Shown: positions 1-64,000 of the stretch, piece by piece | How positions within the stretch are numbered: position 1 is the first letter of the stretch | Layout: the number at the start of each line of letters is the position of its first letter | From: Deltaproteobacteria bacterium | GTDB lineage: Bacteria; Bdellovibrionota; Bdellovibrionia; Bdellovibrionales; Bdellovibrionaceae | Direction of reading: 5' to 3' | NCBI GenBank assembly: GCA_017302835.1 | Contig: JAFLCC010000005.1 | Location: 248,001 to 312,000, forward strand | DNA: 64,000 nucleotides | Made by a program: the position numbers and the translations under genes | Notes under the pieces: generated by a model | What the model was told of the DNA's origin: nothing | Seen by the model: only the letters and a program-made list of their open reading frames with translations | Database searches by the model: none

Positions 1-463
1 GAAATGAACCCTTTTGGCAAGAAGTTGGTAGGATGTCAGAGCTATAATAATAGTCATTAGGACTTCCTTTATCAACAAGGATTTGTTGATTAGGCAGGAC
101 GATTCTAAAGTAGAACTGGATTTTAGTTCGAGTAAAAGAAGAGCGCTCAGCGATAGTTAAGTTATTTAATTGAACAGTCCAAGTGTAAGGCTGAGAGGCT
201 CGTAATTCAACTTTGTCATAGCCTTGCATCGATTGTTTAGAGAATGAATCATAAAAACCGTACACAAGAAAAACACGACTGCCCCATGGAAGGCTTGTAT
301 TTTGATATTCAAAATGAAAATCGGCTAAATTTGTTGAAAAATAAACACAGTTTGATGCAGAATACGCTCTTTCCCATAAATTTACAGTAGAAGCCTTTGC
401 AAAAACCGATGTAAAAAAAGAAAACCCAATAGCGAATATCAAGAATTTAAAATTCTTATTCAT
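1..463 (-). CDS. Secreted protein of unknown function, 3' end outside window
   Basis: An open frame starts at the ATG complementary to 461-463 and runs off the left edge without a stop (about 154 codons visible). The N-terminus (MNKNFKFLIFAIGFSFF, then TSVFA-KA) is a textbook Sec signal peptide with likely cleavage after VFA, so the product is probably periplasmic or extracellular. The rest is rich in aromatic and polar residues, with a Cys near residue 39 and another near the visible end that could form a disulfide. It is divergent from the agmatine genes. I do not recognise the family; the frame and signal peptide make it a likely real gene. Confidence 0.7.
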   Translation of the reverse strand, partial: MNKNFKFLIFAIGFSFFTSVFAKASTVNLWERAYSASNCVYFSTNLADFHFEYQNTSLPWGSRVFLVYGFYDSFSKQSMQGYDKVELRASQPYTWTVQLNNLTIAERSSFTRTKIQFYFRIVLPNQQILVDKGSPNDYYYSSDILPTSCQKGSF

Positions 464-656
464 AAAACCCCCATTTTTAGATAAATTATTAAAAGTTACA
501 AATTACAAATTACAAATCTAAAAGCATATTTCTAATCGAGGTCATTGCATTGGCTTTAAGCCCAGTCAATATTTATGGAATTTTTTGTAAACAATTCCTT
601 ATTTTTTTATGAAAACATCTGATATATATGACCGCACGGAATTCATAGGAGAATAA

Positions 657-1781
657 ATGGGTTTGGATAAAGAAACCAATAAGGAAAGAAAAATCGAAGA
701 AGTCAATTTCGCGAATTATCGACAGCCAGCAGAATGGGAAGCTCATGAGGCTGTTTGGCTTGCCTGGCCTTACGACAGGGAGTTATGGCAAGAAGACTTA
801 GAGAAAGCTCAGGCCGAGTTTGTTGGACTTTGTCAGGCCATTGTAGATTTTGATACGCAAACAGGAAAGTTTCGTGGGGAAAAATTAAATGTATTAATTC
901 CTACGGCTACAGCCTATCAGGAGGCAAGTGGGGCTTTGAAGGGGCTTCCTGTGAGCTTTTTTGAAATACCCTATGGTGATATTTGGCTTCGTGATACGGC
1001 TCCTATATTTGTCAGAAAAGAAAATAAACTTGCTGCCGCTTGCTTTCAATTTAATGGTTGGGGTGAAAAGTACAGGATGCCTGGCGATGAAAATGTGGCT
1101 TACAAAATCGCTCAAAGAGTGGCTCAGCAAAGTGGTGCCGCTCAGGTCGTTCATTCCTTTGTTTTAGAAGGAGGATCTGTGGAAGTCGATGGAGAGGGCA
1201 CTTGTCTTTCTAGTCGTCAGTGTCTGCTTAACCCCAATCGGAATCCAAATCTGAGCCCCAAAGAAGTGGAAGCCAAGGTTTGCAAAGCTTTAGGAGCTGA
1301 GAAAATGCTATGGGTAGACGAGGGGCTTTTGAATGATCACACCGATGGGCACATTGATACCATTGCTAGGTTTGTGGCTCCTGGGGTTGTTCTTTGCATG
1401 GAGGCTCAAACTTCCGATGATCCCAATCACGCAGCCCTAGCCGCTATAGCTCAGGCCTTGTCGGTACAGGTGGATGCTCAAAATCGTCGTTTGCAGGTGG
1501 GAAAAATCCCATCACCAGGATTAGTTCTAGATGAAGATGGAGAAATCATGCCCGCCAGTTATTTAAATTTTTATATTGGAAACTCGACAGTGGTGGTGCC
1601 GACCTATGGGAGTCCTTGGGATCAGGCCGCTGTTGACGCCATTGGTACGTATTTTCCAACGAGGCGTACGGTAGGTTTATCGGCAAAGGGCATTTTAACC
1701 GGAGGAGGAGCCTTTCACTGCATCAGTCAACAACAGCCTTATGGAGTATCTCTTGGAATATCTCTTGGAGTATCGAAATGA
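657..1781 (+). CDS. aguA: Agmatine deiminase (peptidylarginine-deiminase family)
   Basis: Hydrolyses agmatine to N-carbamoylputrescine plus ammonia in the cytoplasm. The 374-residue length matches the family. Visible signatures are the N-terminal PAEWEAHEAVWLAWP block, the EGGSVEVDGEGT stretch with the substrate-binding acidic residues, the LNDHTDGHIDTIARF block with the catalytic His, and the C-terminal GGGAFHCISQQQP with nucleophile Cys355. An AGGAG ribosome site lies 6-7 nt before the ATG. Its stop overlaps the start of the amidase gene by 4 nt (ATGA), so the two are translationally coupled and together make putrescine from agmatine. Confidence 0.93.
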   Translation: MGLDKETNKERKIEEVNFANYRQPAEWEAHEAVWLAWPYDRELWQEDLEKAQAEFVGLCQAIVDFDTQTGKFRGEKLNVLIPTATAYQEASGALKGLPVSFFEIPYGDIWLRDTAPIFVRKENKLAAACFQFNGWGEKYRMPGDENVAYKIAQRVAQQSGAAQVVHSFVLEGGSVEVDGEGTCLSSRQCLLNPNRNPNLSPKEVEAKVCKALGAEKMLWVDEGLLNDHTDGHIDTIARFVAPGVVLCMEAQTSDDPNHAALAAIAQALSVQVDAQNRRLQVGKIPSPGLVLDEDGEIMPASYLNFYIGNSTVVVPTYGSPWDQAAVDAIGTYFPTRRTVGLSAKGILTGGGAFHCISQQQPYGVSLGISLGVSK

Positions 1782-2677
1782 CAAATCCTGCGACAATATC
1801 TTCTGTTACTTCATCTGCAAGGTCTTCTGTATCATCCTCTGAGATACCTTCAATAACAAGGGTAGCAGCTCTTCAAGCCGCATTTTCCACAAATACCGCT
1901 GAGAATGTTTCTTTAATGCTGACAATGACGGAGCAAGCGGCAAGTAAAGGGGCTCAAATCATTCTCTTGCCTGAGCTTTTCGAAAATATTTATTTTTGTA
2001 CTTTTGAAAAAGAAGAATATTTTTCTTTAGCACGGCCGGCTTTGGAGCATCCGACACTTCTTCAGTTTCAAAAATTAGCTAAAAGATTAGGAGTTGTGAT
2101 TCCTGTTTCTTTTTTTGAAGTGGATGGACCCTGTTATTATAACAGCCTGGGAATGATTGATGCTGATGGCTCGCTTTTGGGGATTTATCGTAAGTCGCAT
2201 ATTCCTGATGGTCCTGGTTATGAAGAAAAATATTATTTTAGACCAGGCAATACAGGCTTTAAGGTTTGGTCCACTCGATTTGGAAAAATAGGTGTGGGTA
2301 TCTGTTGGGATCAGTGGTTCCCTGAATGCGCTCGAGCTATGATGCTTCAAGGGGCGGATTTATTGATGTACCCCACGGCCATTGGTACAGAACCAGAGGA
2401 TCCTGGTTTAGATACAAAGGACCCTTGGCAGAGAGCTATGATCGGGCATGCGGTTAGTAATGTGGTTCCTGTGGTTGCAGCAAATCGCATTGGCAAAGAA
2501 CCACGACAGTCATTCTATGGACATTCTTTTATTTGTAATCGTCGAGGTGATAAAGTCGCTGAGTTAGACGAAAAGACTCAAGGTTTTATCACAGCCGATT
2601 TTGATTTTTCTCAAATTCGCAGTCAGCGCGCTGCCTTTGGATTTTTTCGAGATCGAAGAGAAGATCTTTATTTCTAG
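1778..2677 (+). CDS. aguB: N-carbamoylputrescine amidase (nitrilase superfamily)
   Basis: Hydrolyses N-carbamoylputrescine to putrescine, CO2 and ammonia, the step after agmatine deiminase. The nitrilase catalytic triad is visible: Glu66 in LLPELFE, Lys in YRKSHIPDG, and Cys176 in GICWDQWFPE. FEVDGPCYYNSLGMID and the C-terminal AFGFFRDRREDLYF are typical of plant/bacterial CPA enzymes. The first about 28 residues are an unusual Ser/Thr-rich extension before the normal family start (VAALQAAF). The ATGA overlap with aguA supports the assigned start, though no internal Met offers a good alternative. The gene ends about 30 bp before the convergent HD-GYP-like gene. Confidence 0.92.
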   Translation: MTNPATISSVTSSARSSVSSSEIPSITRVAALQAAFSTNTAENVSLMLTMTEQAASKGAQIILLPELFENIYFCTFEKEEYFSLARPALEHPTLLQFQKLAKRLGVVIPVSFFEVDGPCYYNSLGMIDADGSLLGIYRKSHIPDGPGYEEKYYFRPGNTGFKVWSTRFGKIGVGICWDQWFPECARAMMLQGADLLMYPTAIGTEPEDPGLDTKDPWQRAMIGHAVSNVVPVVAANRIGKEPRQSFYGHSFICNRRGDKVAELDEKTQGFITADFDFSQIRSQRAAFGFFRDRREDLYF

Positions 2678-2707
2678 GCTTGATTTCAAAGTGTAAAAAG
2701 GTTGATT

Positions 2708-4045
2708 TCAAAAACTTGATTTTATTTTTTCAAGAAAAAGGATGCTGAAATGTTGGGGATTTTCCCTTTCTTGAGCATAGATCTTTCTTCTTACATCTAA
2801 AAACGAGGGTCGTTCTTTTCCTGGTTGAGGACGACATTCGATATCAACCCATTCATGGAACATTAGCAGAAAAGATTCGATAGGGATTTTTTCAGGTAAA
2901 ACCTGATTGGGAAATCCCGTTCGATCTGCTTTTTCATGGGTGCATAAAATGATTTCTTTCACCTTCTCTGAAAGCTGTAACTTTCGCTCTAATAAGGCAT
3001 TGAGGCTTATAACAGGATGGCTTTGATAGATTTGTAAATCGTCTAAAATGAGCCTCTTACGACCCTCTAAGGTATTAATATAATTTAACGAAGCTGGGGA
3101 TAAATCTAACAAACCAATATCACAGAATAACCCTGCCATTAAGATATCTTTTGGGTCTCCGACATGGGTCCGAAAACTTGTTAAAGCGGCCAGACAAGCG
3201 ATCACCATAGAGCGATCAGTGACACCCATGCTGCCAAATATGGACCTGTCAATAATTTCCCAGGGGTCCAAGACTTGAATTAGATTTTTCAAAAGGTTAT
3301 CGCAAAGTTCAGAAAATTTTTGAATCAAATCTTTGCCTTTTCCAAAGGACCCGGATTCTGCTTGATCTGTTAAAGTGAGCACTAAGTTTACATGAATGTT
3401 GGCTAGAGTTTGCAGTTGAACTCGACATCGACGGGACACACCTGTCGCAGAGCTATCTTGTTGATCGTTGATGTATTTTGAAAAAAGTTCTACTTGAGAT
3501 CGACGAACTTGAAGGTCCTCAGCTAACTTTAATTTATCAAGTCTTGGTTGATTTATCAAGGTCCCTGGGTGAATCACGGGAACAATTTTGTTATTTAATT
3601 TAAGTCTTGTGTAGACGGCAAAGTCGAGGACAGTTCCTTCTTTGAAATCATCGGCCCCTACAGGAATAAAACTTGTTTTAACCACTTGATTTAAAATATA
3701 TTCCAGTCGGATGGTTGTTAAATAGGCCGGAGCTAAAATAACGAAATTCCCTCCAGATTTTTTTACGAATAAAGCATCGGAAATGCTCATTCTTTTTGCG
3801 GCGAGAACCAAAATAAAAGCATCGGCAAAAAACTGACGAAGTGTTTGTACCTGACCGGCAACTTCTTCTTTTGCCTCAATATCGACGACAGAGATGAGTA
3901 TTAGTTTGGGAGTTAACTTCCCACTCACATCAATAACATCATCCAAGGCTTCATAACTAACCCAAGGTGATTGGGTGAAGTCCACAGCTTCTTTAAGTCG
4001 GTTCAAGAAATGATCTTTTACAGAAATGGAAATGATTTCACTCAC
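2708..4045 (-). CDS. Degenerate HD-GYP domain protein with N-terminal receiver-like region
   Basis: Last gene of a six-gene minus-strand signalling operon. The first about 120 residues look like a receiver-type alpha/beta fold without a clear phospho-acceptor. The C-terminal half (about 250-445) follows the HD-GYP layout: GLFCDIGLLDL stands where HDIGK is expected, YQSHPVISLNALL matches the Hp..g segment, and THEKADRTGFP stands where HHE..DGxGYP is expected. The HD histidine is Cys, the following Lys is Leu, and the first His of HHE is Thr. Metal-dependent cyclic-di-GMP hydrolysis is therefore unlikely, and a binding or scaffold role fits better. It starts 2 bp after the receiver gene stop, indicating one transcript. 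Confidence 0.75.
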   Translation of the reverse strand: MSEIISISVKDHFLNRLKEAVDFTQSPWVSYEALDDVIDVSGKLTPKLILISVVDIEAKEEVAGQVQTLRQFFADAFILVLAAKRMSISDALFVKKSGGNFVILAPAYLTTIRLEYILNQVVKTSFIPVGADDFKEGTVLDFAVYTRLKLNNKIVPVIHPGTLINQPRLDKLKLAEDLQVRRSQVELFSKYINDQQDSSATGVSRRCRVQLQTLANIHVNLVLTLTDQAESGSFGKGKDLIQKFSELCDNLLKNLIQVLDPWEIIDRSIFGSMGVTDRSMVIACLAALTSFRTHVGDPKDILMAGLFCDIGLLDLSPASLNYINTLEGRKRLILDDLQIYQSHPVISLNALLERKLQLSEKVKEIILCTHEKADRTGFPNQVLPEKIPIESFLLMFHEWVDIECRPQPGKERPSFLDVRRKIYAQERENPQHFSILFLEKIKSSF

Positions 4046-4047
4046 AT

Positions 4048-4437
4048 CTATGCCTTTTTTTGAGAAAAAACGTCTCCCATTTTTTTCTGCAAGACGGGAA
4101 TCGTTGCAGGTTTAATAATATATTGGGAAATTCCAAGACTGATGGCCTCGCTGATTAATTTCCCATCTGTTTCTGCGGAAAGCATGATAATGGGAAGGGA
4201 TCCAAATCGATCCTCTCTTTTCATGGCTTTCAACAGCTGAATGCCATCCATTTTAGGCATGACAATGTCTAGAAATAAGAGCTCAATCTTTTCTGATTTT
4301 AAAATGCTCAAGGCCTCTTCACCATTAGAGGCTTCTTTTATATCAGTATAGCCCATATTATGCAGAGACTTTTGCAACCAGACTCTGATTCCCTTCATAT
4401 CATCGACAATTAATATTCTTGTGTTAAGTGGAAACAT
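4048..4437 (-). CDS. CheY-like stand-alone response regulator receiver
   Basis: A single REC domain of 129 residues with no output domain. It shows the acidic pair (ILIVDDMK), the phospho-acceptor Asp in LLFLDIVMPKMDG, the Thr/Ser switch residue in IIMLSAE, and the conserved Lys in YIIKPA. It should receive phosphate from the operon's HPt/CheA-like kinase and act through protein contacts. Its start overlaps the end of the upstream CheX-like gene by 14 nt, and it is followed after 2 nt by the HD-GYP-like gene. This is consistent with tight co-translation and a shared pathway. Confidence 0.9.
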   Translation of the reverse strand: MFPLNTRILIVDDMKGIRVWLQKSLHNMGYTDIKEASNGEEALSILKSEKIELLFLDIVMPKMDGIQLLKAMKREDRFGSLPIIMLSAETDGKLISEAISLGISQYIIKPATIPVLQKKMGDVFSQKKA

Positions 4438-5179
4438 GGTTCACCTCTTCATTTAATTCCAATTCAAAATTTAGTTTATGATCAATTTCAAAAGACCAAC
4501 GATAGAGAGTCGGCCCCTTAGCCATTTCATTTTGGGAGGATAATTCTTCGGGGATGCCGATCTGTATTTCTTGATTTAATTTGTTTTCTCGGAGAATGGG
4601 TCTCAGAAGTCCGCAAAATAGATTTAATACTTCAGCAACTAAATCACTGGGAGGATAATTTTTAATTCCTTCTTTAGGAAATTGTAATATTTTATCTCCG
4701 CAAGCATTAAGCCCCTCTTGACTCATTTTAAGAGTCAAGAGATAAGTACTATTTGCCCTGTAGACCTCAACAGCAGCCTGGGCAGTTGAGGTAAACTCTT
4801 TGGTATGTTTGACTCGTTGGCTTTTTGGGAAAAAATGTTCCCAAAAAATTTCAATAAGTGAATTTAAAATGGAATCGAAGTCTTTCTCATTAATTTTTTC
4901 ATAATTAAACGGGGGTTTGCTAATAAAAAATATTTTCCTTTTATCGCTTTGATCTACTAAGGCTTCAAAACCTGGGGCTGCAATTAAAATAACTCTGGAA
5001 GAAATTTTAATTATTTTTTTTAACAAGGGCTTAAGTCGATCGAAATCTTGACTGGCATCGTCGGCGTTGGACAAGGTAATGATGCATTCGCTGCCGGGTT
5101 TTAAAATAGTGACGATATTTTCGAGATCCTCTTCTGTGACCTTTCTTTTTTTGAGATTAAACTCCTGCGCTTCTGTCAT
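4424..5179 (-). CDS. CheX/CheC-like phosphatase-fold protein with N-terminal extension
   Basis: A 251-residue cytoplasmic protein. The segment DLVAEVLNLFCG matches the CheC/CheX/FliY active-site pattern [D/S]-x3-E-x2-N, and a Pro follows 24 residues after the Asn (the usual spacing is about 23), within a C-terminal half that looks like a CheX alpha/beta fold. Proteins of this group dephosphorylate CheY-P. The N-terminal about 120 residues resemble a receiver-like fold but lack a clear phospho-site. A good SD (AAAGGA) precedes the ATG. It sits between two receiver genes, as expected for a receiver phosphatase. The assignment is by motif only; a non-catalytic relative is possible. Confidence 0.6.
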   Translation of the reverse strand: MTEAQEFNLKKRKVTEEDLENIVTILKPGSECIITLSNADDASQDFDRLKPLLKKIIKISSRVILIAAPGFEALVDQSDKRKIFFISKPPFNYEKINEKDFDSILNSLIEIFWEHFFPKSQRVKHTKEFTSTAQAAVEVYRANSTYLLTLKMSQEGLNACGDKILQFPKEGIKNYPPSDLVAEVLNLFCGLLRPILRENKLNQEIQIGIPEELSSQNEMAKGPTLYRWSFEIDHKLNFELELNEEVNHVST

Positions 5180-5194
5180 TGATAAATCCTTTTC

Positions 5195-5581
5195 CTATTT
5201 TATATTTCCAGAGGCTCGGCTCAAAACAACGCGAATGGCTTCGCGTATTTTATCTCCTTGAGGAGGTTTCGTCATCCATGCCATCACTCCAGCAGCTTTA
5301 GCCCGGGCCTTTAAGTCACTATTTCCTTCAGTGGAAATTACAAAAATAGGCAGGGTTTTTCCTTCCTCCAATTGCCTGATTTGTTCACACATGGTGATTC
5401 CATCCATATTTGGCATATTCACATCAGTGAGAATCAAAGAGATTTTTGGATTTTCTTTGAACTTGGCTATTCCTTCAAGACCGTCAGAAGCATCCGTAAT
5501 TACATGACCATCAGGTTCTAAAATAGACTGAAGTATTTTTCTTATTGTCATTGAATCATCAACTACAAGTATATTTGCCAT
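5195..5581 (-). CDS. CheY-like chemotaxis-type response regulator
   Basis: A single receiver of 128 residues, closer to classical CheY than its downstream paralogue. It has ILVVDDSMTIRKIL, LILTDVNMPNMDG with the phospho-acceptor Asp, PIFVISTEG with the switch residue, and AWMTKPPQ with the conserved Lys. An AGGAG ribosome site precedes the ATG. It lies directly downstream of the CheA-like kinase gene (45 bp) and upstream of the CheX-like gene (15 bp). It is the probable direct phosphotransfer partner of the kinase. Confidence 0.92.
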   Translation of the reverse strand: MANILVVDDSMTIRKILQSILEPDGHVITDASDGLEGIAKFKENPKISLILTDVNMPNMDGITMCEQIRQLEEGKTLPIFVISTEGNSDLKARAKAAGVMAWMTKPPQGDKIREAIRVVLSRASGNIK

Positions 5582-5625
5582 TAATTCTCCTAAGTCAGTA
5601 AAGGACTCTTGTCGATTGCTTCATT

Positions 5626-7500
5626 TTATTCATTGGTTTGAAAATGTAACTCAAATCGCGTGACCCCTTGGGCTGTTGAGGTGGCCTTGCAATTTCCTCC
5701 ATATTTTATACATATTTCTCGAACAGCTGCTAACCCTATCCCTCGGCCACTCATTTCTGAAATATTTGTTTTAGTTGAAAATCCAGGAGAAAAAATAAAG
5801 TCATTGATTTCTCCTTCAGATAGAGATTTGGCATGATCCCTAGTAATTAATTGTTGGGAAATAGCCTTTTCTAGTATTCTAGATGTATTAAGTCCGCCGC
5901 CATCATCTTCCATAAATAAAATTAAACCGTCATTAGATAAGATCGAACCAAGATGTAAAAGTCCTGTAGCCCCTTTTCCTTTAGCAACTCTTTCTGTAGG
6001 AGTTTCAAAACCATGATCAATTGAATTGTTTACGAGGTGGCTTAAACAGACTCTAATTTCACTCAACAGATCCAAATCTAACTGAAAATCACGATCCCAG
6101 GAAAAAATAATTTTTATTTTTTTACCTGTTTGTGAACTTGCAGTGCTGACCATTCCCATCACCATGGGTTCTAACTGACTTAAAGAGCTGAGTGAGATTT
6201 TTTTCAGATATTTTTCAAACTCGGTCTTGGATCGTTGGTTTGATACGGATTCTTTATAAAGTTTCCAAGGAGACCGATTTAAACTTTCGAAGTGCTGAGT
6301 TGGGGTGACCTTTGTACTGGCGTTTAGGATTTTCTCTAAGGCGACGATTTCTCGCCACTCATTAAGAAGTGCATCAATATTTGTATAGACAACTTCCCAA
6401 GAAAAATTATCTGACTCGCGCAATTTTGACTCAAAGGAATGGGTGATTTTTTGTAAATTACTTAATCCTGCCAATCGGGAATTTGCTTTCACCGAGTGAA
6501 GAACATTCATAAATGAATCGGATGTTTGTGTTAAGACACAGTCGCCTAGATCCGTAAAGAGGCGATGTAAATCAGACATCACAATTTCAAGAATCTGGGG
6601 GTCGGTTCTTTTTAATTGTATGGCGCGTTCTATGGATTGATCTTGAAGTAGTCGGCCCTTCTCATCGGCCTTTTCAGCTTCGACAATGAGCGTGCGATCC
6701 TCTATGATCACCAACAGACCCGAAACTTGTTCACCCCACGCAATAGATTGAACTTTAATTCCAAGATATCTACCTTTGTCGCCAATGGAATGAGGCAGGG
6801 GGTAGTAGATTTGTTTTGGAAAGGTCTCTGAAAGAATATCAAAATCTCTTAACGGACGATTGATCGAATTCATCATGGTTTTAAAACCTTCACGACCAGC
6901 GACGTCCATCCATTCCTTTGCGGGATCAAAAATAATTTCTTGGAGTGTTTTCCCAGCAATGTCTGATCTGCCTAACATAAAGCGAGTGTATTCAGAAAAA
7001 GCATCATCAATTCTTCCCAAAGAATTGACTGTAAAAATGCCTAAAGGAATACTTGAAAAAATATCATTTATTTTTTTCTGATAGGTCCTTAACAAAGTGA
7101 TGTCACGACCTTGAAGTGAATACAAAACTAAGTCTTTTTCAGCGAAATCTCCAAATCTGGAAACGGACCAAAGATAGGTTTTCTCAGAGCCTCGAACAAT
7201 AATTGGCATTTCAAAAGAGGATACATCTTTATCAGTGACGAGCCTTAACAGATGCCCTTGAATAAGGTTCCACTCTTCGCTTTCGATATGAGTGCTAAAG
7301 GAATAGCCAATGACTTGTTCTGGAACCAGACCAAAAAATTTACAACTTTCATGATTTGATTTAAAGATCCTTCCACGGCCATCAATGACTAAAAAAAGAT
7401 CTGGAAGGGTTTCAATGATCATTTCGGAGTTCTGTTTAGATCTTTCGATCAATTGAATTATTTGGTAACTTGCTTGGATGTCTAAACTTTGATTGATCAT
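5626..7500 (-). CDS. PAS-PAS-HPt-HATPase hybrid sensor kinase, CheA-like
   Basis: A 624-residue cytoplasmic kinase with no membrane segment. Two PAS-like sensory regions (about 25-140 and 145-275) come first. A histidine phosphotransfer domain (about 300-390) follows, with His335 in VLHSVKANSRLAGL. A CheA-type ATPase completes the protein: N box LSHLVNNSIDHGFE, then PTERVAKGKG, the G1 box MEDDGGGLN, FSPGFSTK and SGRGIGLAAV. It ends shortly after the ATPase, so the CheW-like docking domain of true CheA is missing, as is a recognisable P2. This suggests a soluble kinase that senses through PAS rather than a receptor array. The ATG overlaps the upstream CheX-like stop by 4 nt. Confidence 0.87.
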   Translation of the reverse strand: MINQSLDIQASYQIIQLIERSKQNSEMIIETLPDLFLVIDGRGRIFKSNHESCKFFGLVPEQVIGYSFSTHIESEEWNLIQGHLLRLVTDKDVSSFEMPIIVRGSEKTYLWSVSRFGDFAEKDLVLYSLQGRDITLLRTYQKKINDIFSSIPLGIFTVNSLGRIDDAFSEYTRFMLGRSDIAGKTLQEIIFDPAKEWMDVAGREGFKTMMNSINRPLRDFDILSETFPKQIYYPLPHSIGDKGRYLGIKVQSIAWGEQVSGLLVIIEDRTLIVEAEKADEKGRLLQDQSIERAIQLKRTDPQILEIVMSDLHRLFTDLGDCVLTQTSDSFMNVLHSVKANSRLAGLSNLQKITHSFESKLRESDNFSWEVVYTNIDALLNEWREIVALEKILNASTKVTPTQHFESLNRSPWKLYKESVSNQRSKTEFEKYLKKISLSSLSQLEPMVMGMVSTASSQTGKKIKIIFSWDRDFQLDLDLLSEIRVCLSHLVNNSIDHGFETPTERVAKGKGATGLLHLGSILSNDGLILFMEDDGGGLNTSRILEKAISQQLITRDHAKSLSEGEINDFIFSPGFSTKTNISEMSGRGIGLAAVREICIKYGGNCKATSTAQGVTRFELHFQTNE

Positions 7501-8054
7501 AGAAACTCGAATTCACCCGTGCCAACACTGGGATTTGAAATTTGTAACTGAACTAGTTTTTCTCTTGAAGAGGCTGTCATAAATTCAAAATAAAGTTGAA
7601 CGGTAAAACTTTTTCCTTCAGACTCATAAGTCGTCAGAAAGGTTTCAGAAGTAGGTGATTTAGAAAAGAAGAGATCGTCAAAGGCCCGAACCAGTAAAGG
7701 TAAAGACAATCCACTAGAAACGCCGCTGGCCTCAAAGGCTCTCTTCATGGTGCCGCCAAGTAGGTTTGCAAGCTCTTTCACGAAATCAGAAACGGTATTT
7801 TGTGATTTGTCTTCCAAACCACTCAAAGCACTTTTTCCAAGAGCTAATATATCAGATTCTTTACAATAGACTTTGATTGTTAATCTAAAATCAGAATTCG
7901 ATATAAGAATAATGGACATCCAGTTTTGAAAATACACTTCACTTTCATCATCCATCGGGTGAAATCGAATAAAATCATTCAAAAAATAGGTTTTAATTTG
8001 ATCTAAAAAATAAGTAAATATAGTCTGTGACAGTTTTTCCATTTTCTGATCCAA
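7497..8054 (-). CDS. CheX-like protein, first gene of phosphorelay operon
   Basis: A soluble protein of about 181-185 residues. SDFVKELANLLGG fits the CheX/CheC active-site pattern [D/S]-x3-E-x2-N, and a Pro lies 22 residues after the Asn, as in known CheX proteins. The flanking strands and the length are also CheX-like. It probably dephosphorylates a receiver of this operon or acts as its regulator. The annotated start is a TTG; an ATG four codons later (position 8042) is at least as plausible, and neither has a strong SD. It opens the operon, divergent from the clostripain-like gene across about 220 bp where the promoters must lie. Confidence 0.65.
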   Translation of the reverse strand: MDQKMEKLSQTIFTYFLDQIKTYFLNDFIRFHPMDDESEVYFQNWMSIILISNSDFRLTIKVYCKESDILALGKSALSGLEDKSQNTVSDFVKELANLLGGTMKRAFEASGVSSGLSLPLLVRAFDDLFFSKSPTSETFLTTYESEGKSFTVQLYFEFMTASSREKLVQLQISNPSVGTGEFEFL

Positions 8055-8274
8055 TTCAAAGAGACATTATTTTCACTCATTTGACATTAGCAGCTTCTAT
8101 TTTTAGTTGTCATTCATTCTAGAAAAACTCGTCTTTAGATTAGGACTAAAGTTAGCCTTTTTCTTAAAAGTATGACCAAGAAATGGAAATGGTCTCAGTT
8201 TTACAAACTAGTCTCTTCATTGCCTCAGTCTGTTTTAGAATAGAGTTTCAATTCAATTACAAGAGGGGGAACCT

Positions 8275-9471
8275 TTGAGCCTAAACCACATTTTAAAAAT
8301 GTACTTTGCTATTTCTGTAACATTTATGACTTTTGCTTTTGCCGGAAATGAAGTTGAAAAGGAATGGACGTTTTTAATTTTTTTAAACGCGAATAACAAT
8401 CTTGATTCCTTTGGTGATATGAATCTAAAACAAATGGAATCCTTAGGTTCAAACGAAAAGATGAACATTGTCGTGCAATGGGGTTCAATGAGCCGTAAAA
8501 CAGTAAAGAGAATGTTAGTCAAAAAATCAACGAACCCAAATAAAATCACCTCTCCTGTGGTTCGAGACCTTGGGAATGCAGATATGGGAGATTTTAAAGA
8601 ACTTGAAAAATTTTTAAAATGGGGACATCAAAAATATCCTGCTAAAAAATATTTTGTTTCTGTTTGGAATCATGGGAATGGGTGGTATCGAAGTGAGTTG
8701 GCAGAAAAAGGAATACATATCAATGATATTTCCTATGATGATAAAACGGGAAATAAAATCACGACCGAACAATTAGGATTGGTGATGGGGAATTTTTCCA
8801 AGTATATCCATAGAAAAATTGATCTTTATGGGAGTGATGCCTGTTTAATGTCCATGGCGGAGGTGGCTTCGGAAATGAAGGACTCCGTTTCTTATTTTGC
8901 TGGTTCACAACAAGTAGAACCCGGTGAAGGTTGGCCCTACAAAGAGTTTTTACGTGCTTGGAATAAAGCTCCCGAATCCGGCCCTGCTCAAGTGGGAAAT
9001 TTGTTGGCAGATGAGTATTTAAAAGCCTACTCAGGCGGAGTTTATGGCCATGCAAACATCACATTTTCTATTTTGAATTTGAATGCCCTTTCGTCTTTTG
9101 AAAATTCGGTAAAATCCTTTGTCAGTGAACTTCGTGGATTTTCCCAAAGTGAAAAAAGGGAAGCCATGCTAGCAGCCAATGAAGCTTTGTATTTCACGAA
9201 TTCAGATTACAAAGATTTCTTTCATTTTATTAAACTTTTAGATGCGAAAAATTTAATGCTGGAATCCACGAAAGCGAAATTGAATACCACGTTTAATGAT
9301 CTAGTTGTAGTAAGCAAAAATAGTGAGTCCTATAAAGAGGCTAAGGGTTTGTCAATTTGGTTGCCTGATTCTGCTTGGCAGCTGGACAGATATAAAGAGA
9401 GATATTCTAAGCTGAAGTTCAATCAGAATACAGGCTGGTTGGAATTTTTAGATTTTTTAAATCAAAACTAA
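8275..9471 (+). CDS. Secreted clostripain-family (C11) cysteine peptidase
   Basis: It carries a signal peptide (ISVTFMTFAFA-G) and then the family opening KEWTFLIFLNANNNLD. The catalytic His133 lies in VWNHGNGW and the catalytic Cys190 in GSDACLMSMAEV. The 398-residue length is normal for bacterial clostripain-related proteins, which cleave after basic residues and are usually exported. The start is a TTG with a strong AGAGGGGG ribosome site 6-7 nt upstream. The gene converges with a small minus-strand gene 4 bp downstream. In a predatory bacterium an exported protease of this type would be a plausible prey-digesting enzyme, but that is inference. Confidence 0.88.
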   Translation: MSLNHILKMYFAISVTFMTFAFAGNEVEKEWTFLIFLNANNNLDSFGDMNLKQMESLGSNEKMNIVVQWGSMSRKTVKRMLVKKSTNPNKITSPVVRDLGNADMGDFKELEKFLKWGHQKYPAKKYFVSVWNHGNGWYRSELAEKGIHINDISYDDKTGNKITTEQLGLVMGNFSKYIHRKIDLYGSDACLMSMAEVASEMKDSVSYFAGSQQVEPGEGWPYKEFLRAWNKAPESGPAQVGNLLADEYLKAYSGGVYGHANITFSILNLNALSSFENSVKSFVSELRGFSQSEKREAMLAANEALYFTNSDYKDFFHFIKLLDAKNLMLESTKAKLNTTFNDLVVVSKNSESYKEAKGLSIWLPDSAWQLDRYKERYSKLKFNQNTGWLEFLDFLNQN

Positions 9472-9475
9472 GAAA

Positions 9476-9913
9476 CTATTTTTTGGCGGCACCCTTGTTT
9501 TTAGCCGCTTTTTCTTCAGGAGAAAGACCCCAAGGGGAGCTTTTTGGCCCATCTTTGCGGGCTCCAGCTCCGCCACGGCGAGGACTTTTTACACCGGCAC
9601 CCACCTGTAGTTTAATCTCACGATGGATAATGAATTCAGGAACATAAAAATAGTCATCAATCTTGACGGCCTTTGCAGGAGCTGACTCATTTTCCCCAAG
9701 ACCCAAAACCAAAACTCTTTTAAGGTCTGTTGAATTTTGAGCCGCAATATCCAATGCCGCAATAAAATACTTCAATTTAGGTTCAGTAATTTTAAAAGTC
9801 TCACCCAAATTCTGTTGAATCTCTTCGGGAGATTTCCCTTCAGCGGTTAAAGCTGTCTTCGCAGCCAAGCCTTTTGTTAATAAGAAAGTAGGAAATTCCG
9901 TAATTGCTTTCAT
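9476..9913 (-). CDS. Small basic-tailed protein of unknown function
   Basis: About 145 residues from the ATG at 9913. A longer frame begins at a TTG at 9937, but a GAGGG ribosome site lies just before the internal ATG and inside the longer version, so I take 9913. The N-terminal about 100 residues are a mixed alpha/beta segment (MKAITEFPTFLLTKGL onward). The last about 40 are low-complexity, rich in Gly, Ala, Lys, Arg and Pro (SPRRGGAGARKDG, then EEKAAKNKGAAKK), suggesting nucleic-acid contact or a disordered tail. There is no signal peptide. I do not recognise the family. Confidence 0.65.
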   Translation of the reverse strand: MKAITEFPTFLLTKGLAAKTALTAEGKSPEEIQQNLGETFKITEPKLKYFIAALDIAAQNSTDLKRVLVLGLGENESAPAKAVKIDDYFYVPEFIIHREIKLQVGAGVKSPRRGGAGARKDGPKSSPWGLSPEEKAAKNKGAAKK

Positions 9914-10136
9914 AATAAGTCCCTCTTCGTAGTTCAATAATTTGAGAAGCTACTATCTATGTTTAATCTGAAAAAGGTCAAGAAGAACCTTTTTAAAATT
10001 TGGAAATTTTTAAAAATAATATTTGACTTGATAGAGCTTCATTACAGACTAGAGAAGTTACAAATTGACAACTTTTTTATGTACCGAGCTCAATGAATGA
10101 GTTAAGTCCAATAACTGGCTAGATTTTACCAAATCC

Positions 10137-10165
10137 TTGAAATTGGGATATCTTTGTGTTACACT
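10137..10165 (+). promoter_or_regulatory. Sigma70-type promoter for adhE
   Basis: TTGAAA (10137-10142) and TACACT (10160-10165) are separated by exactly 17 bp, a good match to sigma70 -35 and -10 boxes. Transcription would start near 10172, giving an untranslated leader of about 70 nt before the adhE ATG at 10241. The rest of the 9914-10240 gap shows no gene; a second TTGACT lies at about 10024 without a convincing -10. Confidence 0.6.
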
Positions 10166-10240
10166 ACCCCGTGTTTCTATTTTTAATCTTTGAGGACCTG
10201 TTCTTTCGGGTTCTGTCTATTCGAGTTCAAGGAGAGTTTT

Positions 10241-12865
10241 ATGGCTACAGAATCTGAAGCAAAAGAAGTTAAAGAAATAAAAGAAAAAAAACTGGATGAG
10301 TTAATAGAAAAAATGTCCCTGGCTCAGCAAGAGTATAGTACTTTTACCCAGGAGCAAGTGGATCTTATTTTCTCGAAGGCGGCCTTTGCGGCGGCGGCGG
10401 CACGGATTGAATTGGCCAAAATGGCGGTAGAAGAGACGGGAATGGGAATTGTTGAAGACAAGGTGATCAAGAATCACTTTGCCTCTGAATATATCTACAA
10501 TCAGTATCGAGATGTGAAAACCTGTGGTTTGATTGAAGAAGATTTAACCTGGGGTATTTGTAAATATGCGGAGCCTATTGGATTGATTGCTGGAATTATT
10601 CCAACGACGAATCCTACGTCCACGGCGATTTTTAAAGCGTTGATTTCGTTAAAAACTCGAAATGGCATTATCTTTTCTCCACATCCGAGGGCCAAGAAAT
10701 CAACGATTGCCACAGCGAAAATTATTTTGGATGCCGCTGTATCTGCAGGGGCACCCGCTCATATTATTGGGTGGATTGATGACCCTTCTGTGGAGCTATC
10801 GAAACGTCTCATGCATCATCCAAAAATAAATTTAATTCTAGCAACGGGTGGCCCTTACATGGTCAAGGAAGCCTATTCGTCTGGAAAGCCTGCCATTGGC
10901 GTCGGAGCTGGAAATACTCCTGCGATTATTGATGAGACTTGTCACTTAAAGATGGCAGTTAATTCTATCTTGTTAAGTAAAACTTTTGATAACGGAGTGA
11001 TCTGTGCTTCCGAGCAATCCGTCGTGGTTGTCGCTTCAAAATATGAAGAAGTGAAACAAGAATTTAAATTCCGTGGAGCTCATATTTTATCGGAAACGGA
11101 AAAACAAAAAGTAGCCAAAGTTATTATTATCGATGGAAAATTAAATGCCGACATCGTCGGTCAATCAGCACAAAAAATTGCTCACTTGGCAGGGGTTGAG
11201 GTAGCGGAAACGACAAAGGTTTTGTTGGCTGAGGTTGAAAAAATTGGAAGTGATGAGCCTTTCTCCTATGAAAAATTGTCACCCGTATTAGGTCTTTACC
11301 GTGCTGTGGATTATCACGATGCCGTTGATAAGGCTGTTAGATTAGTTGAGTTTGGAGGTGTGGGGCACACTGGTACTTTGTACACGGATGCTCGAAATAA
11401 AGAACGAGTTCAATACCTAAGTGAAAGAATGAAAGCTGGACGAATACTAGTAAACATGCCGGCGTCCCAAGGGGCCATTGGGGATATATATAATTTTCGC
11501 TTAGAGCCGTCTTTAACCCTTGGCTGTGGTTCTTGGGGCGGAAATTCTGTAAGTGAAAATGTGGGAGTCAAACATTTGTTAAATATTAAAGTCAATGCTG
11601 AAAGAAGAGAGAACATGCTTTGGTTTAAAGTCCCTCCAAAAATTTATTTTAAGTATGGATGTATGCCCTTAGCTTTAGGGGAACTTAAAGGGAAATCCAA
11701 GGTGTTTCTAGTTACGGATAAACCGCTTTACGATATGGGTTACAGCGAAAAAGTGATCAAGCCCCTAAGGCATATGGGAATTGATTGCCGTGTTTTTAGT
11801 GATGTCGAGCCAGATCCAACCTTAGCAACTGTTAAAAAAGGTGTTGAAATGATGAAATCCTTTCAACCGGATGTGATTTTAGCATTGGGTGGAGGCTCAC
11901 CCATGGATGCAGCGAAGATCATGTGGCTCATGTATGAAAATCCAGATACAGAGTTTGAAAGTTTAGCTTTGCGATTTATGGATATACGAAAAAGAATTTA
12001 CCATTTTCCAATGTTAGGAAAGAAAGCCATACTTGTCGCTATCCCAACCACTTCAGGAACCGGTTCAGAGGTAACACCTTTTGCCGTTGTTACGGATGAA
12101 AAGACGGGAAGAAAATATCCCATTGCCGATTACGAGTTGACTCCAAATATTGCTATCGTGGATCCAGAATTAGTGATGAAAATGCCAAAAAAATTAACAT
12201 CCTATGGTGGCTACGATGCCCTCACTCATGGGATAGAAAGTTTTGTTTCGGTATTTGCCACCGAGTTTACGAACCCTTACAGCCTGGAAGCGATACGATT
12301 GATATTTAAATATTTACCGACCGCCTACCGAGAGGGTGAGAACAATCAGAAAGCACGTGAAAAAATTCACTATGCAGCGACACTTGCAGGACTTGGGTTT
12401 GCCAATGCCTTTTTGGGAATTTGTCACTCTTTAGCCCATACTCTTGGAGCTGAGTTTCATGTGGCCCATGGTTTAGCTAATGCCTTGATGATTTGCGAAG
12501 TCATTAGGTTTAATGCGACGGACGCCCCCAGAAAACAGGCGACATTTCCACAATACAAGTACCCCTTAGCCATGGATAGATATGCCAAAATTAACAACCA
12601 TTTAGGTTTAGGTGGTTCCACCCCTAGGGAAAAGGTTGATTTGTTAATCGAAGCCCTCGATGAATTAAAAAGACAAATCGATATTCCCCTATCTATCAAG
12701 GATGCGGGAGTCGTTGAAAGCGTGTTTCTAGAAAAACTAGATATGATGTCAGAGAAGGCTTTTGACGATCAATGCACAGGTGCCAATCCACGTTATCCCT
12801 CCATGAAGGAACTTCGTACCATCTATTTAAGAGCGTATTACGGCAGTTCCTACAAAGAGGCTTAG
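10241..12865 (+). CDS. adhE: Bifunctional acetaldehyde-CoA/alcohol dehydrogenase AdhE
   Basis: Reduces acetyl-CoA to acetaldehyde and then to ethanol with NADH, a fermentative enzyme that forms spirosomes in other bacteria. The N-terminal aldehyde dehydrogenase half shows PTTNPTSTAIFKAL and the catalytic Cys in NGVICASEQSVVV. The C-terminal iron-dependent alcohol dehydrogenase half shows ALGGGSPMDAAK, PTTSGTGSEVTPF and the metal-binding region (DALTHGIESF, CHSLAHTLGAEFHVAHG). From the ATG at 10241, preceded by AAGGAGAG, it is 874 residues, close to the usual 870-890. An upstream TTG in frame (10190) has no ribosome site and is rejected. It is apparently monocistronic. Confidence 0.95.
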   Translation: MATESEAKEVKEIKEKKLDELIEKMSLAQQEYSTFTQEQVDLIFSKAAFAAAAARIELAKMAVEETGMGIVEDKVIKNHFASEYIYNQYRDVKTCGLIEEDLTWGICKYAEPIGLIAGIIPTTNPTSTAIFKALISLKTRNGIIFSPHPRAKKSTIATAKIILDAAVSAGAPAHIIGWIDDPSVELSKRLMHHPKINLILATGGPYMVKEAYSSGKPAIGVGAGNTPAIIDETCHLKMAVNSILLSKTFDNGVICASEQSVVVVASKYEEVKQEFKFRGAHILSETEKQKVAKVIIIDGKLNADIVGQSAQKIAHLAGVEVAETTKVLLAEVEKIGSDEPFSYEKLSPVLGLYRAVDYHDAVDKAVRLVEFGGVGHTGTLYTDARNKERVQYLSERMKAGRILVNMPASQGAIGDIYNFRLEPSLTLGCGSWGGNSVSENVGVKHLLNIKVNAERRENMLWFKVPPKIYFKYGCMPLALGELKGKSKVFLVTDKPLYDMGYSEKVIKPLRHMGIDCRVFSDVEPDPTLATVKKGVEMMKSFQPDVILALGGGSPMDAAKIMWLMYENPDTEFESLALRFMDIRKRIYHFPMLGKKAILVAIPTTSGTGSEVTPFAVVTDEKTGRKYPIADYELTPNIAIVDPELVMKMPKKLTSYGGYDALTHGIESFVSVFATEFTNPYSLEAIRLIFKYLPTAYREGENNQKAREKIHYAATLAGLGFANAFLGICHSLAHTLGAEFHVAHGLANALMICEVIRFNATDAPRKQATFPQYKYPLAMDRYAKINNHLGLGGSTPREKVDLLIEALDELKRQIDIPLSIKDAGVVESVFLEKLDMMSEKAFDDQCTGANPRYPSMKELRTIYLRAYYGSSYKEA

Positions 12866-12895
12866 AGCGTGTTTAAGGATTTAAAGACACGTTCT
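12864..12895 (+). terminator. Hairpin immediately after adhE stop
   Basis: AGAGCGTGT (from 12864, overlapping the adhE stop) pairs with the complementary ACACGTTCT ending at 12895. The inner TTAA/TTAA can also pair around a short loop. There is no real T-run after it, so it may be a weak terminator or an RNA-stabilising hairpin. Its outer bases resemble the arms of the 120-bp repeats at 19272 and 30614. Confidence 0.35.
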
Positions 12896-12966
12896 TAATA
12901 CCAATTCCTATATAGCACCTGAATATTACGGATAAATACCCTGAATGTAACAGGGAGGGCTGAAAC

Positions 12967-12985
12967 TGTCTGGTTCAACCAGACA
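12967..12985. promoter_or_regulatory. Perfect 9-bp inverted repeat upstream of 13099 gene
   Basis: TGTCTGGTT-C-AACCAGACA is a perfect palindrome about 114 bp before the next start codon. It is followed by ATTTT, so it could be a weak terminator for adhE read-through. Its symmetry also suits a dimeric-regulator operator. The sequence alone does not decide. Confidence 0.35.
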
Positions 12986-13098
12986 ATTTTAGTCACTTTG
13001 TTTAAATCACTACAGTGGTTTTTGAAACGTGAAAGGTCTATATTCATAGGGCTTCAAATAATTAAGGTTTATTTGAATTTCCGAAGAATAGGATATTT

Positions 13099-15009
13099 AT
13101 GAGTGTTTATAAAAAATTTATATTTGTAGTCCTATTCCTATCTGCCGAAGCGATGTCCTCTTTATCGAGCCCAGAGTTGCCAAAATCTATTAATATTGTT
13201 TCAGGAATTCCGCTCACGATCACTCCTCAATATTTGCATTCAATTAAAATTAAAGAGAACGAAAATACAGGAGGCTGGGGCGATGTGATGTCGAATGTCA
13301 TAATGGCATTGGAATTTAAAAAAATGTACCCCCAAATTCAAGTGAGACTTATCGTTACTCTAAATGATGATGATAAAAGAAAAAATGTGAATAAGGTAAG
13401 AAGCTTTATTCCAGAAGTTCTGAAAAATGAAAACGGGGATGTCTATTTAAATCCAGATGTAAAAGAAGCGCAATATTATAAAGGTGTCGAAATTTACTTT
13501 GTCTCCGTTCCGCAAGAATTGACCTTCGCAGATCCTAACAATCTTTCATTAAGACAAAGAAACGAGGTTATCAAGCTGACATCTCACATTCCTTACGCCG
13601 ATTTGGGCTTGCAGTATTCGGCAAACAATAACCCTTTCTCGAATTTAGTTGTTAAGAGTGCGGAAATGCAGATTTCTTTTGGAGAATACCTGCAGGCTTC
13701 TGAGTCCTACAGTCATACTATTTTTAACACCAAACCTATGATTGTAAAATTAAATGCGGGCCCATTGGGGTTTGGTGTTTACGGTTTTGATAGTCATAAT
13801 GATGGACTACACTCTGAGAAAAATAAAAAATATGTTGAAGAATTTTTATCACCTATCATCCAGAAAAATTCAAATCAGCTAGATTCAAATCAACGGACAT
13901 CGCCTCCTAAGACTTTCCATCTGAATTTGTCAGAAATTAATTTAGCATTTGCTTACGCGGGAGATCCTCAATTAACAGAAGATTATATTCAAGCAGTAGA
14001 GAAAATTTCTAAAGATATTCCAGATCGTAAAACCGTGATTGTTTTTAAAGGGAGTGGTTCTGTACAAATTAAAGAAAATTGCATTCTTGTTCCCATTGGA
14101 AAACACCCATGGGAGTTAGCTCATGCGCTTATTTCAGAATCTACTTTTTCGCCATTGATTACCGGAGATGGATCGTTTTCTTCGGCAATAGAAACAATGA
14201 GCCCAACAAAATCGTATTTATATGAAGGAGTTCCGTGGAAATTAGAAACCGTGATAGATATCACCAGAACTGTGTTCAAAAATGATCCCGAAGGGTATGA
14301 TTTGGCACAATCTGCAATTTTGCCACTCACAAATGAATTAGATAATGAAGGGATTGCAAGGCCTGATCGAGTCAACAGAATTGTAAGTGTTTTAAAAGCT
14401 CAATCTTTGCATCAAAGTCTTTTCTCGTATTATTCTCATCACAGAAACAAACTAAAAATAGCAGATAACACTCTTAATGTTTATCAACTTAAGTCCATTT
14501 TTAAAACGATTCAAAAGGGTATTGATAAAGGATTGACCTTCAGTGAAGAGTACTTGATTTGGCTAATCGAAATAACCAAATTGGTTTCAGTAGAAAAGTT
14601 TGTTTCAACTGAAAAATTAACGAAAGAGCTGAACGATAAATACTATGGAAAATCATTTCAATTGTTAGAGAAATGGTTTGTTTTGTTTACGCTATGGGAG
14701 TTGGATCGAGCCGTCAATCCGGACGACGTAAAAACGGTAATTGAAGAAACCCTCACTCTGCTAGAGCAAAGAGAAACTCAAAAAAAAGATGAGGTTTCTA
14801 TCGTTTTATTTACAATGCTTGATCAGATAAATGCTTCAGAGAAATCCAAGCAAGGATTATTTCAGGCTATGAAAAATGATAAAGAAACCTATAGAAGTTT
14901 TGATGTTTTAAGAAAAAAGTATATTTTACAATCAGCAGAAGGTCGTCAATTTTTTCTTCCAAGGGAAAATAGTTGTTTATCTTCCTATCTGCTAGGGACG
15001 AGTCTTTAA
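13099..15009 (+). CDS. Secreted protein of unknown function, possible GT-B-like fold
   Basis: A 636-residue protein whose N-terminus (YKKFIFVVLFLSAEAMSS) is a probable signal peptide. I do not recognise the family. ENTGGWGDVMSNVIMALEF followed by a strand (IQVRLIVTL), and the later PLITGDGSFSSAIETMSP then KSYLYEGVPW, are reminiscent of the N- and C-terminal nucleotide-binding loops of GT-B glycosyltransferases, but this is weak and an exported GT-B would be unusual. The last about 180 residues look mostly helical and charged. It begins a run of three codirectional envelope-protein genes; its end lies 45 bp before the next start. Confidence 0.6.
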   Translation: MSVYKKFIFVVLFLSAEAMSSLSSPELPKSINIVSGIPLTITPQYLHSIKIKENENTGGWGDVMSNVIMALEFKKMYPQIQVRLIVTLNDDDKRKNVNKVRSFIPEVLKNENGDVYLNPDVKEAQYYKGVEIYFVSVPQELTFADPNNLSLRQRNEVIKLTSHIPYADLGLQYSANNNPFSNLVVKSAEMQISFGEYLQASESYSHTIFNTKPMIVKLNAGPLGFGVYGFDSHNDGLHSEKNKKYVEEFLSPIIQKNSNQLDSNQRTSPPKTFHLNLSEINLAFAYAGDPQLTEDYIQAVEKISKDIPDRKTVIVFKGSGSVQIKENCILVPIGKHPWELAHALISESTFSPLITGDGSFSSAIETMSPTKSYLYEGVPWKLETVIDITRTVFKNDPEGYDLAQSAILPLTNELDNEGIARPDRVNRIVSVLKAQSLHQSLFSYYSHHRNKLKIADNTLNVYQLKSIFKTIQKGIDKGLTFSEEYLIWLIEITKLVSVEKFVSTEKLTKELNDKYYGKSFQLLEKWFVLFTLWELDRAVNPDDVKTVIEETLTLLEQRETQKKDEVSIVLFTMLDQINASEKSKQGLFQAMKNDKETYRSFDVLRKKYILQSAEGRQFFLPRENSCLSSYLLGTSL

Positions 15010-15053
15010 TAGAAATTATGGGAATCGTTTCATTGGTCACAACGGAGAGACGC

Positions 15054-15893
15054 ATGGATATAAAATACGTAAGATTTTTAACAAGTGTGAAACTTATTCT
15101 GTATTTATTTCTGTTTTTGCAGGGCTTTTCCTGCTTTTCTATGCCAAAAAATAAAATGGTGATGACTGCAAAAACATGGAGTCTGACTTCTGAAGCAACC
15201 AGGTATTATCAGTATCAACTTACTGAGGGGAAAGATCCTGATCAAATTTCAGAAGTGACATTGACTCCTAGTTACGAAACTAAAAAATTTAAATTAATTT
15301 CGATTCTTAACTATTTGAAAAGTGACTTAAATTCAGATCAAGCCGATTGGGACGACCCAGTCATCAATCTTTCTACGATCCCGAAAAATATTTTTCCTGC
15401 AATTAAAGGTAGATCTTTTTTGACGAGCACGGTGGGTTTATCAAAGTTAAGTCGCGAAGAAAACAAACAATATGGAGCTCTCGGTGTGGGATATGGAATT
15501 ATCATGGACTCAGAGTTTTTGAAAATTCCTGCATTTTCTTTTTCAAGCTCGCTGAGTTTGCTAAAGGCATTCCAAGAATCAGAGGAAACAACCAAAGCGG
15601 AATCAAATGTTAATTTATATTCTGTAAGTAATAATATTTTTGCCTACAGCTGGCGTCAGATAACAGCGACAGTACAATTTAAGTTTATAAATAAAATTAA
15701 ATATAATGAAGACTTTGCAAACGAGTACATCACGGCTCAGGAAATCGGTTATGCTTTTTCTAAAGAGCTGACAGCCGTTACGGGGCATGCTAATGCCGCT
15801 AAAACCATGGATGAGGAAACCGGAGATTTCAATATCCGTGTATTAAATAATGAGACATCTTATTTCTATTTTAAAATTCAAATTAATATTTAA
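15054..15893 (+). CDS. Putative outer-membrane beta-barrel protein
   Basis: About 279 residues from the ATG at 15054, which has a GGAGAG ribosome site. An in-frame upstream start at 14973 would overlap the previous gene and add a non-signal stretch, so it is rejected. A hydrophobic N-terminus (LILYLFLFLQGFSCFS) looks like a signal peptide. The mature part alternates polar and hydrophobic residues in short strands (KKFKLISILNYL, YSWRQITATVQFKFINKIKY) and ends with a strand finishing in an aliphatic residue (YFYFKIQINI), all as in small outer-membrane barrels. No specific family was recognised. Confidence 0.6.
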   Translation: MDIKYVRFLTSVKLILYLFLFLQGFSCFSMPKNKMVMTAKTWSLTSEATRYYQYQLTEGKDPDQISEVTLTPSYETKKFKLISILNYLKSDLNSDQADWDDPVINLSTIPKNIFPAIKGRSFLTSTVGLSKLSREENKQYGALGVGYGIIMDSEFLKIPAFSFSSSLSLLKAFQESEETTKAESNVNLYSVSNNIFAYSWRQITATVQFKFINKIKYNEDFANEYITAQEIGYAFSKELTAVTGHANAAKTMDEETGDFNIRVLNNETSYFYFKIQINI

Positions 15894-16044
15894 ACAAGTG
15901 TAAGTCTGCTATTTTATTCTGATTCCCATAATGAAACATGAACGAAATATGATTTCTTACCTCTTTGGCTCAACTAATTCGTCCTACTGGCCGATAGTCT
16001 AGGTGGGTATAGGTATTCATCTAACTTGCATGTAAGAGGGTGTT

Positions 16045-18918
16045 ATGGGAAATACTAATTTTATAAAGATCTCTGTTTTTTGGCTCGGGATTCTTTTTCT
16101 TATTAACGGGTGTACTCCCGCGTCTCCGGTATTTGATTTTGATTTTTCGAAAGAAAAGCTTTCAAGTTCCTTCAAAATAAAATCAGATGTTAGCTTTTTG
16201 AATATCGAAAATAAATCTAAAATGAATATCTCTGGAACCTGCGAGGCCTCATCCAGTGCTAAATTTAGGATCACTACTCCTTTAGTTTTGGATCTCGAAT
16301 GTCTCAATGGTCAATTTTCAAAAAACTTAGATTTATCAGAAGTTGCTGATGGCATCATTGAAGTTTCAGTTGAATCAAAATATATTTTTGGTGATACTTT
16401 TGTTGAAAAATTGATGATTCAAAAAGACACTCAAAGCCCAACATTGAGTCTCCTGGCTTCCGGTTCAATGGCCACAAATCAGCCAAATTTAGCTCTGGCA
16501 GGGCTTTGTTCCGAAACGAATGAAAAGGTGTCAGTTTCTGAGCTTATTTCAGGAATTTCTCAAGATACTGTTTGCACTAGCGGGACGTGGTCTTTAGTTT
16601 TTAACTTATCATCTAGGCTCTCTCAAAATTTATTTCAATTTAAGGTTAGGCATAGTGACAGAGCTGGAAATTTTAGGGAAGAAAATTCAGGACAGGTGAC
16701 ACGTTTAACTATTGGAAATTTCGATATTAATGGAGTTTCAAAGACTAGCGGGCCTTCATCGAGTGCTAAGTTAAATGAAAGTTTCAATAGTTTTTTTCTA
16801 AATTGGACAGCCGCCACAAATGTCGACCATTTTGAAATACTCATCAACGAATATAATTCAGAAACGGCCTTGTACGATATTTTTATGTGCAGTGAGGGTT
16901 CCATTCTTGGATCAGATGTGGAGCATCATCTGACCACCTGTAGTTTGAGTATGGCAAAGTCTTACCAGGCAACTTTGATTGCCACAGATGCGTCAGGCTT
17001 TACCGTTTCTAAAAGTTTTAATTTTCAAACCAAAGAGCCACCAAAATTGAGAACAGGAGCTTCCAAACTTTATATTATGTCTAGTTTTGATAATTCCATA
17101 GCCACGCAAATCGATTATAGTTCGATTATTGATGATGTTCCAGAGGGAGCCCCTTTTACCGTCACACCCGTAAGTATTTCTACTCCTATTTCTATTAACG
17201 GGGTTCATGAACTCAATGACATTTCACAAAAAATTGAAATGAGGCCTGGTAACTATGCAGATGGAAACTTGTCAGGAATTTTTTCGGCGACTTACAAATT
17301 CGCGGATCAATTTAATAATGTCTCAGGAATTTATACCATTCAGTATCATATTGTGATGCCCTATTCTTGGGCAGGCATGGTAGATAATGATTTTAATAAT
17401 CCTTACAACTGGTGCGGGAGTGTCGGGTTATTCACTGGATGTCAGGGGGCGAATTTGCCTCCTAGCTTTAGTACTAAAATCATGATTGATAATTTATGTA
17501 CGTCTCCGACGGCGAGTTGGTTGGGACCAAACAATTGTTCTCCACAGTTAACAGCACCAAGTCAGGTTCATTCATTTTATTTAAAAGATAATTTCTTTGA
17601 TCAAAGTGGACACGCTTTCTCTGTTGGAAATATCCATGGTCCGGGCGCCGGTGATTTGGCGAGGTCTAAATCTTTTTTTAAGCAAACAGGTGGACAGTTT
17701 AATTTGAATATATCCACAGGTAGATTAGAGGTTACATTTAAATATGAACTACTGGGCGGTGTGTTTTACGCTCCTTTAGGCTCTGATTTTATTCTTAATA
17801 GCAAGGACAATCCTCATCTCTCAACAATTGCAAAAATTATTGATAAAAATAATTTTTTTCATAATAACGGAACCCTTGTCTTTGCGGATCCAAATGGATC
17901 ATCAGGGGATTATACGATTTTTGATGCCCCAGATGGTTTGGAATTAAATAATTTAAAGATGGATACCGACGGTGGAAGTTGGAAATTGAAGTCTGATAAT
18001 TTAGTTGTTACTGGAATTCTGGATTTGGCAGGAAGAGATTTTGGAGGCTCTTTCCCTCAGCTGGATTTCTATTCAACAACCTCAAAAATAACGTTAGCTG
18101 GGGATTTGTATTGTTCAGGTCAGAGTCGAGGATGGACCGTTCCTGTTCACATTGATAACACACTTTCACATTACAGAGTCACCCATCCTGATTGTCAAAT
18201 ACCTCCCCTTTACTTAGAAGGTACGGCTGAGCTGACAGAGGACTTATTATCAACAAATAACTTGCAGTTGCAATCTCTTCGAATTGCAGCTGGAGCAATG
18301 TTTACAGCTCCAAGTCAAATTGGCAGAACAAAGAAGCTGATATTTAACACCCAAAAAATGCCGACACTTAGCTACGCTTTAAAAGTGCAAGGAATTTTTA
18401 ATCACAATATGGCTACAGTTGAATTTCAGAATAATTCAAGTTCTTCAGCTGTCTATCGCATCTTATCTACCCAGCCGTTTAGCAAACTCATGTTTACAAA
18501 TAATTTGGGGATGATTTCTGCTTATAAGGTAGAATCAAATTTGGTAGCTTTGATATTAGAGTTTTCTGGTGCCAATCCCGTGAATCTTCAAAGTTCGGCG
18601 GTTTCCATTCAAACTGATAGTTTCATATTGGACAAAGGACTCACTCCTGATGCGTACGAATTGGATAGAGTTGTGATGTCGGCTTCAGGAAGTGGAGACA
18701 TCGCTGTAAATACCGCTGATAGGATCAATATAAAGAATCTTGAATTGAGGCGAACTGCAGGTGTTTCAGGTAATTCGTCATCAGTTGACTTCTCAGGAAT
18801 GAAACTGGATTTAAATTCTTTTGATTTGCAGCTGAATAGTCAATCGTTCTTCTATGATACAATGACTGGATTAGGCTCTATACAGGGTTCAGTTGCTATA
18901 ACGGACAATGCGATATAA
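16045..18918 (+). CDS. Very large surface lipoprotein, Ig-like/beta-rich
   Basis: A 957-residue protein with a lipoprotein signal (WLGILFLINGC, lipid-modified Cys23). The body is beta-rich. Residues about 130-225 look like an Ig-like segment (QSPTLSLLASGSM, then LCSETNEKVSV), typical of adhesin-like repeats that end in RAGNF. A Cys-rich middle part lies around 455-500 (WCGSVGLFTGC, NLCTSPTASWLGPNNC). Long runs of short strands towards the C-terminus could form a beta-solenoid. A role in adhesion or surface contact is plausible but not shown. An AAGAGGG ribosome site precedes the ATG. It is the last of the envelope-protein trio. Confidence 0.75.
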   Translation: MGNTNFIKISVFWLGILFLINGCTPASPVFDFDFSKEKLSSSFKIKSDVSFLNIENKSKMNISGTCEASSSAKFRITTPLVLDLECLNGQFSKNLDLSEVADGIIEVSVESKYIFGDTFVEKLMIQKDTQSPTLSLLASGSMATNQPNLALAGLCSETNEKVSVSELISGISQDTVCTSGTWSLVFNLSSRLSQNLFQFKVRHSDRAGNFREENSGQVTRLTIGNFDINGVSKTSGPSSSAKLNESFNSFFLNWTAATNVDHFEILINEYNSETALYDIFMCSEGSILGSDVEHHLTTCSLSMAKSYQATLIATDASGFTVSKSFNFQTKEPPKLRTGASKLYIMSSFDNSIATQIDYSSIIDDVPEGAPFTVTPVSISTPISINGVHELNDISQKIEMRPGNYADGNLSGIFSATYKFADQFNNVSGIYTIQYHIVMPYSWAGMVDNDFNNPYNWCGSVGLFTGCQGANLPPSFSTKIMIDNLCTSPTASWLGPNNCSPQLTAPSQVHSFYLKDNFFDQSGHAFSVGNIHGPGAGDLARSKSFFKQTGGQFNLNISTGRLEVTFKYELLGGVFYAPLGSDFILNSKDNPHLSTIAKIIDKNNFFHNNGTLVFADPNGSSGDYTIFDAPDGLELNNLKMDTDGGSWKLKSDNLVVTGILDLAGRDFGGSFPQLDFYSTTSKITLAGDLYCSGQSRGWTVPVHIDNTLSHYRVTHPDCQIPPLYLEGTAELTEDLLSTNNLQLQSLRIAAGAMFTAPSQIGRTKKLIFNTQKMPTLSYALKVQGIFNHNMATVEFQNNSSSSAVYRILSTQPFSKLMFTNNLGMISAYKVESNLVALILEFSGANPVNLQSSAVSIQTDSFILDKGLTPDAYELDRVVMSASGSGDIAVNTADRINIKNLELRRTAGVSGNSSSVDFSGMKLDLNSFDLQLNSQSFFYDTMTGLGSIQGSVAITDNAI

Positions 18919-19063
18919 TTTTAAAAAAAGTATAAAGAAAAGACTAAAGCCCAGGAGTAAATTGCCGATAGGTTTTAAAGAAGATCCAAGCGCGCAGGAA
19001 GAAAGAGAAGGCCAAAACAGAGTACTCAAACAAGGAAAGAATGAAGGGAGTGTCGATGGCTAG
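18908..19063 (+). CDS. Possible 51-residue basic protein overlapping lipoprotein end
   Basis: An ATG overlaps the last codons of the lipoprotein gene (+1 frame) and opens 51 codons encoding a very basic N-terminus (MRYNFKKSIKKRLKPRSKLP) and an acidic/polar tail (PSAQEEREGQN). No convincing ribosome site is present, though stop-start overlap could allow coupling. It may equally be a chance frame. Confidence 0.25.
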   Translation: MRYNFKKSIKKRLKPRSKLPIGFKEDPSAQEEREGQNRVLKQGKNEGSVDG

Positions 19064-19129
19064 TCGACCGGATATCTGAAGTGCCTCAAAGAAAAATGGC
19101 TAATAACAATTTTTCAAGGAGGTTTGTAA

Positions 19130-19228
19130 GTGAGATATATCATTGTTAAAAATGTTATTAAACTAAAGGTAAAACAGGAGTTGTTAGAATTAACTGACCA
19201 TCCTGAAACGGGGCCCCCAATGGGCTAA
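19130..19228 (+). CDS. Candidate 32-residue small protein with strong ribosome site
   Basis: A GTG start is preceded by AAGGAGG at near-ideal spacing (7 nt), the strongest SD in this part of the window. The product begins MRYIIVKNVIKLKVKQELLE and ends HPETGPPMG. The stop is followed within 6 bp by a textbook rho-independent terminator. A functional small protein or a leader peptide is possible. No homologue is recognised. Confidence 0.45.
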   Translation: MRYIIVKNVIKLKVKQELLELTDHPETGPPMG

Positions 19229-19233
19229 GTGTA

Positions 19234-19267
19234 AAAAGCTCTGATTTGTATCAGAGCTTTTTTTTTG
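19234..19267 (+). terminator. Rho-independent terminator
   Basis: A perfect stem pairs AAAAGCTCTGAT (19234-19245) with ATCAGAGCTTTT (19250-19261) around the loop TTGT. It runs directly into a T-tract to about 19266. It ends the transcript carrying the 32-codon small ORF, and probably the lipoprotein gene upstream. Confidence 0.9.
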
Positions 19268-19271
19268 CTCA

Positions 19272-19391
19272 GAGCGAGTTTGAAAGGTCTTAAATCATCG
19301 TTCTCGTCGGTCGGACTCCCTGCGACTTGGCGGTGCCAAGCCTCAGTCGTCTCCCTCCTGCGGCCTTGATTAAGACCTTTCAAACTCGCTC
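19272..19391 (+). repeat. 120-bp dispersed hairpin-ended repeat, copy 1
   Basis: A second copy of identical length lies at 30614-30733. Here the 22-bp outer arms (19272-19293 and 19370-19391) are perfectly complementary. The core is strongly conserved between copies and contains a perfect small hairpin CTTGGC-GGT-GCCAAG at 19326-19340. The element sits between a terminator and the prpD promoter. It has no ORF of note. Class unknown: it could be a REP/MITE-type element or a structured RNA. Confidence 0.88.
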
Positions 19392-19421
19392 CAAAAATGA
19401 AACTTACGTTCTAAATACCTA

Positions 19422-19451
19422 TTGACCTGATCTGGAGCTCCAAGCTAGGCT
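19422..19451 (+). promoter_or_regulatory. Possible prp operon promoter with central palindrome
   Basis: TTGACC (19422-19427) is a good -35 box, but the -10 at 18-bp spacing (TAGGCT) is poor. A perfect 10-bp palindrome TGGAGCTCCA (19433-19442) lies between the two, where a regulator would block RNA polymerase. It is about 40 bp before the prpD ATG. Confidence 0.35.
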
Positions 19452-19479
19452 AAATCGTTTTAACAGAAAAGGTCAATTT

Positions 19480-21024
19480 ATGAGAAAAAATTTAGTAAGA
19501 GTTTATCCCTCTAAAGAAAAGCTTGAAAGAAAAGATCAATTAGCCTGGAAAATGGCAGAACTAGCAACAGATAAGGTAGCTATCTCTTCAGAGGTTACAG
19601 AGATGGTGATTAACAGAATTATAGATAACGCCTCGGTGGCCATAGCGGCAGCAAACCGAAGACCTGTGGCCTCGGCAAGGGCTATGGCTTTGGCTCATCC
19701 CTGGGTCGGCAAGCAAAAGGGCACAGGGGAAGGCAGAGCTTTTGGTGGTGCCACTGTTTTTGGAATGCCCAACGACCAAAAATTTTCCTGTGAGTGGGCA
19801 GCCTGGGCCAACGGAACCGCGGTCAGAGAATTAGATTATCATGATACCTTTTTGGCTGCTGATTATTCTCATCCTGGGGACAATATCCCTCCCATTTTAG
19901 CTGTGGCTCAACAGTTGGGTCAGAGTGGCAAAGATTTACTTCGAGGGATTGTCACGGGTTATGAAATGCATGTTAATTTGGTAAAAGGCATTTGTCTTCA
20001 TAAGCATAAAAAAGATCATATCGCTCATTTGTGCCCGGCCTCAGCAGCGGGTGTTGGAGCCATGCTGAATTTGCCCACAGAGGTCGTTTATCAGGCCATT
20101 CAGCAAGCCGTGCACGTTTCTTTTTCAACACGCCAATCTCGAAAGGGAGAGATTTCTTCATGGAAGGCCTATGCCCCGGCCCATGCAGGAAAATTATCCA
20201 TTGAAGCGGTTGATCGTTGCATGAGAGGAGAAGGGGCTCCTTCACCCATTTATGAAGGGGAGGATTCAGTCATTGCCTACATGCTGGATGGCAAGGATGG
20301 AAAATATGAAGTCCCATTGCCTGAAATGGGAGAAGAGAAAAGAGCTATTTTGGAAACCTATACCAAGGAGCATTCAGCGGAATATCAATCCCAAGCTTTG
20401 ATCGATTTAGCTTGCCGTATGAGAAGCAAAATATCGAATTTCGATGATATAAAAGAAATCATCATTCATACGTCCCATCATACCCATTATGTTATTGGGA
20501 CTGGGGCCAATGATCCACAAAAAATGGATCCTAAAGCTTCTAGAGAAACCCTAGATCATTCTATCATGTATATTTTTGCAGTGGCTCTTCAGGATGGAAG
20601 CTGGCATCATGTTCAGTCCTACTCTCCAGAGCGTGCGAACAGAGCTGATACCGTTAAGTTATGGCATAAAATCAGAACCGTTGAAGATCCAAAATGGACC
20701 GAGGCTTACCATTTTCAAGATCCTGATAAAAAACGTTTTGGCGGTCGAGTCGAAATCCTTTTCCGCAATGGGACCTCAGTCATTGATGAATTGGGAGTTG
20801 CGAATGCTCATCCGGCCGGAGCTAAACCATTTAAGCGAGCTGATTATATTCGTAAATTTGATATTTTGACCTCTGAGATTATTACTAAGGAAGAGAGAAA
20901 TCGATTTATCTCTCTTTGTGAAAATCTGACGGACCTGACGCTGGAACAAGTTCAAGAATTAAATGTTCAGATTCCCATAGAGAAATTGATAAATAATAAA
21001 AGAGACACGAAGGGAATTTTTTAA
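19480..21024 (+). CDS. prpD: 2-Methylcitrate dehydratase (MmgE/PrpD family)
   Basis: Dehydrates 2-methylcitrate to 2-methyl-cis-aconitate in propionyl-CoA oxidation. Typical PrpD features include [48 protein letters not shown], the [13 protein letters not shown] block, KAYAPAHAG and [15 protein letters not shown]. The 514-residue length is slightly above the E. coli enzyme (483). The start ATG follows AAAAGG. It is separated by 1 bp from prpB and forms the first gene of the prpD-prpB-prpC operon. No prpF/acnD or PrpR regulator gene is adjacent; an aconitase elsewhere would be needed for hydration. Confidence 0.94.
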
Positions 21025-21025
21025 G

Positions 21026-21922
21026 ATGTTGTTTCCAGAAATAACATCTTCAGAGAAAAGAAAAAAATTTCGGCAGCAGCTTCAAACAGGAAATTTACTG
21101 GAGTTCCCGGGTGCATTTTCTCCTTTAACTGCCATGCTTATTGAAAGAAAAAAATTTGATGGAGTTTATATTTCGGGTTCTGTTTTATCTAATGACCTAG
21201 GTTATCCAGATATTGGGCTAACAACTCTTTCCGAAGTGGCCTATCGCGGTCGTCAAATTGCGAGGGCTACATCTCTTCCAAGTCTTATTGATATTGACAC
21301 GGGTTTTGGTGAGCCGATGAATGTCACCCGAACGGTACAAGAAATGATTGAAATGGGAATCTGTGCTGTTCATATGGAAGATCAATTGAATCCAAAACGC
21401 TGTGGGCATTTAGATAATAAGGCCCTAGTTTCAAGGGAAGAAATGACAAAGAAAATCAGGGCCGCAGTGCTTGGGAAAAAGTTAGATCCTGATTTTTTAA
21501 TTATGGCTCGAACCGATGCAAAAGCTTCGGAAGGAATCGATGCCGCAATCACTAGAGCCAAGGCCTATGTGGATGCTGGTGCAGAAGCTATTTTTCCTGA
21601 GGCCCTAGTTGATGAAAAAGAATTTGAAAAATTTAGGAAGGCCATTTCGGTGCCGTTGCTTGCAAATATGACTGAGTTTGGTAAGTCTAAATTATTAACG
21701 AAAAAACAACTAACTGATTTGGGTTTTAATATCGTGATTTATCCAGTTTCAACTTTAAGACTTGCTATGAAGGCTGTTGAAAGAGGGCTTGATTCTTTAA
21801 GACAAGAAGGTAATCTAGAGAAAGTAGTTCCAGAGATGCAAACAAGAAAAGAACTCTATGATTTGACTCGATATGAAGAATACAATCAGTTCGACCAAGG
21901 AATTTTTAATTTTAAAATATGA
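21026..21922 (+). CDS. prpB: 2-Methylisocitrate lyase
   Basis: Splits 2-methylisocitrate into pyruvate and succinate. It belongs to the PEP mutase/isocitrate lyase superfamily. Visible are FPGAFSPLTAMLIE, YISGSVLSNDLGYPDIGL, the Mg-binding DIDTGFGEP, VHMEDQ, the catalytic Cys126 in PKRCGHLD, and IMARTDA. The 298-residue length matches PrpB rather than larger isocitrate lyases. It is tightly packed between prpD (1 bp) and prpC (18 bp), with an AAGGGAA ribosome site inside the end of prpD. Confidence 0.95.
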   Translation: MLFPEITSSEKRKKFRQQLQTGNLLEFPGAFSPLTAMLIERKKFDGVYISGSVLSNDLGYPDIGLTTLSEVAYRGRQIARATSLPSLIDIDTGFGEPMNVTRTVQEMIEMGICAVHMEDQLNPKRCGHLDNKALVSREEMTKKIRAAVLGKKLDPDFLIMARTDAKASEGIDAAITRAKAYVDAGAEAIFPEALVDEKEFEKFRKAISVPLLANMTEFGKSKLLTKKQLTDLGFNIVIYPVSTLRLAMKAVERGLDSLRQEGNLEKVVPEMQTRKELYDLTRYEEYNQFDQGIFNFKI

Positions 21923-21940
21923 TTTTTATGAGGAGGCGAA

Positions 21941-23119
21941 ATGTCAGTACAACAAGATAACTATTTAAATCCAGATTATATTCCAGAACCAGAAAAAGTA
22001 AATACCAAAAAAGGACTTGAGGGTTCTGTCATTGACACTTCGAGTGTATCCAAGGTGAATTCGGATACGAATACGTTGATTTATCGTGGTTACCCGGCTC
22101 AGGAATTGGCGGAAAACTGTCGCTTTGAAGAAGTGGCTTATTTATTATATCACGGAGAACTTCCAACAGCTGTTTCATTGGCAAACTTTGAAAAACTCGA
22201 AAGATCTTATCGTGAGATTTCAAAAGATAATTTAAATATTGTAAAAATTCTTTCTAAGAAATGTCATCCCATGGATTCCATTAGAACGGGAGTGAGCTTG
22301 CTAGGTTGTGAGGATGAAAGAGTTTGGGACTCCAGCCCCGCTACCAATGTGGATAAAGCGATTCAGTTGTTAGCCAAGATTCCTACCATGGTGGCTGCTG
22401 ATTACCGGTTTAAAAATAATTTGGATTTTATCCCTCCAAGTAAAGATCTTTCTATCAGTGAAAACTTTTTTAATATGTGTTTTGGTAAAATTCCTCAGAA
22501 AGAAATTATCAAAGCTTTTGACGTTTCTTTGATTCTTTATGCAGAACATTCTTTCAATGCCTCTACCTTTACAACGAGGGTGGTCACCTCGACAGAGAGC
22601 GATCTCTATTCGGCAACGGTTGCCGGTATTGGTGCTTTGAAGGGCCCGCTTCATGGTGGAGCTAACGAGCAAGTGATGCACATGATGATGGAAATTGGCG
22701 ATCCCGCAAAGGCAGAGTCGTGGTTATTAGAGGCTTTGGCGGCAAAGAAAAAAGTAATGGGTTTTGGTCATCGGGTGTATAAAAAAGGTGATTCTCGAGT
22801 TCCGACGATGAAGAAATACACTCAAGTGATGGCCGACGTGATTGGCGATCAAAAATGGATGAAAATGTATAATTCACTAGAGAAAGTGATGATTGAAAAG
22901 AAAAAAATATATCCAAATCTGGATTTTCCTGCGGGACCTGCCTATTACATGATGGGATTTGAAATAGATTTCTTCACACCCATTTTCGTTATGGCAAGAA
23001 CTGTTGGATGGTCAGCTCATATCATGGAGCAAGCGGCACATAATCGAATTATAAGACCCTTGAGCGAATATATTGGCCCAGAACAAAGACATGTCATGCC
23101 TATTTCAGAACGAAAATAG
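21941..23119 (+). CDS. prpC: 2-Methylcitrate synthase
   Basis: Condenses propionyl-CoA with oxaloacetate. The citrate-synthase fold is clear: LIYRGYPAQELAE, VAYLLYHGELP, EHSFNASTFTTRVV, GPLHGGANEQVM with a catalytic His, and GFGHRVYKKGDSRVP with the second His, with the catalytic Asp expected near the C-terminus (FPAGPAYYMMGF then DFFTPIFVMART). The operon with prpD and prpB decides for methylcitrate rather than citrate synthase. The ribosome site is GAGGAGG. Its stop is 8 bp before the PhoD-like gene, which may be co-transcribed. Confidence 0.93.
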   Translation: MSVQQDNYLNPDYIPEPEKVNTKKGLEGSVIDTSSVSKVNSDTNTLIYRGYPAQELAENCRFEEVAYLLYHGELPTAVSLANFEKLERSYREISKDNLNIVKILSKKCHPMDSIRTGVSLLGCEDERVWDSSPATNVDKAIQLLAKIPTMVAADYRFKNNLDFIPPSKDLSISENFFNMCFGKIPQKEIIKAFDVSLILYAEHSFNASTFTTRVVTSTESDLYSATVAGIGALKGPLHGGANEQVMHMMMEIGDPAKAESWLLEALAAKKKVMGFGHRVYKKGDSRVPTMKKYTQVMADVIGDQKWMKMYNSLEKVMIEKKKIYPNLDFPAGPAYYMMGFEIDFFTPIFVMARTVGWSAHIMEQAAHNRIIRPLSEYIGPEQRHVMPISERK

Positions 23120-23127
23120 AGGATTAA

Positions 23128-24294
23128 ATGAATCAAATGAGTCGTCCCAAGTGGGTTGTTGTTGTTCTGTTTTCAGTTATTTTATCAGCTTGTGCAGGGC
23201 CTTTATCTAAGCCCTCTGAAGAATCAAAAGCAGAAAAGACATCAACAGCTCCAACGGTGGCGGCTCAAGGAAATGTTTCTGCAAAGTTTTTGTATAAGCC
23301 ACCAAAATCTAATGATCTTATTCCTAGAGGTTTGGATTTTGCCAATGCCCCTTCAGTGATTGCTTTCGGTTCCTGTGCCCATCAGGATTTTCCCCAACCC
23401 ATTTGGGAAGTTATTTCGAAAACCAATCCGGATTTATTTTTATTTATGGGAGATAATGTTTACGCTTCAAATCCTGAAACAAAGCCTATTTCAGCGCAAT
23501 ACGAGAAGTTGAATCAAATTAAAGAGTTTCGATCTTTTAGGGAAAAAATTCCTTTTTTGGCCACTTGGGATGATCATGATTATGGATTAAATAATGGAGG
23601 GGCCGAAAACCCCGAGAAGGAAGAAGCTAAAAAGGATTTTTTAAATCAGTGGGCCTATGTCAGAGATTCTCTTAAGTTGAATCAAGGTGGTATTTATTAT
23701 GCCAAAACACTTGGTGGGGTTCGAAAGAAATCTCCGATCGTCCAAGTTATCTTGTTGGATACTCGGTGGTTCCGTTCGCCATTAAAGCCAGCCATGGAGG
23801 CTCAGGCAACGGGAAAAAATTATCTTCCCAACGAGGATAAAGGAGTCACCATTTTAGGGGAGGAGCAATGGCAATGGCTGGAGCGGCAACTTTTGAAGCC
23901 TGCGAATCTAAGACTCGTGGTTTCAAGTATTCAATTTATTCCAGAAAATCAAGGCTTCGAGAAATGGGCTAATTTTCCTAAGGAAAAAGAAAGATTTATT
24001 AGCCTATTAAAAAGAACCCATGCCAAAAATTTATTTATTTTGAGCGGAGATCGTCATCAGGGCTCTATTTCTAAGATGGATATCAATGGGTGGGGTCCCT
24101 TATTCGAAGTCACTTCAAGTTCGTTAAATAGGCCCAAGGTTTATGAGGAATCGGATCCCACTTACCTAGGGCCACTCGTTAAAACTGAAAATTTTGGACT
24201 TGCCCTGATTGATTGGCAAAAAAAGAGAATTCGTTTTGAGCTGAGAAACCTTCAAGGTGAAACTCTAAATAAAATCGAAACCAGCATAAAGTAA
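23128..24294 (+). CDS. PhoD-like metallophosphatase lipoprotein
   Basis: The signal VVLFSVILSACAG has a lipobox with lipid-modified Cys near residue 22, so the enzyme is probably anchored in the outer or inner membrane facing the periplasm. PhoD-family metal-binding motifs are in order: AFGSCAHQD, LFMGDNVYA, ATWDDHDYGLNNGG, LLDTRWFR and LSGDRHQGSIS. The family hydrolyses phosphate mono- or diesters, including alkaline phosphatase D. The 388-residue length fits the short PhoD-like group. It follows prpC by 8 bp. A hairpin (AAACCAGC...GCTGGTTT, 24278-24306) spans its stop codon. Confidence 0.85.
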   Translation: MNQMSRPKWVVVVLFSVILSACAGPLSKPSEESKAEKTSTAPTVAAQGNVSAKFLYKPPKSNDLIPRGLDFANAPSVIAFGSCAHQDFPQPIWEVISKTNPDLFLFMGDNVYASNPETKPISAQYEKLNQIKEFRSFREKIPFLATWDDHDYGLNNGGAENPEKEEAKKDFLNQWAYVRDSLKLNQGGIYYAKTLGGVRKKSPIVQVILLDTRWFRSPLKPAMEAQATGKNYLPNEDKGVTILGEEQWQWLERQLLKPANLRLVVSSIQFIPENQGFEKWANFPKEKERFISLLKRTHAKNLFILSGDRHQGSISKMDINGWGPLFEVTSSSLNRPKVYEESDPTYLGPLVKTENFGLALIDWQKKRIRFELRNLQGETLNKIETSIK

Positions 24295-24338
24295 GAACGC
24301 TGGTTTGAGACAGAGAATTTGTAGCTGCCACGGAAGTC

Positions 24339-25463
24339 CTAGAAAAGATATCTTCTAAAGGCAATGCTGGACACTAAGCCTAATCCAGCCATGGTGGTGA
24401 GCATGCTAGAGCCCCCATAGGACAACAAAGGCAATGGGACTCCTACGATAGGGAGCAATCCAATAACCATTCCCATATTCACAAACATATGCCAGAAAAT
24501 ATAACTGAGGATTCCTATACAAATCATGGCGCCGAATTTATCCCTCGATTGATAGGCAATTCTGAGAATCAGAAAAAATAAAATACAAAATAATCCAATA
24601 GTTGTTACCGCACCAATAAATCCATGTTCTTCGCTTAAAACGGAATAAATAAAATCAGTATGCCGTTCAGGTAAGAACTCGAGTTGAGACTGGGTTCCCT
24701 TGCGAAAACCCTTGCCAAAAAATTGCCCTGATCCCACAGCATATTTTGATTGTAAAGCATTATAGCCTGTTTTTCTGGGATCATTCTCTGGAGAAAGAAA
24801 AGTTAAAATCCTATTTTTCTGATAGTCATGGAGAACAAACTTCCAAGCCAAAGGAAGAGAAATAGAAATAAGAATCAAGCCACTTATCAGAATGTGTTTT
24901 CTAACACGGGTAAATAGAATCATCGTCAAGCTGATGGCCGTTACCATCATGGCGGTCCCCAGATCGGGTTGTTTCATTATCAGAATAAAAGGAACTATCA
25001 AAAGAACTAAGGGTCCAAAGAGTTCTTTGAACCCCATTCCCTTTCCATAGGAATTTCTTGAAGAAAGCACTTTTCCCAAAACCATAATCATCGCTAACTT
25101 CATTGTTTCGGACGGCTGGTACCTAAAAAAGCCAAAGTCAATCCAGCGCTGGGCTCCTAAGGCAATTTTACCAAAAAAGTCCACGTAAAAAATAGCTAAC
25201 AGATTTACGAAATAGATAAAAAAACAAATTTTTCTGACCACTCCATAATCGATCAACGTCGCAATGAAAAAGATACTCCAGCCAGAGATTAACCAAACAA
25301 TTTGATTAATAAATAAGGATTCGGATTCTTTGGAGTTAGGCCCATGGGTGGCGCTGTATAAATTAATTAAGCCAATGATGTTAAGTGCGAAAATGACCAG
25401 AATTAAGTTCCAGTCCAATCGTTTAAATAATGTCTTTTCTTCATAGGAAACTGATAATTCCAC
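24339..25463 (-). CDS. rodA: Rod-shape SEDS peptidoglycan glycosyltransferase RodA
   Basis: A polytopic SEDS protein (about 10 membrane segments, 374 residues) that polymerises glycan strands with PBP2 in the elongasome. Family marks are RLDWNLILVIFALNIIGLINLYSA, here with W/F-rich loops; GAQRWIDFGFFRYQPSE; KQPDLGTAMM; PERHTDFIYSVLSEEHGF; and PLPLLSYGGSSML near the end. The start is a GTG with an AAGGA site. It is the last gene of the mreC-mreD-mrdA-rodA operon and converges with the phosphatase gene. Confidence 0.95.
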   Translation of the reverse strand: MELSVSYEEKTLFKRLDWNLILVIFALNIIGLINLYSATHGPNSKESESLFINQIVWLISGWSIFFIATLIDYGVVRKICFFIYFVNLLAIFYVDFFGKIALGAQRWIDFGFFRYQPSETMKLAMIMVLGKVLSSRNSYGKGMGFKELFGPLVLLIVPFILIMKQPDLGTAMMVTAISLTMILFTRVRKHILISGLILISISLPLAWKFVLHDYQKNRILTFLSPENDPRKTGYNALQSKYAVGSGQFFGKGFRKGTQSQLEFLPERHTDFIYSVLSEEHGFIGAVTTIGLFCILFFLILRIAYQSRDKFGAMICIGILSYIFWHMFVNMGMVIGLLPIVGVPLPLLSYGGSSMLTTMAGLGLVSSIAFRRYLF

Positions 25464-25512
25464 ATTTAATCCTTTTTATTTATCCGCCGACGACTCATCT
25501 GCCATCCAACGA

Positions 25513-27504
25513 TCACTCATCGATGGCCTCTGGTTCTGGCGAGGGGGTGAGGGCTTTAACACTTTTAACTTTTTGAGATTTGAGCCCTTCAGCAATTATA
25601 TCTGGATGGTATTTTTCAAAATAAGCTTGGATGACATCTCGAACAATTGGAGCCGCCCCTGTGCTGCCATGACAAGAATGTTCAGCCAAAACTCCCACGG
25701 CGATCTCGGGATTTTCAACAGGAGCAAAGGCAATAAACCAACCATGATGGCGCATATGAATCGGTTTCGAAGTGCAATTAGAATAAATTTGATCAGCAGA
25801 AAAACCCATAACTTGGGAAGTTCCTGTTTTTCCAGCCATTTGCACTCCAGGAATTTTCCAGAATCGAGCGGTGCCACGGTCCCCATTAGCGACCCTTCGC
25901 ATGCCTTCGCGAACGATATCAAAAGTTTTTTCTGAAATTTTAACGCCATTAGCTTGTACCTTTGTAAGATCTCTGACAAGTTGAGGAAAAGTTTCTTTTA
26001 AGACCTTTCCTTCTTGATCGACCACTTTTTGAATAACATAAGGTCGATAAACTTTTCCTTTTAATCCAATGGTGTTGTAAGCGAGGGTCATTTGTAACAA
26101 GGTCGTGTTGACGAAGCCTTGGCCAATGGCCGTACTCAGATTTTCACCTTCTTGCCATTCCTCGCCTCGATTTTGTTTTTTCCAAAGAGAATTGGGCATA
26201 TTGCCGGGAACTTCACGGGCTAATTCAATTCCTGTTTTTTGCCCAATGCCAAGAAGAGAAATGTAGTCGTACATTTTTTCAATACCTAAGCGAATTCCCA
26301 TTTGATAAAAAAATACATTCGAGCTTCTCTCGATAGCATCGTAAATATTAATATTTCCATGCCCGCCTTTTTGATGATCGTGATAGGGTCTTTTGCCAAA
26401 ATAAAAAACTCCTGGGGCATAAATTATTTGTGTGTCTGTTATTTTTTTTTCTTCAAGGGCGGCTAAGGCCACAAGGGGTTTAAAGGTAGATCCCGGGGAG
26501 TGATGATCCTGGATCACTTTATTTCTCATAGGTTTAAACGGATCATTGATTAGATGGTTCCAGGTTTGGGCAGAGATTGCTGCTGCGAATTCATTGGGGT
26601 TGAATGCGGGTTCAGAAAGCCAGGCAAGAACTTGGCCATCTGATTTTATTGCCACCAGGGAACCAATGCGATCTAGTTTTTTAAAAGACTTATAGGCGGC
26701 ATCTTGAATATCTCTATCAATGGTCAGAACGGCATTATTCCCATGAATAGCATCTTGGTCTGTAATTTTTTCGCCCAATATGTTTGGATTTTTTAAGCTG
26801 GTTTCTCTGCCATGGGCATCCACTTGAATAAAGCTAATGCCATCGGTTCCTCGAATATCTTTTTCAAGATTTTCTTCAATTCCACTTTTTCCAATGATAT
26901 CTCCTTGTTCAAATTTCAAGAGCCCGCGATAGAGTTCATTGAGTAGGGGTAATTGTTTTTTAGAGATTTCACTGACGTAGCCAAATAACTGAGCTCCATT
27001 TTTTTCTAGTGGATAATGTCTTAAGATAGTTTCTCTGATTTCTAACCCAGGAGTATCGAGGTTAATTCTTTTTAATCGAAAGACTTCTTCACGACTTAGA
27101 TTCTCCTTAAGCTTCACAATTGAAAAAGGGCCATTCACCTTACGGCTTCTTTGCACTTTGATAATAATTTTTTCAGGCTCCAGATTGATCAGTGGCCCTA
27201 CATTTTTTGCGAGGTCTTCAAGATTCGAAATATACTGTGGTGATAAAATAACTTCAAAACCAGGAAGATTTTGAATCAGAACTTTCCCCTGGCGATCCAA
27301 AATCAAACCACGAGGTGCGGGAATTTTAATTTGTTTGATTCTATTTTTCTCTGAAAAGTCTCTTAACTCAGAGCCAGAAATAATTTGGAGGTACCATAAT
27401 CGAAACATATAAGTAACAAAGGTCAAAGAAATAAGAAAATAAAAATATTTATATCGACCCCAATACTCTTTGGCTTCATCTGGATTGTTAACATATTCAG
27501 CCAT
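25513..27504 (-). CDS. mrdA: Penicillin-binding protein 2, elongation transpeptidase
   Basis: Cross-links peptidoglycan during cell elongation and works with RodA. A single N-terminal membrane anchor (about 17-37) is followed by the PBP dimerisation domain (RGLILDRQGKVLIQN) and a transpeptidase domain. The active-site Ser339 lies in GSTFKP (SxxK), SSN is in ERSSNVFFYQMG, and KTG is in MAGKTGTSQV. The 663-residue length is normal. The ATG has a GGAGA site and overlaps the end of mreD by 8 nt. Confidence 0.95.
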   Translation of the reverse strand: MAEYVNNPDEAKEYWGRYKYFYFLISLTFVTYMFRLWYLQIISGSELRDFSEKNRIKQIKIPAPRGLILDRQGKVLIQNLPGFEVILSPQYISNLEDLAKNVGPLINLEPEKIIIKVQRSRKVNGPFSIVKLKENLSREEVFRLKRINLDTPGLEIRETILRHYPLEKNGAQLFGYVSEISKKQLPLLNELYRGLLKFEQGDIIGKSGIEENLEKDIRGTDGISFIQVDAHGRETSLKNPNILGEKITDQDAIHGNNAVLTIDRDIQDAAYKSFKKLDRIGSLVAIKSDGQVLAWLSEPAFNPNEFAAAISAQTWNHLINDPFKPMRNKVIQDHHSPGSTFKPLVALAALEEKKITDTQIIYAPGVFYFGKRPYHDHQKGGHGNINIYDAIERSSNVFFYQMGIRLGIEKMYDYISLLGIGQKTGIELAREVPGNMPNSLWKKQNRGEEWQEGENLSTAIGQGFVNTTLLQMTLAYNTIGLKGKVYRPYVIQKVVDQEGKVLKETFPQLVRDLTKVQANGVKISEKTFDIVREGMRRVANGDRGTARFWKIPGVQMAGKTGTSQVMGFSADQIYSNCTSKPIHMRHHGWFIAFAPVENPEIAVGVLAEHSCHGSTGAAPIVRDVIQAYFEKYHPDIIAEGLKSQKVKSVKALTPSPEPEAIDE

Positions 27505-28048
27505 GCGTATCTCCGTGGCTATCTCTGTGAATATCCGCTAAGATTTCCGGTTTAAAGGAAATGTCTATTTTTTTTATAAGATGATAAGAAAAGTAAGCGA
27601 CTATGGACGTCCAAACCAGTTGCAAAAATCGGGAACCAAGCAAAAGGGGCGTGTGTCTAGATTCAAAAGCGAGGGATGATAAAATATAAGAAAGATGGAA
27701 TAAAAACAAACTGCTCGAAGTCATTATTGTAAAATAAATGGGTCCAGGCCAATAGACTCTATTTTTCACTATAAACAAAAAGAGAAAGGTGATCATCGAA
27801 CTAAAATAGAGCATTCCAATAGAGGTGTAGGTAAAAAGAGAATAGATATAGACGATGCTATAACAAAATAATAATGATTTCCAAGAGTCTTTGTCTAATC
27901 CAAAGTAAACAAAAAGAACGAAACTTAAAAAAGGAGAAGTTAAGTTACCGAACAACTGAAACCAAATAACGCTTTGAAAAGTGCAAAGTAAAAAAGTAAA
28001 AAAGAGAAACAAAAGACCATGAAAAAATATTTTATTATTTTTTTTCAA
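27497..28048 (-). CDS. mreD: Rod-shape-determining membrane protein MreD
   Basis: A 183-residue protein made almost entirely of hydrophobic segments (about 5-6 spans), poorly conserved in sequence as is usual for MreD. It is identified mainly by size, topology and position between mreC and PBP2. The start is a TTG overlapping the mreC TGA stop (TTGA). The C-terminus is hydrophilic and His-rich (IHRDSHGDTHG). Confidence 0.8.
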   Translation of the reverse strand: MKKNNKIFFHGLLFLFFTFLLCTFQSVIWFQLFGNLTSPFLSFVLFVYFGLDKDSWKSLLFCYSIVYIYSLFTYTSIGMLYFSSMITFLFLFIVKNRVYWPGPIYFTIMTSSSLFLFHLSYILSSLAFESRHTPLLLGSRFLQLVWTSIVAYFSYHLIKKIDISFKPEILADIHRDSHGDTHG

Positions 28049-28908
28049 TTAGCGGTCTCCGTTTTAAGTAATTCAGATAAATCTTGATTAGCAGCATTGA
28101 GAACAACAAAAACTTCTTCAACTTTATCAGGATCAACGATGGGCTTAAGATCCACCTTTAGGGAAACACTTATTTGTTTTTTTTCCGTGGTTTCCACAAT
28201 TGCAAGAGGGAATCCCTTTGGGAAAATATTGTCTAAGCCACCCGTAACAACAAGATCGCCTGGTTTCACATCTTCAGTGCGTTCGACATATTTTAAGACG
28301 GCTCCTCCCCCAGAGCCCCCTTTTCCTTCAACAATTCCTTGAGCACGGCTACGTTGAATGATTCCATCGATAACGGCATAGCGATCTGTGACTAATAAAA
28401 CATGCGCTGTTTTCTTAGAGGGTTTGTAAATGTAACCAAGAGCCCCAGATAAAGTCATCACCGCTTGACCTGGCAAGATGCCTTCATCGGTACCTTTGTT
28501 AATCGTGACGGTGTTATGATCAGGCACTAAATCTCTGGCGATAACCTGTGCCGACAATAAATTCATTTTAGAATTTTGTTTAAAATTGAGGAGGTCCTTG
28601 AGGCGGTTGTTTTCTGCCACCACCTCATTGAATTTCAATAGCTGAGTTTGTAACTCTTTGTTTTGTTCTTTGAGGGCATTATTATCTTTTTTGATATTTA
28701 AAAGATTTAAGTATCTAGCTGTCGAGTCTTTAATACCTTTGCTGTAGTCAAAGAAAAATTTTTCCATGCTTCCCGCAAACCAGCTGAATGGTTGATTGAA
28801 CCAACTCGATTGATCAGGTCTTTGTTCTATGTTGATAGTGATAAGAGGTAAGATAAACACAAAAGCGAAAAAAATAATTTTTTTTAGATTTAAATTTACG
28901 AAATTCAA
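28045..28908 (-). CDS. mreC: Rod-shape-determining protein MreC
   Basis: A single-span periplasmic scaffold of the elongasome, 287 residues. It has an N-terminal membrane helix (KKIIFFAFVFILPLITI), then a coiled coil (about 70-115: NIKKDNNALKEQNKELQTQL) and the double beta-barrel domain with VIARDLVPDHNTVTINKGT, GILPGQAV and GDLVVTGGLDNIFPKGFPL. The start is a TTG with a CAGGGA site. No mreB is upstream: the operon begins here, and the next gene is divergent. Confidence 0.92.
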   Translation of the reverse strand: MNFVNLNLKKIIFFAFVFILPLITINIEQRPDQSSWFNQPFSWFAGSMEKFFFDYSKGIKDSTARYLNLLNIKKDNNALKEQNKELQTQLLKFNEVVAENNRLKDLLNFKQNSKMNLLSAQVIARDLVPDHNTVTINKGTDEGILPGQAVMTLSGALGYIYKPSKKTAHVLLVTDRYAVIDGIIQRSRAQGIVEGKGGSGGGAVLKYVERTEDVKPGDLVVTGGLDNIFPKGFPLAIVETTEKKQISVSLKVDLKPIVDPDKVEEVFVVLNAANQDLSELLKTETAN

Positions 28909-29008
28909 TTTTCCCTGCCTTTTAAAATATTAAAGTGAAGATGGCGTTCGGGGCAAGATATAATCTGCAATTTTGTCTTGAAAAGAATAAAAAAAAAGGG
29001 TCATATTA

Positions 29009-30613
29009 ATGGAACTCAAAGATTTAACACCAAATGAGGAAGACATGACAAAAGATACCAGAAGACATCACGCGGCTCCTAAGACCCATCCAAAGGCCTT
29101 AAATTTTGTGGATCACATTAAGGAGATTCTTGCTTCTAAAGATCGAACAAAAAAAGTCATCGGAACCATTTTGTTTGCTGTTCCCATTATGATTGTTTTT
29201 GTCTTTTTTGGTCTCCCCAAAAATGATCTCAGCGGGGGAGCTAGTGCCGCCCAGGTAAATAAGATTTTTATTTCCCTCAAAGATTTTTCCCAGGAAGAAT
29301 CCCGCATTCAAAAAATGCAAGAGTATTATGCGCAAATGTTTGGTCAGCCCTTTACTTTCGACCCAGAGCGCCACAAAATGATAAGAAGACAGGCTATTGA
29401 ATCCTTAATTCAGAATGAACTCCTTTCCCAAGGGGCCGAGGAGGAGGGTGTACTGGTTTCAGATAAAGAGATCTTAGAAAAGATTAAAGAGATCCCAGAG
29501 TTTAAAAAAGAAGGTTTTTTTCAAGCTTCACACTACTTTCAGTTGCTGGAAGCTAATAATTTAACGCCGACACAATTCGAAAAATCCATAAAGAAACAAG
29601 TCCAAGCTCTTCGTACCAAAGAAATTTTTGAGACCAGTGTAAAACCGTCTTTGTATGAATTGAACTTGATCAAGGAACTAAAAAGCACTCAATGGAATGT
29701 CCAATTTGTAAAACTGGATAAAGAGGAATTAAGCAAAAAGATGGTGGTTGCGGCTAGTGAGATTCAAAAAAATTTAAGTCAGGAGGAGTTTGTTAAAAGG
29801 GCCACTTCCTATTTCGAAGCAAATAAAAACCAGTATGACACTCCAGAAAAAATATCTGCCCAGGTTATTGTAGTGAACTTTAAACCTGGAGACGCAGCTT
29901 CACTAAAAGTCGCTGACGATAAAATTAAATTAATATCCGAGAAGGTGAAAGCTGAGGATTTTGGCAAATTGGCCCAAACCTACTCAGAGGATCTTGGGAG
30001 TAAAAATAAAAAAGGGGATTTAGGATTTTTTGCGAAGGGAGAAAAAGATCCTGGCATGGAACAAGTTGCTTTCTCTCTGCCTGTGGGTGAAGTCTCTTCA
30101 CCCATCAAAGGTTTTAGCAGTTATCAAATTATCAAAGTCAATGGGAAAGTGCCTTTAGTCAAAGCTGTTTTTGATAGTGTCAAAACCAAAATAGCTTCAG
30201 AATTAATTTCACGAGATATTTTTGACACTCAATTAAAGCAGATAGAGGAAGCCTTAAAGAAAAATGATTTAAATGTCCTTACCCAAGCGATGAATGTGTT
30301 AAATGCCCATTGGGATGAAACGGGATTTTTTAATTTAGATGCCACTCAGATCCCCAAGCTCTCAGAAAAAGAGCTCAAGTCTGCGGTCTTCCAATTATCT
30401 CCTGCCAAAAAACTTTCATCGAGTATCACTTATTTAAAAGGGGCAAAATATATTGTTTACCTAAAGGAAACAAAGGTGGAAACCTCGACTCTCGATTTAA
30501 AAAAGGAAGTCATGAACTTGGCACAACAAAAGGGATCTCAATTGCAAGAGGACTGGATTCAGTCTCTCAGAAAAGTGGGAAAGATTAATATCAATCCGAT
30601 TATCTATCAATAA
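29009..30613 (+). CDS. ppiD: PpiD/SurA-like membrane-anchored peptidyl-prolyl isomerase
   Basis: A periplasmic folding factor tethered to the inner membrane. A cytosolic N-terminus is followed by one membrane helix (about 46-66: VIGTILFAVPIMIVFVFF), a SurA-N-like helical region (about 75-215: RRQAIESLIQNELLSQGAEE), a parvulin PPIase domain (about 275-385: YSEDLGSKNKKGDLGFF, AFSLPVGEVSSPI) and a helical C-terminal part. The order and anchor match PpiD; its length is 534 versus 623 in E. coli. The ATG at 29009 follows AAGGG; a later ATG (29045) with GAGG is possible. The 120-bp repeat starts directly after its stop. Confidence 0.82.
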   Translation: MELKDLTPNEEDMTKDTRRHHAAPKTHPKALNFVDHIKEILASKDRTKKVIGTILFAVPIMIVFVFFGLPKNDLSGGASAAQVNKIFISLKDFSQEESRIQKMQEYYAQMFGQPFTFDPERHKMIRRQAIESLIQNELLSQGAEEEGVLVSDKEILEKIKEIPEFKKEGFFQASHYFQLLEANNLTPTQFEKSIKKQVQALRTKEIFETSVKPSLYELNLIKELKSTQWNVQFVKLDKEELSKKMVVAASEIQKNLSQEEFVKRATSYFEANKNQYDTPEKISAQVIVVNFKPGDAASLKVADDKIKLISEKVKAEDFGKLAQTYSEDLGSKNKKGDLGFFAKGEKDPGMEQVAFSLPVGEVSSPIKGFSSYQIIKVNGKVPLVKAVFDSVKTKIASELISRDIFDTQLKQIEEALKKNDLNVLTQAMNVLNAHWDETGFFNLDATQIPKLSEKELKSAVFQLSPAKKLSSSITYLKGAKYIVYLKETKVETSTLDLKKEVMNLAQQKGSQLQEDWIQSLRKVGKININPIIYQ

Positions 30614-30733
30614 GAGCGCGCTTGAAAAGTCTTAACTCTTCGTTCTCGTCGGTCGGACTCCCTGCGACTTGGCTGTGCCAAGCCTCAGTCGCCTCCCTCC
30701 TGCGGCCTCGATCAAGACTCTTCAAGTGCGCTC
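30614..30733 (+). repeat. 120-bp dispersed hairpin-ended repeat, copy 2
   Basis: Same length and same orientation as the copy at 19272-19391, with no indels between them. Outer arms are 30614-30635 and 30712-30733, and the core hairpin CTTGGC-TGT-GCCAAG is at 30668-30682. Several arm differences from copy 1 are paired changes that keep base pairing. It begins one base after the ppiD-like stop codon, so it forms the 3' untranslated region of that gene. Confidence 0.88.
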
Positions 30734-30760
30734 TAAGACTTTGAAACAAAGGGAAAATAA

Positions 30761-31417
30761 ATGACCCCTGCCGAGTCTCAAAAATTAGTTTTTTACCGTT
30801 CTTTTGTGGGCAGTTTTGATTTTCATCCAAGTTATCTTGGTTGGAGCACTGATCAATCAGGTATGAAGATCCAAATTCCAATCGAAATTCAATGTGGGTG
30901 TTATCATCCCGTTAACCCAGAATCAGGAATGAGTGTTCAACTTACGAAGGTAGATCAAGGTTTAAAAGATCTACAGATAGCATTTCAGCCAATGGTTTTT
31001 TTAAATCTGTCGGATATTTTTTTCAAAACTTTGGATTGGCTGCAATCTCACCTGGAACATTTTAGTGAATTGGTTATTTCTTCACAGGATAAACAAATTC
31101 AGCTCTCTTACCTGAGTGCTGAGTTTTTTCTACAAATCACTCAAGCTAGAATTTTGAAAAATCAAAATAATTCTCTATTTTGGAGTCCTGTTCGGTATGA
31201 ATTTAAATTTCCTAACAGACAGGCCACGAAAGATTTTTATGATAACTCATTGGAAGCATTCAGGCGAAACCCCTTAGAATCAACTTCTGATTTCCACCAA
31301 TTTAGTTTTAAAAGTCCCAAAACACAAAATTGGATTACCGGAATTTATTCGGCACAGACTTCCATCACTCTTCCGGCTATATCTACACCGATTACCTTGA
31401 CTGTTTCCCAAGAATAA
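30761..31417 (+). CDS. Protein of unknown function
   Basis: A 218-residue soluble protein with no signal peptide. The ribosome site is AAGGG before the ATG. Notable are an N-terminal strand-rich part (LVFYRSFVGSFDFHP, QIPIEIQCGCYHP) with a CxC pair and several aromatic residues, and a C-terminal beta-rich segment. I do not recognise a family. Its last about 73 bp overlap, on the opposite strand, the end of the small secreted-protein gene at 31345-31647. Confidence 0.65.
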   Translation: MTPAESQKLVFYRSFVGSFDFHPSYLGWSTDQSGMKIQIPIEIQCGCYHPVNPESGMSVQLTKVDQGLKDLQIAFQPMVFLNLSDIFFKTLDWLQSHLEHFSELVISSQDKQIQLSYLSAEFFLQITQARILKNQNNSLFWSPVRYEFKFPNRQATKDFYDNSLEAFRRNPLESTSDFHQFSFKSPKTQNWITGIYSAQTSITLPAISTPITLTVSQE

Positions 31418-31647
31418 ACCACTTTGTTTTTTTCGTGGTCATATGAAGCCTGCTTAACTTGTAATTCAACTTGATAAGATTTGCCTTCAGGCAGACATGG
31501 ATTTCCATCAGTATTTTCGACTTGCTTAATGATGGTTCTTGTATCATTAGCTTTAAGTTTTGATGCCGCTTTTTGAACCGTCAAATTGCCAGCAAAGGCA
31601 GAACCACCCAATAATATTGTAGCGATGACTATAAATGCATTCTTCAT
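31345..31647 (-). CDS. Small secreted protein of unknown function
   Basis: A 100-residue product with a clear signal peptide (KNAFIVIATILLGGSAFA-G). The mature part of about 80 residues has two Cys (NPCLPEG and EVCAE) that probably form a disulfide, and short beta-type segments. A very good AAGGAG ribosome site precedes the ATG. Its 3' end overlaps the convergent gene by 73 bp. The architecture recalls small periplasmic proteins of Bdellovibrio-like bacteria, but no family is recognised. Confidence 0.7.
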   Translation of the reverse strand: MKNAFIVIATILLGGSAFAGNLTVQKAASKLKANDTRTIIKQVENTDGNPCLPEGKSYQVELQVKQASYDHEKNKVVYSWETVKVIGVDIAGRVMEVCAE

Positions 31648-31798
31648 CTTTCTTTCTCCTTTTGATGTTTTCGACTAAACCTAGGCTTAGGAATAAATGA
31701 AAAACTTATGGAATCTAAGAAAAATATGTTTGATGTGAAATCATTTCTCGATTGTCTTGAGATTTTCCAAAAGCAAGGCTAAAAGCAGAAAATAAAAA

Positions 31799-32204
31799 CT
31801 AGATTCTTCTTTTTTTGGTCATGAAATCAAAAAGAAATAGTGAAGCCAAAAAGATTATTGCAATGGCTAGAGTTTCGATCCAGATAGGGAATGGAATTCT
31901 TTCAACCTTTAAAACAGCAGAGACAGAGGGCAATTGGATCAGGAGTATAATAGATAACAAGTAAACAGCTCCAAAAGGATAATAAGACCATGACTTTACC
32001 TCGAGCTAAATTTAAATCAGGATTAATGGGATCTCTCAGAATAAAAATCAAAGATAAGGCAATGGCAAAACCGACACCAAAAATGGCAAAGCGAAATAAA
32101 TCTAACTTTTCAAAAAATACCCCATTTGATTTTCTTACTTGAGGTGAAGCAACTGATTGAAATGCGAGAATCGCTGTTGGATGAATAATTAATTCCACCA
32201 AAAT
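31799..32204 (-). pseudogene. Remnant of P-type cation ATPase C-terminus
   Basis: A frame opening LVELIIHPTAILAFQ looks like the conserved C-terminal membrane region of P-type cation ATPases. It continues through a hydrophobic span (FAIFGVGFAIALSLIFI) until a frame change around 31985-31995. The neighbouring frame then continues sensibly (SWSYYPFGAVYLLSIILLI, later ERIPFPIWIETLAIAIIFL) to a stop at 31799-31801. A stop also lies directly upstream at 32205-32207. There is no ATPase core, so this is a truncated, frameshifted fragment. The ATPase identity rests on a short motif. Confidence 0.5.
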
Positions 32205-32287
32205 TCACTGCCTCGGTGAGTTGGTATCAGGAACCATACCAGAGCTGTGAATAGCTGGCGTTGCACCTGCTAATGTCAATGATGAAT

Positions 32288-32560
32288 TTATGTTTGAGCA
32301 GGTGTCTCAGGAGCTTTCAAATGGAAGACTCTTTGGCGACAAAGGCTGGTAACTTGGTCAATATCTGGATTATTCTCAATAACATCATTGAAAACTATTA
32401 TATCAAATTTTTCATGCTCATTAAGTAACTATTGATTTCATATTGAGATAAAGTTTCTAATTCTCAACTGTTTTAAGCCACTTTCACGAGCTACTTCATC
32501 CAATAATAAATGAGCTTTATTTAAATTTATAACCGGATTAAGTGCCTTTTCATATTCACA
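32288..32560 (-). pseudogene. Remnants of a SAM-dependent methyltransferase-like gene
   Basis: Two reading-frame pieces lie in succession on the minus strand. One (32438-32560) reads EKALNPVINLNKAHLLLDEV. The next (32288-32416), in another frame, reads HEKFDIIVFNDVIENNPDID followed by SLCRQRVF. The second matches the acidic motif region of class I methyltransferases (FDxIxxxDVIEHxPD). Stops and frameshifts prevent a single product. Family assignment is tentative. Confidence 0.4.
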
Positions 32561-32855
32561 ACTTCGTCAAATATAATGACCCATTCAATCCTCTTCCTAA
32601 TGCACGCCTTTTAATCATAACATAGTTAAACATCTATAGTATAGCTTTATGAAAGCTCAATCAAAATATTAGCAAAACAACACTATTTACAGTAGTTAGC
32701 GCGACGAAAAATTTCAAATCTTTAATTTGGTATATTAAACTCTTCCTGACTAATGACTTTACATAAATAACAAAAATAATCTAATATATCCGCATATTAA
32801 TGCGTACTAATATAACTGAATATTGTTATCTATATTATTAGAAGTGAGGTCCTAC
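32561..32855. other. AT-rich spacer at polysaccharide locus boundary
   Basis: I see no gene here on either strand, only very AT-rich sequence with many stops. It must carry the promoter for the glycosyltransferase gene that follows, but no box pair stands out. No JUMPstart/ops motif was found. Confidence 0.5.
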
Positions 32856-33836
32856 TTGGAGATAATCAATTTAAAATTTGCAGTAGTTATTCCAAGCTAC
32901 AAAGTACAGAATCATATCCTTAAAGTCATTCAGTTGATTGGAAATGAAATTAGTCGGATTTATATTGTTGATGACTGCTGTCCAAATGCAACAGGTGAAT
33001 ACGTAAAGAAAAACTGTAATGATCCTCGTGTTGTAATAGTTCGCCATCAAGAAAATCAAGGTGTTGGCGGTGCTGTAATGACAGGTTACAAAGTCGCAAT
33101 TAATGAAGGAATGGACATAATTATTAAAATTGATGGCGACAATCAGATGGATCCAACTTTAATACCAAATTTTATCAATCCAATCCTTTGTGGTGAAGCT
33201 GATTATACAAAAGGAAATCGTTTTTTTAATTTAGAAACAATTACAAACATGCCATGGACTCGGTTATTTGGAAATGCTATTTTATCATTTATGACTAAAG
33301 TTTCTTCGGGATATTGGGATTTATTTGATCCAACAAATGGCTTTACTGCTATACATAGAGACGTAGCAAAACTTTTACCATTTGATAAAATAAGTCGACG
33401 GTATTTTTTTGAAACTGATATGTTGTTTAGATTGAACACGCTAAAGGCCGTTGTTGTTGATATCCCCATGGAAGCAAAATATGATGATGAGGTTAGCAAC
33501 CTCAGAATTTCTAAAATTATTGGTGAATTTATTTTTAAACACACACGTAATTTTATCAAAAGAATTTTTTATAATTACTATTTGAGAGATCTATCAATTG
33601 CTTCAATTGAATTACCAGTTGGACTATTATTATTTTCCTTTGGAACTTGCTTTGGCTATTCTGAATGGAATAACTCTTATAACACCGGAAAAGTTGCTTC
33701 GAGTGGCACAGTGATGCTTGCCGCCATGCCAATAATTCTAGGTGTTCAATTAATACTTTCTTTTTTTAATTATGATACATCAAACGTACCTAAAAAAGCT
33801 TTACATACGAAATATTCAAAAAAAAATAGAGGATAA
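32856..33836 (+). CDS. GT2 glycosyltransferase with C-terminal membrane segments
   Basis: A polyprenyl-phosphate-type family 2 glycosyltransferase. The N-terminal GT-A domain starts FAVVIPSYKVQNHILKVI, with IYIVDDCCPNATG and the metal-binding DGDNQMDP. Two C-terminal hydrophobic segments (SIELPVGLLLFSFGTCFGY; TVMLAAMPIILGVQLILSFF) suggest membrane attachment. The start taken is the TTG at 32856, which has a TGAGG ribosome site; the longer frame from 32823 lacks one. It is the first intact gene of the polysaccharide locus. Confidence 0.85.
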   Translation: MEIINLKFAVVIPSYKVQNHILKVIQLIGNEISRIYIVDDCCPNATGEYVKKNCNDPRVVIVRHQENQGVGGAVMTGYKVAINEGMDIIIKIDGDNQMDPTLIPNFINPILCGEADYTKGNRFFNLETITNMPWTRLFGNAILSFMTKVSSGYWDLFDPTNGFTAIHRDVAKLLPFDKISRRYFFETDMLFRLNTLKAVVVDIPMEAKYDDEVSNLRISKIIGEFIFKHTRNFIKRIFYNYYLRDLSIASIELPVGLLLFSFGTCFGYSEWNNSYNTGKVASSGTVMLAAMPIILGVQLILSFFNYDTSNVPKKALHTKYSKKNRG

Positions 33837-33882
33837 AATTTAATTTTGCAACCTAATACAAAAATCCCAAGGACTTAATTTT

Positions 33883-35784
33883 ATGATAAAAAAACCATAC
33901 ACTATGGCAATATTACTTATAGCTATCTTTTTTACACTCGTAGGGATTGGCGTATCGGGATCCTCCATGGGTTTGGGGTTAAAAGATATGGATGATTTAA
34001 TTGAATCTAATCCAATCAAACTACTTGGAAAAGAGAGGCCAATCAGATCAGATGAATGGCTAATATTAACACCTATGTCCATTGCTCAATCTATGCACGA
34101 ACCAAGATACCCGATAGTTAATAAAAATATTGGGCCTGATGGACAAAATATGCTTATTGTTGGAATGACCGGTGTTCCAATCTCACATATTTCAACAATA
34201 GCAAAGCCTGCAACTTGGGGTTTTTTTATTTTTGATCTTCGCAGAGCTTTAGCTTGGAGTTGGTGGTTTCCAATTTTTGGAGCTTTGTTTGCCCTCTGGG
34301 GTGTGATGCAAATTCTAATACCTGGTAAATGGGGAATTGGCTTATCCACTTCAGCTATTTTTATATTATCTGGTTATGTAACGGCTTGGTCATACTGGCC
34401 TGCATATACAGTTCTATTTCCTGCTGCGACCTTCTTTTTGTTTTTCCAAATTTTTAATGAAAAATCATGGAAACTTCAAATAGCAATGGGGCTTGCGCTA
34501 GGAATTTCATTCGCTGGTTTTGTTTTTATTCTCTATCCTCCATGGCAAGTTTCATTAGGTTATTTATTTTTACTTATGACATTCGTTATTTTTTACAGGG
34601 ATAAATTATGGGAAAAATTTACGACAACAAGAACAATCTCAATTTTAACAGGAATCATTACTACTCTATTCATTCTACTTACATGGTTTAATGATGCACA
34701 ACATGCAATCCACGCGATTCAATCCACGGTATATCCAGGACAACGCTCTACAATTCTAGGTGGAAACATAGCAATTTGGGAACTTTTCAAAGGATTTATT
34801 AATCATCATACAATGTACTATGAAACACTTGCAGGCTCAAATCAGAGTGAAGCAGCATCTTTTCTATACTTATATCCAATTGCAATATTTTTAATGATTT
34901 CAAATTTAATAAAAAGAATTACACCTTCTTTACTTGAAGTTGTATTAGTATTGTTCTGTTTTTGGATTTTATTTTTTCAACTTATTGGAGTAAATCTATT
35001 CATTTCTGAAATTAGTCAATGGGGACGTGTAAGTGAAAACAGGGCTGATTTAGCACTTGGATTAGCTTCAACCATCCTTTGCGCCATAATTCTAAATTCA
35101 AAAAGAACGAGCTCTATTCTTTCTGAAAAGAAAGTAATCATTTTGAGCCTTAGTTGGACTTTTTTATTATTTTTAATTACACTTAAAATACCAAATGCCG
35201 TTACTGGTAATTTAAATTTTTCAACATGGTTATGGATGTTAAGTTTTGCTTTTTTAACGTCTTACTATTTTTTAAAAAAAATGGAAAAAGCATTTATTAT
35301 AACTAGTTTATTAGCTGGGGTTTTAATTACCCTTAAATTCAATCCATTAATCATTACCCCTTCTAGAATTAATCTTTCTGCTGAGGTACTGCCTAAAATA
35401 AAAAATATGAGAATACTCGTCTTAAACTCACAAATTGAAGCCATGGAATTATTATCAGCTGGACTTCCTATCGCAAATGGAGTTTTTTACTATCCTCAAA
35501 AAACAATATGGAAAAATCTTGATCCAGAAGATAAATTCAAAAATATTACTAATAGATATCAGCATTTACTTTACATCCCTGACAATAATCTAATTAACGA
35601 TAGCTATATTATAGAATCACCACAACCTGATGTTATAAATATTAGAATTAATATTAAAACATTTAATTTTAAGTTAACTGGTGCAGATATAGTTATAGCG
35701 CCAACAAAAGTAGATCTTTCGATTAATTCACAATTAAGTTTGATTAAAATCGGAAAAAAACTAAATATTTATCAAATTTTGTAA
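33883..35784 (+). CDS. Large polytopic membrane protein, GT-C-like
   Basis: A 633-residue protein with about 11-13 predicted spans and a soluble C-terminal tail of about 110 residues. An extracytoplasmic loop after the first span contains IRSDEWLILTPMSIAQSMHE, with acidic residues in the position where GT-C enzymes carry their catalytic Asp/Glu. It lies 46 bp after the GT2 gene, so the pair may make and use a lipid-linked sugar (as GtrB/GtrC-type pairs do). That is inferred from topology and context. It is not a recognisable Wzx or Wzy. Confidence 0.6.
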   Translation: MIKKPYTMAILLIAIFFTLVGIGVSGSSMGLGLKDMDDLIESNPIKLLGKERPIRSDEWLILTPMSIAQSMHEPRYPIVNKNIGPDGQNMLIVGMTGVPISHISTIAKPATWGFFIFDLRRALAWSWWFPIFGALFALWGVMQILIPGKWGIGLSTSAIFILSGYVTAWSYWPAYTVLFPAATFFLFFQIFNEKSWKLQIAMGLALGISFAGFVFILYPPWQVSLGYLFLLMTFVIFYRDKLWEKFTTTRTISILTGIITTLFILLTWFNDAQHAIHAIQSTVYPGQRSTILGGNIAIWELFKGFINHHTMYYETLAGSNQSEAASFLYLYPIAIFLMISNLIKRITPSLLEVVLVLFCFWILFFQLIGVNLFISEISQWGRVSENRADLALGLASTILCAIILNSKRTSSILSEKKVIILSLSWTFLLFLITLKIPNAVTGNLNFSTWLWMLSFAFLTSYYFLKKMEKAFIITSLLAGVLITLKFNPLIITPSRINLSAEVLPKIKNMRILVLNSQIEAMELLSAGLPIANGVFYYPQKTIWKNLDPEDKFKNITNRYQHLLYIPDNNLINDSYIIESPQPDVINIRINIKTFNFKLTGADIVIAPTKVDLSINSQLSLIKIGKKLNIYQIL

Positions 35785-35790
35785 TTTTTA

Positions 35791-37545
35791 TTAACCAACT
35801 ACCAAATACTGATTTATTTTCTCTTTTAGAATAAAGTAGTTCCATATCTTTAGAGTATGACTACGATCCTTCTTTTCATAAAAATTATTCTTTAGATCGT
35901 TAAAATATTTATAATTTACAATTTCATTTAACTCAGATTTATTAGTATCAAATGCGGTCTCTACCCTTTCTCTTAATCCAATTAATAATTGATCAACAGG
36001 AACAGTGAAGCCCATTTTAGGGCGAGTTAGTACTGACTCAGGAAGGTGTGGCTCGACAAGCTTTCTCAAAATGTACTTAGTCACCATATCCTTATTTACC
36101 TTTAGCTTCTCTGGCAAAGTAAATGAAAAATCTAACAAATCATTGTCTAAAAATGGGAATCTTCCTTCTAATGAATGATGCATTAATGTTTTATCTGCCT
36201 TCATCATCAAATTATCAGGCATCCAAGTAACCAAATCATAAACATTCATCGACATCACTGGCTCTGAATTATAATATTTGTAAAATCTAAAATAATCTTT
36301 AGGTAACGTTTTTGTATTCATGTAGTTGTTTAAATCAGTGTAATAAAAACTGTTCTCAATAAAAGCGTTATACTGATCAAGCTGACGAGTTCCCTCTTGA
36401 TTAAATTTTTTTAAAATATTCACATACTGATTATAACCACCAAAAAGCTCATCCCCACCTTCGCCCGATAAAACAACAGTTACATGTTTTTTTAATTCTT
36501 TAGCTAGTATAAATAATGGGAAACATGCAGGATCCGCAATTGGCTCATCAATACTCTCTAAAATATCATCATAATTTTCAATCAATTCTCTTACTGAAGT
36601 TTCTATTTCAATATGTTGTAGATCAAACTTCTTAGCAACGGCCCGTGAAAATTCAAATTCGTTTACATCATGAAAACCAATATTAAATGTTTTTAGATTT
36701 TGACCAAACATGTTAATGTAATAACTTATTGTACTAGAATCTAATCCTCCACTTAATAAAACGCCCACGGGAACTTCACCCATTAATTGAGATTTAACAG
36801 ATTTTTCCAAAAGGAAAGAAAGTTTTTCTAAAGATTCGGCTTCAGAAATAGCGTTATTAATATTTACTTGCTGTGAGATGTTCCAAAATGGCCATTGTGT
36901 CGGTTTAGAATTTTTAAAATGTAAATACGTACCTGGATCTAATTTTCTTACATTTTTATAAATAGTATATGGCGAAGGGTTATATCTAAAATATAACATA
37001 TCTTGAATACCTAATGGATTCAGATCTTTTTTAACATTTTCAAATCGACAAATAGTTTTAAGTTCAGAAGAAAAAATTAATTTTGAATTATCCTCGTAAA
37101 TATAAAGTGGCTTAATGCCCATCCTATCTCTCGCAACAAAAAAATCGCCTGTTTTATTATTCCATATGCAAAAAGTAAACATTCCATTTAAATCTTTAAT
37201 TCCACTCGTCCCATTTTCAATAAAATGATATAAAACTACTTCAGTGTCTGAATGAGTTTTAAAAGTGTAACCCTTTTTCTCAAGTTTAAAACGTAACTCT
37301 TCATGGTTATAAACTTCACCATTGTAGACAATTCCCCAGTCATTGGTTTTATCAAAAATCGGCTGATGCCCCTGTGACTTGTCGACAATAGCAAGTCTAA
37401 CATTGCCAAACACAATATTATCTTTAAATTTGTGATATCCATTCCCATCTGGGCCCCGGTGGTGAATAGATTTTCTTAATTTTTCAATAACTTCTTGGGA
37501 AACAGATTCATTGTTCTTGTTTATAAATCCAAATATTCCACACAT
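35791..37545 (-). CDS. asnB: Glutamine-dependent asparagine synthetase-family amidotransferase
   Basis: The N-terminal Ntn glutaminase domain has the processed nucleophile Cys2 (MCGIFGFINK) plus HRGPDGNGYH and YNGEVYNHEELR. The C-terminal synthetase domain has the ATP pyrophosphatase loop LLSGGLDSSTISYY and LSGEGGDELFGGYNQY, and HHSLEGRFPFLDNDL. It is 584 residues. In a polysaccharide locus such enzymes often amidate sugar carboxylates rather than make asparagine, and the neighbouring uronic-acid genes support this. It is 3 bp downstream of ugd and probably co-transcribed, converging with the membrane-protein gene. Confidence 0.9.
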   Translation of the reverse strand: MCGIFGFINKNNESVSQEVIEKLRKSIHHRGPDGNGYHKFKDNIVFGNVRLAIVDKSQGHQPIFDKTNDWGIVYNGEVYNHEELRFKLEKKGYTFKTHSDTEVVLYHFIENGTSGIKDLNGMFTFCIWNNKTGDFFVARDRMGIKPLYIYEDNSKLIFSSELKTICRFENVKKDLNPLGIQDMLYFRYNPSPYTIYKNVRKLDPGTYLHFKNSKPTQWPFWNISQQVNINNAISEAESLEKLSFLLEKSVKSQLMGEVPVGVLLSGGLDSSTISYYINMFGQNLKTFNIGFHDVNEFEFSRAVAKKFDLQHIEIETSVRELIENYDDILESIDEPIADPACFPLFILAKELKKHVTVVLSGEGGDELFGGYNQYVNILKKFNQEGTRQLDQYNAFIENSFYYTDLNNYMNTKTLPKDYFRFYKYYNSEPVMSMNVYDLVTWMPDNLMMKADKTLMHHSLEGRFPFLDNDLLDFSFTLPEKLKVNKDMVTKYILRKLVEPHLPESVLTRPKMGFTVPVDQLLIGLRERVETAFDTNKSELNEIVNYKYFNDLKNNFYEKKDRSHTLKIWNYFILKEKINQYLVVG

Positions 37546-37548
37546 ATA

Positions 37549-38868
37549 CTATTTTTTTCCAATTCCAAAATACTGAAAACCATGTTTAGTAACTACTTTT
37601 GAATCATATAAATTTCGACCATCAAAAATAACTTTAACCTTCATATTTTTTGATAAAACTTCAAAATCTAGGGCTTTAAACTCTGTCCATTCAGTTAGGA
37701 CAACTAATGCATCAGCACCTTTTAATGGATCTATTTGATTGTCAAAATATGTAAGATTATTAGCATTTAATATTTTTTTCGATTCCTGCATAGCTACAGG
37801 ATCGTATAAATTAAACTTACAACCTAGATTCGATAGTTGATTTATTATATCTATGCTTGGAGCTTCTCGCATATCATCAGTGTTGGGTTTAAATGCTAGC
37901 CCCCAAACAGCGATTCTCTTTCCGGCAAGATCATCTTTAAAGTATGTTTTTATTTTATTTACAAAATATTTTTTCTGTTTTTTGTTAGCACTTTCAGCGG
38001 CTTCAATAACTTCTAAATTTAAATCATTATCCTGTGCCGTTTTTATTAAGGCTTTTACGTCTTTGGGAAAACAAGAACCACCATAGCCAACGCCTGAATA
38101 TAAAAAATTAAACCCAATTCTTGGATCTGAACCAATTCCTTTTCTGACAAAATCAATATTGGCATCAACTTTTTCAGCTAGTCGTGATAACTCGTTCATA
38201 AAAGAAATACGCACAGCTAACATACAATTAGCTGCGTACTTAGTCAGCTCTGCAGACTTCACATCCATATAAATAAGTTTATCATGGTTTTTTTGAAATG
38301 GTGCATATAGCTCTTCAATTATTGGTTTAACTTCATTATTATCAATTCCAACAATAATTCTTGCAGGCTTCATGAAATCATCAATGGCTGCACCTTCTTT
38401 AAGGAACTCGGGATTGGAAATCACATCAAAATTAATTTTTTCGTTTCGAATCTTAAGTTGAGCGTTTACAGCAGACTTGACTTTATCAGCTGTACCAACA
38501 GGAACTGTTGATTTGTTGATAATATATTTTTCATTTTTCATATATTTGCCAATATTCTCGGCGGCTTTTACGACATAGTTTAAATCGGCTGATCCATCCT
38601 CACCAGAAGGTGTGCCAACTGCGATGAACTGAACTTGACCGAAATTTACGCTTTCCTCAATTGAATCAGTAAATGATAAGCGTTCTTTTTTTATATTTTT
38701 TGTAATTAACTCTTCAAGACCTGGTTCATATATTGGCACCTTGCCCTGCTTTAATAATTCAATTTTCTTTTTATCTAAATCAAGACACTTAACATGATGT
38801 CCAATTTCTGCTAAGCAGGTTCCTGTTACAAGCCCTACATAACCAGATCCAATGACTGTAATATTCAT
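37549..38868 (-). CDS. ugd: UDP-glucose 6-dehydrogenase
   Basis: Oxidises UDP-glucose to UDP-glucuronate with two NAD. The Rossmann motif is VIGSGYVGLVTGTCLAE, the catalytic Cys is in YGGSCFPKDVKAL, and FLKEGAAIDDFMKPARIIVG and FKPNTDDMREAPS are standard. The 439-residue length is typical. It is adjacent to an epimerase gene (4 bp) and to asnB (3 bp). It could alternatively act on GDP-mannose, but the sequence looks like the UDP-glucose group. Confidence 0.93.
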   Translation of the reverse strand: MNITVIGSGYVGLVTGTCLAEIGHHVKCLDLDKKKIELLKQGKVPIYEPGLEELITKNIKKERLSFTDSIEESVNFGQVQFIAVGTPSGEDGSADLNYVVKAAENIGKYMKNEKYIINKSTVPVGTADKVKSAVNAQLKIRNEKINFDVISNPEFLKEGAAIDDFMKPARIIVGIDNNEVKPIIEELYAPFQKNHDKLIYMDVKSAELTKYAANCMLAVRISFMNELSRLAEKVDANIDFVRKGIGSDPRIGFNFLYSGVGYGGSCFPKDVKALIKTAQDNDLNLEVIEAAESANKKQKKYFVNKIKTYFKDDLAGKRIAVWGLAFKPNTDDMREAPSIDIINQLSNLGCKFNLYDPVAMQESKKILNANNLTYFDNQIDPLKGADALVVLTEWTEFKALDFEVLSKNMKVKVIFDGRNLYDSKVVTKHGFQYFGIGKK

Positions 38869-38872
38869 ACAA

Positions 38873-39847
38873 CTACCTTTTTATATTTTTTAGCTTGGCA
38901 ATAAACTCGCTATTGTTTTCATGCCAGTCAATTGTTTTTTCAATACCAGATTCAAAGCTTTCTTTGGGATACCAATTCATAAGTGTTTTTGCTTTAGTTA
39001 TATCTGCCCACGTCACTTTCATGTCCGAGTCAATAAATGGCTTGAACTTTACCATCATTTTCTTCCCAGTTTTTAGTTCAATAGTAGAAATAAGATCCAA
39101 TATTGTTTTTGGATTTTTTCCTCCTCCCAAATTAATAATATTATATCCACTTAGTTTAACAGATCTGCACACACCCTCAGCAATATCTTCAATGAAAGTA
39201 AAATCTCTTGCTTGGCTACCATCGCCATAAACCTCTACCTCTTCACCGTTCAAAGCACCGTCTATAAATCTATATATACTCATGTCTGGGCGTCCAGCTG
39301 GGCCAAAAACTGTAAAAAACCTTAAAATTGAAACATCAATTTGATACAGATGTTGATAGGAATACGATAACACTTCTGCTGATTTTTTTGAGGCCGCATA
39401 GGGCGACCAAGGATTGTTTACAGCCAGAGTTTCAACGTAAGGTAGTGGTTCCCCTGCATATAAAGAGGATGTTGAAGCCAATGCATACTTTTTTACACCA
39501 AACTCTTTACAAAGCTCTAGAATATTTAAAGTTCCCGTAACATTAGTATCAATATACAATTCTGGTCTTTGTTGACTATACCTTACCCCGGCCATTGCAG
39601 CTAAATGAAGAACTGAATCAAATTTACTATCGCGAAACAACTTTCGAAGAAATTCCTTATTCAAAATGGACTCTTTATGAAACGCAAGCCCCAGAGCAAT
39701 ATTTAAATTAGCCCTGTATTTCTTTAACTCAGGGTCATAATAGTCATTATGGTCATCAATGCCATGCACATTATTTCCGCAATTTAATAAATTTTTAACA
39801 ACACTTGATGCTATAAAGCCAGAAGATCCCGTCACTAAAATATTCAT
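38873..39847 (-). CDS. UDP-glucuronate 4-epimerase-like SDR
   Basis: An extended short-chain dehydrogenase of 324 residues. It has MNILVTGSSGFIASSVVKNL, the HGIDDHNDYYDPELKKYR motif typical of UDP-glucuronate 4-epimerases, LHLAAMAGVRYS, and the catalytic Tyr-x3-Lys in YAASKKSAE. It would convert UDP-GlcA, made by the next gene ugd, to UDP-GalA. The start taken is ATG 39847, with an AGAGG site. A longer frame to 39979 adds a non-family hydrophobic stretch and overlaps the divergent gene, so it is rejected. Confidence 0.87.
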   Translation of the reverse strand: MNILVTGSSGFIASSVVKNLLNCGNNVHGIDDHNDYYDPELKKYRANLNIALGLAFHKESILNKEFLRKLFRDSKFDSVLHLAAMAGVRYSQQRPELYIDTNVTGTLNILELCKEFGVKKYALASTSSLYAGEPLPYVETLAVNNPWSPYAASKKSAEVLSYSYQHLYQIDVSILRFFTVFGPAGRPDMSIYRFIDGALNGEEVEVYGDGSQARDFTFIEDIAEGVCRSVKLSGYNIINLGGGKNPKTILDLISTIELKTGKKMMVKFKPFIDSDMKVTWADITKAKTLMNWYPKESFESGIEKTIDWHENNSEFIAKLKNIKR

Positions 39848-39884
39848 AAAAACCTCTAAACTAATTTGAAAAAGAAATTGTAAT

Positions 39885-42122
39885 ATGAAATATATGTTGA
39901 TAACAAGTTCAAATGCTGGACATAACAAGAAAAAAATGGGAAATATGAACGCAATAGTGAAGTCATTAAAGCTAATCATTGGTGAAGGAATTATCTATAA
40001 AGCAATTAGGGTGCTCTACAGACAAGGACCGCTAACTTTTTTAAAAAACTCAAAAAACTACGTTTATTACAAATTAAGCACCAAATTTCATTCTGGACCT
40101 AGATTTTTTCCCTTTTCCACGGTTGAAGTACAGCCACGGCTTTTTAACTTACCCAAACAACTGCCAAAAATTTCAATAATTGCAATACTCTACAACAAGG
40201 AAAAAGAAGTTCCTTTCTTTATTGAAAGTATTTTTTCACAAACCTATCTAGGCCCTATTGAATTGATACTTATTGACGATAAAAGCCCCAAAAAAGATGT
40301 AGCGGTATCCAAACAAGTTTTCTCTAAGCTAAAGTCAACCTCTAAAAAAGATATCATTCTTACTATCATTCAGAATGAACAAAACAAAGGTAATTGCGTT
40401 TCTAGAAATAATGGAATAAAAAATTCGTCCGGTGATCTTCTTATAATTGTAGATGCAGATTCTTACCCGAATCCAGAGTTTATCGAAGCACATGTTGAGA
40501 GCCACTACACTTATAATTATGATATTGGAATTGGTCCAATGAATATAGAAACTCACGGCAAAAATCCAGCCAAATTAGCAAAAGATCTTTCTGAAAATCA
40601 TATAAAACTATTTTCTGGAATGGATTTACAAGACTCCATGAACGTTAATAACTTCTTGAATTGCATCACCAGAAATTTCTCGATAAAAAAATCTAGCATT
40701 TCAGAAGACCTTTTTGATCCTCAGTTTTCATACTCAAAGGACCCAGAATCTGGCTTTGGGTGGGAAGATGTAGAAATGGGTTTTCGTCTTTACAAAAGAG
40801 GGCTCAAAATCCAGTTTTTAAATAAGTCATTTAGCTTGCACATTTCTCACCCGTCATCAGTTCCCGAAAATCAAAAAGTTATCAAATCAATGATTAACTT
40901 GAATAAACTTTTTACCAAACATCCAGATTTTTTAAATGTAGCTAGGGTATGGTCAAATGAGCTGGTTGGGAAAATTGATCAATGGTATAAAAATCATCAT
41001 GAAATTGCTGACAACAAACACTATCAAAAATTCATCGAACTTACAGATCCTATAAAAAGATGTAAGATTAAACCCACAAAAAGAATGTATAATATTTTAA
41101 CTTATAGATGGCACGTTCCCCACCAATATGAATTATATAAAACAAATCATCGATTTACGCTTATAAAAGAGATCTGCCCTGGTTTTACCAATGTTTGGTC
41201 TTATGAACAAAGACCCTTTCCCGCGAATGCTAGATTTTTAGAATTAGATAAAATTAACCTAAAAGATTATGATTTTGCTCTTTTACACTTTGATGAAAAT
41301 GCTCTCGATTGGCAAAATTGCAATGGCGTATTAGATCAACATTGGGGCTCAAACTTTAGATATTTCATGGAAAATATTTCTCTTCCAAAAGTAGCTATAT
41401 GCCATGGAACACCCCAATTTTATGGTCAATATAACAATGACAACATTGATCCTAAACTTAAATATCAAGTCATAGAAGAGTCTAGAAAAAAACTTGTTGA
41501 ATATACGAAAAATATTAAAGTAATTTGCAACTCGAATCAGGCACATTCTGAATGGGGCTTCAAAAATTCAAAGGTAATTTGGCAAGGATTTGATCCTTGC
41601 GAATATCCAGAGTCAACATATGAAAAAGGAATTCTTTCACTTGGAAAAGCAATAAAAGAACGGCCCCACTATAGAGGTTACGAAATATTTAATCAGGTAT
41701 TCAAAAACCTTCCGGAGAAGGATCATCCTGCTGAATTTAAAGTTAACGAACCATTCCAAAGAGTTTTCGATAACAACTATGCTTTGGCCAAATATTATGA
41801 ATATATTTCTGAAGTAAAAAAACATTCAATTTATTTTAATCCCACCATCCGCTCGCCAATGCCAAGATCAAGGGGTGAAGCTATGATGTGTGGACTAAGT
41901 ACTGTAAGCTTAAATAATCATGATGTTAACTTATTCATTAAAAATGGAATAAATGGATTCTATTCAGATAATACAGATGAGCTTGCCGAGTACTTGAAGT
42001 TTTTATTAGACAACCCTTCAATTTGTAAACAAATTGGAAAAGAGGCTCGTAAAACATCGATAGATCTTTTCAATATTGATCGCTATATAAACGAATGGCA
42101 AAAGAACTTTAGCGAATTATAA
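39885..42122 (+). CDS. Two-domain glycosyltransferase (GT-A plus GT-B fusion)
   Basis: A 745-residue cytoplasmic protein with two glycosyltransferase units. Residues about 90-330 form a family-2 GT-A domain (ISIIAILYNKEKEVPFFIES, LILIDDKSP, the metal site VDADSYPNP, and WEDVEMGFRLYKRG). Residues about 400-745 look like a GT-B domain ending in RGEAMMCGLSTVSLNNHDVN and NGFYSDNTDELAEYL, the usual family-4 donor-binding segment. Such fusions add two residues to one glycan. It starts 38 bp from the divergent epimerase gene; a start at the later MGNMNAIV is possible. Confidence 0.82.
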   Translation: MKYMLITSSNAGHNKKKMGNMNAIVKSLKLIIGEGIIYKAIRVLYRQGPLTFLKNSKNYVYYKLSTKFHSGPRFFPFSTVEVQPRLFNLPKQLPKISIIAILYNKEKEVPFFIESIFSQTYLGPIELILIDDKSPKKDVAVSKQVFSKLKSTSKKDIILTIIQNEQNKGNCVSRNNGIKNSSGDLLIIVDADSYPNPEFIEAHVESHYTYNYDIGIGPMNIETHGKNPAKLAKDLSENHIKLFSGMDLQDSMNVNNFLNCITRNFSIKKSSISEDLFDPQFSYSKDPESGFGWEDVEMGFRLYKRGLKIQFLNKSFSLHISHPSSVPENQKVIKSMINLNKLFTKHPDFLNVARVWSNELVGKIDQWYKNHHEIADNKHYQKFIELTDPIKRCKIKPTKRMYNILTYRWHVPHQYELYKTNHRFTLIKEICPGFTNVWSYEQRPFPANARFLELDKINLKDYDFALLHFDENALDWQNCNGVLDQHWGSNFRYFMENISLPKVAICHGTPQFYGQYNNDNIDPKLKYQVIEESRKKLVEYTKNIKVICNSNQAHSEWGFKNSKVIWQGFDPCEYPESTYEKGILSLGKAIKERPHYRGYEIFNQVFKNLPEKDHPAEFKVNEPFQRVFDNNYALAKYYEYISEVKKHSIYFNPTIRSPMPRSRGEAMMCGLSTVSLNNHDVNLFIKNGINGFYSDNTDELAEYLKFLLDNPSICKQIGKEARKTSIDLFNIDRYINEWQKNFSEL

Positions 42123-42146
42123 TTTAATTTAAACACAAGGTTAAGT

Positions 42147-43259
42147 ATGAATCAATTTATACCATTTTTAGATCTAAAGAAGAGTGTTCAAGGGCAAAGA
42201 CAAAAACTCAATGAAGCTTGGGATCGAGTCCTTGATAGTGGCCATTTCGTTCTTGGAAAAGAACTAACCACTTTTGAAGAAAAATTTGCAAAAGCAATTT
42301 CCTCTGAATGGTCTTTAGGATGTGCAAATGGCACAGATACGCTAGAAATTGGATTAAAAGCACTTAACATTGGTCCTGGAGACGAAGTGATTACAACTCC
42401 ATTAACTGCTATGCCAACATTAATGGGTATTTCAGCAACAGGAGCCACAATTAGGCTGGCTGATGTTAATGCACATGACGGTTTGATTTCTACCAAAGAG
42501 ATCCTTAAGACAATTTCCTCAAAAACTAAAGCAATAGTCCCTGTACATCTTTATGGCCAAATTTGCGATATGGAAGAAATCACTTCGATTGCAAAAAAAA
42601 ATAATATAAAAATCCTTGAAGATTGTGCTCAATCATTTGGCGCCAAAAGAAATGGAAAAAGTTCAGGATCTTGGGGGGATTTAGCCTCATGGTCTTTTTA
42701 TCCAACTAAAAATTTAGGTGCACTAGGCGATGGTGGGGCCTTATCTGGAAATACAGCCGAACTTAAAAATCTCGTGTCCTATTTGAGAAATTATGGTCAG
42801 TCAAAAACATATCATCATGATTTTATTGGAAGAAATAGTCGGTTAGATGAACTCCAGGCGGCAATTTTATCTGAACGATTAGATTTTTCCCAATCAGAAT
42901 TAAAAGCGCGATTAAATATTGCAAATTTCTACTTAACTGAACTTAAGAATAAAATAAAAATTATTTCCAGCAATCTAATAACAGATTCAACATATTCATG
43001 TTATCATCTTTTTGTTATATCGTGCCCTTACAATAGAGATCTATTTCAACAAAATTTAAAGGAGCAAGGAGTTGGCTCACTTGTCCACTACCCAATTCCG
43101 GCACATAAACAGAAAGCATTTTCATTTTTGAAATACTCGCTAGACGATTTTCCAAATGCAAATTCGTTAAGCCAGACTGTTTTATCGCTACCTTTAAATC
43201 CATATATGAGCGAGCTTGAAATGAAAAGAGTTTCTGATGCTGTTAAAAAAATTGTCTAG
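42147..43259 (+). CDS. DegT/DnrJ/EryC1/StrS-family sugar aminotransferase
   Basis: A PLP-dependent 3- or 4-aminotransferase for nucleotide-linked keto-sugars, 370 residues. The start FIPFLDLKKS, LGCANGTDTLEIGLKAL, EVITTPLTAMPT, the Asp/Gln site EDCAQSFGAK, and the PLP Lys in SWSFYPTKNLGALGDGGA are all present. The GNSRLDELQA-like segment (RNSRLDELQAAIL) is also typical. It makes an amino sugar for the glycan, with the substrate unknown. Its end overlaps the following membrane-protein gene by 23 bp. Confidence 0.9.
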   Translation: MNQFIPFLDLKKSVQGQRQKLNEAWDRVLDSGHFVLGKELTTFEEKFAKAISSEWSLGCANGTDTLEIGLKALNIGPGDEVITTPLTAMPTLMGISATGATIRLADVNAHDGLISTKEILKTISSKTKAIVPVHLYGQICDMEEITSIAKKNNIKILEDCAQSFGAKRNGKSSGSWGDLASWSFYPTKNLGALGDGGALSGNTAELKNLVSYLRNYGQSKTYHHDFIGRNSRLDELQAAILSERLDFSQSELKARLNIANFYLTELKNKIKIISSNLITDSTYSCYHLFVISCPYNRDLFQQNLKEQGVGSLVHYPIPAHKQKAFSFLKYSLDDFPNANSLSQTVLSLPLNPYMSELEMKRVSDAVKKIV

Positions 43260-46170
43260 CAAGATATACTATTTATTTTGGTTGTTTTTAACATTTACAA
43301 TGTTTATCATTCCAATAAAATTTTTTGATTTTTATAGTGATGATTTTGGATACTTTTTAAACTTTAACAACCAACTAAGAAATGAAACTTCTTTTGCAAA
43401 CGCACTTATTAGCTATCTAACTGGAGGAGTTCCGAGACTTCAATTAGGGTGGCACTTAACCCATCAGATCCTGTATGCGTTTATTGGAACCAATGTAATT
43501 TGGTACTTTGTCATACAGAGCATAGTTATTTTTGCAAATTGTGTATTACTCTTTAAGCTCTTACAAAATTATATTGAAAACAAATTAGCATTTATCATTA
43601 CAACTTTCTTCCTTATAAATTGCTATTATATTGAGTCATATTATTGGGTTTCGGCTAATTACTGTTTTTATCAAGTATTTTTCTTATTAGCGTCTTTTCT
43701 TTTGTTTAACAAAAGCCTAGAAATCCCAAAAGGTTTTTTTAAATATTTATATATTTTTTCATCTTCATTTGCATTACTCTTAAGTGTACTTTATCAAGAA
43801 CAATCTCTTCCATTCCTTATTGGCGCCAGTATAATCTTATTTTTTCTAAATAAGAATCAAGTAAAACAAAGAACCTTATTACTGCAAAATCTAGTATACC
43901 TATTCTTAACATTACTTTTATTATTATTAACTTTTTTACCTCAAGTTTTATTAATTTCACAATCTTCATCTACCTCGCTTGTAGATACCTTCAGAATGTA
44001 TTATCCAAGCCCGATTGATTCATCATTTGAGAACCTAAAATACATATTTAGAAAAGCATTTTTAGGGTTTATACCCGAGTATAAAGTGTTATCAATGTTG
44101 CTAAATAACTTGCATAACATTGATAAAGAATTGAAGAAAGTGCTGATGTTGCAAATTACTTTCTTTTTGGCCTTTGGTTTATTCTTTTATAAACTTCTAA
44201 CTAAAGCAAACTCTGAAGAAAAACCAAATCAATTTAAAATGAATCACTGGATTGCTATTTTGGGATGGTTTTTTGGTACTATTATAGTAGTCTTACCAAT
44301 TAAATACTTTGTTAGCAGATATGTTTATTTCATTCTGCCACCAGCTATTATTATTTTTTTTCTTCTTACAAAAAGATTTATACATTTAAAGTTATATAAT
44401 CTTGTAATTTTATTATTCTTTCTTATTTCCTTTTCTCATAATTTAAGTTTTCTATATGGCGCATATTTTCCACTAATTCAAATTGAAAGAAAAGTAGCTC
44501 CATTAATTCTTAAAAGTCTAAGAGATGATAATATAATTAAAGCTATTGTTTTTGAACAGTTTCCTTCCAACATTGAAGGAATTACAAGTGGAGTATTTTT
44601 AAATTACCATGCTACTGAATGGTGGCTCCGATGGAGGTCTCTTCCACAGGACATAGGCGCTAAAGTAGTTGGAATTAATGCATCACCCTGCGTAACTGAA
44701 AAAAATGAGCCAGGTTTTATGCTAGCATATGGAGAGTATCCTAAAGAACGATTACAAAAATGTTTTTCAATGGAGGAAACACTTTTCGTACGTCTAGAGT
44801 CATCAATTTATGATTCTAAACCTATAATAAACATAATAAAGAAAAAGCCAATATATTTGAAAATTAGCAATTTGGAAAATATTAATAAAGGATTAAGATC
44901 TTTTTACTATTTTGACTCAAATATTGATTTTTCATCATGTGAAGTGAGAGTTAAAGCTAATATTAATACTAATGGAATTGCAAACATTAGACTGTACTCT
45001 AAAGGCCAAGAACGTTTCATGGAAAGATTAGTTGTAAATTCTAGTGGAAGTGGAAATACAACTAATATTGAACTAGCCGGAAGTGAAGTTGCAACACAAA
45101 AAGGTCCATATCAATTAGGCTTTTCAGTTTCTAAACCAATATTTTCAGATCCAGATGAAAAACTTTTTTTAAAAATTAATTCACTTGAATTTTCAGCGTG
45201 CAAAAATGATCAATTTATCGAGAAGTTCTATGAGAATCATAACCCAGATCCCAATAATCCGTATATGAGATGGATAAATCTAAAGAATAATTTTTCTATT
45301 CAAATACCATATAAAGAAAGCATGATCTGGGAAAAGTATTTTGGAATAGGAATCAATAATGCTTCAAATACAGGTGATTTTTATTGCTTTCCAGATGATG
45401 AATTAATATTCACAAACTTAAACACAAAAACAACATCTGAATCGTATTTAGGCATGCTTAAATGGAATAGAACCGAAAAAATAGATTCCGACCAAATATT
45501 AATTAATTTTGATAGAAATCCAAATTTACTAACTTTTGAGCATAGCACAAAGGATAAAATGCTTATTGAGGAATTTAAAACTTATAAAAAAAGTATACCT
45601 CCATTAGATATAAAAATCTCACACCTATTTCAACTAAAAAAACCTTATAGTAAAACATCTATTACTTTAAAATCTAGAAGTAAAGAACCTGGTTTCTTTA
45701 AATGGACTTTCCAAGATTCATCTGTCTTTGATTTTAATGTTGGAACTGATAGAGGAGTAGAAACCATTTCAAATGACTTGCAAATTAAAAATCAACAATT
45801 TTTATCTAAGAATAAAAACATTTTCCCGATCACATATAGAATTATGGCACCAATTCACAGAAACATGGCAGTTTTTGAATGGTCTTGTTCAAAATATTTA
45901 GATTATTATTTTACTTCAGATAGTCCTAGTTCTCAAAATGAAGTGGAATTTTCTGATGTATTGAAGCTACAAAATGTTTATAGTAAAAACGAGAACTTAC
46001 CTCACCGTAACCATGGGTTGGTTTTTAAAGGCTTCATTAAACCAAATGAAGAAATTAAATTAACATATTTTAAATCTATTATCACTGACTGGGAAAATAT
46101 AGATGAGTTAAAAAGTAAAACTGACAATTTAGTAAATATTTTAAAAACAAAGGAATGCTCCCATGAATAA
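43237..46170 (+). CDS. GT-C-like membrane protein with large extracytoplasmic C-terminal domain
   Basis: 977 residues. The first about 410 hold about 10-12 membrane spans with an acidic loop after the first (FFDFYSDDFGYFLNF), as in GT-C enzymes. The remaining about 560 residues are soluble, presumably periplasmic. Within them, about 675-960 resembles the protein encoded at 47100-48509: IWEKYFGIGINNASNTGDFY then CFPDDELIF here, against IWENYFGIGINDRNNTGDYY then CFPDDKLLI there. Genes upstream and downstream overlap it. It may transfer a lipid-linked sugar made by the adjacent GtrB-like enzyme; the soluble domain is unrecognised. Confidence 0.7.
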   Translation: MLLKKLSSKIYYLFWLFLTFTMFIIPIKFFDFYSDDFGYFLNFNNQLRNETSFANALISYLTGGVPRLQLGWHLTHQILYAFIGTNVIWYFVIQSIVIFANCVLLFKLLQNYIENKLAFIITTFFLINCYYIESYYWVSANYCFYQVFFLLASFLLFNKSLEIPKGFFKYLYIFSSSFALLLSVLYQEQSLPFLIGASIILFFLNKNQVKQRTLLLQNLVYLFLTLLLLLLTFLPQVLLISQSSSTSLVDTFRMYYPSPIDSSFENLKYIFRKAFLGFIPEYKVLSMLLNNLHNIDKELKKVLMLQITFFLAFGLFFYKLLTKANSEEKPNQFKMNHWIAILGWFFGTIIVVLPIKYFVSRYVYFILPPAIIIFFLLTKRFIHLKLYNLVILLFFLISFSHNLSFLYGAYFPLIQIERKVAPLILKSLRDDNIIKAIVFEQFPSNIEGITSGVFLNYHATEWWLRWRSLPQDIGAKVVGINASPCVTEKNEPGFMLAYGEYPKERLQKCFSMEETLFVRLESSIYDSKPIINIIKKKPIYLKISNLENINKGLRSFYYFDSNIDFSSCEVRVKANINTNGIANIRLYSKGQERFMERLVVNSSGSGNTTNIELAGSEVATQKGPYQLGFSVSKPIFSDPDEKLFLKINSLEFSACKNDQFIEKFYENHNPDPNNPYMRWINLKNNFSIQIPYKESMIWEKYFGIGINNASNTGDFYCFPDDELIFTNLNTKTTSESYLGMLKWNRTEKIDSDQILINFDRNPNLLTFEHSTKDKMLIEEFKTYKKSIPPLDIKISHLFQLKKPYSKTSITLKSRSKEPGFFKWTFQDSSVFDFNVGTDRGVETISNDLQIKNQQFLSKNKNIFPITYRIMAPIHRNMAVFEWSCSKYLDYYFTSDSPSSQNEVEFSDVLKLQNVYSKNENLPHRNHGLVFKGFIKPNEEIKLTYFKSIITDWENIDELKSKTDNLVNILKTKECSHE

Positions 46171-47119
46171 CATTTACCTATCAATTATAATACCTATTTA
46201 CTATGGATCTAAAACAATCTCAAGATTAGTTGATTCAATTAATAGTCACATTGAAAAAGAGCTAGATGGAAAACTGTATGAAATTATTCTAGTTAATGAT
46301 GGTAGTAAAGATGATACTGACTTGGTATGTAGTAATTTAGCAGTGACTTTTCCTAAAACTATTAAATATTTTGATTTAGCAAAAAACTTTAGTGAACATA
46401 ATGCTGTAATTGCTGGACTTAATAATTGCCAAGGAATGTATGCAGCTATTATTGACGATGATTTTCAAAATCCACCAAGTGAAATTATTAAGCTTTTGAA
46501 AAAAATTCAAGACTCTAATGCCGATGTTGTATTTGCCAAATACTCTCAAAAAAAACATCATTGGTTCAGAAATCTAGGTAGTAAATTCAATGATTATGTT
46601 GGAAATATAATGTTAAACAAACCTAAAGAGTTATACTTATGTAGTTTTAAAATTATAAGGCAGAATTTAATTAAAGAAATAATTAAATACAAAGGACCAT
46701 TTCCATACATTGATGGTTTAATTTTAAGATCTACTCATCATATAGAAACACAGCTAGTAATACACGATTACAGAGAGACTGGAAAAAGTAATTATACACT
46801 AACCAAGCTTATTTCCCTTTGGTCTAATATGTTTATAAATTTTAGCATTAAACCACTTCGCTGGTCTTTAGTAACAGGATTCATCTTTTCACTTTCTGGA
46901 TTTTTATTAGCCATTAAATTTATCATTGAGAAAATTATTTACCCTGATATTCCGATCGGATGGGCCTCTGCAATAGTTTCTACTCTTATTTTCTCTGGCG
47001 TTCAGCTTATTGTTTTAGGTGTTGTTGGTGAGTACATAGGTCGCTCATATTTAGGACACACTAATACTCCTCAATATGTATTAAGAAAAGTAATTGCTAA
47101 TGGAAAAATCATTGAATAA
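46163..47119 (+). CDS. GtrB/ArnC-like polyprenyl-phosphate glycosyltransferase
   Basis: A family-2 GT-A domain (YLSIIIPIYYGSKTISRL, ILVNDGSKDDT, IIDDDFQNPP) is followed by two membrane helices (LVTGFIFSLSGFLLAIKFI; IVSTLIFSGVQLIVLGVVG) and the characteristic GEYIGRSYLG tail. This architecture (318 residues) makes undecaprenyl-phosphate-linked sugars for transfer on the periplasmic side. It overlaps the GT-C-like gene upstream by 8 bp and lies between the two genes that share an extracytoplasmic domain. Confidence 0.9.
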   Translation: MNNIYLSIIIPIYYGSKTISRLVDSINSHIEKELDGKLYEIILVNDGSKDDTDLVCSNLAVTFPKTIKYFDLAKNFSEHNAVIAGLNNCQGMYAAIIDDDFQNPPSEIIKLLKKIQDSNADVVFAKYSQKKHHWFRNLGSKFNDYVGNIMLNKPKELYLCSFKIIRQNLIKEIIKYKGPFPYIDGLILRSTHHIETQLVIHDYRETGKSNYTLTKLISLWSNMFINFSIKPLRWSLVTGFIFSLSGFLLAIKFIIEKIIYPDIPIGWASAIVSTLIFSGVQLIVLGVVGEYIGRSYLGHTNTPQYVLRKVIANGKIIE

Positions 47120-48509
47120 AAAACAACTAATTTTTTTAATTTTTACAGTTATTTTAATAATTACTTCATACTATTTAACCAGAAATATGTTAACTCCATT
47201 TGTTCAAGTGATAGATTACCAAGCTTTTAGCGGCGAAAGCTGTGCGACAGTAAAAAACAGCAAGGAATTAATTTTAAACAAAAACTGCAAAAGCATTGTT
47301 ATAAAAAATAATATATTTAAGAGTAGTAAGTCGAAATTATTCATCATATCAAAAGTTAAAAGTAGTCAGCCCAGAACTGGAGTACATGTTGAGTATAACA
47401 ATAAATGGAATTACTCATATCATACTGGGGATAATACGGATCAGTTTTTATATATGGAAATTGATAATCCAGTGAATAGTTTTAATCTTCATCTGTCGTT
47501 TAATGAAAATATTTTAAGCTCAGACGACGAAGTTACTTTTGGCGAGATTATTATTTCAGATTCTATTGATTATATTTTAAATAAGTTTCCCCAATTTAAA
47601 ACTACTTGGGTGAGAACAAACAATCCTAATCATGATTTTTGGTTTAATAGATTTACGAGCCTTACTACAAACTTAACAATTACTATTCCCAACGAAAATA
47701 ATATGATTTGGGAAAATTATTTTGGAATTGGTATTAATGACAGAAATAATACCGGCGATTACTACTGCTTTCCAGATGACAAATTACTAATTCTTTATAA
47801 AAACAAAGAATACTGGGTCTATTTAGGCTTCCTAAAATGGACTCGTAAAATTAATTCTTCTAATAATTTTTTACAAGTAGAGTTTAACTATGAAGGTCCT
47901 TTAAAAATATCTGAAAGAGTGAATCAAGAGCACGCACAAAAGACAAAAGAGGAAAACTTTTCCAAAGAAATTGAACTAAGTCATAAACTATTCACTTATA
48001 ACCTTAAGAAAATTTATTTTTTTGACCTAAACTCTAAAAGCCATTCAGTTAAAATAGATGCCACTATCCACAAAAATTTAAAACCTGTTGATTTTATGTG
48101 GATAGTTGAAGACGCGGCATATATGGATTTTAAAGTAGGAAACTTTAGCAATGTACACAGTCTTTTTAATAAAAGTAAAGATCACGTTTATTTTAAAAGT
48201 TCTAATAATAAATTTACCGCAGATAAATTAATTCAATATAGAATAAGATCACCAGATCAAGAAGATCTAGCATCCTTTTACTCTAGTGAAGAAGTAAATA
48301 TAAATTATATTACAGACAGCTATTTACAAAAGTTTTTAGAATCAAGAAACATTTCATCAAAAGTTCTTTTTTCAAATGAAAAGTTCTTATTACAAGATTA
48401 CAAAAAGCTCGATAAGAGCTTAATATTTGGAATTGGATTTAAGAGTAATAATGGTACTATTAGTTCCACCTATAAAATGAACATATTAAATAGCATCCAA
48501 ACTGAATAA
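47100..48509 (+). CDS. Single-span extracytoplasmic protein, paralogous to neighbour domain
   Basis: About 469 residues: an N-terminal membrane anchor (KKQLIFLIFTVILIITSYYL) then a soluble domain, presumably periplasmic. Its middle and end align by eye with the C-terminal domain of the 43237-46170 product, including the shared GIGIN...NTGD-Y-CFPDD block, YLGFLKWTRK against YLGMLKWNRT, and a VDFMWIVEDAAYMDFKVG block against FFKWTFQDSSVFDFNVG. I take the ATG at 47100; a TTG two codons earlier is also open. It overlaps the GtrB-like gene. No known family was recognised. Confidence 0.65.
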   Translation: MEKSLNKKQLIFLIFTVILIITSYYLTRNMLTPFVQVIDYQAFSGESCATVKNSKELILNKNCKSIVIKNNIFKSSKSKLFIISKVKSSQPRTGVHVEYNNKWNYSYHTGDNTDQFLYMEIDNPVNSFNLHLSFNENILSSDDEVTFGEIIISDSIDYILNKFPQFKTTWVRTNNPNHDFWFNRFTSLTTNLTITIPNENNMIWENYFGIGINDRNNTGDYYCFPDDKLLILYKNKEYWVYLGFLKWTRKINSSNNFLQVEFNYEGPLKISERVNQEHAQKTKEENFSKEIELSHKLFTYNLKKIYFFDLNSKSHSVKIDATIHKNLKPVDFMWIVEDAAYMDFKVGNFSNVHSLFNKSKDHVYFKSSNNKFTADKLIQYRIRSPDQEDLASFYSSEEVNINYITDSYLQKFLESRNISSKVLFSNEKFLLQDYKKLDKSLIFGIGFKSNNGTISSTYKMNILNSIQTE

Positions 48510-48515
48510 TTATAA

Positions 48516-49508
48516 CTATAAGTAATTTTCCAATTTACCTTTATAAAAGTTAAACATTTTTTCAAGTCCATCTGGTAAATCTACCTTTGGTTTCCAGTTT
48601 ATTTCAGATTTAATTTTATTATAGTCAGCAATATAATTCCCAATATCAATTTTCTTTCGTTCTTCCGGGAATGGAATAAATCGAATGGTTAAATTTGGAT
48701 TAAGGTTCTTCAAAATGTTTGCAGTTTCTAATAGCGTATATGGCCTGATTCCGCCCAAATTATATACATTACCCCAAGCTTTTTCATTAATAGAGGTTAA
48801 TAAAAGTCCATCAACAACATCATCAACATATGTAAAATCTCTAATTTGACTACCATCTCCATATAAGACAATTTCTTCACCTAATAAAGCTCTATTCATA
48901 AACCAACCAATAAAGCCTTGTCTATTATGACGGATAAGTTGTCTTGGCCCATACGTGTTAGTTAACCTGAGACTTACAGTCTTAATTCCATAAACTTTAC
49001 TGTACAATGTATGGTAAAGCTCACCACCAAGTTTATTAATACCATTTACATCAGTAGGTGCAATAGGGTGATTTTCATCAGTCGGAGTTTTTATTGTTTT
49101 ACCATATATTTGCCGAGTACTTGCATGGACAACAATTGAATTCTTTGCATACTTTCTTACGGCTTCAAGAAAATAAACCTGCGCCTTTTGGTTAATTTCT
49201 AAATCTTGAATAGGGTCATTCATAGAATCAATATGTGAAATTTGACCTGCTAAGTTAAAAATATAATCTGAATTTTTAACTATATATGGTAGCGAATGAG
49301 GGTCTCTCATATCTGTATAGCTAATTTTAACTTTATCCTTAATTTTTTCGACATTTCTTTCGTTTCCACCGTAATCGGGTAACATACTATCCAGTAATGT
49401 AACATTTGCACCAAACTGGCAAAGTCTTTCAGCTAAATTACTTCCTATAAATCCAAGTCCTCCAGTGATAACAATATTTTTATTTTCAAAGCTATTATTT
49501 AAATTCAT
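48516..49508 (-). CDS. NAD-dependent sugar epimerase/dehydratase (SDR) with altered YxxxK
   Basis: An extended SDR of 330 residues. The NAD site is VITGGLGFIGSNLAER, followed by FNLAGQISHIDSM, HASTRQIYGK, LRLTNTYGPRQL, GDGSQIRDFTYVDDVVDG and NLGGIRPYTLLE. At the catalytic position it reads APTDVNGINKLGGE, so the usual Tyr of Tyr-x3-Lys is Asn while Lys is kept. It resembles a nucleotide-sugar epimerase group, and the substrate cannot be told. It converges with the 47100 gene 6 bp away. Confidence 0.8.
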   Translation of the reverse strand: MNLNNSFENKNIVITGGLGFIGSNLAERLCQFGANVTLLDSMLPDYGGNERNVEKIKDKVKISYTDMRDPHSLPYIVKNSDYIFNLAGQISHIDSMNDPIQDLEINQKAQVYFLEAVRKYAKNSIVVHASTRQIYGKTIKTPTDENHPIAPTDVNGINKLGGELYHTLYSKVYGIKTVSLRLTNTYGPRQLIRHNRQGFIGWFMNRALLGEEIVLYGDGSQIRDFTYVDDVVDGLLLTSINEKAWGNVYNLGGIRPYTLLETANILKNLNPNLTIRFIPFPEERKKIDIGNYIADYNKIKSEINWKPKVDLPDGLEKMFNFYKGKLENYL

Positions 49509-49575
49509 AATCCCTCGCTAAATAAGTCTAAAAAGACAGATTAAAAATGTCAATTAATGACTAAAAATAGATCAA

Positions 49576-51276
49576 CTATTCAAAAATCTCGTAAGACCCT
49601 TTTCTTAAATTATAAATTTTCTCAGCATAAAGTTTAAATCCTGTTGATCTATAGTTTTTGTCAATCTTCAACCTTCCAACAACTAGAACTGGATCATATG
49701 CATTTAGTTTATTGGAAATGTTTGGAAATATAACTGGCACATCGCTAACTTCCTTTGAATTTAGAATAAACACTTGACGGTCAAAATTTTCAGTTTTCAA
49801 AAAGACTAAAGGGTAATTACTTTCTTTGTAAGCTTTAATTGCCATAATTGGATGTGTGATCCACCCAGAAACGACAACAATCTTACCACTATTTTCAATT
49901 AAATTGTTTCTATTGATATCTCCGTATTTTTGTTTCTCCGACTGTACAATTGTTCTATTCTTTTCAGTTAAAAAGTATTTGTCTTCAAATATTGATTTTG
50001 AAAAGAAAATATTTTTAATGATAAAAAAAACACTCGTACAACATATAAAAAATAATATTTTTTTCAGAGTTGGAATATATTCATACTTATTTTCAAAATT
50101 AATAATTAGGACAAAATACTTTTTATCAAAAAGATTTAATACTATAAAAGCTATTAGCGCAAATATAATTGGTATGTACATTAGCTGAACTCTCATATCA
50201 ACCAAACTTGTCTTTCCATTCATGCCAAATATAGACAAACCAATCAATGATGAAAAAATATAAATTATTAATACATTAATTCTAAGGTCTTTCAATCTTA
50301 GTAACTGAGCAATCAGCACTAACACCAATAAACCCTGCAACAAATTAAAAATATTATAATTAACATCGAAATCAACAATAGATAATCCCTCTATTGTCTT
50401 ATGAAGAATATTTTTGAAATAAAATGTTGGATAGTTAATAATATTTTCTTTAAATAAATCAAAAAAATAAATATTTTTTTGTTTTACATCATAGTTTTCA
50501 AAGCCAATTACTAAATCATCAAATATTTTTGTAGACCACTTCCCATATCTTGTGTCGGACGCAGCGTATAGATTCTCTGTCATCGATGTTGAGATAGAAA
50601 AAACATTATAAAAATACTTTTGCCTAACTAACCATGGAATCAATAATACATTAATTCCTATAATAAAATATAATATATTTTTGAGAGTTTTTGTTTTTAT
50701 GAAAATTGTTAACACCCACAGCGGCAAACATACTAAAATCAATGGCCTACATAAAGTCGCAAGAGCTAACAAAACACCAGCTAAAAACCAGTTTTTCTTA
50801 TTATCTTGAGAAAATGAATACATAAAAGCATATAAAAAGAAAAAAGAAAATAAGGCTCCGCCAAGCTCACTTTGGGGTATTAAGGAATACTGAATCAACC
50901 CATCTGATAAAGAATAAAATAAAACACCCATTAAAGCAGGTATAAAACCTAAAGATATTTTCAAAACTATACCTAGCGAAAATCCGGTTAAAGTAAATAA
51001 AAAAACAGTGAATAGTTTTGTATAAAAATAAGTAGCAGGAAAAACTAAGAACCAATTAGCTAAAAGAATAGAAAACATTGGCCTGTGAGAATCATTGATT
51101 CCCTTCCCATCTTTAATCCAAATAGCCTTTTCAAACCAGGCCTTTGAATCACCAAATGGAAAACCTAAAACTGATTCAGCCCAATCTAAATCTGGATTAA
51201 ACAACCAATATATAGTAGCTGAAATAAGTGGTATTAATAAAAACAATACATTTGAACTGATTTTTTTATAACTCAC
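49576..51276 (-). CDS. GT-C-type membrane glycosyltransferase (ArnT/PMT-like)
   Basis: 566 residues with about 9-11 membrane spans. The first extracytoplasmic loop carries acidic and aromatic residues (NPDLDWAESVLGFPFGDSKA; later KGINDSHRPMFSILLANWF), as in ArnT/PMT_2 enzymes. A soluble periplasmic tail of about 170 residues follows. It probably transfers a lipid-linked sugar to the glycan on the periplasmic side. It overlaps the acyltransferase gene by 11 bp. The family is inferred from topology and loop style. Confidence 0.7.
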   Translation of the reverse strand: MSYKKISSNVLFLLIPLISATIYWLFNPDLDWAESVLGFPFGDSKAWFEKAIWIKDGKGINDSHRPMFSILLANWFLVFPATYFYTKLFTVFLFTLTGFSLGIVLKISLGFIPALMGVLFYSLSDGLIQYSLIPQSELGGALFSFFFLYAFMYSFSQDNKKNWFLAGVLLALATLCRPLILVCLPLWVLTIFIKTKTLKNILYFIIGINVLLIPWLVRQKYFYNVFSISTSMTENLYAASDTRYGKWSTKIFDDLVIGFENYDVKQKNIYFFDLFKENIINYPTFYFKNILHKTIEGLSIVDFDVNYNIFNLLQGLLVLVLIAQLLRLKDLRINVLIIYIFSSLIGLSIFGMNGKTSLVDMRVQLMYIPIIFALIAFIVLNLFDKKYFVLIINFENKYEYIPTLKKILFFICCTSVFFIIKNIFFSKSIFEDKYFLTEKNRTIVQSEKQKYGDINRNNLIENSGKIVVVSGWITHPIMAIKAYKESNYPLVFLKTENFDRQVFILNSKEVSDVPVIFPNISNKLNAYDPVLVVGRLKIDKNYRSTGFKLYAEKIYNLRKGSYEIFE

Positions 51277-52309
51277 TGCGTAGCCTGTCTCTTATTCTTT
51301 CAATTGGAATTTGAAATTTTAATAACAAGTTGGCACAAATAAATGAGAATATAATCACACATACAGAGAATACTGTCTTATTCAGTGAAAACAGATCTAG
51401 ATTTAAATAATTTAATATAACAATAACTGGATAATGAACTAAATATAAAGGGTAAGAATACTCACCAATAATCCTATCTTCCTTATTTTCCCTAAATTTT
51501 TCAAACAACGAATTTATTGAAATCGAGTTAATTATTACAATAAGAAAATATATTATATTATTTTTTAAATTGTTATAAACTAAAACTGAGCAAATTATTA
51601 ATATGATACTTAATGAGATATGAATTTTGGGAATTTTATTCCCAAATCTATACATTAAAATACCCATTATGAATAATGAAAACTCCGAAAGAACAAATCG
51701 GTAACTCCACGGATCGCTAAGATCATAATAAAGTGTACAAAATTTTATGGATAAAAATCCAAAAAAAAGATAAATTAAAAGTTTTCTAAAATTATAAATG
51801 AGTGGGATTATCATATAATACCACTCTTCTAATGAAAGACTCCAGGCAGTTGTAATAAACAAAAATTGATAGGCAGGATTATTAAGACTTGTGCTACCGT
51901 AAAATCCATCTAGCTTTGTATAATTTAAAAAATAAAATATATCTTGCCCATAAATAAATAAATTAGAAAATAAGATAGTGATTTTTTGAATAATTGAAAA
52001 CTCTGCCCAATTCCTCCAGAAGGATGGGCTAAATGCTGGAATAAGATTAATTTGAATTAAAAAAAAGTCGACAGAAAGACATATAATAAAAACTAACAAA
52101 TAAAGAGGAACAATTCTCAGAAATCTATTATAATAAAAATTTTTCAAACGAAATTGGTAGTTTTTATCCAATATAAAAGCAATATAAAAACCTGAAATGA
52201 TAAAGAATATTTCTACCGCAATCTGCCCACCTAACAGTTGAAATCCAAATAATCCACCAGAATGAGCTAAAACCACAGAAAGAGCTAAAAATAGTCTTAA
52301 AATGCCCAT
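51266..52309 (-). CDS. Acyltransferase family 3 membrane protein (O-acetylase)
   Basis: 347 residues, about 10 membrane spans. The start MGILRLFLALSVVLAHSGG contains the conserved R...H of the family, and GGQIAVEIFFIISGFYIAF, YNRFLRIVPLYLLVF, and SLSLEEWYYMIIPL are standard. It would O-acylate a sugar using a cytoplasmic acyl donor. The start codon lies directly after the upstream GT2 stop, and the end overlaps the GT-C gene by 11 bp. This forms a tight glycosyl-modification run. Confidence 0.9.
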   Translation of the reverse strand: MGILRLFLALSVVLAHSGGLFGFQLLGGQIAVEIFFIISGFYIAFILDKNYQFRLKNFYYNRFLRIVPLYLLVFIICLSVDFFLIQINLIPAFSPSFWRNWAEFSIIQKITILFSNLFIYGQDIFYFLNYTKLDGFYGSTSLNNPAYQFLFITTAWSLSLEEWYYMIIPLIYNFRKLLIYLFFGFLSIKFCTLYYDLSDPWSYRFVLSEFSLFIMGILMYRFGNKIPKIHISLSIILIICSVLVYNNLKNNIIYFLIVIINSISINSLFEKFRENKEDRIIGEYSYPLYLVHYPVIVILNYLNLDLFSLNKTVFSVCVIIFSFICANLLLKFQIPIERIRDRLRSEL

Positions 52310-53011
52310 CTATGTCAATAGTTCATTAAAAAATCTCTTAATAAATTTAACTCCAGTATCAAAACTCGGAGCACCTGTTTCACCAGCAACTCTCTGACCT
52401 TCTACTGTTGGAAATTCGACAATATTTAGTTTATTTTTAAATGATCTAATCGTCATTTGATACTCAATAGTGTAATCGTAGGCATCAAGCTTCAAGACAT
52501 CAGCAGCTCGCTTCGTAATCGCTCTATATCCATTAATTGAATCAGTAATAAATGGACCTTTTTTTCTAAAAAATAAATTAACTGCCAAATTAAAAACATT
52601 GTTAGCCCATTTGCGCCATTTAAAAACTAAATGATCCTCTTCATTCCAGGAACCCTTCATCATTCTTGATGCTATAACAACATCTGCTCCTTTATTTAAG
52701 TGCTCTTTAAACTTTGGAAAATCTTTTATATCTTCATTTCCGTCTGGAGAAAAAAATAAAAAGGCATCAGCCTTAATTACATCAAAAGCTTGTAAAAATG
52801 CCTCTCCTCTTCCTCGTTTGCTTTGTGAAATTACTTGTATACCATTTTCTTTAAAAAACTCGACAGTGCCGTCTGTTGAGCCACCATCAATTGCATAAAT
52901 TTCATCAAATCCAGCATCTTTACTTGGTTTTGGAATTTGTGGTAATATTACTTTGAGACATGCTAATTCATTTCTAGTAAGTAAACACAGTGCAACTTTA
53001 TTTATTTCCAT
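52310..53011 (-). CDS. GT2 glycosyltransferase, DPM1-like, soluble
   Basis: A 233-residue GT-A enzyme without membrane helices: VALCLLTRNELACLKVIL, EIYAIDGGSTDGT, SKRGRGEAFLQAF, the acidic FFSPDGNEDIKD and DVVIASRMMKGS. A dolichol-phosphate-mannose-synthase-like enzyme would make a polyprenyl-phosphate sugar for a GT-C partner, and two GT-C-like genes are nearby. Its start overlaps the fcl/colC-like gene end by 14 bp. Confidence 0.87.
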   Translation of the reverse strand: MEINKVALCLLTRNELACLKVILPQIPKPSKDAGFDEIYAIDGGSTDGTVEFFKENGIQVISQSKRGRGEAFLQAFDVIKADAFLFFSPDGNEDIKDFPKFKEHLNKGADVVIASRMMKGSWNEEDHLVFKWRKWANNVFNLAVNLFFRKKGPFITDSINGYRAITKRAADVLKLDAYDYTIEYQMTIRSFKNKLNIVEFPTVEGQRVAGETGAPSFDTGVKFIKRFFNELLT

Positions 53012-54026
53012 TTAAGTACCAATCTATAGTTTTTTCTAAACCTTTATTGAAATTTATATTTGCTTTATAACCAATTGCTGACTGGATCTTTTCTACACTA
53101 CATTTTCTTCTTGGCTGACCTGTAATTCCCGAAGGATTGAATTTGGGTGTAATTGATTTTCCTATTCTCTTACCAACAATATTTGCAATCATCTGCGCTA
53201 ATTCACAAATTGAAATTTCTTCATCAGCCCCTATATTAAGAGCATCAGCTTTAGGATACATTGCCGCTACCTCTAAAAGACCTCGTGCAAAATCTTCAAC
53301 ATAAAGAAATGATCTTGAGTGTGTCCCATCACCCCAAACATCAAAAAAACCATCTTTTGCATTTACAGCTTTCAAAATTAAAGCTGGTATAACATGCGAT
53401 GATTTAGGATCAAAATTATCTCTGGGGCCATAAGCATTATAGGGTCTACCAATTGCTACCGAAAGACCATACTCTTCTGCATATTTTTGACCTAAATACT
53501 CTTCCATTCTTTTTGACCAACCATAGCCTGAATTCGTAGGTTCAGGTTCATCCTTAAAGCCTTCTGTCTCTGGAGTTGGAATCAAACAATGCCTAGGGTA
53601 AACACAGGCAGAACTAGTAACCAAGAATCTTGATACCTTCGACTCATTAGCCGCTTTAATAACATTGAAAAAAGATTGTAAATTATCTTGAAATATGGTT
53701 GCAGGATGATTTTTATTGTATTCAATCCCAGCAACAGATGCAGCTAAATTTAAAACTACATCGGAGCCTTTTATTGCCGACAAAGTCGTTTCATAATTAT
53801 TAAGGTCGGTCTTTTTAATTTGAATTTGATCAAAACAGTTTTTAAGATTTTCTGGCCTATCTTGCCTGGTTAAAACAATTGGCTTTGCACCCAAAGTAAG
53901 AAGTTGTTCAACAAGATGACTCCCAATAAAACCACTACCGCCGGTAACAACAGTTTTTTTTCCTTTAAAAAAAGAACGTGTTTCATTGCTAAAATCTTCT
54001 AAATTTGTTTGATCCTTATAATTCAT
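52998..54026 (-). CDS. GDP-fucose-synthase-like epimerase/reductase (candidate ColC)
   Basis: 342-residue SDR: VVTGGSGFIGSHLVEQL, LNLAASVAGI, TSSACVYPRHC, the Tyr-x3-Lys in GYGWSKRMEE, and RPYNAYGPRDNFDPKSS. The relationship is to the GDP-L-fucose synthase/GDP-mannose-epimerase group, which act on GDP-4-keto-6-deoxymannose. Lying after gmd and a ColD-like dehydratase, it fits the GDP-colitose synthase step (C5 epimerisation plus C4 reduction). If the ColD-like gene acts elsewhere, GDP-L-fucose would be made instead. Gene ends overlap by 1-14 bp with neighbours. Confidence 0.75.
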   Translation of the reverse strand: MNYKDQTNLEDFSNETRSFFKGKKTVVTGGSGFIGSHLVEQLLTLGAKPIVLTRQDRPENLKNCFDQIQIKKTDLNNYETTLSAIKGSDVVLNLAASVAGIEYNKNHPATIFQDNLQSFFNVIKAANESKVSRFLVTSSACVYPRHCLIPTPETEGFKDEPEPTNSGYGWSKRMEEYLGQKYAEEYGLSVAIGRPYNAYGPRDNFDPKSSHVIPALILKAVNAKDGFFDVWGDGTHSRSFLYVEDFARGLLEVAAMYPKADALNIGADEEISICELAQMIANIVGKRIGKSITPKFNPSGITGQPRRKCSVEKIQSAIGYKANINFNKGLEKTIDWYLNGNK

Positions 54027-55030
54027 TATAATTTCGCTTTGTGTTCAACACCTTCAGATTTTAAATCACCCAAAACCATAATTTTAACTAACTCATCAAA
54101 ACTTGTTTTTGGCACCCAACCTAGCTTTTCTTTTGCTTTGGCGTAATCACCTATTAATAAATCGACTTCTGTAGGTCTAAAATATCTTTCATCAATTTCG
54201 ACATAATCCTGCCAATTTAAACCTACAATTTTAAACGCTCTCTCTAAAAAGTCTTTAACACTCCACGTTTGATTTGTTGCGACAACATAATCATCACCTT
54301 TTTCAACCTGAAGCATTAACCACATTGCTTCTACAAAATCTTTGGCATAACCCCAGTCTCTTTTTGCATCTAGGTTTCCCAGATATAATTTCTTTTGGGT
54401 GCCAGCAACAATTCTTGCCAATGCTCTTGTTATTTTTCTTGTTACAAAAGTTTCGCCACGTCTTGGACTTTCGTGATTGAATAATATCCCATTACTAGCA
54501 TGCATGTTATATGCTTCTCGGTAATTCACTGTTTGCCAATAACTAAACACTTTCGCACATGCATACGGGCTTCTCGGGTAAAATGGCGTCTCTTCATTTT
54601 GTGGAATAGCCTGTACTTTACCGTACATCTCCGAACTCGATGCTTGATAAAATCTAATTTCTCTTGTTGCTCCAACATTTTTAATAGCTTCTAACAGTCT
54701 AAGCGAACCCATACCTACGATGTCTGAAGTATAAATTGGTTCATCAAATGAAACTCGAACGTGGCTCTGCGCACCTAAATTATAAACTTCAGTAGGTTGA
54801 ACTTTGTCCACAAGTTTTTCTAGCGAACTAGCATCCGATAAATCGCCATAGTGCAAAAACATTCTGACGTCAGCGTCATGCAAATCTTTATAAAGGTGCA
54901 ACAATCTACCAGTATTAAACGATGATGATCTTCTTATAACACCATGGACTTCATATCCTTTTTCCAATAATAGCTCGGCTAAATATGATCCATCTTGACC
55001 AGTTATTCCAGTTATCAATGCTTTTTTCAT
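54026..55030 (-). CDS. gmd: GDP-mannose 4,6-dehydratase
   Basis: Converts GDP-mannose to GDP-4-keto-6-deoxymannose. Signatures: [82 protein letters not shown] with Tyr-x3-Lys, and [19 protein letters not shown]. The 334-residue length is typical. It overlaps the upstream dehydratase-like gene by 4 bp and the downstream gene by 1 bp, indicating a single operon for GDP-deoxyhexose synthesis. Confidence 0.96.
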
Positions 55031-56229
55031 TTAAAAAATTCCTTTACTACTTTGAGTACGTATTCTTTTTCTTCTTGTGTCATCATTGGATGTGATCCCC
55101 AAAATAGTCCCTGATCCATAACCTTATCTGCACCAGTTAGCTCGCTAGCTATCCTATGATTTACAGACTTCAAAGCGGGTTGACGAGCAAGATTTCCACA
55201 AATGATTGGTCTGGTTTCAATACCATTTTTTTCAAGATGAGCTTGCAGCCCATTTCTTAACTTTTTTGATTCACAAATTATTGGAAATCCAAACCATGTT
55301 GGAATTGTATTCTCGGTAATCTGCATAGGCTTTATCAAACCATTTTTAATTATTTCATCGAGTTCGGTAATCCAAAAATCAGTAACATCTCTTCTTGATT
55401 GATTGAATTGACTCAATTTTTTCAATTGCTGTAAACCAAAGGCAGCATTTATTTCCGTTGGTCTTAAGTTAAAACCAGTAGTAATAAACAAAAATCTTGG
55501 ATCGATTTCAGGATATAAATTTTCTTGCTTCTTTCTATCCTTCAGATGCCTTGTCCATCCATGAGCTCGCATGGCTCGAAAAAGTTCAGCCATATCATCA
55601 TTATTGGTCACAATCATTCCACCCTCGATTGTCGTAATATGATGCGAAAAGAAAAAGCTGTAAGTCCCGATATCACCATATGTTCCAACATACTTATCAC
55701 TATACTTTGTTCCTAGGGATTCACAGGTATCTTCAATAAGCCAAAGCTTGTGTTCTTTTGAAATATTTGAAATTTCATTTAATTGAACAGCGTTTCCCAA
55801 AACGTGAACAGGACAAATTGCTTTTGTTTTGCTGGTGATTGCTTTGCGGACAGCGTTCGGATCCATCTGAAGTGTGTATGGATCACTGTCTACTAAAACA
55901 GGCGTAAGACCTGCCTGGACTACGGGCCAAATGGTAGTTGACCAAGTAACGGCCGGAACAATCACTTCATCACCAGGATTTAATTTTTGCCCACCAAATT
56001 TACTAGTCGGACAAAATGAGTTCACTAATGCAAAAAAGGCCAATAAATTTGCACTGGAGCCAGAGTTTACATAAATTGCATTCTTTGCTCCAATATATCT
56101 TGCAAATTCATCCTCGAATTTAAAACATTTTTCACCCATCGTAAGAAAACCAGAATGAAGGACATCTATTGCTGCATTAATCTCTAATTCATTGAAAGTT
56201 GAGGTATTTAAAGGAATTTTCATAGACAA
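55027..56229 (-). CDS. ColD-like GDP-4-keto-6-deoxymannose 3-dehydratase
   Basis: A DegT-fold PLP enzyme of 400 residues in which the position of the usual PLP-binding Lys is His196 ([14 protein letters not shown]). This substitution marks the ColD/E1-type 3-dehydratases that remove the C3 hydroxyl, rather than aminotransferases. Other marks include [36 protein letters not shown] and [13 protein letters not shown]. With gmd directly downstream, the product would be GDP-4-keto-3,6-dideoxymannose on the way to colitose. Deoxygenation at C3 is inferred from the residue and context. Confidence 0.85.
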
Positions 56230-56242
56230 TGAAAGTATATAA

Positions 56243-57499
56243 TCAGCTTGGTCCTTGCAAGAACATCTTAAATTTTTGCTGCAATACGTTTTTTAGGCCT
56301 AAAAAAATAAAAATGTTTCCTGCATATAGCAATGGCAAAGAAGGGTCTAAAATCCTAGGATATCCTAAAAACAATAAGCCCATTCCCCACAAAGATAAAG
56401 GAACTAGGCAAAACAATTTAATTTCTGGGTTCTTGAACAAGACAAGCATGTACCCAATCAATCCTGTTATAATAAAAAACCAGTTCCTCTGAATCAAAAT
56501 CCAATTAAATCTCTCAGGAAAAAGATGATTTCGATCCACTTTGCTGAGCGGTTCTGACCTATCATTCATGGAGTTCCAAATTCTATTGGGAATTATCTGA
56601 GTCACAAAAAGTAAAGTATTTTCTTTTATCCACTTTTTTGAAACTTCACTGGCATGGCGCATCGCCTGATAATCATTTTCAAAGTGCTTTTCAGCATCAA
56701 TTTGAAGCTTTGTAACTGAAGTTTTCTCATTAACCACCAAAGAGTTAATATCCCCTAGTTCCCACAAAAAGCTATATGGGCCTTGTGTTGATGTAAAAAT
56801 AAAATTTCCATAAAGTGTGTAACCCCGCACACCCCACGGAAGCCAAATTAAAAATACGCCAATACACAATAAAGCAATTTTTTTTAGCTTTTGGACAAGT
56901 TTTAAATCACAAAAAATTAAAGTAGATAGCGGTATTAAAAAAGTTAACATAAACTGTGGCCTATGAAATATAGCTATCATAGTCAGAATTCCCGAAAGAA
57001 AAACCCAAATATCCTCATGTTTTTTTTGCATTTTTGAGTAAAATAATATTAAAAAGACAATTAATATTTCAGTAAAATATTCGGTTGAGACTTTATAACT
57101 CCAAAAAATTGAAGATGATGAAATTGAAACCACAAAAATAAAAAATAAACAAAATTTAAAAACTAGCTTATCGCGCCTATAGTTATAAAGCAAAAGGCAT
57201 AAACTTACTAAATGTATTAGAACTTGAAAAATTCCCCACATATCAACATTAAATCCCCCTCTTAAAACAAAATAAACTGCTACTAGTATAGGAAAAGTTG
57301 GAGGCTTATAAGATAACCAAAAATTATTAACTGAAAAGGAAAACTCATTAAATACACTTGTACCCAATCTAACATAGTCATTCATATCAGAAAATGGAAT
57401 TTCATTTGTAATTTTCCAATAATAAATCCTGACGATAAGAAATAGCATCAATAAAATATAAACTGAGTACGTGGTGTTATTCTTTTTAATCATATGCAT
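56243..57499 (-). CDS. GT-C-type membrane glycosyltransferase
   Basis: About 418 residues with about 9-10 spans. The first extracytoplasmic loop carries an acidic pair (ITNEIPFSDMNDYVRLG), as expected of GT-C enzymes. It likely acts on a polyprenyl-phosphate sugar. I take the ATG at 57499; the longer frame begins with a TTG at 57532. It is the first gene of the minus-strand gmd block, and its end is 13 bp before the ColD-like gene start. No exact family was recognised. Confidence 0.65.
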   Translation of the reverse strand: MHMIKKNNTTYSVYILLMLFLIVRIYYWKITNEIPFSDMNDYVRLGTSVFNEFSFSVNNFWLSYKPPTFPILVAVYFVLRGGFNVDMWGIFQVLIHLVSLCLLLYNYRRDKLVFKFCLFFIFVVSISSSSIFWSYKVSTEYFTEILIVFLILFYSKMQKKHEDIWVFLSGILTMIAIFHRPQFMLTFLIPLSTLIFCDLKLVQKLKKIALLCIGVFLIWLPWGVRGYTLYGNFIFTSTQGPYSFLWELGDINSLVVNEKTSVTKLQIDAEKHFENDYQAMRHASEVSKKWIKENTLLFVTQIIPNRIWNSMNDRSEPLSKVDRNHLFPERFNWILIQRNWFFIITGLIGYMLVLFKNPEIKLFCLVPLSLWGMGLLFLGYPRILDPSLPLLYAGNIFIFLGLKNVLQQKFKMFLQGPS

Positions 57500-57583
57500 T
57501 TTAAAAAATAACTTACGGGTATATATTGTCAATTACATTAGGAATTTATTTACAAACCAAAAATGTAGTGAAATAACCTTTTT

Positions 57584-58660
57584 ATGAATTTGTTAATTGA
57601 GATCTCGCACCACGGATACGGTCATCTAACTCAAACTGCTCAAGCTTTATCACCTTTCATTCATAGGCTTTGCTTTGATAAGATTTTTATAAGAAGTTCA
57701 ATTTCATACGATATGCTTAAAAATAAATTTTTAGACTTAAACTTTACACATATTAATGAACCGTCAGATCCTTGCTTAAATATGATTGATGCCTTGAATA
57801 TCGATATTGAAAAAAGTAGAAATTCGTACCAATCTTTATTAAAAAATTGGGATTCAGAAAAATCTCGACTTAAAAATCTGTTACTAGATCTTCAAATATC
57901 CATTGTTTTTTCCAATATTTCATTCCAAATCCTCGAGGCAGCATATGAATGCAATATACCTTCTGTTGCATTAAGTTCACTAAATTGGGCTGATTTGATA
58001 AGTCATTACTTACACAGCAATGACATGAATTTTCGTGACATTCATACAAGAATTATAAAATGCTATAATTTAAGTAGCTATTTTTACGCTGTTAAACCAG
58101 GTCTGGATCATAGCTTAATTAAACCACAGAAAAATTTAAGCCTGCTTAATCATAATTTTAAAAGTCAAAAAAATGAAATTCTAAACCAATTAAAACTTCC
58201 TGCAGAAACTAAAATTATTTTAATCTCTTTTGGAGGAATGAATCTCTATTTTTATCCTTCCAATTGGGTTATTCCAAAAAATATAGTATTATTAACACCA
58301 GCTTACATTACTGCTGATAATGTAAGTAATTTTGACTATTCAAAACTTCCTTTTGAGTTTAAATCAATCCTGGCATCATCTGACTTTGTCATTACAAAAT
58401 TAGGTTATGGCTTTGTTTCAGAAATTACAGCGCTAGGAATAAACTGTCTTTACGTTAAAAGAAATGACTGGCCAGAGGAAACGTTTTTCTCATCTTGGCT
58501 TAATAAATATTCCTATTCGGAAGCTATTTCAAACTTAGAATTTCAAAATGGATTATTCTTTGATAGAATACGCTTTGAAAACAATAAGAAATATTGCATT
58601 AATACCACCAATGAAACCTCAGAACTATTTCATGATTTTAAGAAATTACTGAACTTATAA
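57584..58660 (+). CDS. GT-B-like glycosyltransferase
   Basis: 358 residues. The N-terminus (LLIEISHHGYGHLTQTAQAL) has the glycine/histidine loop of GT-B enzymes. The C-terminal half has IILISFGGMNLYFYP and SDFVITKLGYGFVSEITALG then CLYVKRNDWPEE, a donor-binding arrangement like that in UDP-glycosyltransferase-type proteins and the N-terminal domain of arabinokinases. It probably adds a sugar in the cytoplasm. It stands alone on the plus strand between two minus-strand runs, converging with wzt 2 bp away. Confidence 0.7.
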   Translation: MNLLIEISHHGYGHLTQTAQALSPFIHRLCFDKIFIRSSISYDMLKNKFLDLNFTHINEPSDPCLNMIDALNIDIEKSRNSYQSLLKNWDSEKSRLKNLLLDLQISIVFSNISFQILEAAYECNIPSVALSSLNWADLISHYLHSNDMNFRDIHTRIIKCYNLSSYFYAVKPGLDHSLIKPQKNLSLLNHNFKSQKNEILNQLKLPAETKIILISFGGMNLYFYPSNWVIPKNIVLLTPAYITADNVSNFDYSKLPFEFKSILASSDFVITKLGYGFVSEITALGINCLYVKRNDWPEETFFSSWLNKYSYSEAISNLEFQNGLFFDRIRFENNKKYCINTTNETSELFHDFKKLLNL

Positions 58661-58662
58661 CA

Positions 58663-59403
58663 TTAATTTAAATTCTCGTAACAAGAAGCACCCTCATCAG
58701 CACTCCCATCAAACTCTAATTTCGATTTATTAAAAACGAGGCATCTTGTACAGTAATTTCTTATTTGATCGGGTGAATGAGAAACAAGAATAATTGTCTT
58801 TCCATTAGAATGAAGCTCTTTGATTTTATTTATACACTTTTGCTGAAACCAGATGTCGCCAACGCTTAATACCTCATCAAAAAATAGAATTTGAGATTCC
58901 AAATGGGTTGCAATTGAAAATCCAAGCCTTACAACCATTCCACTAGAATAGTTTCGGATGGGTTTATAGATATGATCACCAAGCTCTGTAAACTCTATGA
59001 TTTCATTTAACTTTTCATAGGTTTTTTTTCTTCCATAACCTAATATTGCAGCATTTAGAAAAATATTTTCATAACCTGTTAACTCATCGCTGAAGCCTGC
59101 TCCAAGTTCTAATAAGGGAGCTATTCTACCACTTGTTCGGATAATGCCTTGATCAGGCGAATATATGCCAGATAATAATTTAAGAAGTGTACTCTTTCCA
59201 ACCCCATTTTTTCCCATAATACCAACAAATTCACCTTCGTTGATATTAAAAGTAACATTATCTAAAATTGTAACTTGGCTTTTTTGGCCAAATTCTAGCT
59301 TTCCCCGCATTAAATTAATTAGTATTTTTTTAATGTCATGGGGCCTATCCATCCAGTTTGTAAATGATTTTGAAACATTGATAACCTGAATAACTGGTTT
59401 CAT
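58663..59403 (-). CDS. wzt: Polysaccharide ABC exporter ATP-binding protein
   Basis: Energises export of a lipid-linked polysaccharide. Walker A is GIMGKNGVGKSTLLKLL, the signature is NYSSGMVVRLGFSIATHL, Walker B is QILFFDEVLSVGD, and the H-loop is ILVSHSPDQI. At 246 residues it lacks the C-terminal carbohydrate-binding domain of O9a-type Wzt, so it is closer to KpsT/RfbB types that do not check chain ends. It follows wzm by 1 bp. Confidence 0.93.
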   Translation of the reverse strand: MKPVIQVINVSKSFTNWMDRPHDIKKILINLMRGKLEFGQKSQVTILDNVTFNINEGEFVGIMGKNGVGKSTLLKLLSGIYSPDQGIIRTSGRIAPLLELGAGFSDELTGYENIFLNAAILGYGRKKTYEKLNEIIEFTELGDHIYKPIRNYSSGMVVRLGFSIATHLESQILFFDEVLSVGDIWFQQKCINKIKELHSNGKTIILVSHSPDQIRNYCTRCLVFNKSKLEFDGSADEGASCYENLN

Positions 59404-59404
59404 T

Positions 59405-60193
59405 CTATAAATCCTCTACAATTCTACGAGACAATTTACCATTCATAACCTGAAATAAAATAATAAAAAATAAAGTCCAAGCAAGCATTATCAAACTTGA
59501 ATTTAGACTTATCATATTTCCATAATAATATACCTGATGAATACTATCGAAAAAAACACCAAATGGGTTTAAATAAATAATCAGCTTAAATTTTTCTGGT
59601 ATCATATCTGACTTATAGATAATTGGTGTTAAATAAAATAATACCTGAATTATTAAAGTTAATATGTGTCTTAAATCCCTAAAGTACACAAATGCGATCC
59701 CCAGCAAAAACCCCATTGAATAAGTCATTAGAAACATTAAAAATAAAATTGGAAATAATAATAAACTTGTTATCGACAATTGATGATTAGTTAAAAAACT
59801 AAATAAGAATAAAATAGGCAAAGATATAATTAAATTTACAAAGTGAGTTATATTTTCGGAAAAGTTAAATACATTTAATCTTAAAGGTATCTTATTAAAT
59901 AATGTATGATTCCCTACAATGGTTTCCAAGCCAGAACTTAAACTATTTGTAACAAATCCCCATGGTAATACACCAGAAAGAACGAAAACAAGATAGTTAT
60001 CAATCTCCATTTTCACTACATATTTAAATACAAAAAAATAGACAAAACCCGACAATCCAGGACCAAGCAAAGACCAAATAATTCCAAAGAATGATCTTCT
60101 GTATTTTAATTTTAAATTTCTCAACACCAAATTGAAAATTACAAATTTGTGATCAAGACATAAAAAAGATTGAAAAAAACTTAACATTGTCAT
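59405..60193 (-). CDS. wzm: Polysaccharide ABC exporter permease
   Basis: 262 residues, about 6 membrane spans, with LVLRNLKLKYRRSFFGIIWSLLGP (ABC-2 type start) and HILTLIIQVLFYLTPIIYKSD. It forms the membrane channel for the ATP-binding protein encoded 1 bp downstream. Together they would move an undecaprenyl-linked O-antigen or capsule to the periplasm. It sits 15 bp after the large glycosyltransferase gene. Confidence 0.92.
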   Translation of the reverse strand: MTMLSFFQSFLCLDHKFVIFNLVLRNLKLKYRRSFFGIIWSLLGPGLSGFVYFFVFKYVVKMEIDNYLVFVLSGVLPWGFVTNSLSSGLETIVGNHTLFNKIPLRLNVFNFSENITHFVNLIISLPILFLFSFLTNHQLSITSLLLFPILFLMFLMTYSMGFLLGIAFVYFRDLRHILTLIIQVLFYLTPIIYKSDMIPEKFKLIIYLNPFGVFFDSIHQVYYYGNMISLNSSLIMLAWTLFFIILFQVMNGKLSRRIVEDL

Positions 60194-60208
60194 TTTTTAA
60201 TATACTTC

Positions 60209-62083
60209 TTACCTGTAGTAAAAACTCTTTCTAGGTCTAACATTACCCATTAAACCAAACATAGTAGCAGAGGAATCAAAATCTTCAATAGCATTTTTCT
60301 CTCTTGTGATACTTTCAAAATGGATACCAGTAGCAACTGGATTATAAAAGCAGTAATATCCTTTTTGATTAATCCTTGCACATAAATCAGTGTCACTAAA
60401 GGCAATGGGGTACATATCTTCATTAAAGCCATTCACCTCTTCAAATATTGTCCTTTTCATTAACATGCAAGCTGCTGTAACCGCATCAACAACCCTTTGA
60501 ACACTATGAAAACCTTTGGCGCCTTTATGAACCTGATAATTAGTATGCCCCCAACAAACTTCGTATTCATAATGGTCATCTCGGCAATCAATTCCACCAT
60601 GCTGCAACGAGCCGTTTGGATATAATAACTTGCACCCTACGGCACCAATTTTTGGCTGCTCAATCCATCTTGCCATTTCAAATATAGCCTCATCTTTAAG
60701 CTCAACATCATTATTTATAAAAAGTAAATATGGACTATTTGAAAACATTGAGTTTCTAGCGGCAAAGTTACAAATTCTAGAAAAATTAAAGGCGTCATCA
60801 TAATTGATTATCTCTATCCTTAACTTGTCTTTAAACTTTTCTTGAAGTCGTTTATTTATGGAAGGGTCCGTGCTATTATTGTTCACAAGCGTTATATTCA
60901 GTTTTACATTTTTTTGAGTAATTAAGGATCTTAGTGCTTTTTCAGTTAAAGATTCTCCATCTTTAAAAGGCATAATTACCTGTATTTCAGGAATAAAGTT
61001 AATTTTAGGGAAAGCAAAATAAGTTGTATCAACTTCACCAGCTGTAATTTCCCAATCTAGTTTATTCTTATCAACAAACTCCTTTAATGCAAAAATTCCA
61101 GCATCATTTACATAACTTTTTACAGAAGTGCTTAATGCTGTACTATTAGCATGAACTCTCCACGCATATAAACCAATAGGGCATCTCAAGAATCTAGAAG
61201 AATTTGAGCTCAGTTTTAAAATCAAATCATAATCTTGAGCCCCATCACATATTTTTCTTAAGCCACCAACTTGCAAAAAATTCTTTTTTGAAACCAATAA
61301 ACAATGGCAAACCCAATTGATAAAGAAGTATGGATAGGTAAAAGAATCAGGCTTTCTTAAATAAGTCCCATGAATTCTATTATTATACTCATCAATTTTA
61401 AACTCATCACAATAAATCACTGTTTTTTCATTATCCTGATGTTGCCTTAATAATAGATCATATCTGTATAATAAATCACTACGTATCCAATCGTCATGAT
61501 CAACAAATAACAAGAACTCACCAGTTGCCATTTCAGCTAATTGGTTTGTTGTAGTAGAAATTCCTGAAGAATCAGGACTTCTATCAAACTCAAAGAATCT
61601 AATTCTTTGTTTAGCCGTCTCGTTTTCGGCAATTAACTGACTAATATAATTTGTTATTTCAGCAGGTTGTGGTCCATCAAAACCCAATAAAATCTCGCAA
61701 TCAGTAACTGACTGATTTAAACATGATTCCAAAAGAATTTTGAAAAACTGTAATTTTGGTTTATAAACAGGAATTAAAATTGAGTAAGTAAAAGTTCTGT
61801 TAGATTTTTTTTTCAAGGTTTCATATAATCCTTGGGTTACGATTTTAAGCTTATGCAGCTGAAAATCAGAATAATCAGCAATTATATTTTGATTTTTAAA
61901 CAAGTGGGTATATCGCATTGGATTTTGATTACAAAAACCATTTATCAACAACTTAAACTGTGCAAGACAGGCTTTAATAAAAAATTTAACTTTAATAAAG
62001 TCAAAATCAATAAAAATCACCTTTAAAAGGGTTATTAGAAACAATAATAATAGCTTTAGATAGTTTTTTATTTTTTTGCTCAT
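60209..62083 (-). CDS. Tandem GT2 glycosyltransferase, two GT-A domains
   Basis: 624 residues with two family-2 units. The first, about 95-330, has YSILIPVYKPKLQFFKILLE and LLFVDHDDWIRSD. The second, about 365-600, has IQVIMPFKDGESLTEKALRS, ITLVNNNSTDPS, and YLLFINNDVELKDE. A hydrophobic N-terminal segment (LKLLLLFLITLLKVIFI) may anchor it to the membrane. Tandem enzymes of this type build the repeating backbone of ABC-exported O-antigens such as rhamnans. It is immediately upstream of the exporter genes. Confidence 0.85.
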   Translation of the reverse strand: MSKKIKNYLKLLLLFLITLLKVIFIDFDFIKVKFFIKACLAQFKLLINGFCNQNPMRYTHLFKNQNIIADYSDFQLHKLKIVTQGLYETLKKKSNRTFTYSILIPVYKPKLQFFKILLESCLNQSVTDCEILLGFDGPQPAEITNYISQLIAENETAKQRIRFFEFDRSPDSSGISTTTNQLAEMATGEFLLFVDHDDWIRSDLLYRYDLLLRQHQDNEKTVIYCDEFKIDEYNNRIHGTYLRKPDSFTYPYFFINWVCHCLLVSKKNFLQVGGLRKICDGAQDYDLILKLSSNSSRFLRCPIGLYAWRVHANSTALSTSVKSYVNDAGIFALKEFVDKNKLDWEITAGEVDTTYFAFPKINFIPEIQVIMPFKDGESLTEKALRSLITQKNVKLNITLVNNNSTDPSINKRLQEKFKDKLRIEIINYDDAFNFSRICNFAARNSMFSNSPYLLFINNDVELKDEAIFEMARWIEQPKIGAVGCKLLYPNGSLQHGGIDCRDDHYEYEVCWGHTNYQVHKGAKGFHSVQRVVDAVTAACMLMKRTIFEEVNGFNEDMYPIAFSDTDLCARINQKGYYCFYNPVATGIHFESITREKNAIEDFDSSATMFGLMGNVRPRKSFYYR

Positions 62084-62225
62084 TATTTAATCATCTCCAC
62101 TTTCCCAATAAGAAAAATTTTATATTTTGATATTCATCCTTTGTAAATAGAAATAAAATTTAAATTACACTTAATTTATCTATATCTTTAAATTATCGTG
62201 GTTACAATTAAACCCATAAGGTCAA

Positions 62226-62904
62226 ATGAGGCTAAAAGATGAATCACTCTTTTCTTACAAAAAAAATAACTTGATCTTCTATCTTGGTTTTTACGCGATT
62301 GCAGTTATCCATTTGATATTTATTTTTAAAAACTCAGTTTATGTGCCTTTTATGGACGAATGGGAATTGTTAAGGAATGATAATTTCCATCTAGGTCCAT
62401 CAATAAGTTCAGTATTTAAACAACACAACGAACACAAATTAGTAGTTCCAAATCTCTTTTTTTGCGGTTTTTTTTTACTAAATGGTTTTAATATTCTATT
62501 TGTTCAGATATTTAATTTTTATATCAATGATGTGTCTTATTTTATTCTCTAGAGCGGGTTTTGGACTTGAACAAGCACTTTCAAGCCGTTATTTTGAGTT
62601 CTCTTCTATCTTCTTTTTTCTTGCTTTTTCCCAAGGACTTTCATTAATTTCAACAGTAAAAAAATGGATTTCATATTTTCTAGTTCCTGTTTTAATATTA
62701 TTTTTCATAAGACACCTAAGTTATGATAATTTTTATTCACCTTTATCTAAAATGAGATACATTGGCCTTACTTGCATTAAACATACATTGCTTAAAAATA
62801 AAGGTGAATTCTGTAAAGAGTTATATCTTGTAGAATTAAAAGGCATTATGAATAGGCTTAAAGAAAGGAACATTAATCCTTCATTTTTGAAAGACATAAA
62901 TTAA
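62226..62904 (+). pseudogene. Broken polytopic membrane-protein gene
   Basis: Two frames represent the ends of one membrane protein. The first (62226-62552) starts MRLKDESLFSYKKNNLIFYL and holds an extracytoplasmic loop with PFMDEWELLRN and QHNEHKL. The second frame (open to 62904) contributes RAGFGLEQALSSRYFEF, a motif seen near the C-terminal spans of a large membrane-protein family, and continues to the stop. The whole is only about 220 codons where several hundred would be expected, so there is an internal deletion with a frame change near 62545-62555. The family is not named with confidence. Confidence 0.65.
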
Positions 62905-63632
62905 GCATTTTTTTCAAATTCAAAATGTTTAATTTTTCCAACATATGCCATAAAATACCATTTTAAATACTTAGGAATCCAGTTGTATAATTGAAAACGA
63001 CTTTGGCCTTCACTTCTATCTTCCCAAGATGTTGGAACTTCATCAATTTTATATCCCATCAAATGTGATTTCACCACCAATTCAAGCCCAAGTTCAAAGC
63101 CACCAACAGATTCAATTTTAATATTTTTTAAAACTCTTTGAGAATATAGCTTAAAAGAGTTTGTAGCATCATGTGTTGGTACTCCAGCAATATAACGTAG
63201 TGTTAATCCGGCCATTCTGGATAAAAAACTTTTTAATGTAATTCCGCCACTTTGCGAACCATCTTTCATATACCGTGATCCACAAACAATATCGGAATTA
63301 TTCTTTTGAGCTAGTTGAAGCATATTATTAATTACATATGGGGGGTCAGATAGATCCGCCATTGTAACTATTGTGTACGGCGCTGTACTACTATGTAGGC
63401 CAGTTTTTATTGCATTAAGGACACCTTTTCCATACTTATTTTTTACAAATTGCAAATTTAAATTAAGTTGCCCATTAGCCTCTATGGCTTCTGGCAAGGA
63501 GTTATCTTCATCAAAATCAAACACAATTGTAACTTGATAAGGACCAGTAACTTCATCTTTAATTTTTTTCAAAGAACGGCCAATATTACCTTTTTCATTA
63601 TAAACAGGAATAACAATATTGACCCTCTTCAT
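62901..63632 (-). CDS. GT2 glycosyltransferase, DPM1-like
   Basis: 243-residue GT-A enzyme: VNIVIPVYNEKGNIGRSL, VTIVFDFDEDNSLP, YGKGVLNAIKTGL, the acidic MADLSDPPYVI, and VCGSRYMKDGSQSGG. It has no membrane helix. It resembles dolichol-/polyprenyl-phosphate mannosyltransferases. Its end overlaps the broken plus-strand gene by 4 bp, and its start is 2 bp from the epimerase gene at the right edge. Confidence 0.87.
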   Translation of the reverse strand: MKRVNIVIPVYNEKGNIGRSLKKIKDEVTGPYQVTIVFDFDEDNSLPEAIEANGQLNLNLQFVKNKYGKGVLNAIKTGLHSSTAPYTIVTMADLSDPPYVINNMLQLAQKNNSDIVCGSRYMKDGSQSGGITLKSFLSRMAGLTLRYIAGVPTHDATNSFKLYSQRVLKNIKIESVGGFELGLELVVKSHLMGYKIDEVPTSWEDRSEGQSRFQLYNWIPKYLKWYFMAYVGKIKHFEFEKNA

Positions 63633-63634
63633 CT

Positions 63635-64000
63635 TTAAATCCCACCAATTTCAATTTGTTTTTGAATCCAAGGCACTACTTCGTCTAAAATAGTATTTAG
63701 ATCTGTATTTGCCTCAAATCCCAGAACTTCTTTGGCTTTCGTAACAGATGGAACTCTTTTTTGTACATCGTATTTAAATGGTTCGTCAGAAGTAAATCTA
63801 AAAGGAACACCGGGTTTTAATTTTTTCCAAATTACTTCTGATAGTTCAACAACTGATGTAGAAACTGGAGTTGATAAGTTAAAGTCTTGATTTATCGCCT
63901 TTTCACTTTCAATACACATCCTAATTCCACGAGCCAAATCACCAGCATATGTATAATGTCTTACTTGAGCACCACTCCCTAAAATATGTAGAGGATCTTG
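63635..64000 (-). CDS. NAD-dependent epimerase/dehydratase, 5' end outside window
   Basis: An open frame runs in from the right edge without a start (122 codons visible). The visible C-terminal part has LHILGSGAQVRHYTYAGDLA, which is the extended-SDR substrate/NAD end (GxGxQxRxYxYVxDxA), followed by PFKYDVQKRVPSVTKAKEVL and the C-terminal helix (LDEVVPWIQKQIE). It is a nucleotide-sugar SDR; the substrate cannot be told from this part. Confidence 0.8.
   Translation of the reverse strand, partial: QDPLHILGSGAQVRHYTYAGDLARGIRMCIESEKAINQDFNLSTPVSTSVVELSEVIWKKLKPGVPFRFTSDEPFKYDVQKRVPSVTKAKEVLGFEANTDLNTILDEVVPWIQKQIEIGGI

Follow-up and report, generated by a model that had tools for sequence, protein, structure and literature searches.

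The six tightly packed genes at one end of the window, which is the whole 64,000-nucleotide stretch analysed here, lying on contig C5 of its genome, raise the question of how a CheA-type kinase, two CheX-like proteins, two receivers and a degenerate HD-GYP protein may work together away from a receptor array, and what their output would be. All six open reading frames are on the minus strand (8054-2708), in the order X1, KIN, REC1, X2, REC2, HDG:

7497..8054, minus strand: X1, a 185 aa protein with the active-site pattern and the predicted fold of CheX
5626..7500, minus strand: KIN, a 624 aa PAS-(PAS-like)-HPt(His335)-CheA-type HATPase kinase without a CheW domain
5195..5581, minus strand: REC1, a single-domain receiver of the X1-linked receiver clade
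4424..5179, minus strand: X2, a STAS-like N-terminal domain (about 1-95) followed by a predicted CheX domain (about 98-247)
4048..4437, minus strand: REC2, a single-domain receiver whose relatives adjoin CheX and HDG genes
2708..4045, minus strand: HDG, with a Rossmann-like N-terminus, a Bd1817-like middle region and a degenerate HD-GYP domain

Two of the junctions overlap, by 4 and 14 bases, and the others leave gaps of 2, 15 and 44 bases, in agreement with the initial annotation, which had read the six genes as one operon. Both flanks carry unrelated plus-strand genes; judging from their translations, one flank holds a putative agmatine deiminase and carbamoylputrescine amidase, the opposite flank a peptidase-like ORF. 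Scans for promoters and terminators came out barely over shuffled expectation, the GC content of the operon does not depart from its surroundings, and an empty-site comparison found no clear orthologue of the flanking amidase gene in same-genus genomes. The maximum 19-residue hydropathy across the six proteins is 1.58, so that none has a plausible membrane segment and the description of the system as soluble is reasonable. Since phmmer searches of single proteins against the PDB (P0001, P0003 and P0006) gave nothing useful, the analysis turned to profiles and folds.

The kinase had been described as a CheA ATPase with an HPt domain at His335 and neither CheW nor P2, and the analysis agrees. 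PAS and HATPase_c exceed their Pfam cut-offs in KIN (HATPase 42 bits); HPt is weak there (16.7 bits, cut-off 24.6) and above cut-off in the homologue from genome G120 (locus L133), and the HPt histidine is residue 335, in LHSVKANS. The ATPase has its N and G boxes, aligns with CheA P3-P4 structures (E 1e-30) and forms the end of the protein, with no Pfam match to CheW in KIN, and NCBIfam gives CheA as the best relative. Like CheA, KIN joins an HPt to a P4-type ATPase and would relay to single receivers; unlike CheA, its HPt sits in the middle of the protein after the PAS regions, the CheW domain (P5) is missing, P2 was not found and no dimerisation domain is matched by Pfam.

The same architecture recurs beside relatives of X1. 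A Pfam scan of 13 kinases from X1 loci returned HATPase and HPt, with no CheW and no H-kinase_dim in any of them. By a dedicated CheW profile, the domain occurs in none of 20 X1-linked kinases, some of which are near-duplicates from one genus, as against all five HDG-linked kinases of other loci; the kinases at HDG loci in other genomes have HPt, H-kinase_dim, HATPase and CheW. Because the X1-linked kinases of other genomes lack CheW as well, the array-free state looks like a property of such X1 loci and not a chance loss. A tree of the ATPase domains was poorly resolved, a kinase-only profile scan of the contig collection gave no match, and matches to the kinase on plasmids were confined to the CheA-type ATPase region. 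Two X1-linked kinases (L133:5506-8172 and L134:6376-8985) continue for about 220 residues past the ATPase, an extension that resembles, by eye, another ATPase domain in degenerate form. Some X1 loci with CheW-less kinases adjoin genes for short proteins that contain an MCP signalling domain (L045:1361-2236, L046:10221-11294, L131:6822-7892 and L135:8700-9296; the domain is confirmed by Pfam for L045 and L046), and these are possibly mini-receptors functioning without CheW.

The pattern D-x3-E-x2-N-x(21/23)-P occurs once each in X1 (DFVKELAN at 90; D90, E94, N97 and P119) and X2 (DLVAEVLN at 179; D179, E183, N186 and P210), and nowhere in the other four proteins of the operon. Both proteins fall under the Pfam CheX cut-off of 27, X1 with 20.3 bits (E 5.7e-4) and X2 with 12.0 bits (E 0.22), while an X2 orthologue reaches E 2.5e-5, again below the curated cut-off. 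Structurally, the assignment of both to the CheX fold holds. Across 20 X1 proteins the E, N, G, S and P are invariant. The X1 model, built from a 20-sequence alignment, has a pLDDT of 90 and 31 PDB matches below E 0.001, which are of CheX, CheC, FliY or FliM type with CheX at the top (E 7e-9); the X1 sequence profile also recovers canonical CheX. The X2 model, from four sequences, has a pLDDT of 76, and all 13 of its PDB matches below E 0.001 are CheX or CheC-like CheX-fold proteins (CheX E 1e-6), with the CheX part at residues 98-246 (Z 12.7). The initial annotation had recognised two CheX-like proteins from their active-site motifs and following proline, and the predicted folds, whose best PDB matches are CheX, agree. 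Of the profiles it had proposed, HATPase and the HD_5 of HDG score above their Pfam cut-offs, HPt and both CheX matches below.

The first 95 residues of X2 show a likeness to STAS domains (Z 6.9 to 3t6o, which chance alone can reach), and in the L081 relative of X2 a STAS_2 match, below the Pfam cut-off, precedes a clear CheX domain. X2 is thus a probable STAS-CheX fusion, graded so because the call is based on that Z score and that sub-cut-off match. X1 and X2 share with CheC, CheX and FliY, as in the Borrelia CheX-CheY complex 3hzh, the fold, the D-x3-E-x2-N...P motif and a CheY-like receiver neighbour. They differ from known CheX in their position under the Pfam cut-off, in the STAS-like domain in front of X2 and, for X1, in pairing with PAS kinases and in a conserved acidic C-terminal tail.

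This tail, GEFEFL in the window, has a consensus of about GD/E-V/I-x-F-L/F-COOH. An acidic end closing in [DEGN][VIFAL][DENSQ][FY][LFIM] is found in 28 of 31 X1 proteins, and in two of 950 other ORFs; as both of these are weak X1 relatives, the count among unrelated ORFs is 0 of 948. The 15 canonical CheX proteins of the same loci all lack it. The final residues are disordered in the X1 model. The start of X1 is probably the ATG at 8042 rather than the TTG at 8054, and its stop overlaps the start codon of KIN (ATGA). Across 17 loci the gene downstream of X1 begins with the same N-terminal PAS module, with an overlap of exactly 4 bases at 16 loci and directly abutting genes at the remaining one, an arrangement that reads as translational coupling of X1 to the PAS gene.

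The remainder of the PAS protein varies, being a CheA-type ATPase in most loci, a HisKA-like kinase, to judge from the sequence, in L044, and apparently a PP2C/SpoIIE-like phosphatase with no kinase in L043:8501-9673 and L137:9186-10376; in L043 a receiver gene sits between X1 and the PAS gene. This variety points to X1 acting together with the PAS protein, or with its receiver, irrespective of output, and, given the PP2C-like fusions, the X1-receiver unit seems to serve differing outputs. X1 could be a separate CheX subfamily dedicated to PAS-signalling proteins, translationally coupled to them whether their output is CheA-type, HisKA-type or PP2C-type, and tethered by its tail to REC1 or the PAS protein, a proposal that we put forward as tentative. 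The C-terminal peptide of CheZ binds CheY, and tethering by the X1 tail would parallel it.

At E 0.001 the X1 profile has matches in 61 of 369 genomes of the phylum, the weakest of which are ordinary CheX, such as the window genome's own copy on contig C6. Each of the genomes G180-G182, of one genus, has eight X1 profile matches, and three X1-type genes stand in tandem in one of them (L127:7890-9832, G181). The A7-profile scan of the contig collection gave six loci, with titles naming Bdellovibrio, Pseudobdellovibrionaceae, Bacteriovoracaceae, Oligoflexaceae and one 'bacterium'; since for X1 it used two short patterns only, absence elsewhere is weak evidence. No X1 match was found on plasmids.

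Both receivers match Pfam Response_reg and retain the acidic pair, Asp, Ser/Thr and Lys, so the two single receivers of the initial annotation have complete catalytic residues. Of 37 receivers placed in a tree, 17 are X1-linked or REC1 entries, and 15 of these, the window's REC1 among them, form one clade (100/100 support); outside it are L132_9, which follows a second kinase next to X1, and the long-branched L143_6. REC2 of the window and its partner in genome G210 also lie outside this clade, and the position of REC2 among the receivers found with HDG genes is not strongly resolved. The pairing of X1 with REC1 is supported mainly by this clade, and that of X2 with REC2 solely by gene neighbourhood. 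The separate occurrence of the corresponding gene sets elsewhere supports both pairings.

The operon is a union of two older modules. Module A (X1, PAS-kinase and REC1) recurs across Bdellovibrionota, and module B (REC2, CheX and HDG) is found alone or beside CheW-bearing CheA (5 of 5). In the 60 related genomes searched, X1 relatives adjoin REC1-like receivers and CheA-like kinases, and HDG relatives are solitary or within a REC-CheX-HDG trio; one such trio is a second set in the window genome itself (L092, contig C6), with a CheX of 78 bits. A synteny survey of Bdellovibrionota, as initially envisaged, found the full set in G120, of another family in the same phylum (X1-kinase-REC1-REC2-X2-HDG), and five of the six genes in G210, of the same family and another genus (X1-kinase-REC1-X2-REC2), where no HDG adjoins; HDG may for this reason not be the operon's sole output. 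The X2 profile has strong matches in the window, G120 and G210 only.

We consider it fairly probable that the operon encodes a phosphorelay derived from chemotaxis and able to do without a receptor array, with one kinase, two receiver-phosphatase branches and HDG as effector. The PAS part of KIN would sense an internal signal, KIN would autophosphorylate on His335 and the phosphate would pass from there to REC1 and REC2. X1 would reset phosphorylated REC1 and X2 phosphorylated REC2, giving two branches with separate decay. X1 would be co-produced with the kinase, its acidic tail possibly tethering it to REC1 or the PAS protein, and REC2 or X2 would switch HDG, presumably an effector without catalysis of its own.

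The earlier observation that no receptor, CheW or CheB gene is nearby extends to the whole of contig C5, where no MCP, CheW or CheB gene was found; all copies found are on other contigs (CheW on C11 and C2, MCP on C3, C4, C11 and C17, CheB on C11). The ORFs inspected alongside the operon include no CheR. Because KIN also lacks a CheW domain, we infer that the operon is independent of receptor arrays. Cross-talk with an array system is possible, since the genome has a CheA/CheW/MCP cluster and the second REC-CheX-HDG set. Taken further, the operon could be a side branch of chemotaxis, in which the array CheA encoded on C11 mainly phosphorylates REC1 and REC2 while X1, X2 and the receivers serve as phosphate sinks that tune the motor. 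The CheA, CheW, CheB and MCP genes on C11 and the HDG genes that adjoin CheW-bearing CheA in other genomes speak for such a role; however, the operon has a kinase of its own and the partners at X1 loci are PAS proteins or kinases devoid of CheW and not CheW-bearing CheA, and we regard this explanation as unlikely.

The self-contained relay stays the preferred reading, with HDG as the probable output of the operon. The initial annotation had proposed an array-free system with a new output. Its array-free part stands, the X1-linked kinases being uniformly without CheW, while the output is not confined to array-free systems, because REC2-CheX-HDG occurs both kinase-free and beside canonical CheA/CheW/MCP clusters. 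Such a setting (L081, G046) likewise holds a STAS-CheX fusion, a receiver and an HDG homologue together; there, in contrast to the window, a complete CheA with CheW domains serves as the kinase, genes for CheW and receptors come next, and the HDG homologue keeps its HD motif.

HDG itself matches Pfam HD_5 (35.3 bits, cut-off 27.2) and has lost the HD histidine, as expected of the degenerate HD-GYP protein first described. It carries CDIGL and THEKADRTGFP where HDIGK and HHExxDGxGYP would make up the metal site. Among solved structures it is closest to Bd1817, an unconventional HD-GYP protein that the HDG family profile matches at E 1e-20 over the middle and HD-GYP regions, about 280 residues, other HD-GYP structures being weaker; unlike Bd1817, HDG has an extra N-terminal Rossmann-like region and lacks metal ligands, the HD histidine among them. 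This kinship, and the retention of the D of HD, the HP histidine and the HE of the HHE region, would suit an HDG that still hydrolyses c-di-GMP at an unusual metal site, the relay simply setting the c-di-GMP level. Yet the HD and first HHE histidines are absent here and from most of the family, both motifs being intact only in L081 among 19 members, which makes an active HDG quite improbable. From its motifs, we infer instead a non-catalytic effector, probably one that binds a protein or a nucleotide. In a genome of the same family, 3.4 kb separate a REC-CheX-HDG trio from a Bd1817 orthologue (L093:7626-14317), and this connects HDG proteins with a Bdellovibrio locus that has been studied.

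The distribution of the operon is patchy, since neither X1 nor X2, nor a full-length relative of KIN, was found in the five same-genus genomes searched. A second copy of the operon in G120 has its HDG reduced to a remnant, the start only, in frame with periplasmic binding-protein-like sequence (L134:3711-4640), a sign of decay in that copy. That the window's operon is itself decaying or neutral, under little selection, as these absences and the broken HDG might suggest, is very improbable given six intact frames, catalytic motifs kept over deep divergence (20 to 40% identity) and a gene order that repeats in other genomes.

Every component comes from a known family, but there appears to be no earlier description of their combination, of the X1 tail or of the PAS coupling. 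A literature search found no paper on the operon, the X1 subfamily, the locus tags Bd1821-Bd1824 or CheX with HD-GYP here, which is weak evidence because subscription papers were mostly outside the search. Relative to the initial annotation, the STAS-like part of X2, the X1 tail, the coupling of X1 to PAS genes and the two-module origin are new. Altogether, the operon offers a natural example of CheA chemistry separated from receptor arrays, in which a single kinase would serve two receiver-phosphatase pairs in parallel. It is an experimentally small system for the operation of a CheA-type kinase without CheW and for the division of labour between two CheX proteins, and the X1 tail, being conserved, offers a candidate docking motif open to direct testing. 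It also bears on the way in which predatory-type bacteria would have come to use a degenerate HD-GYP protein as an output.
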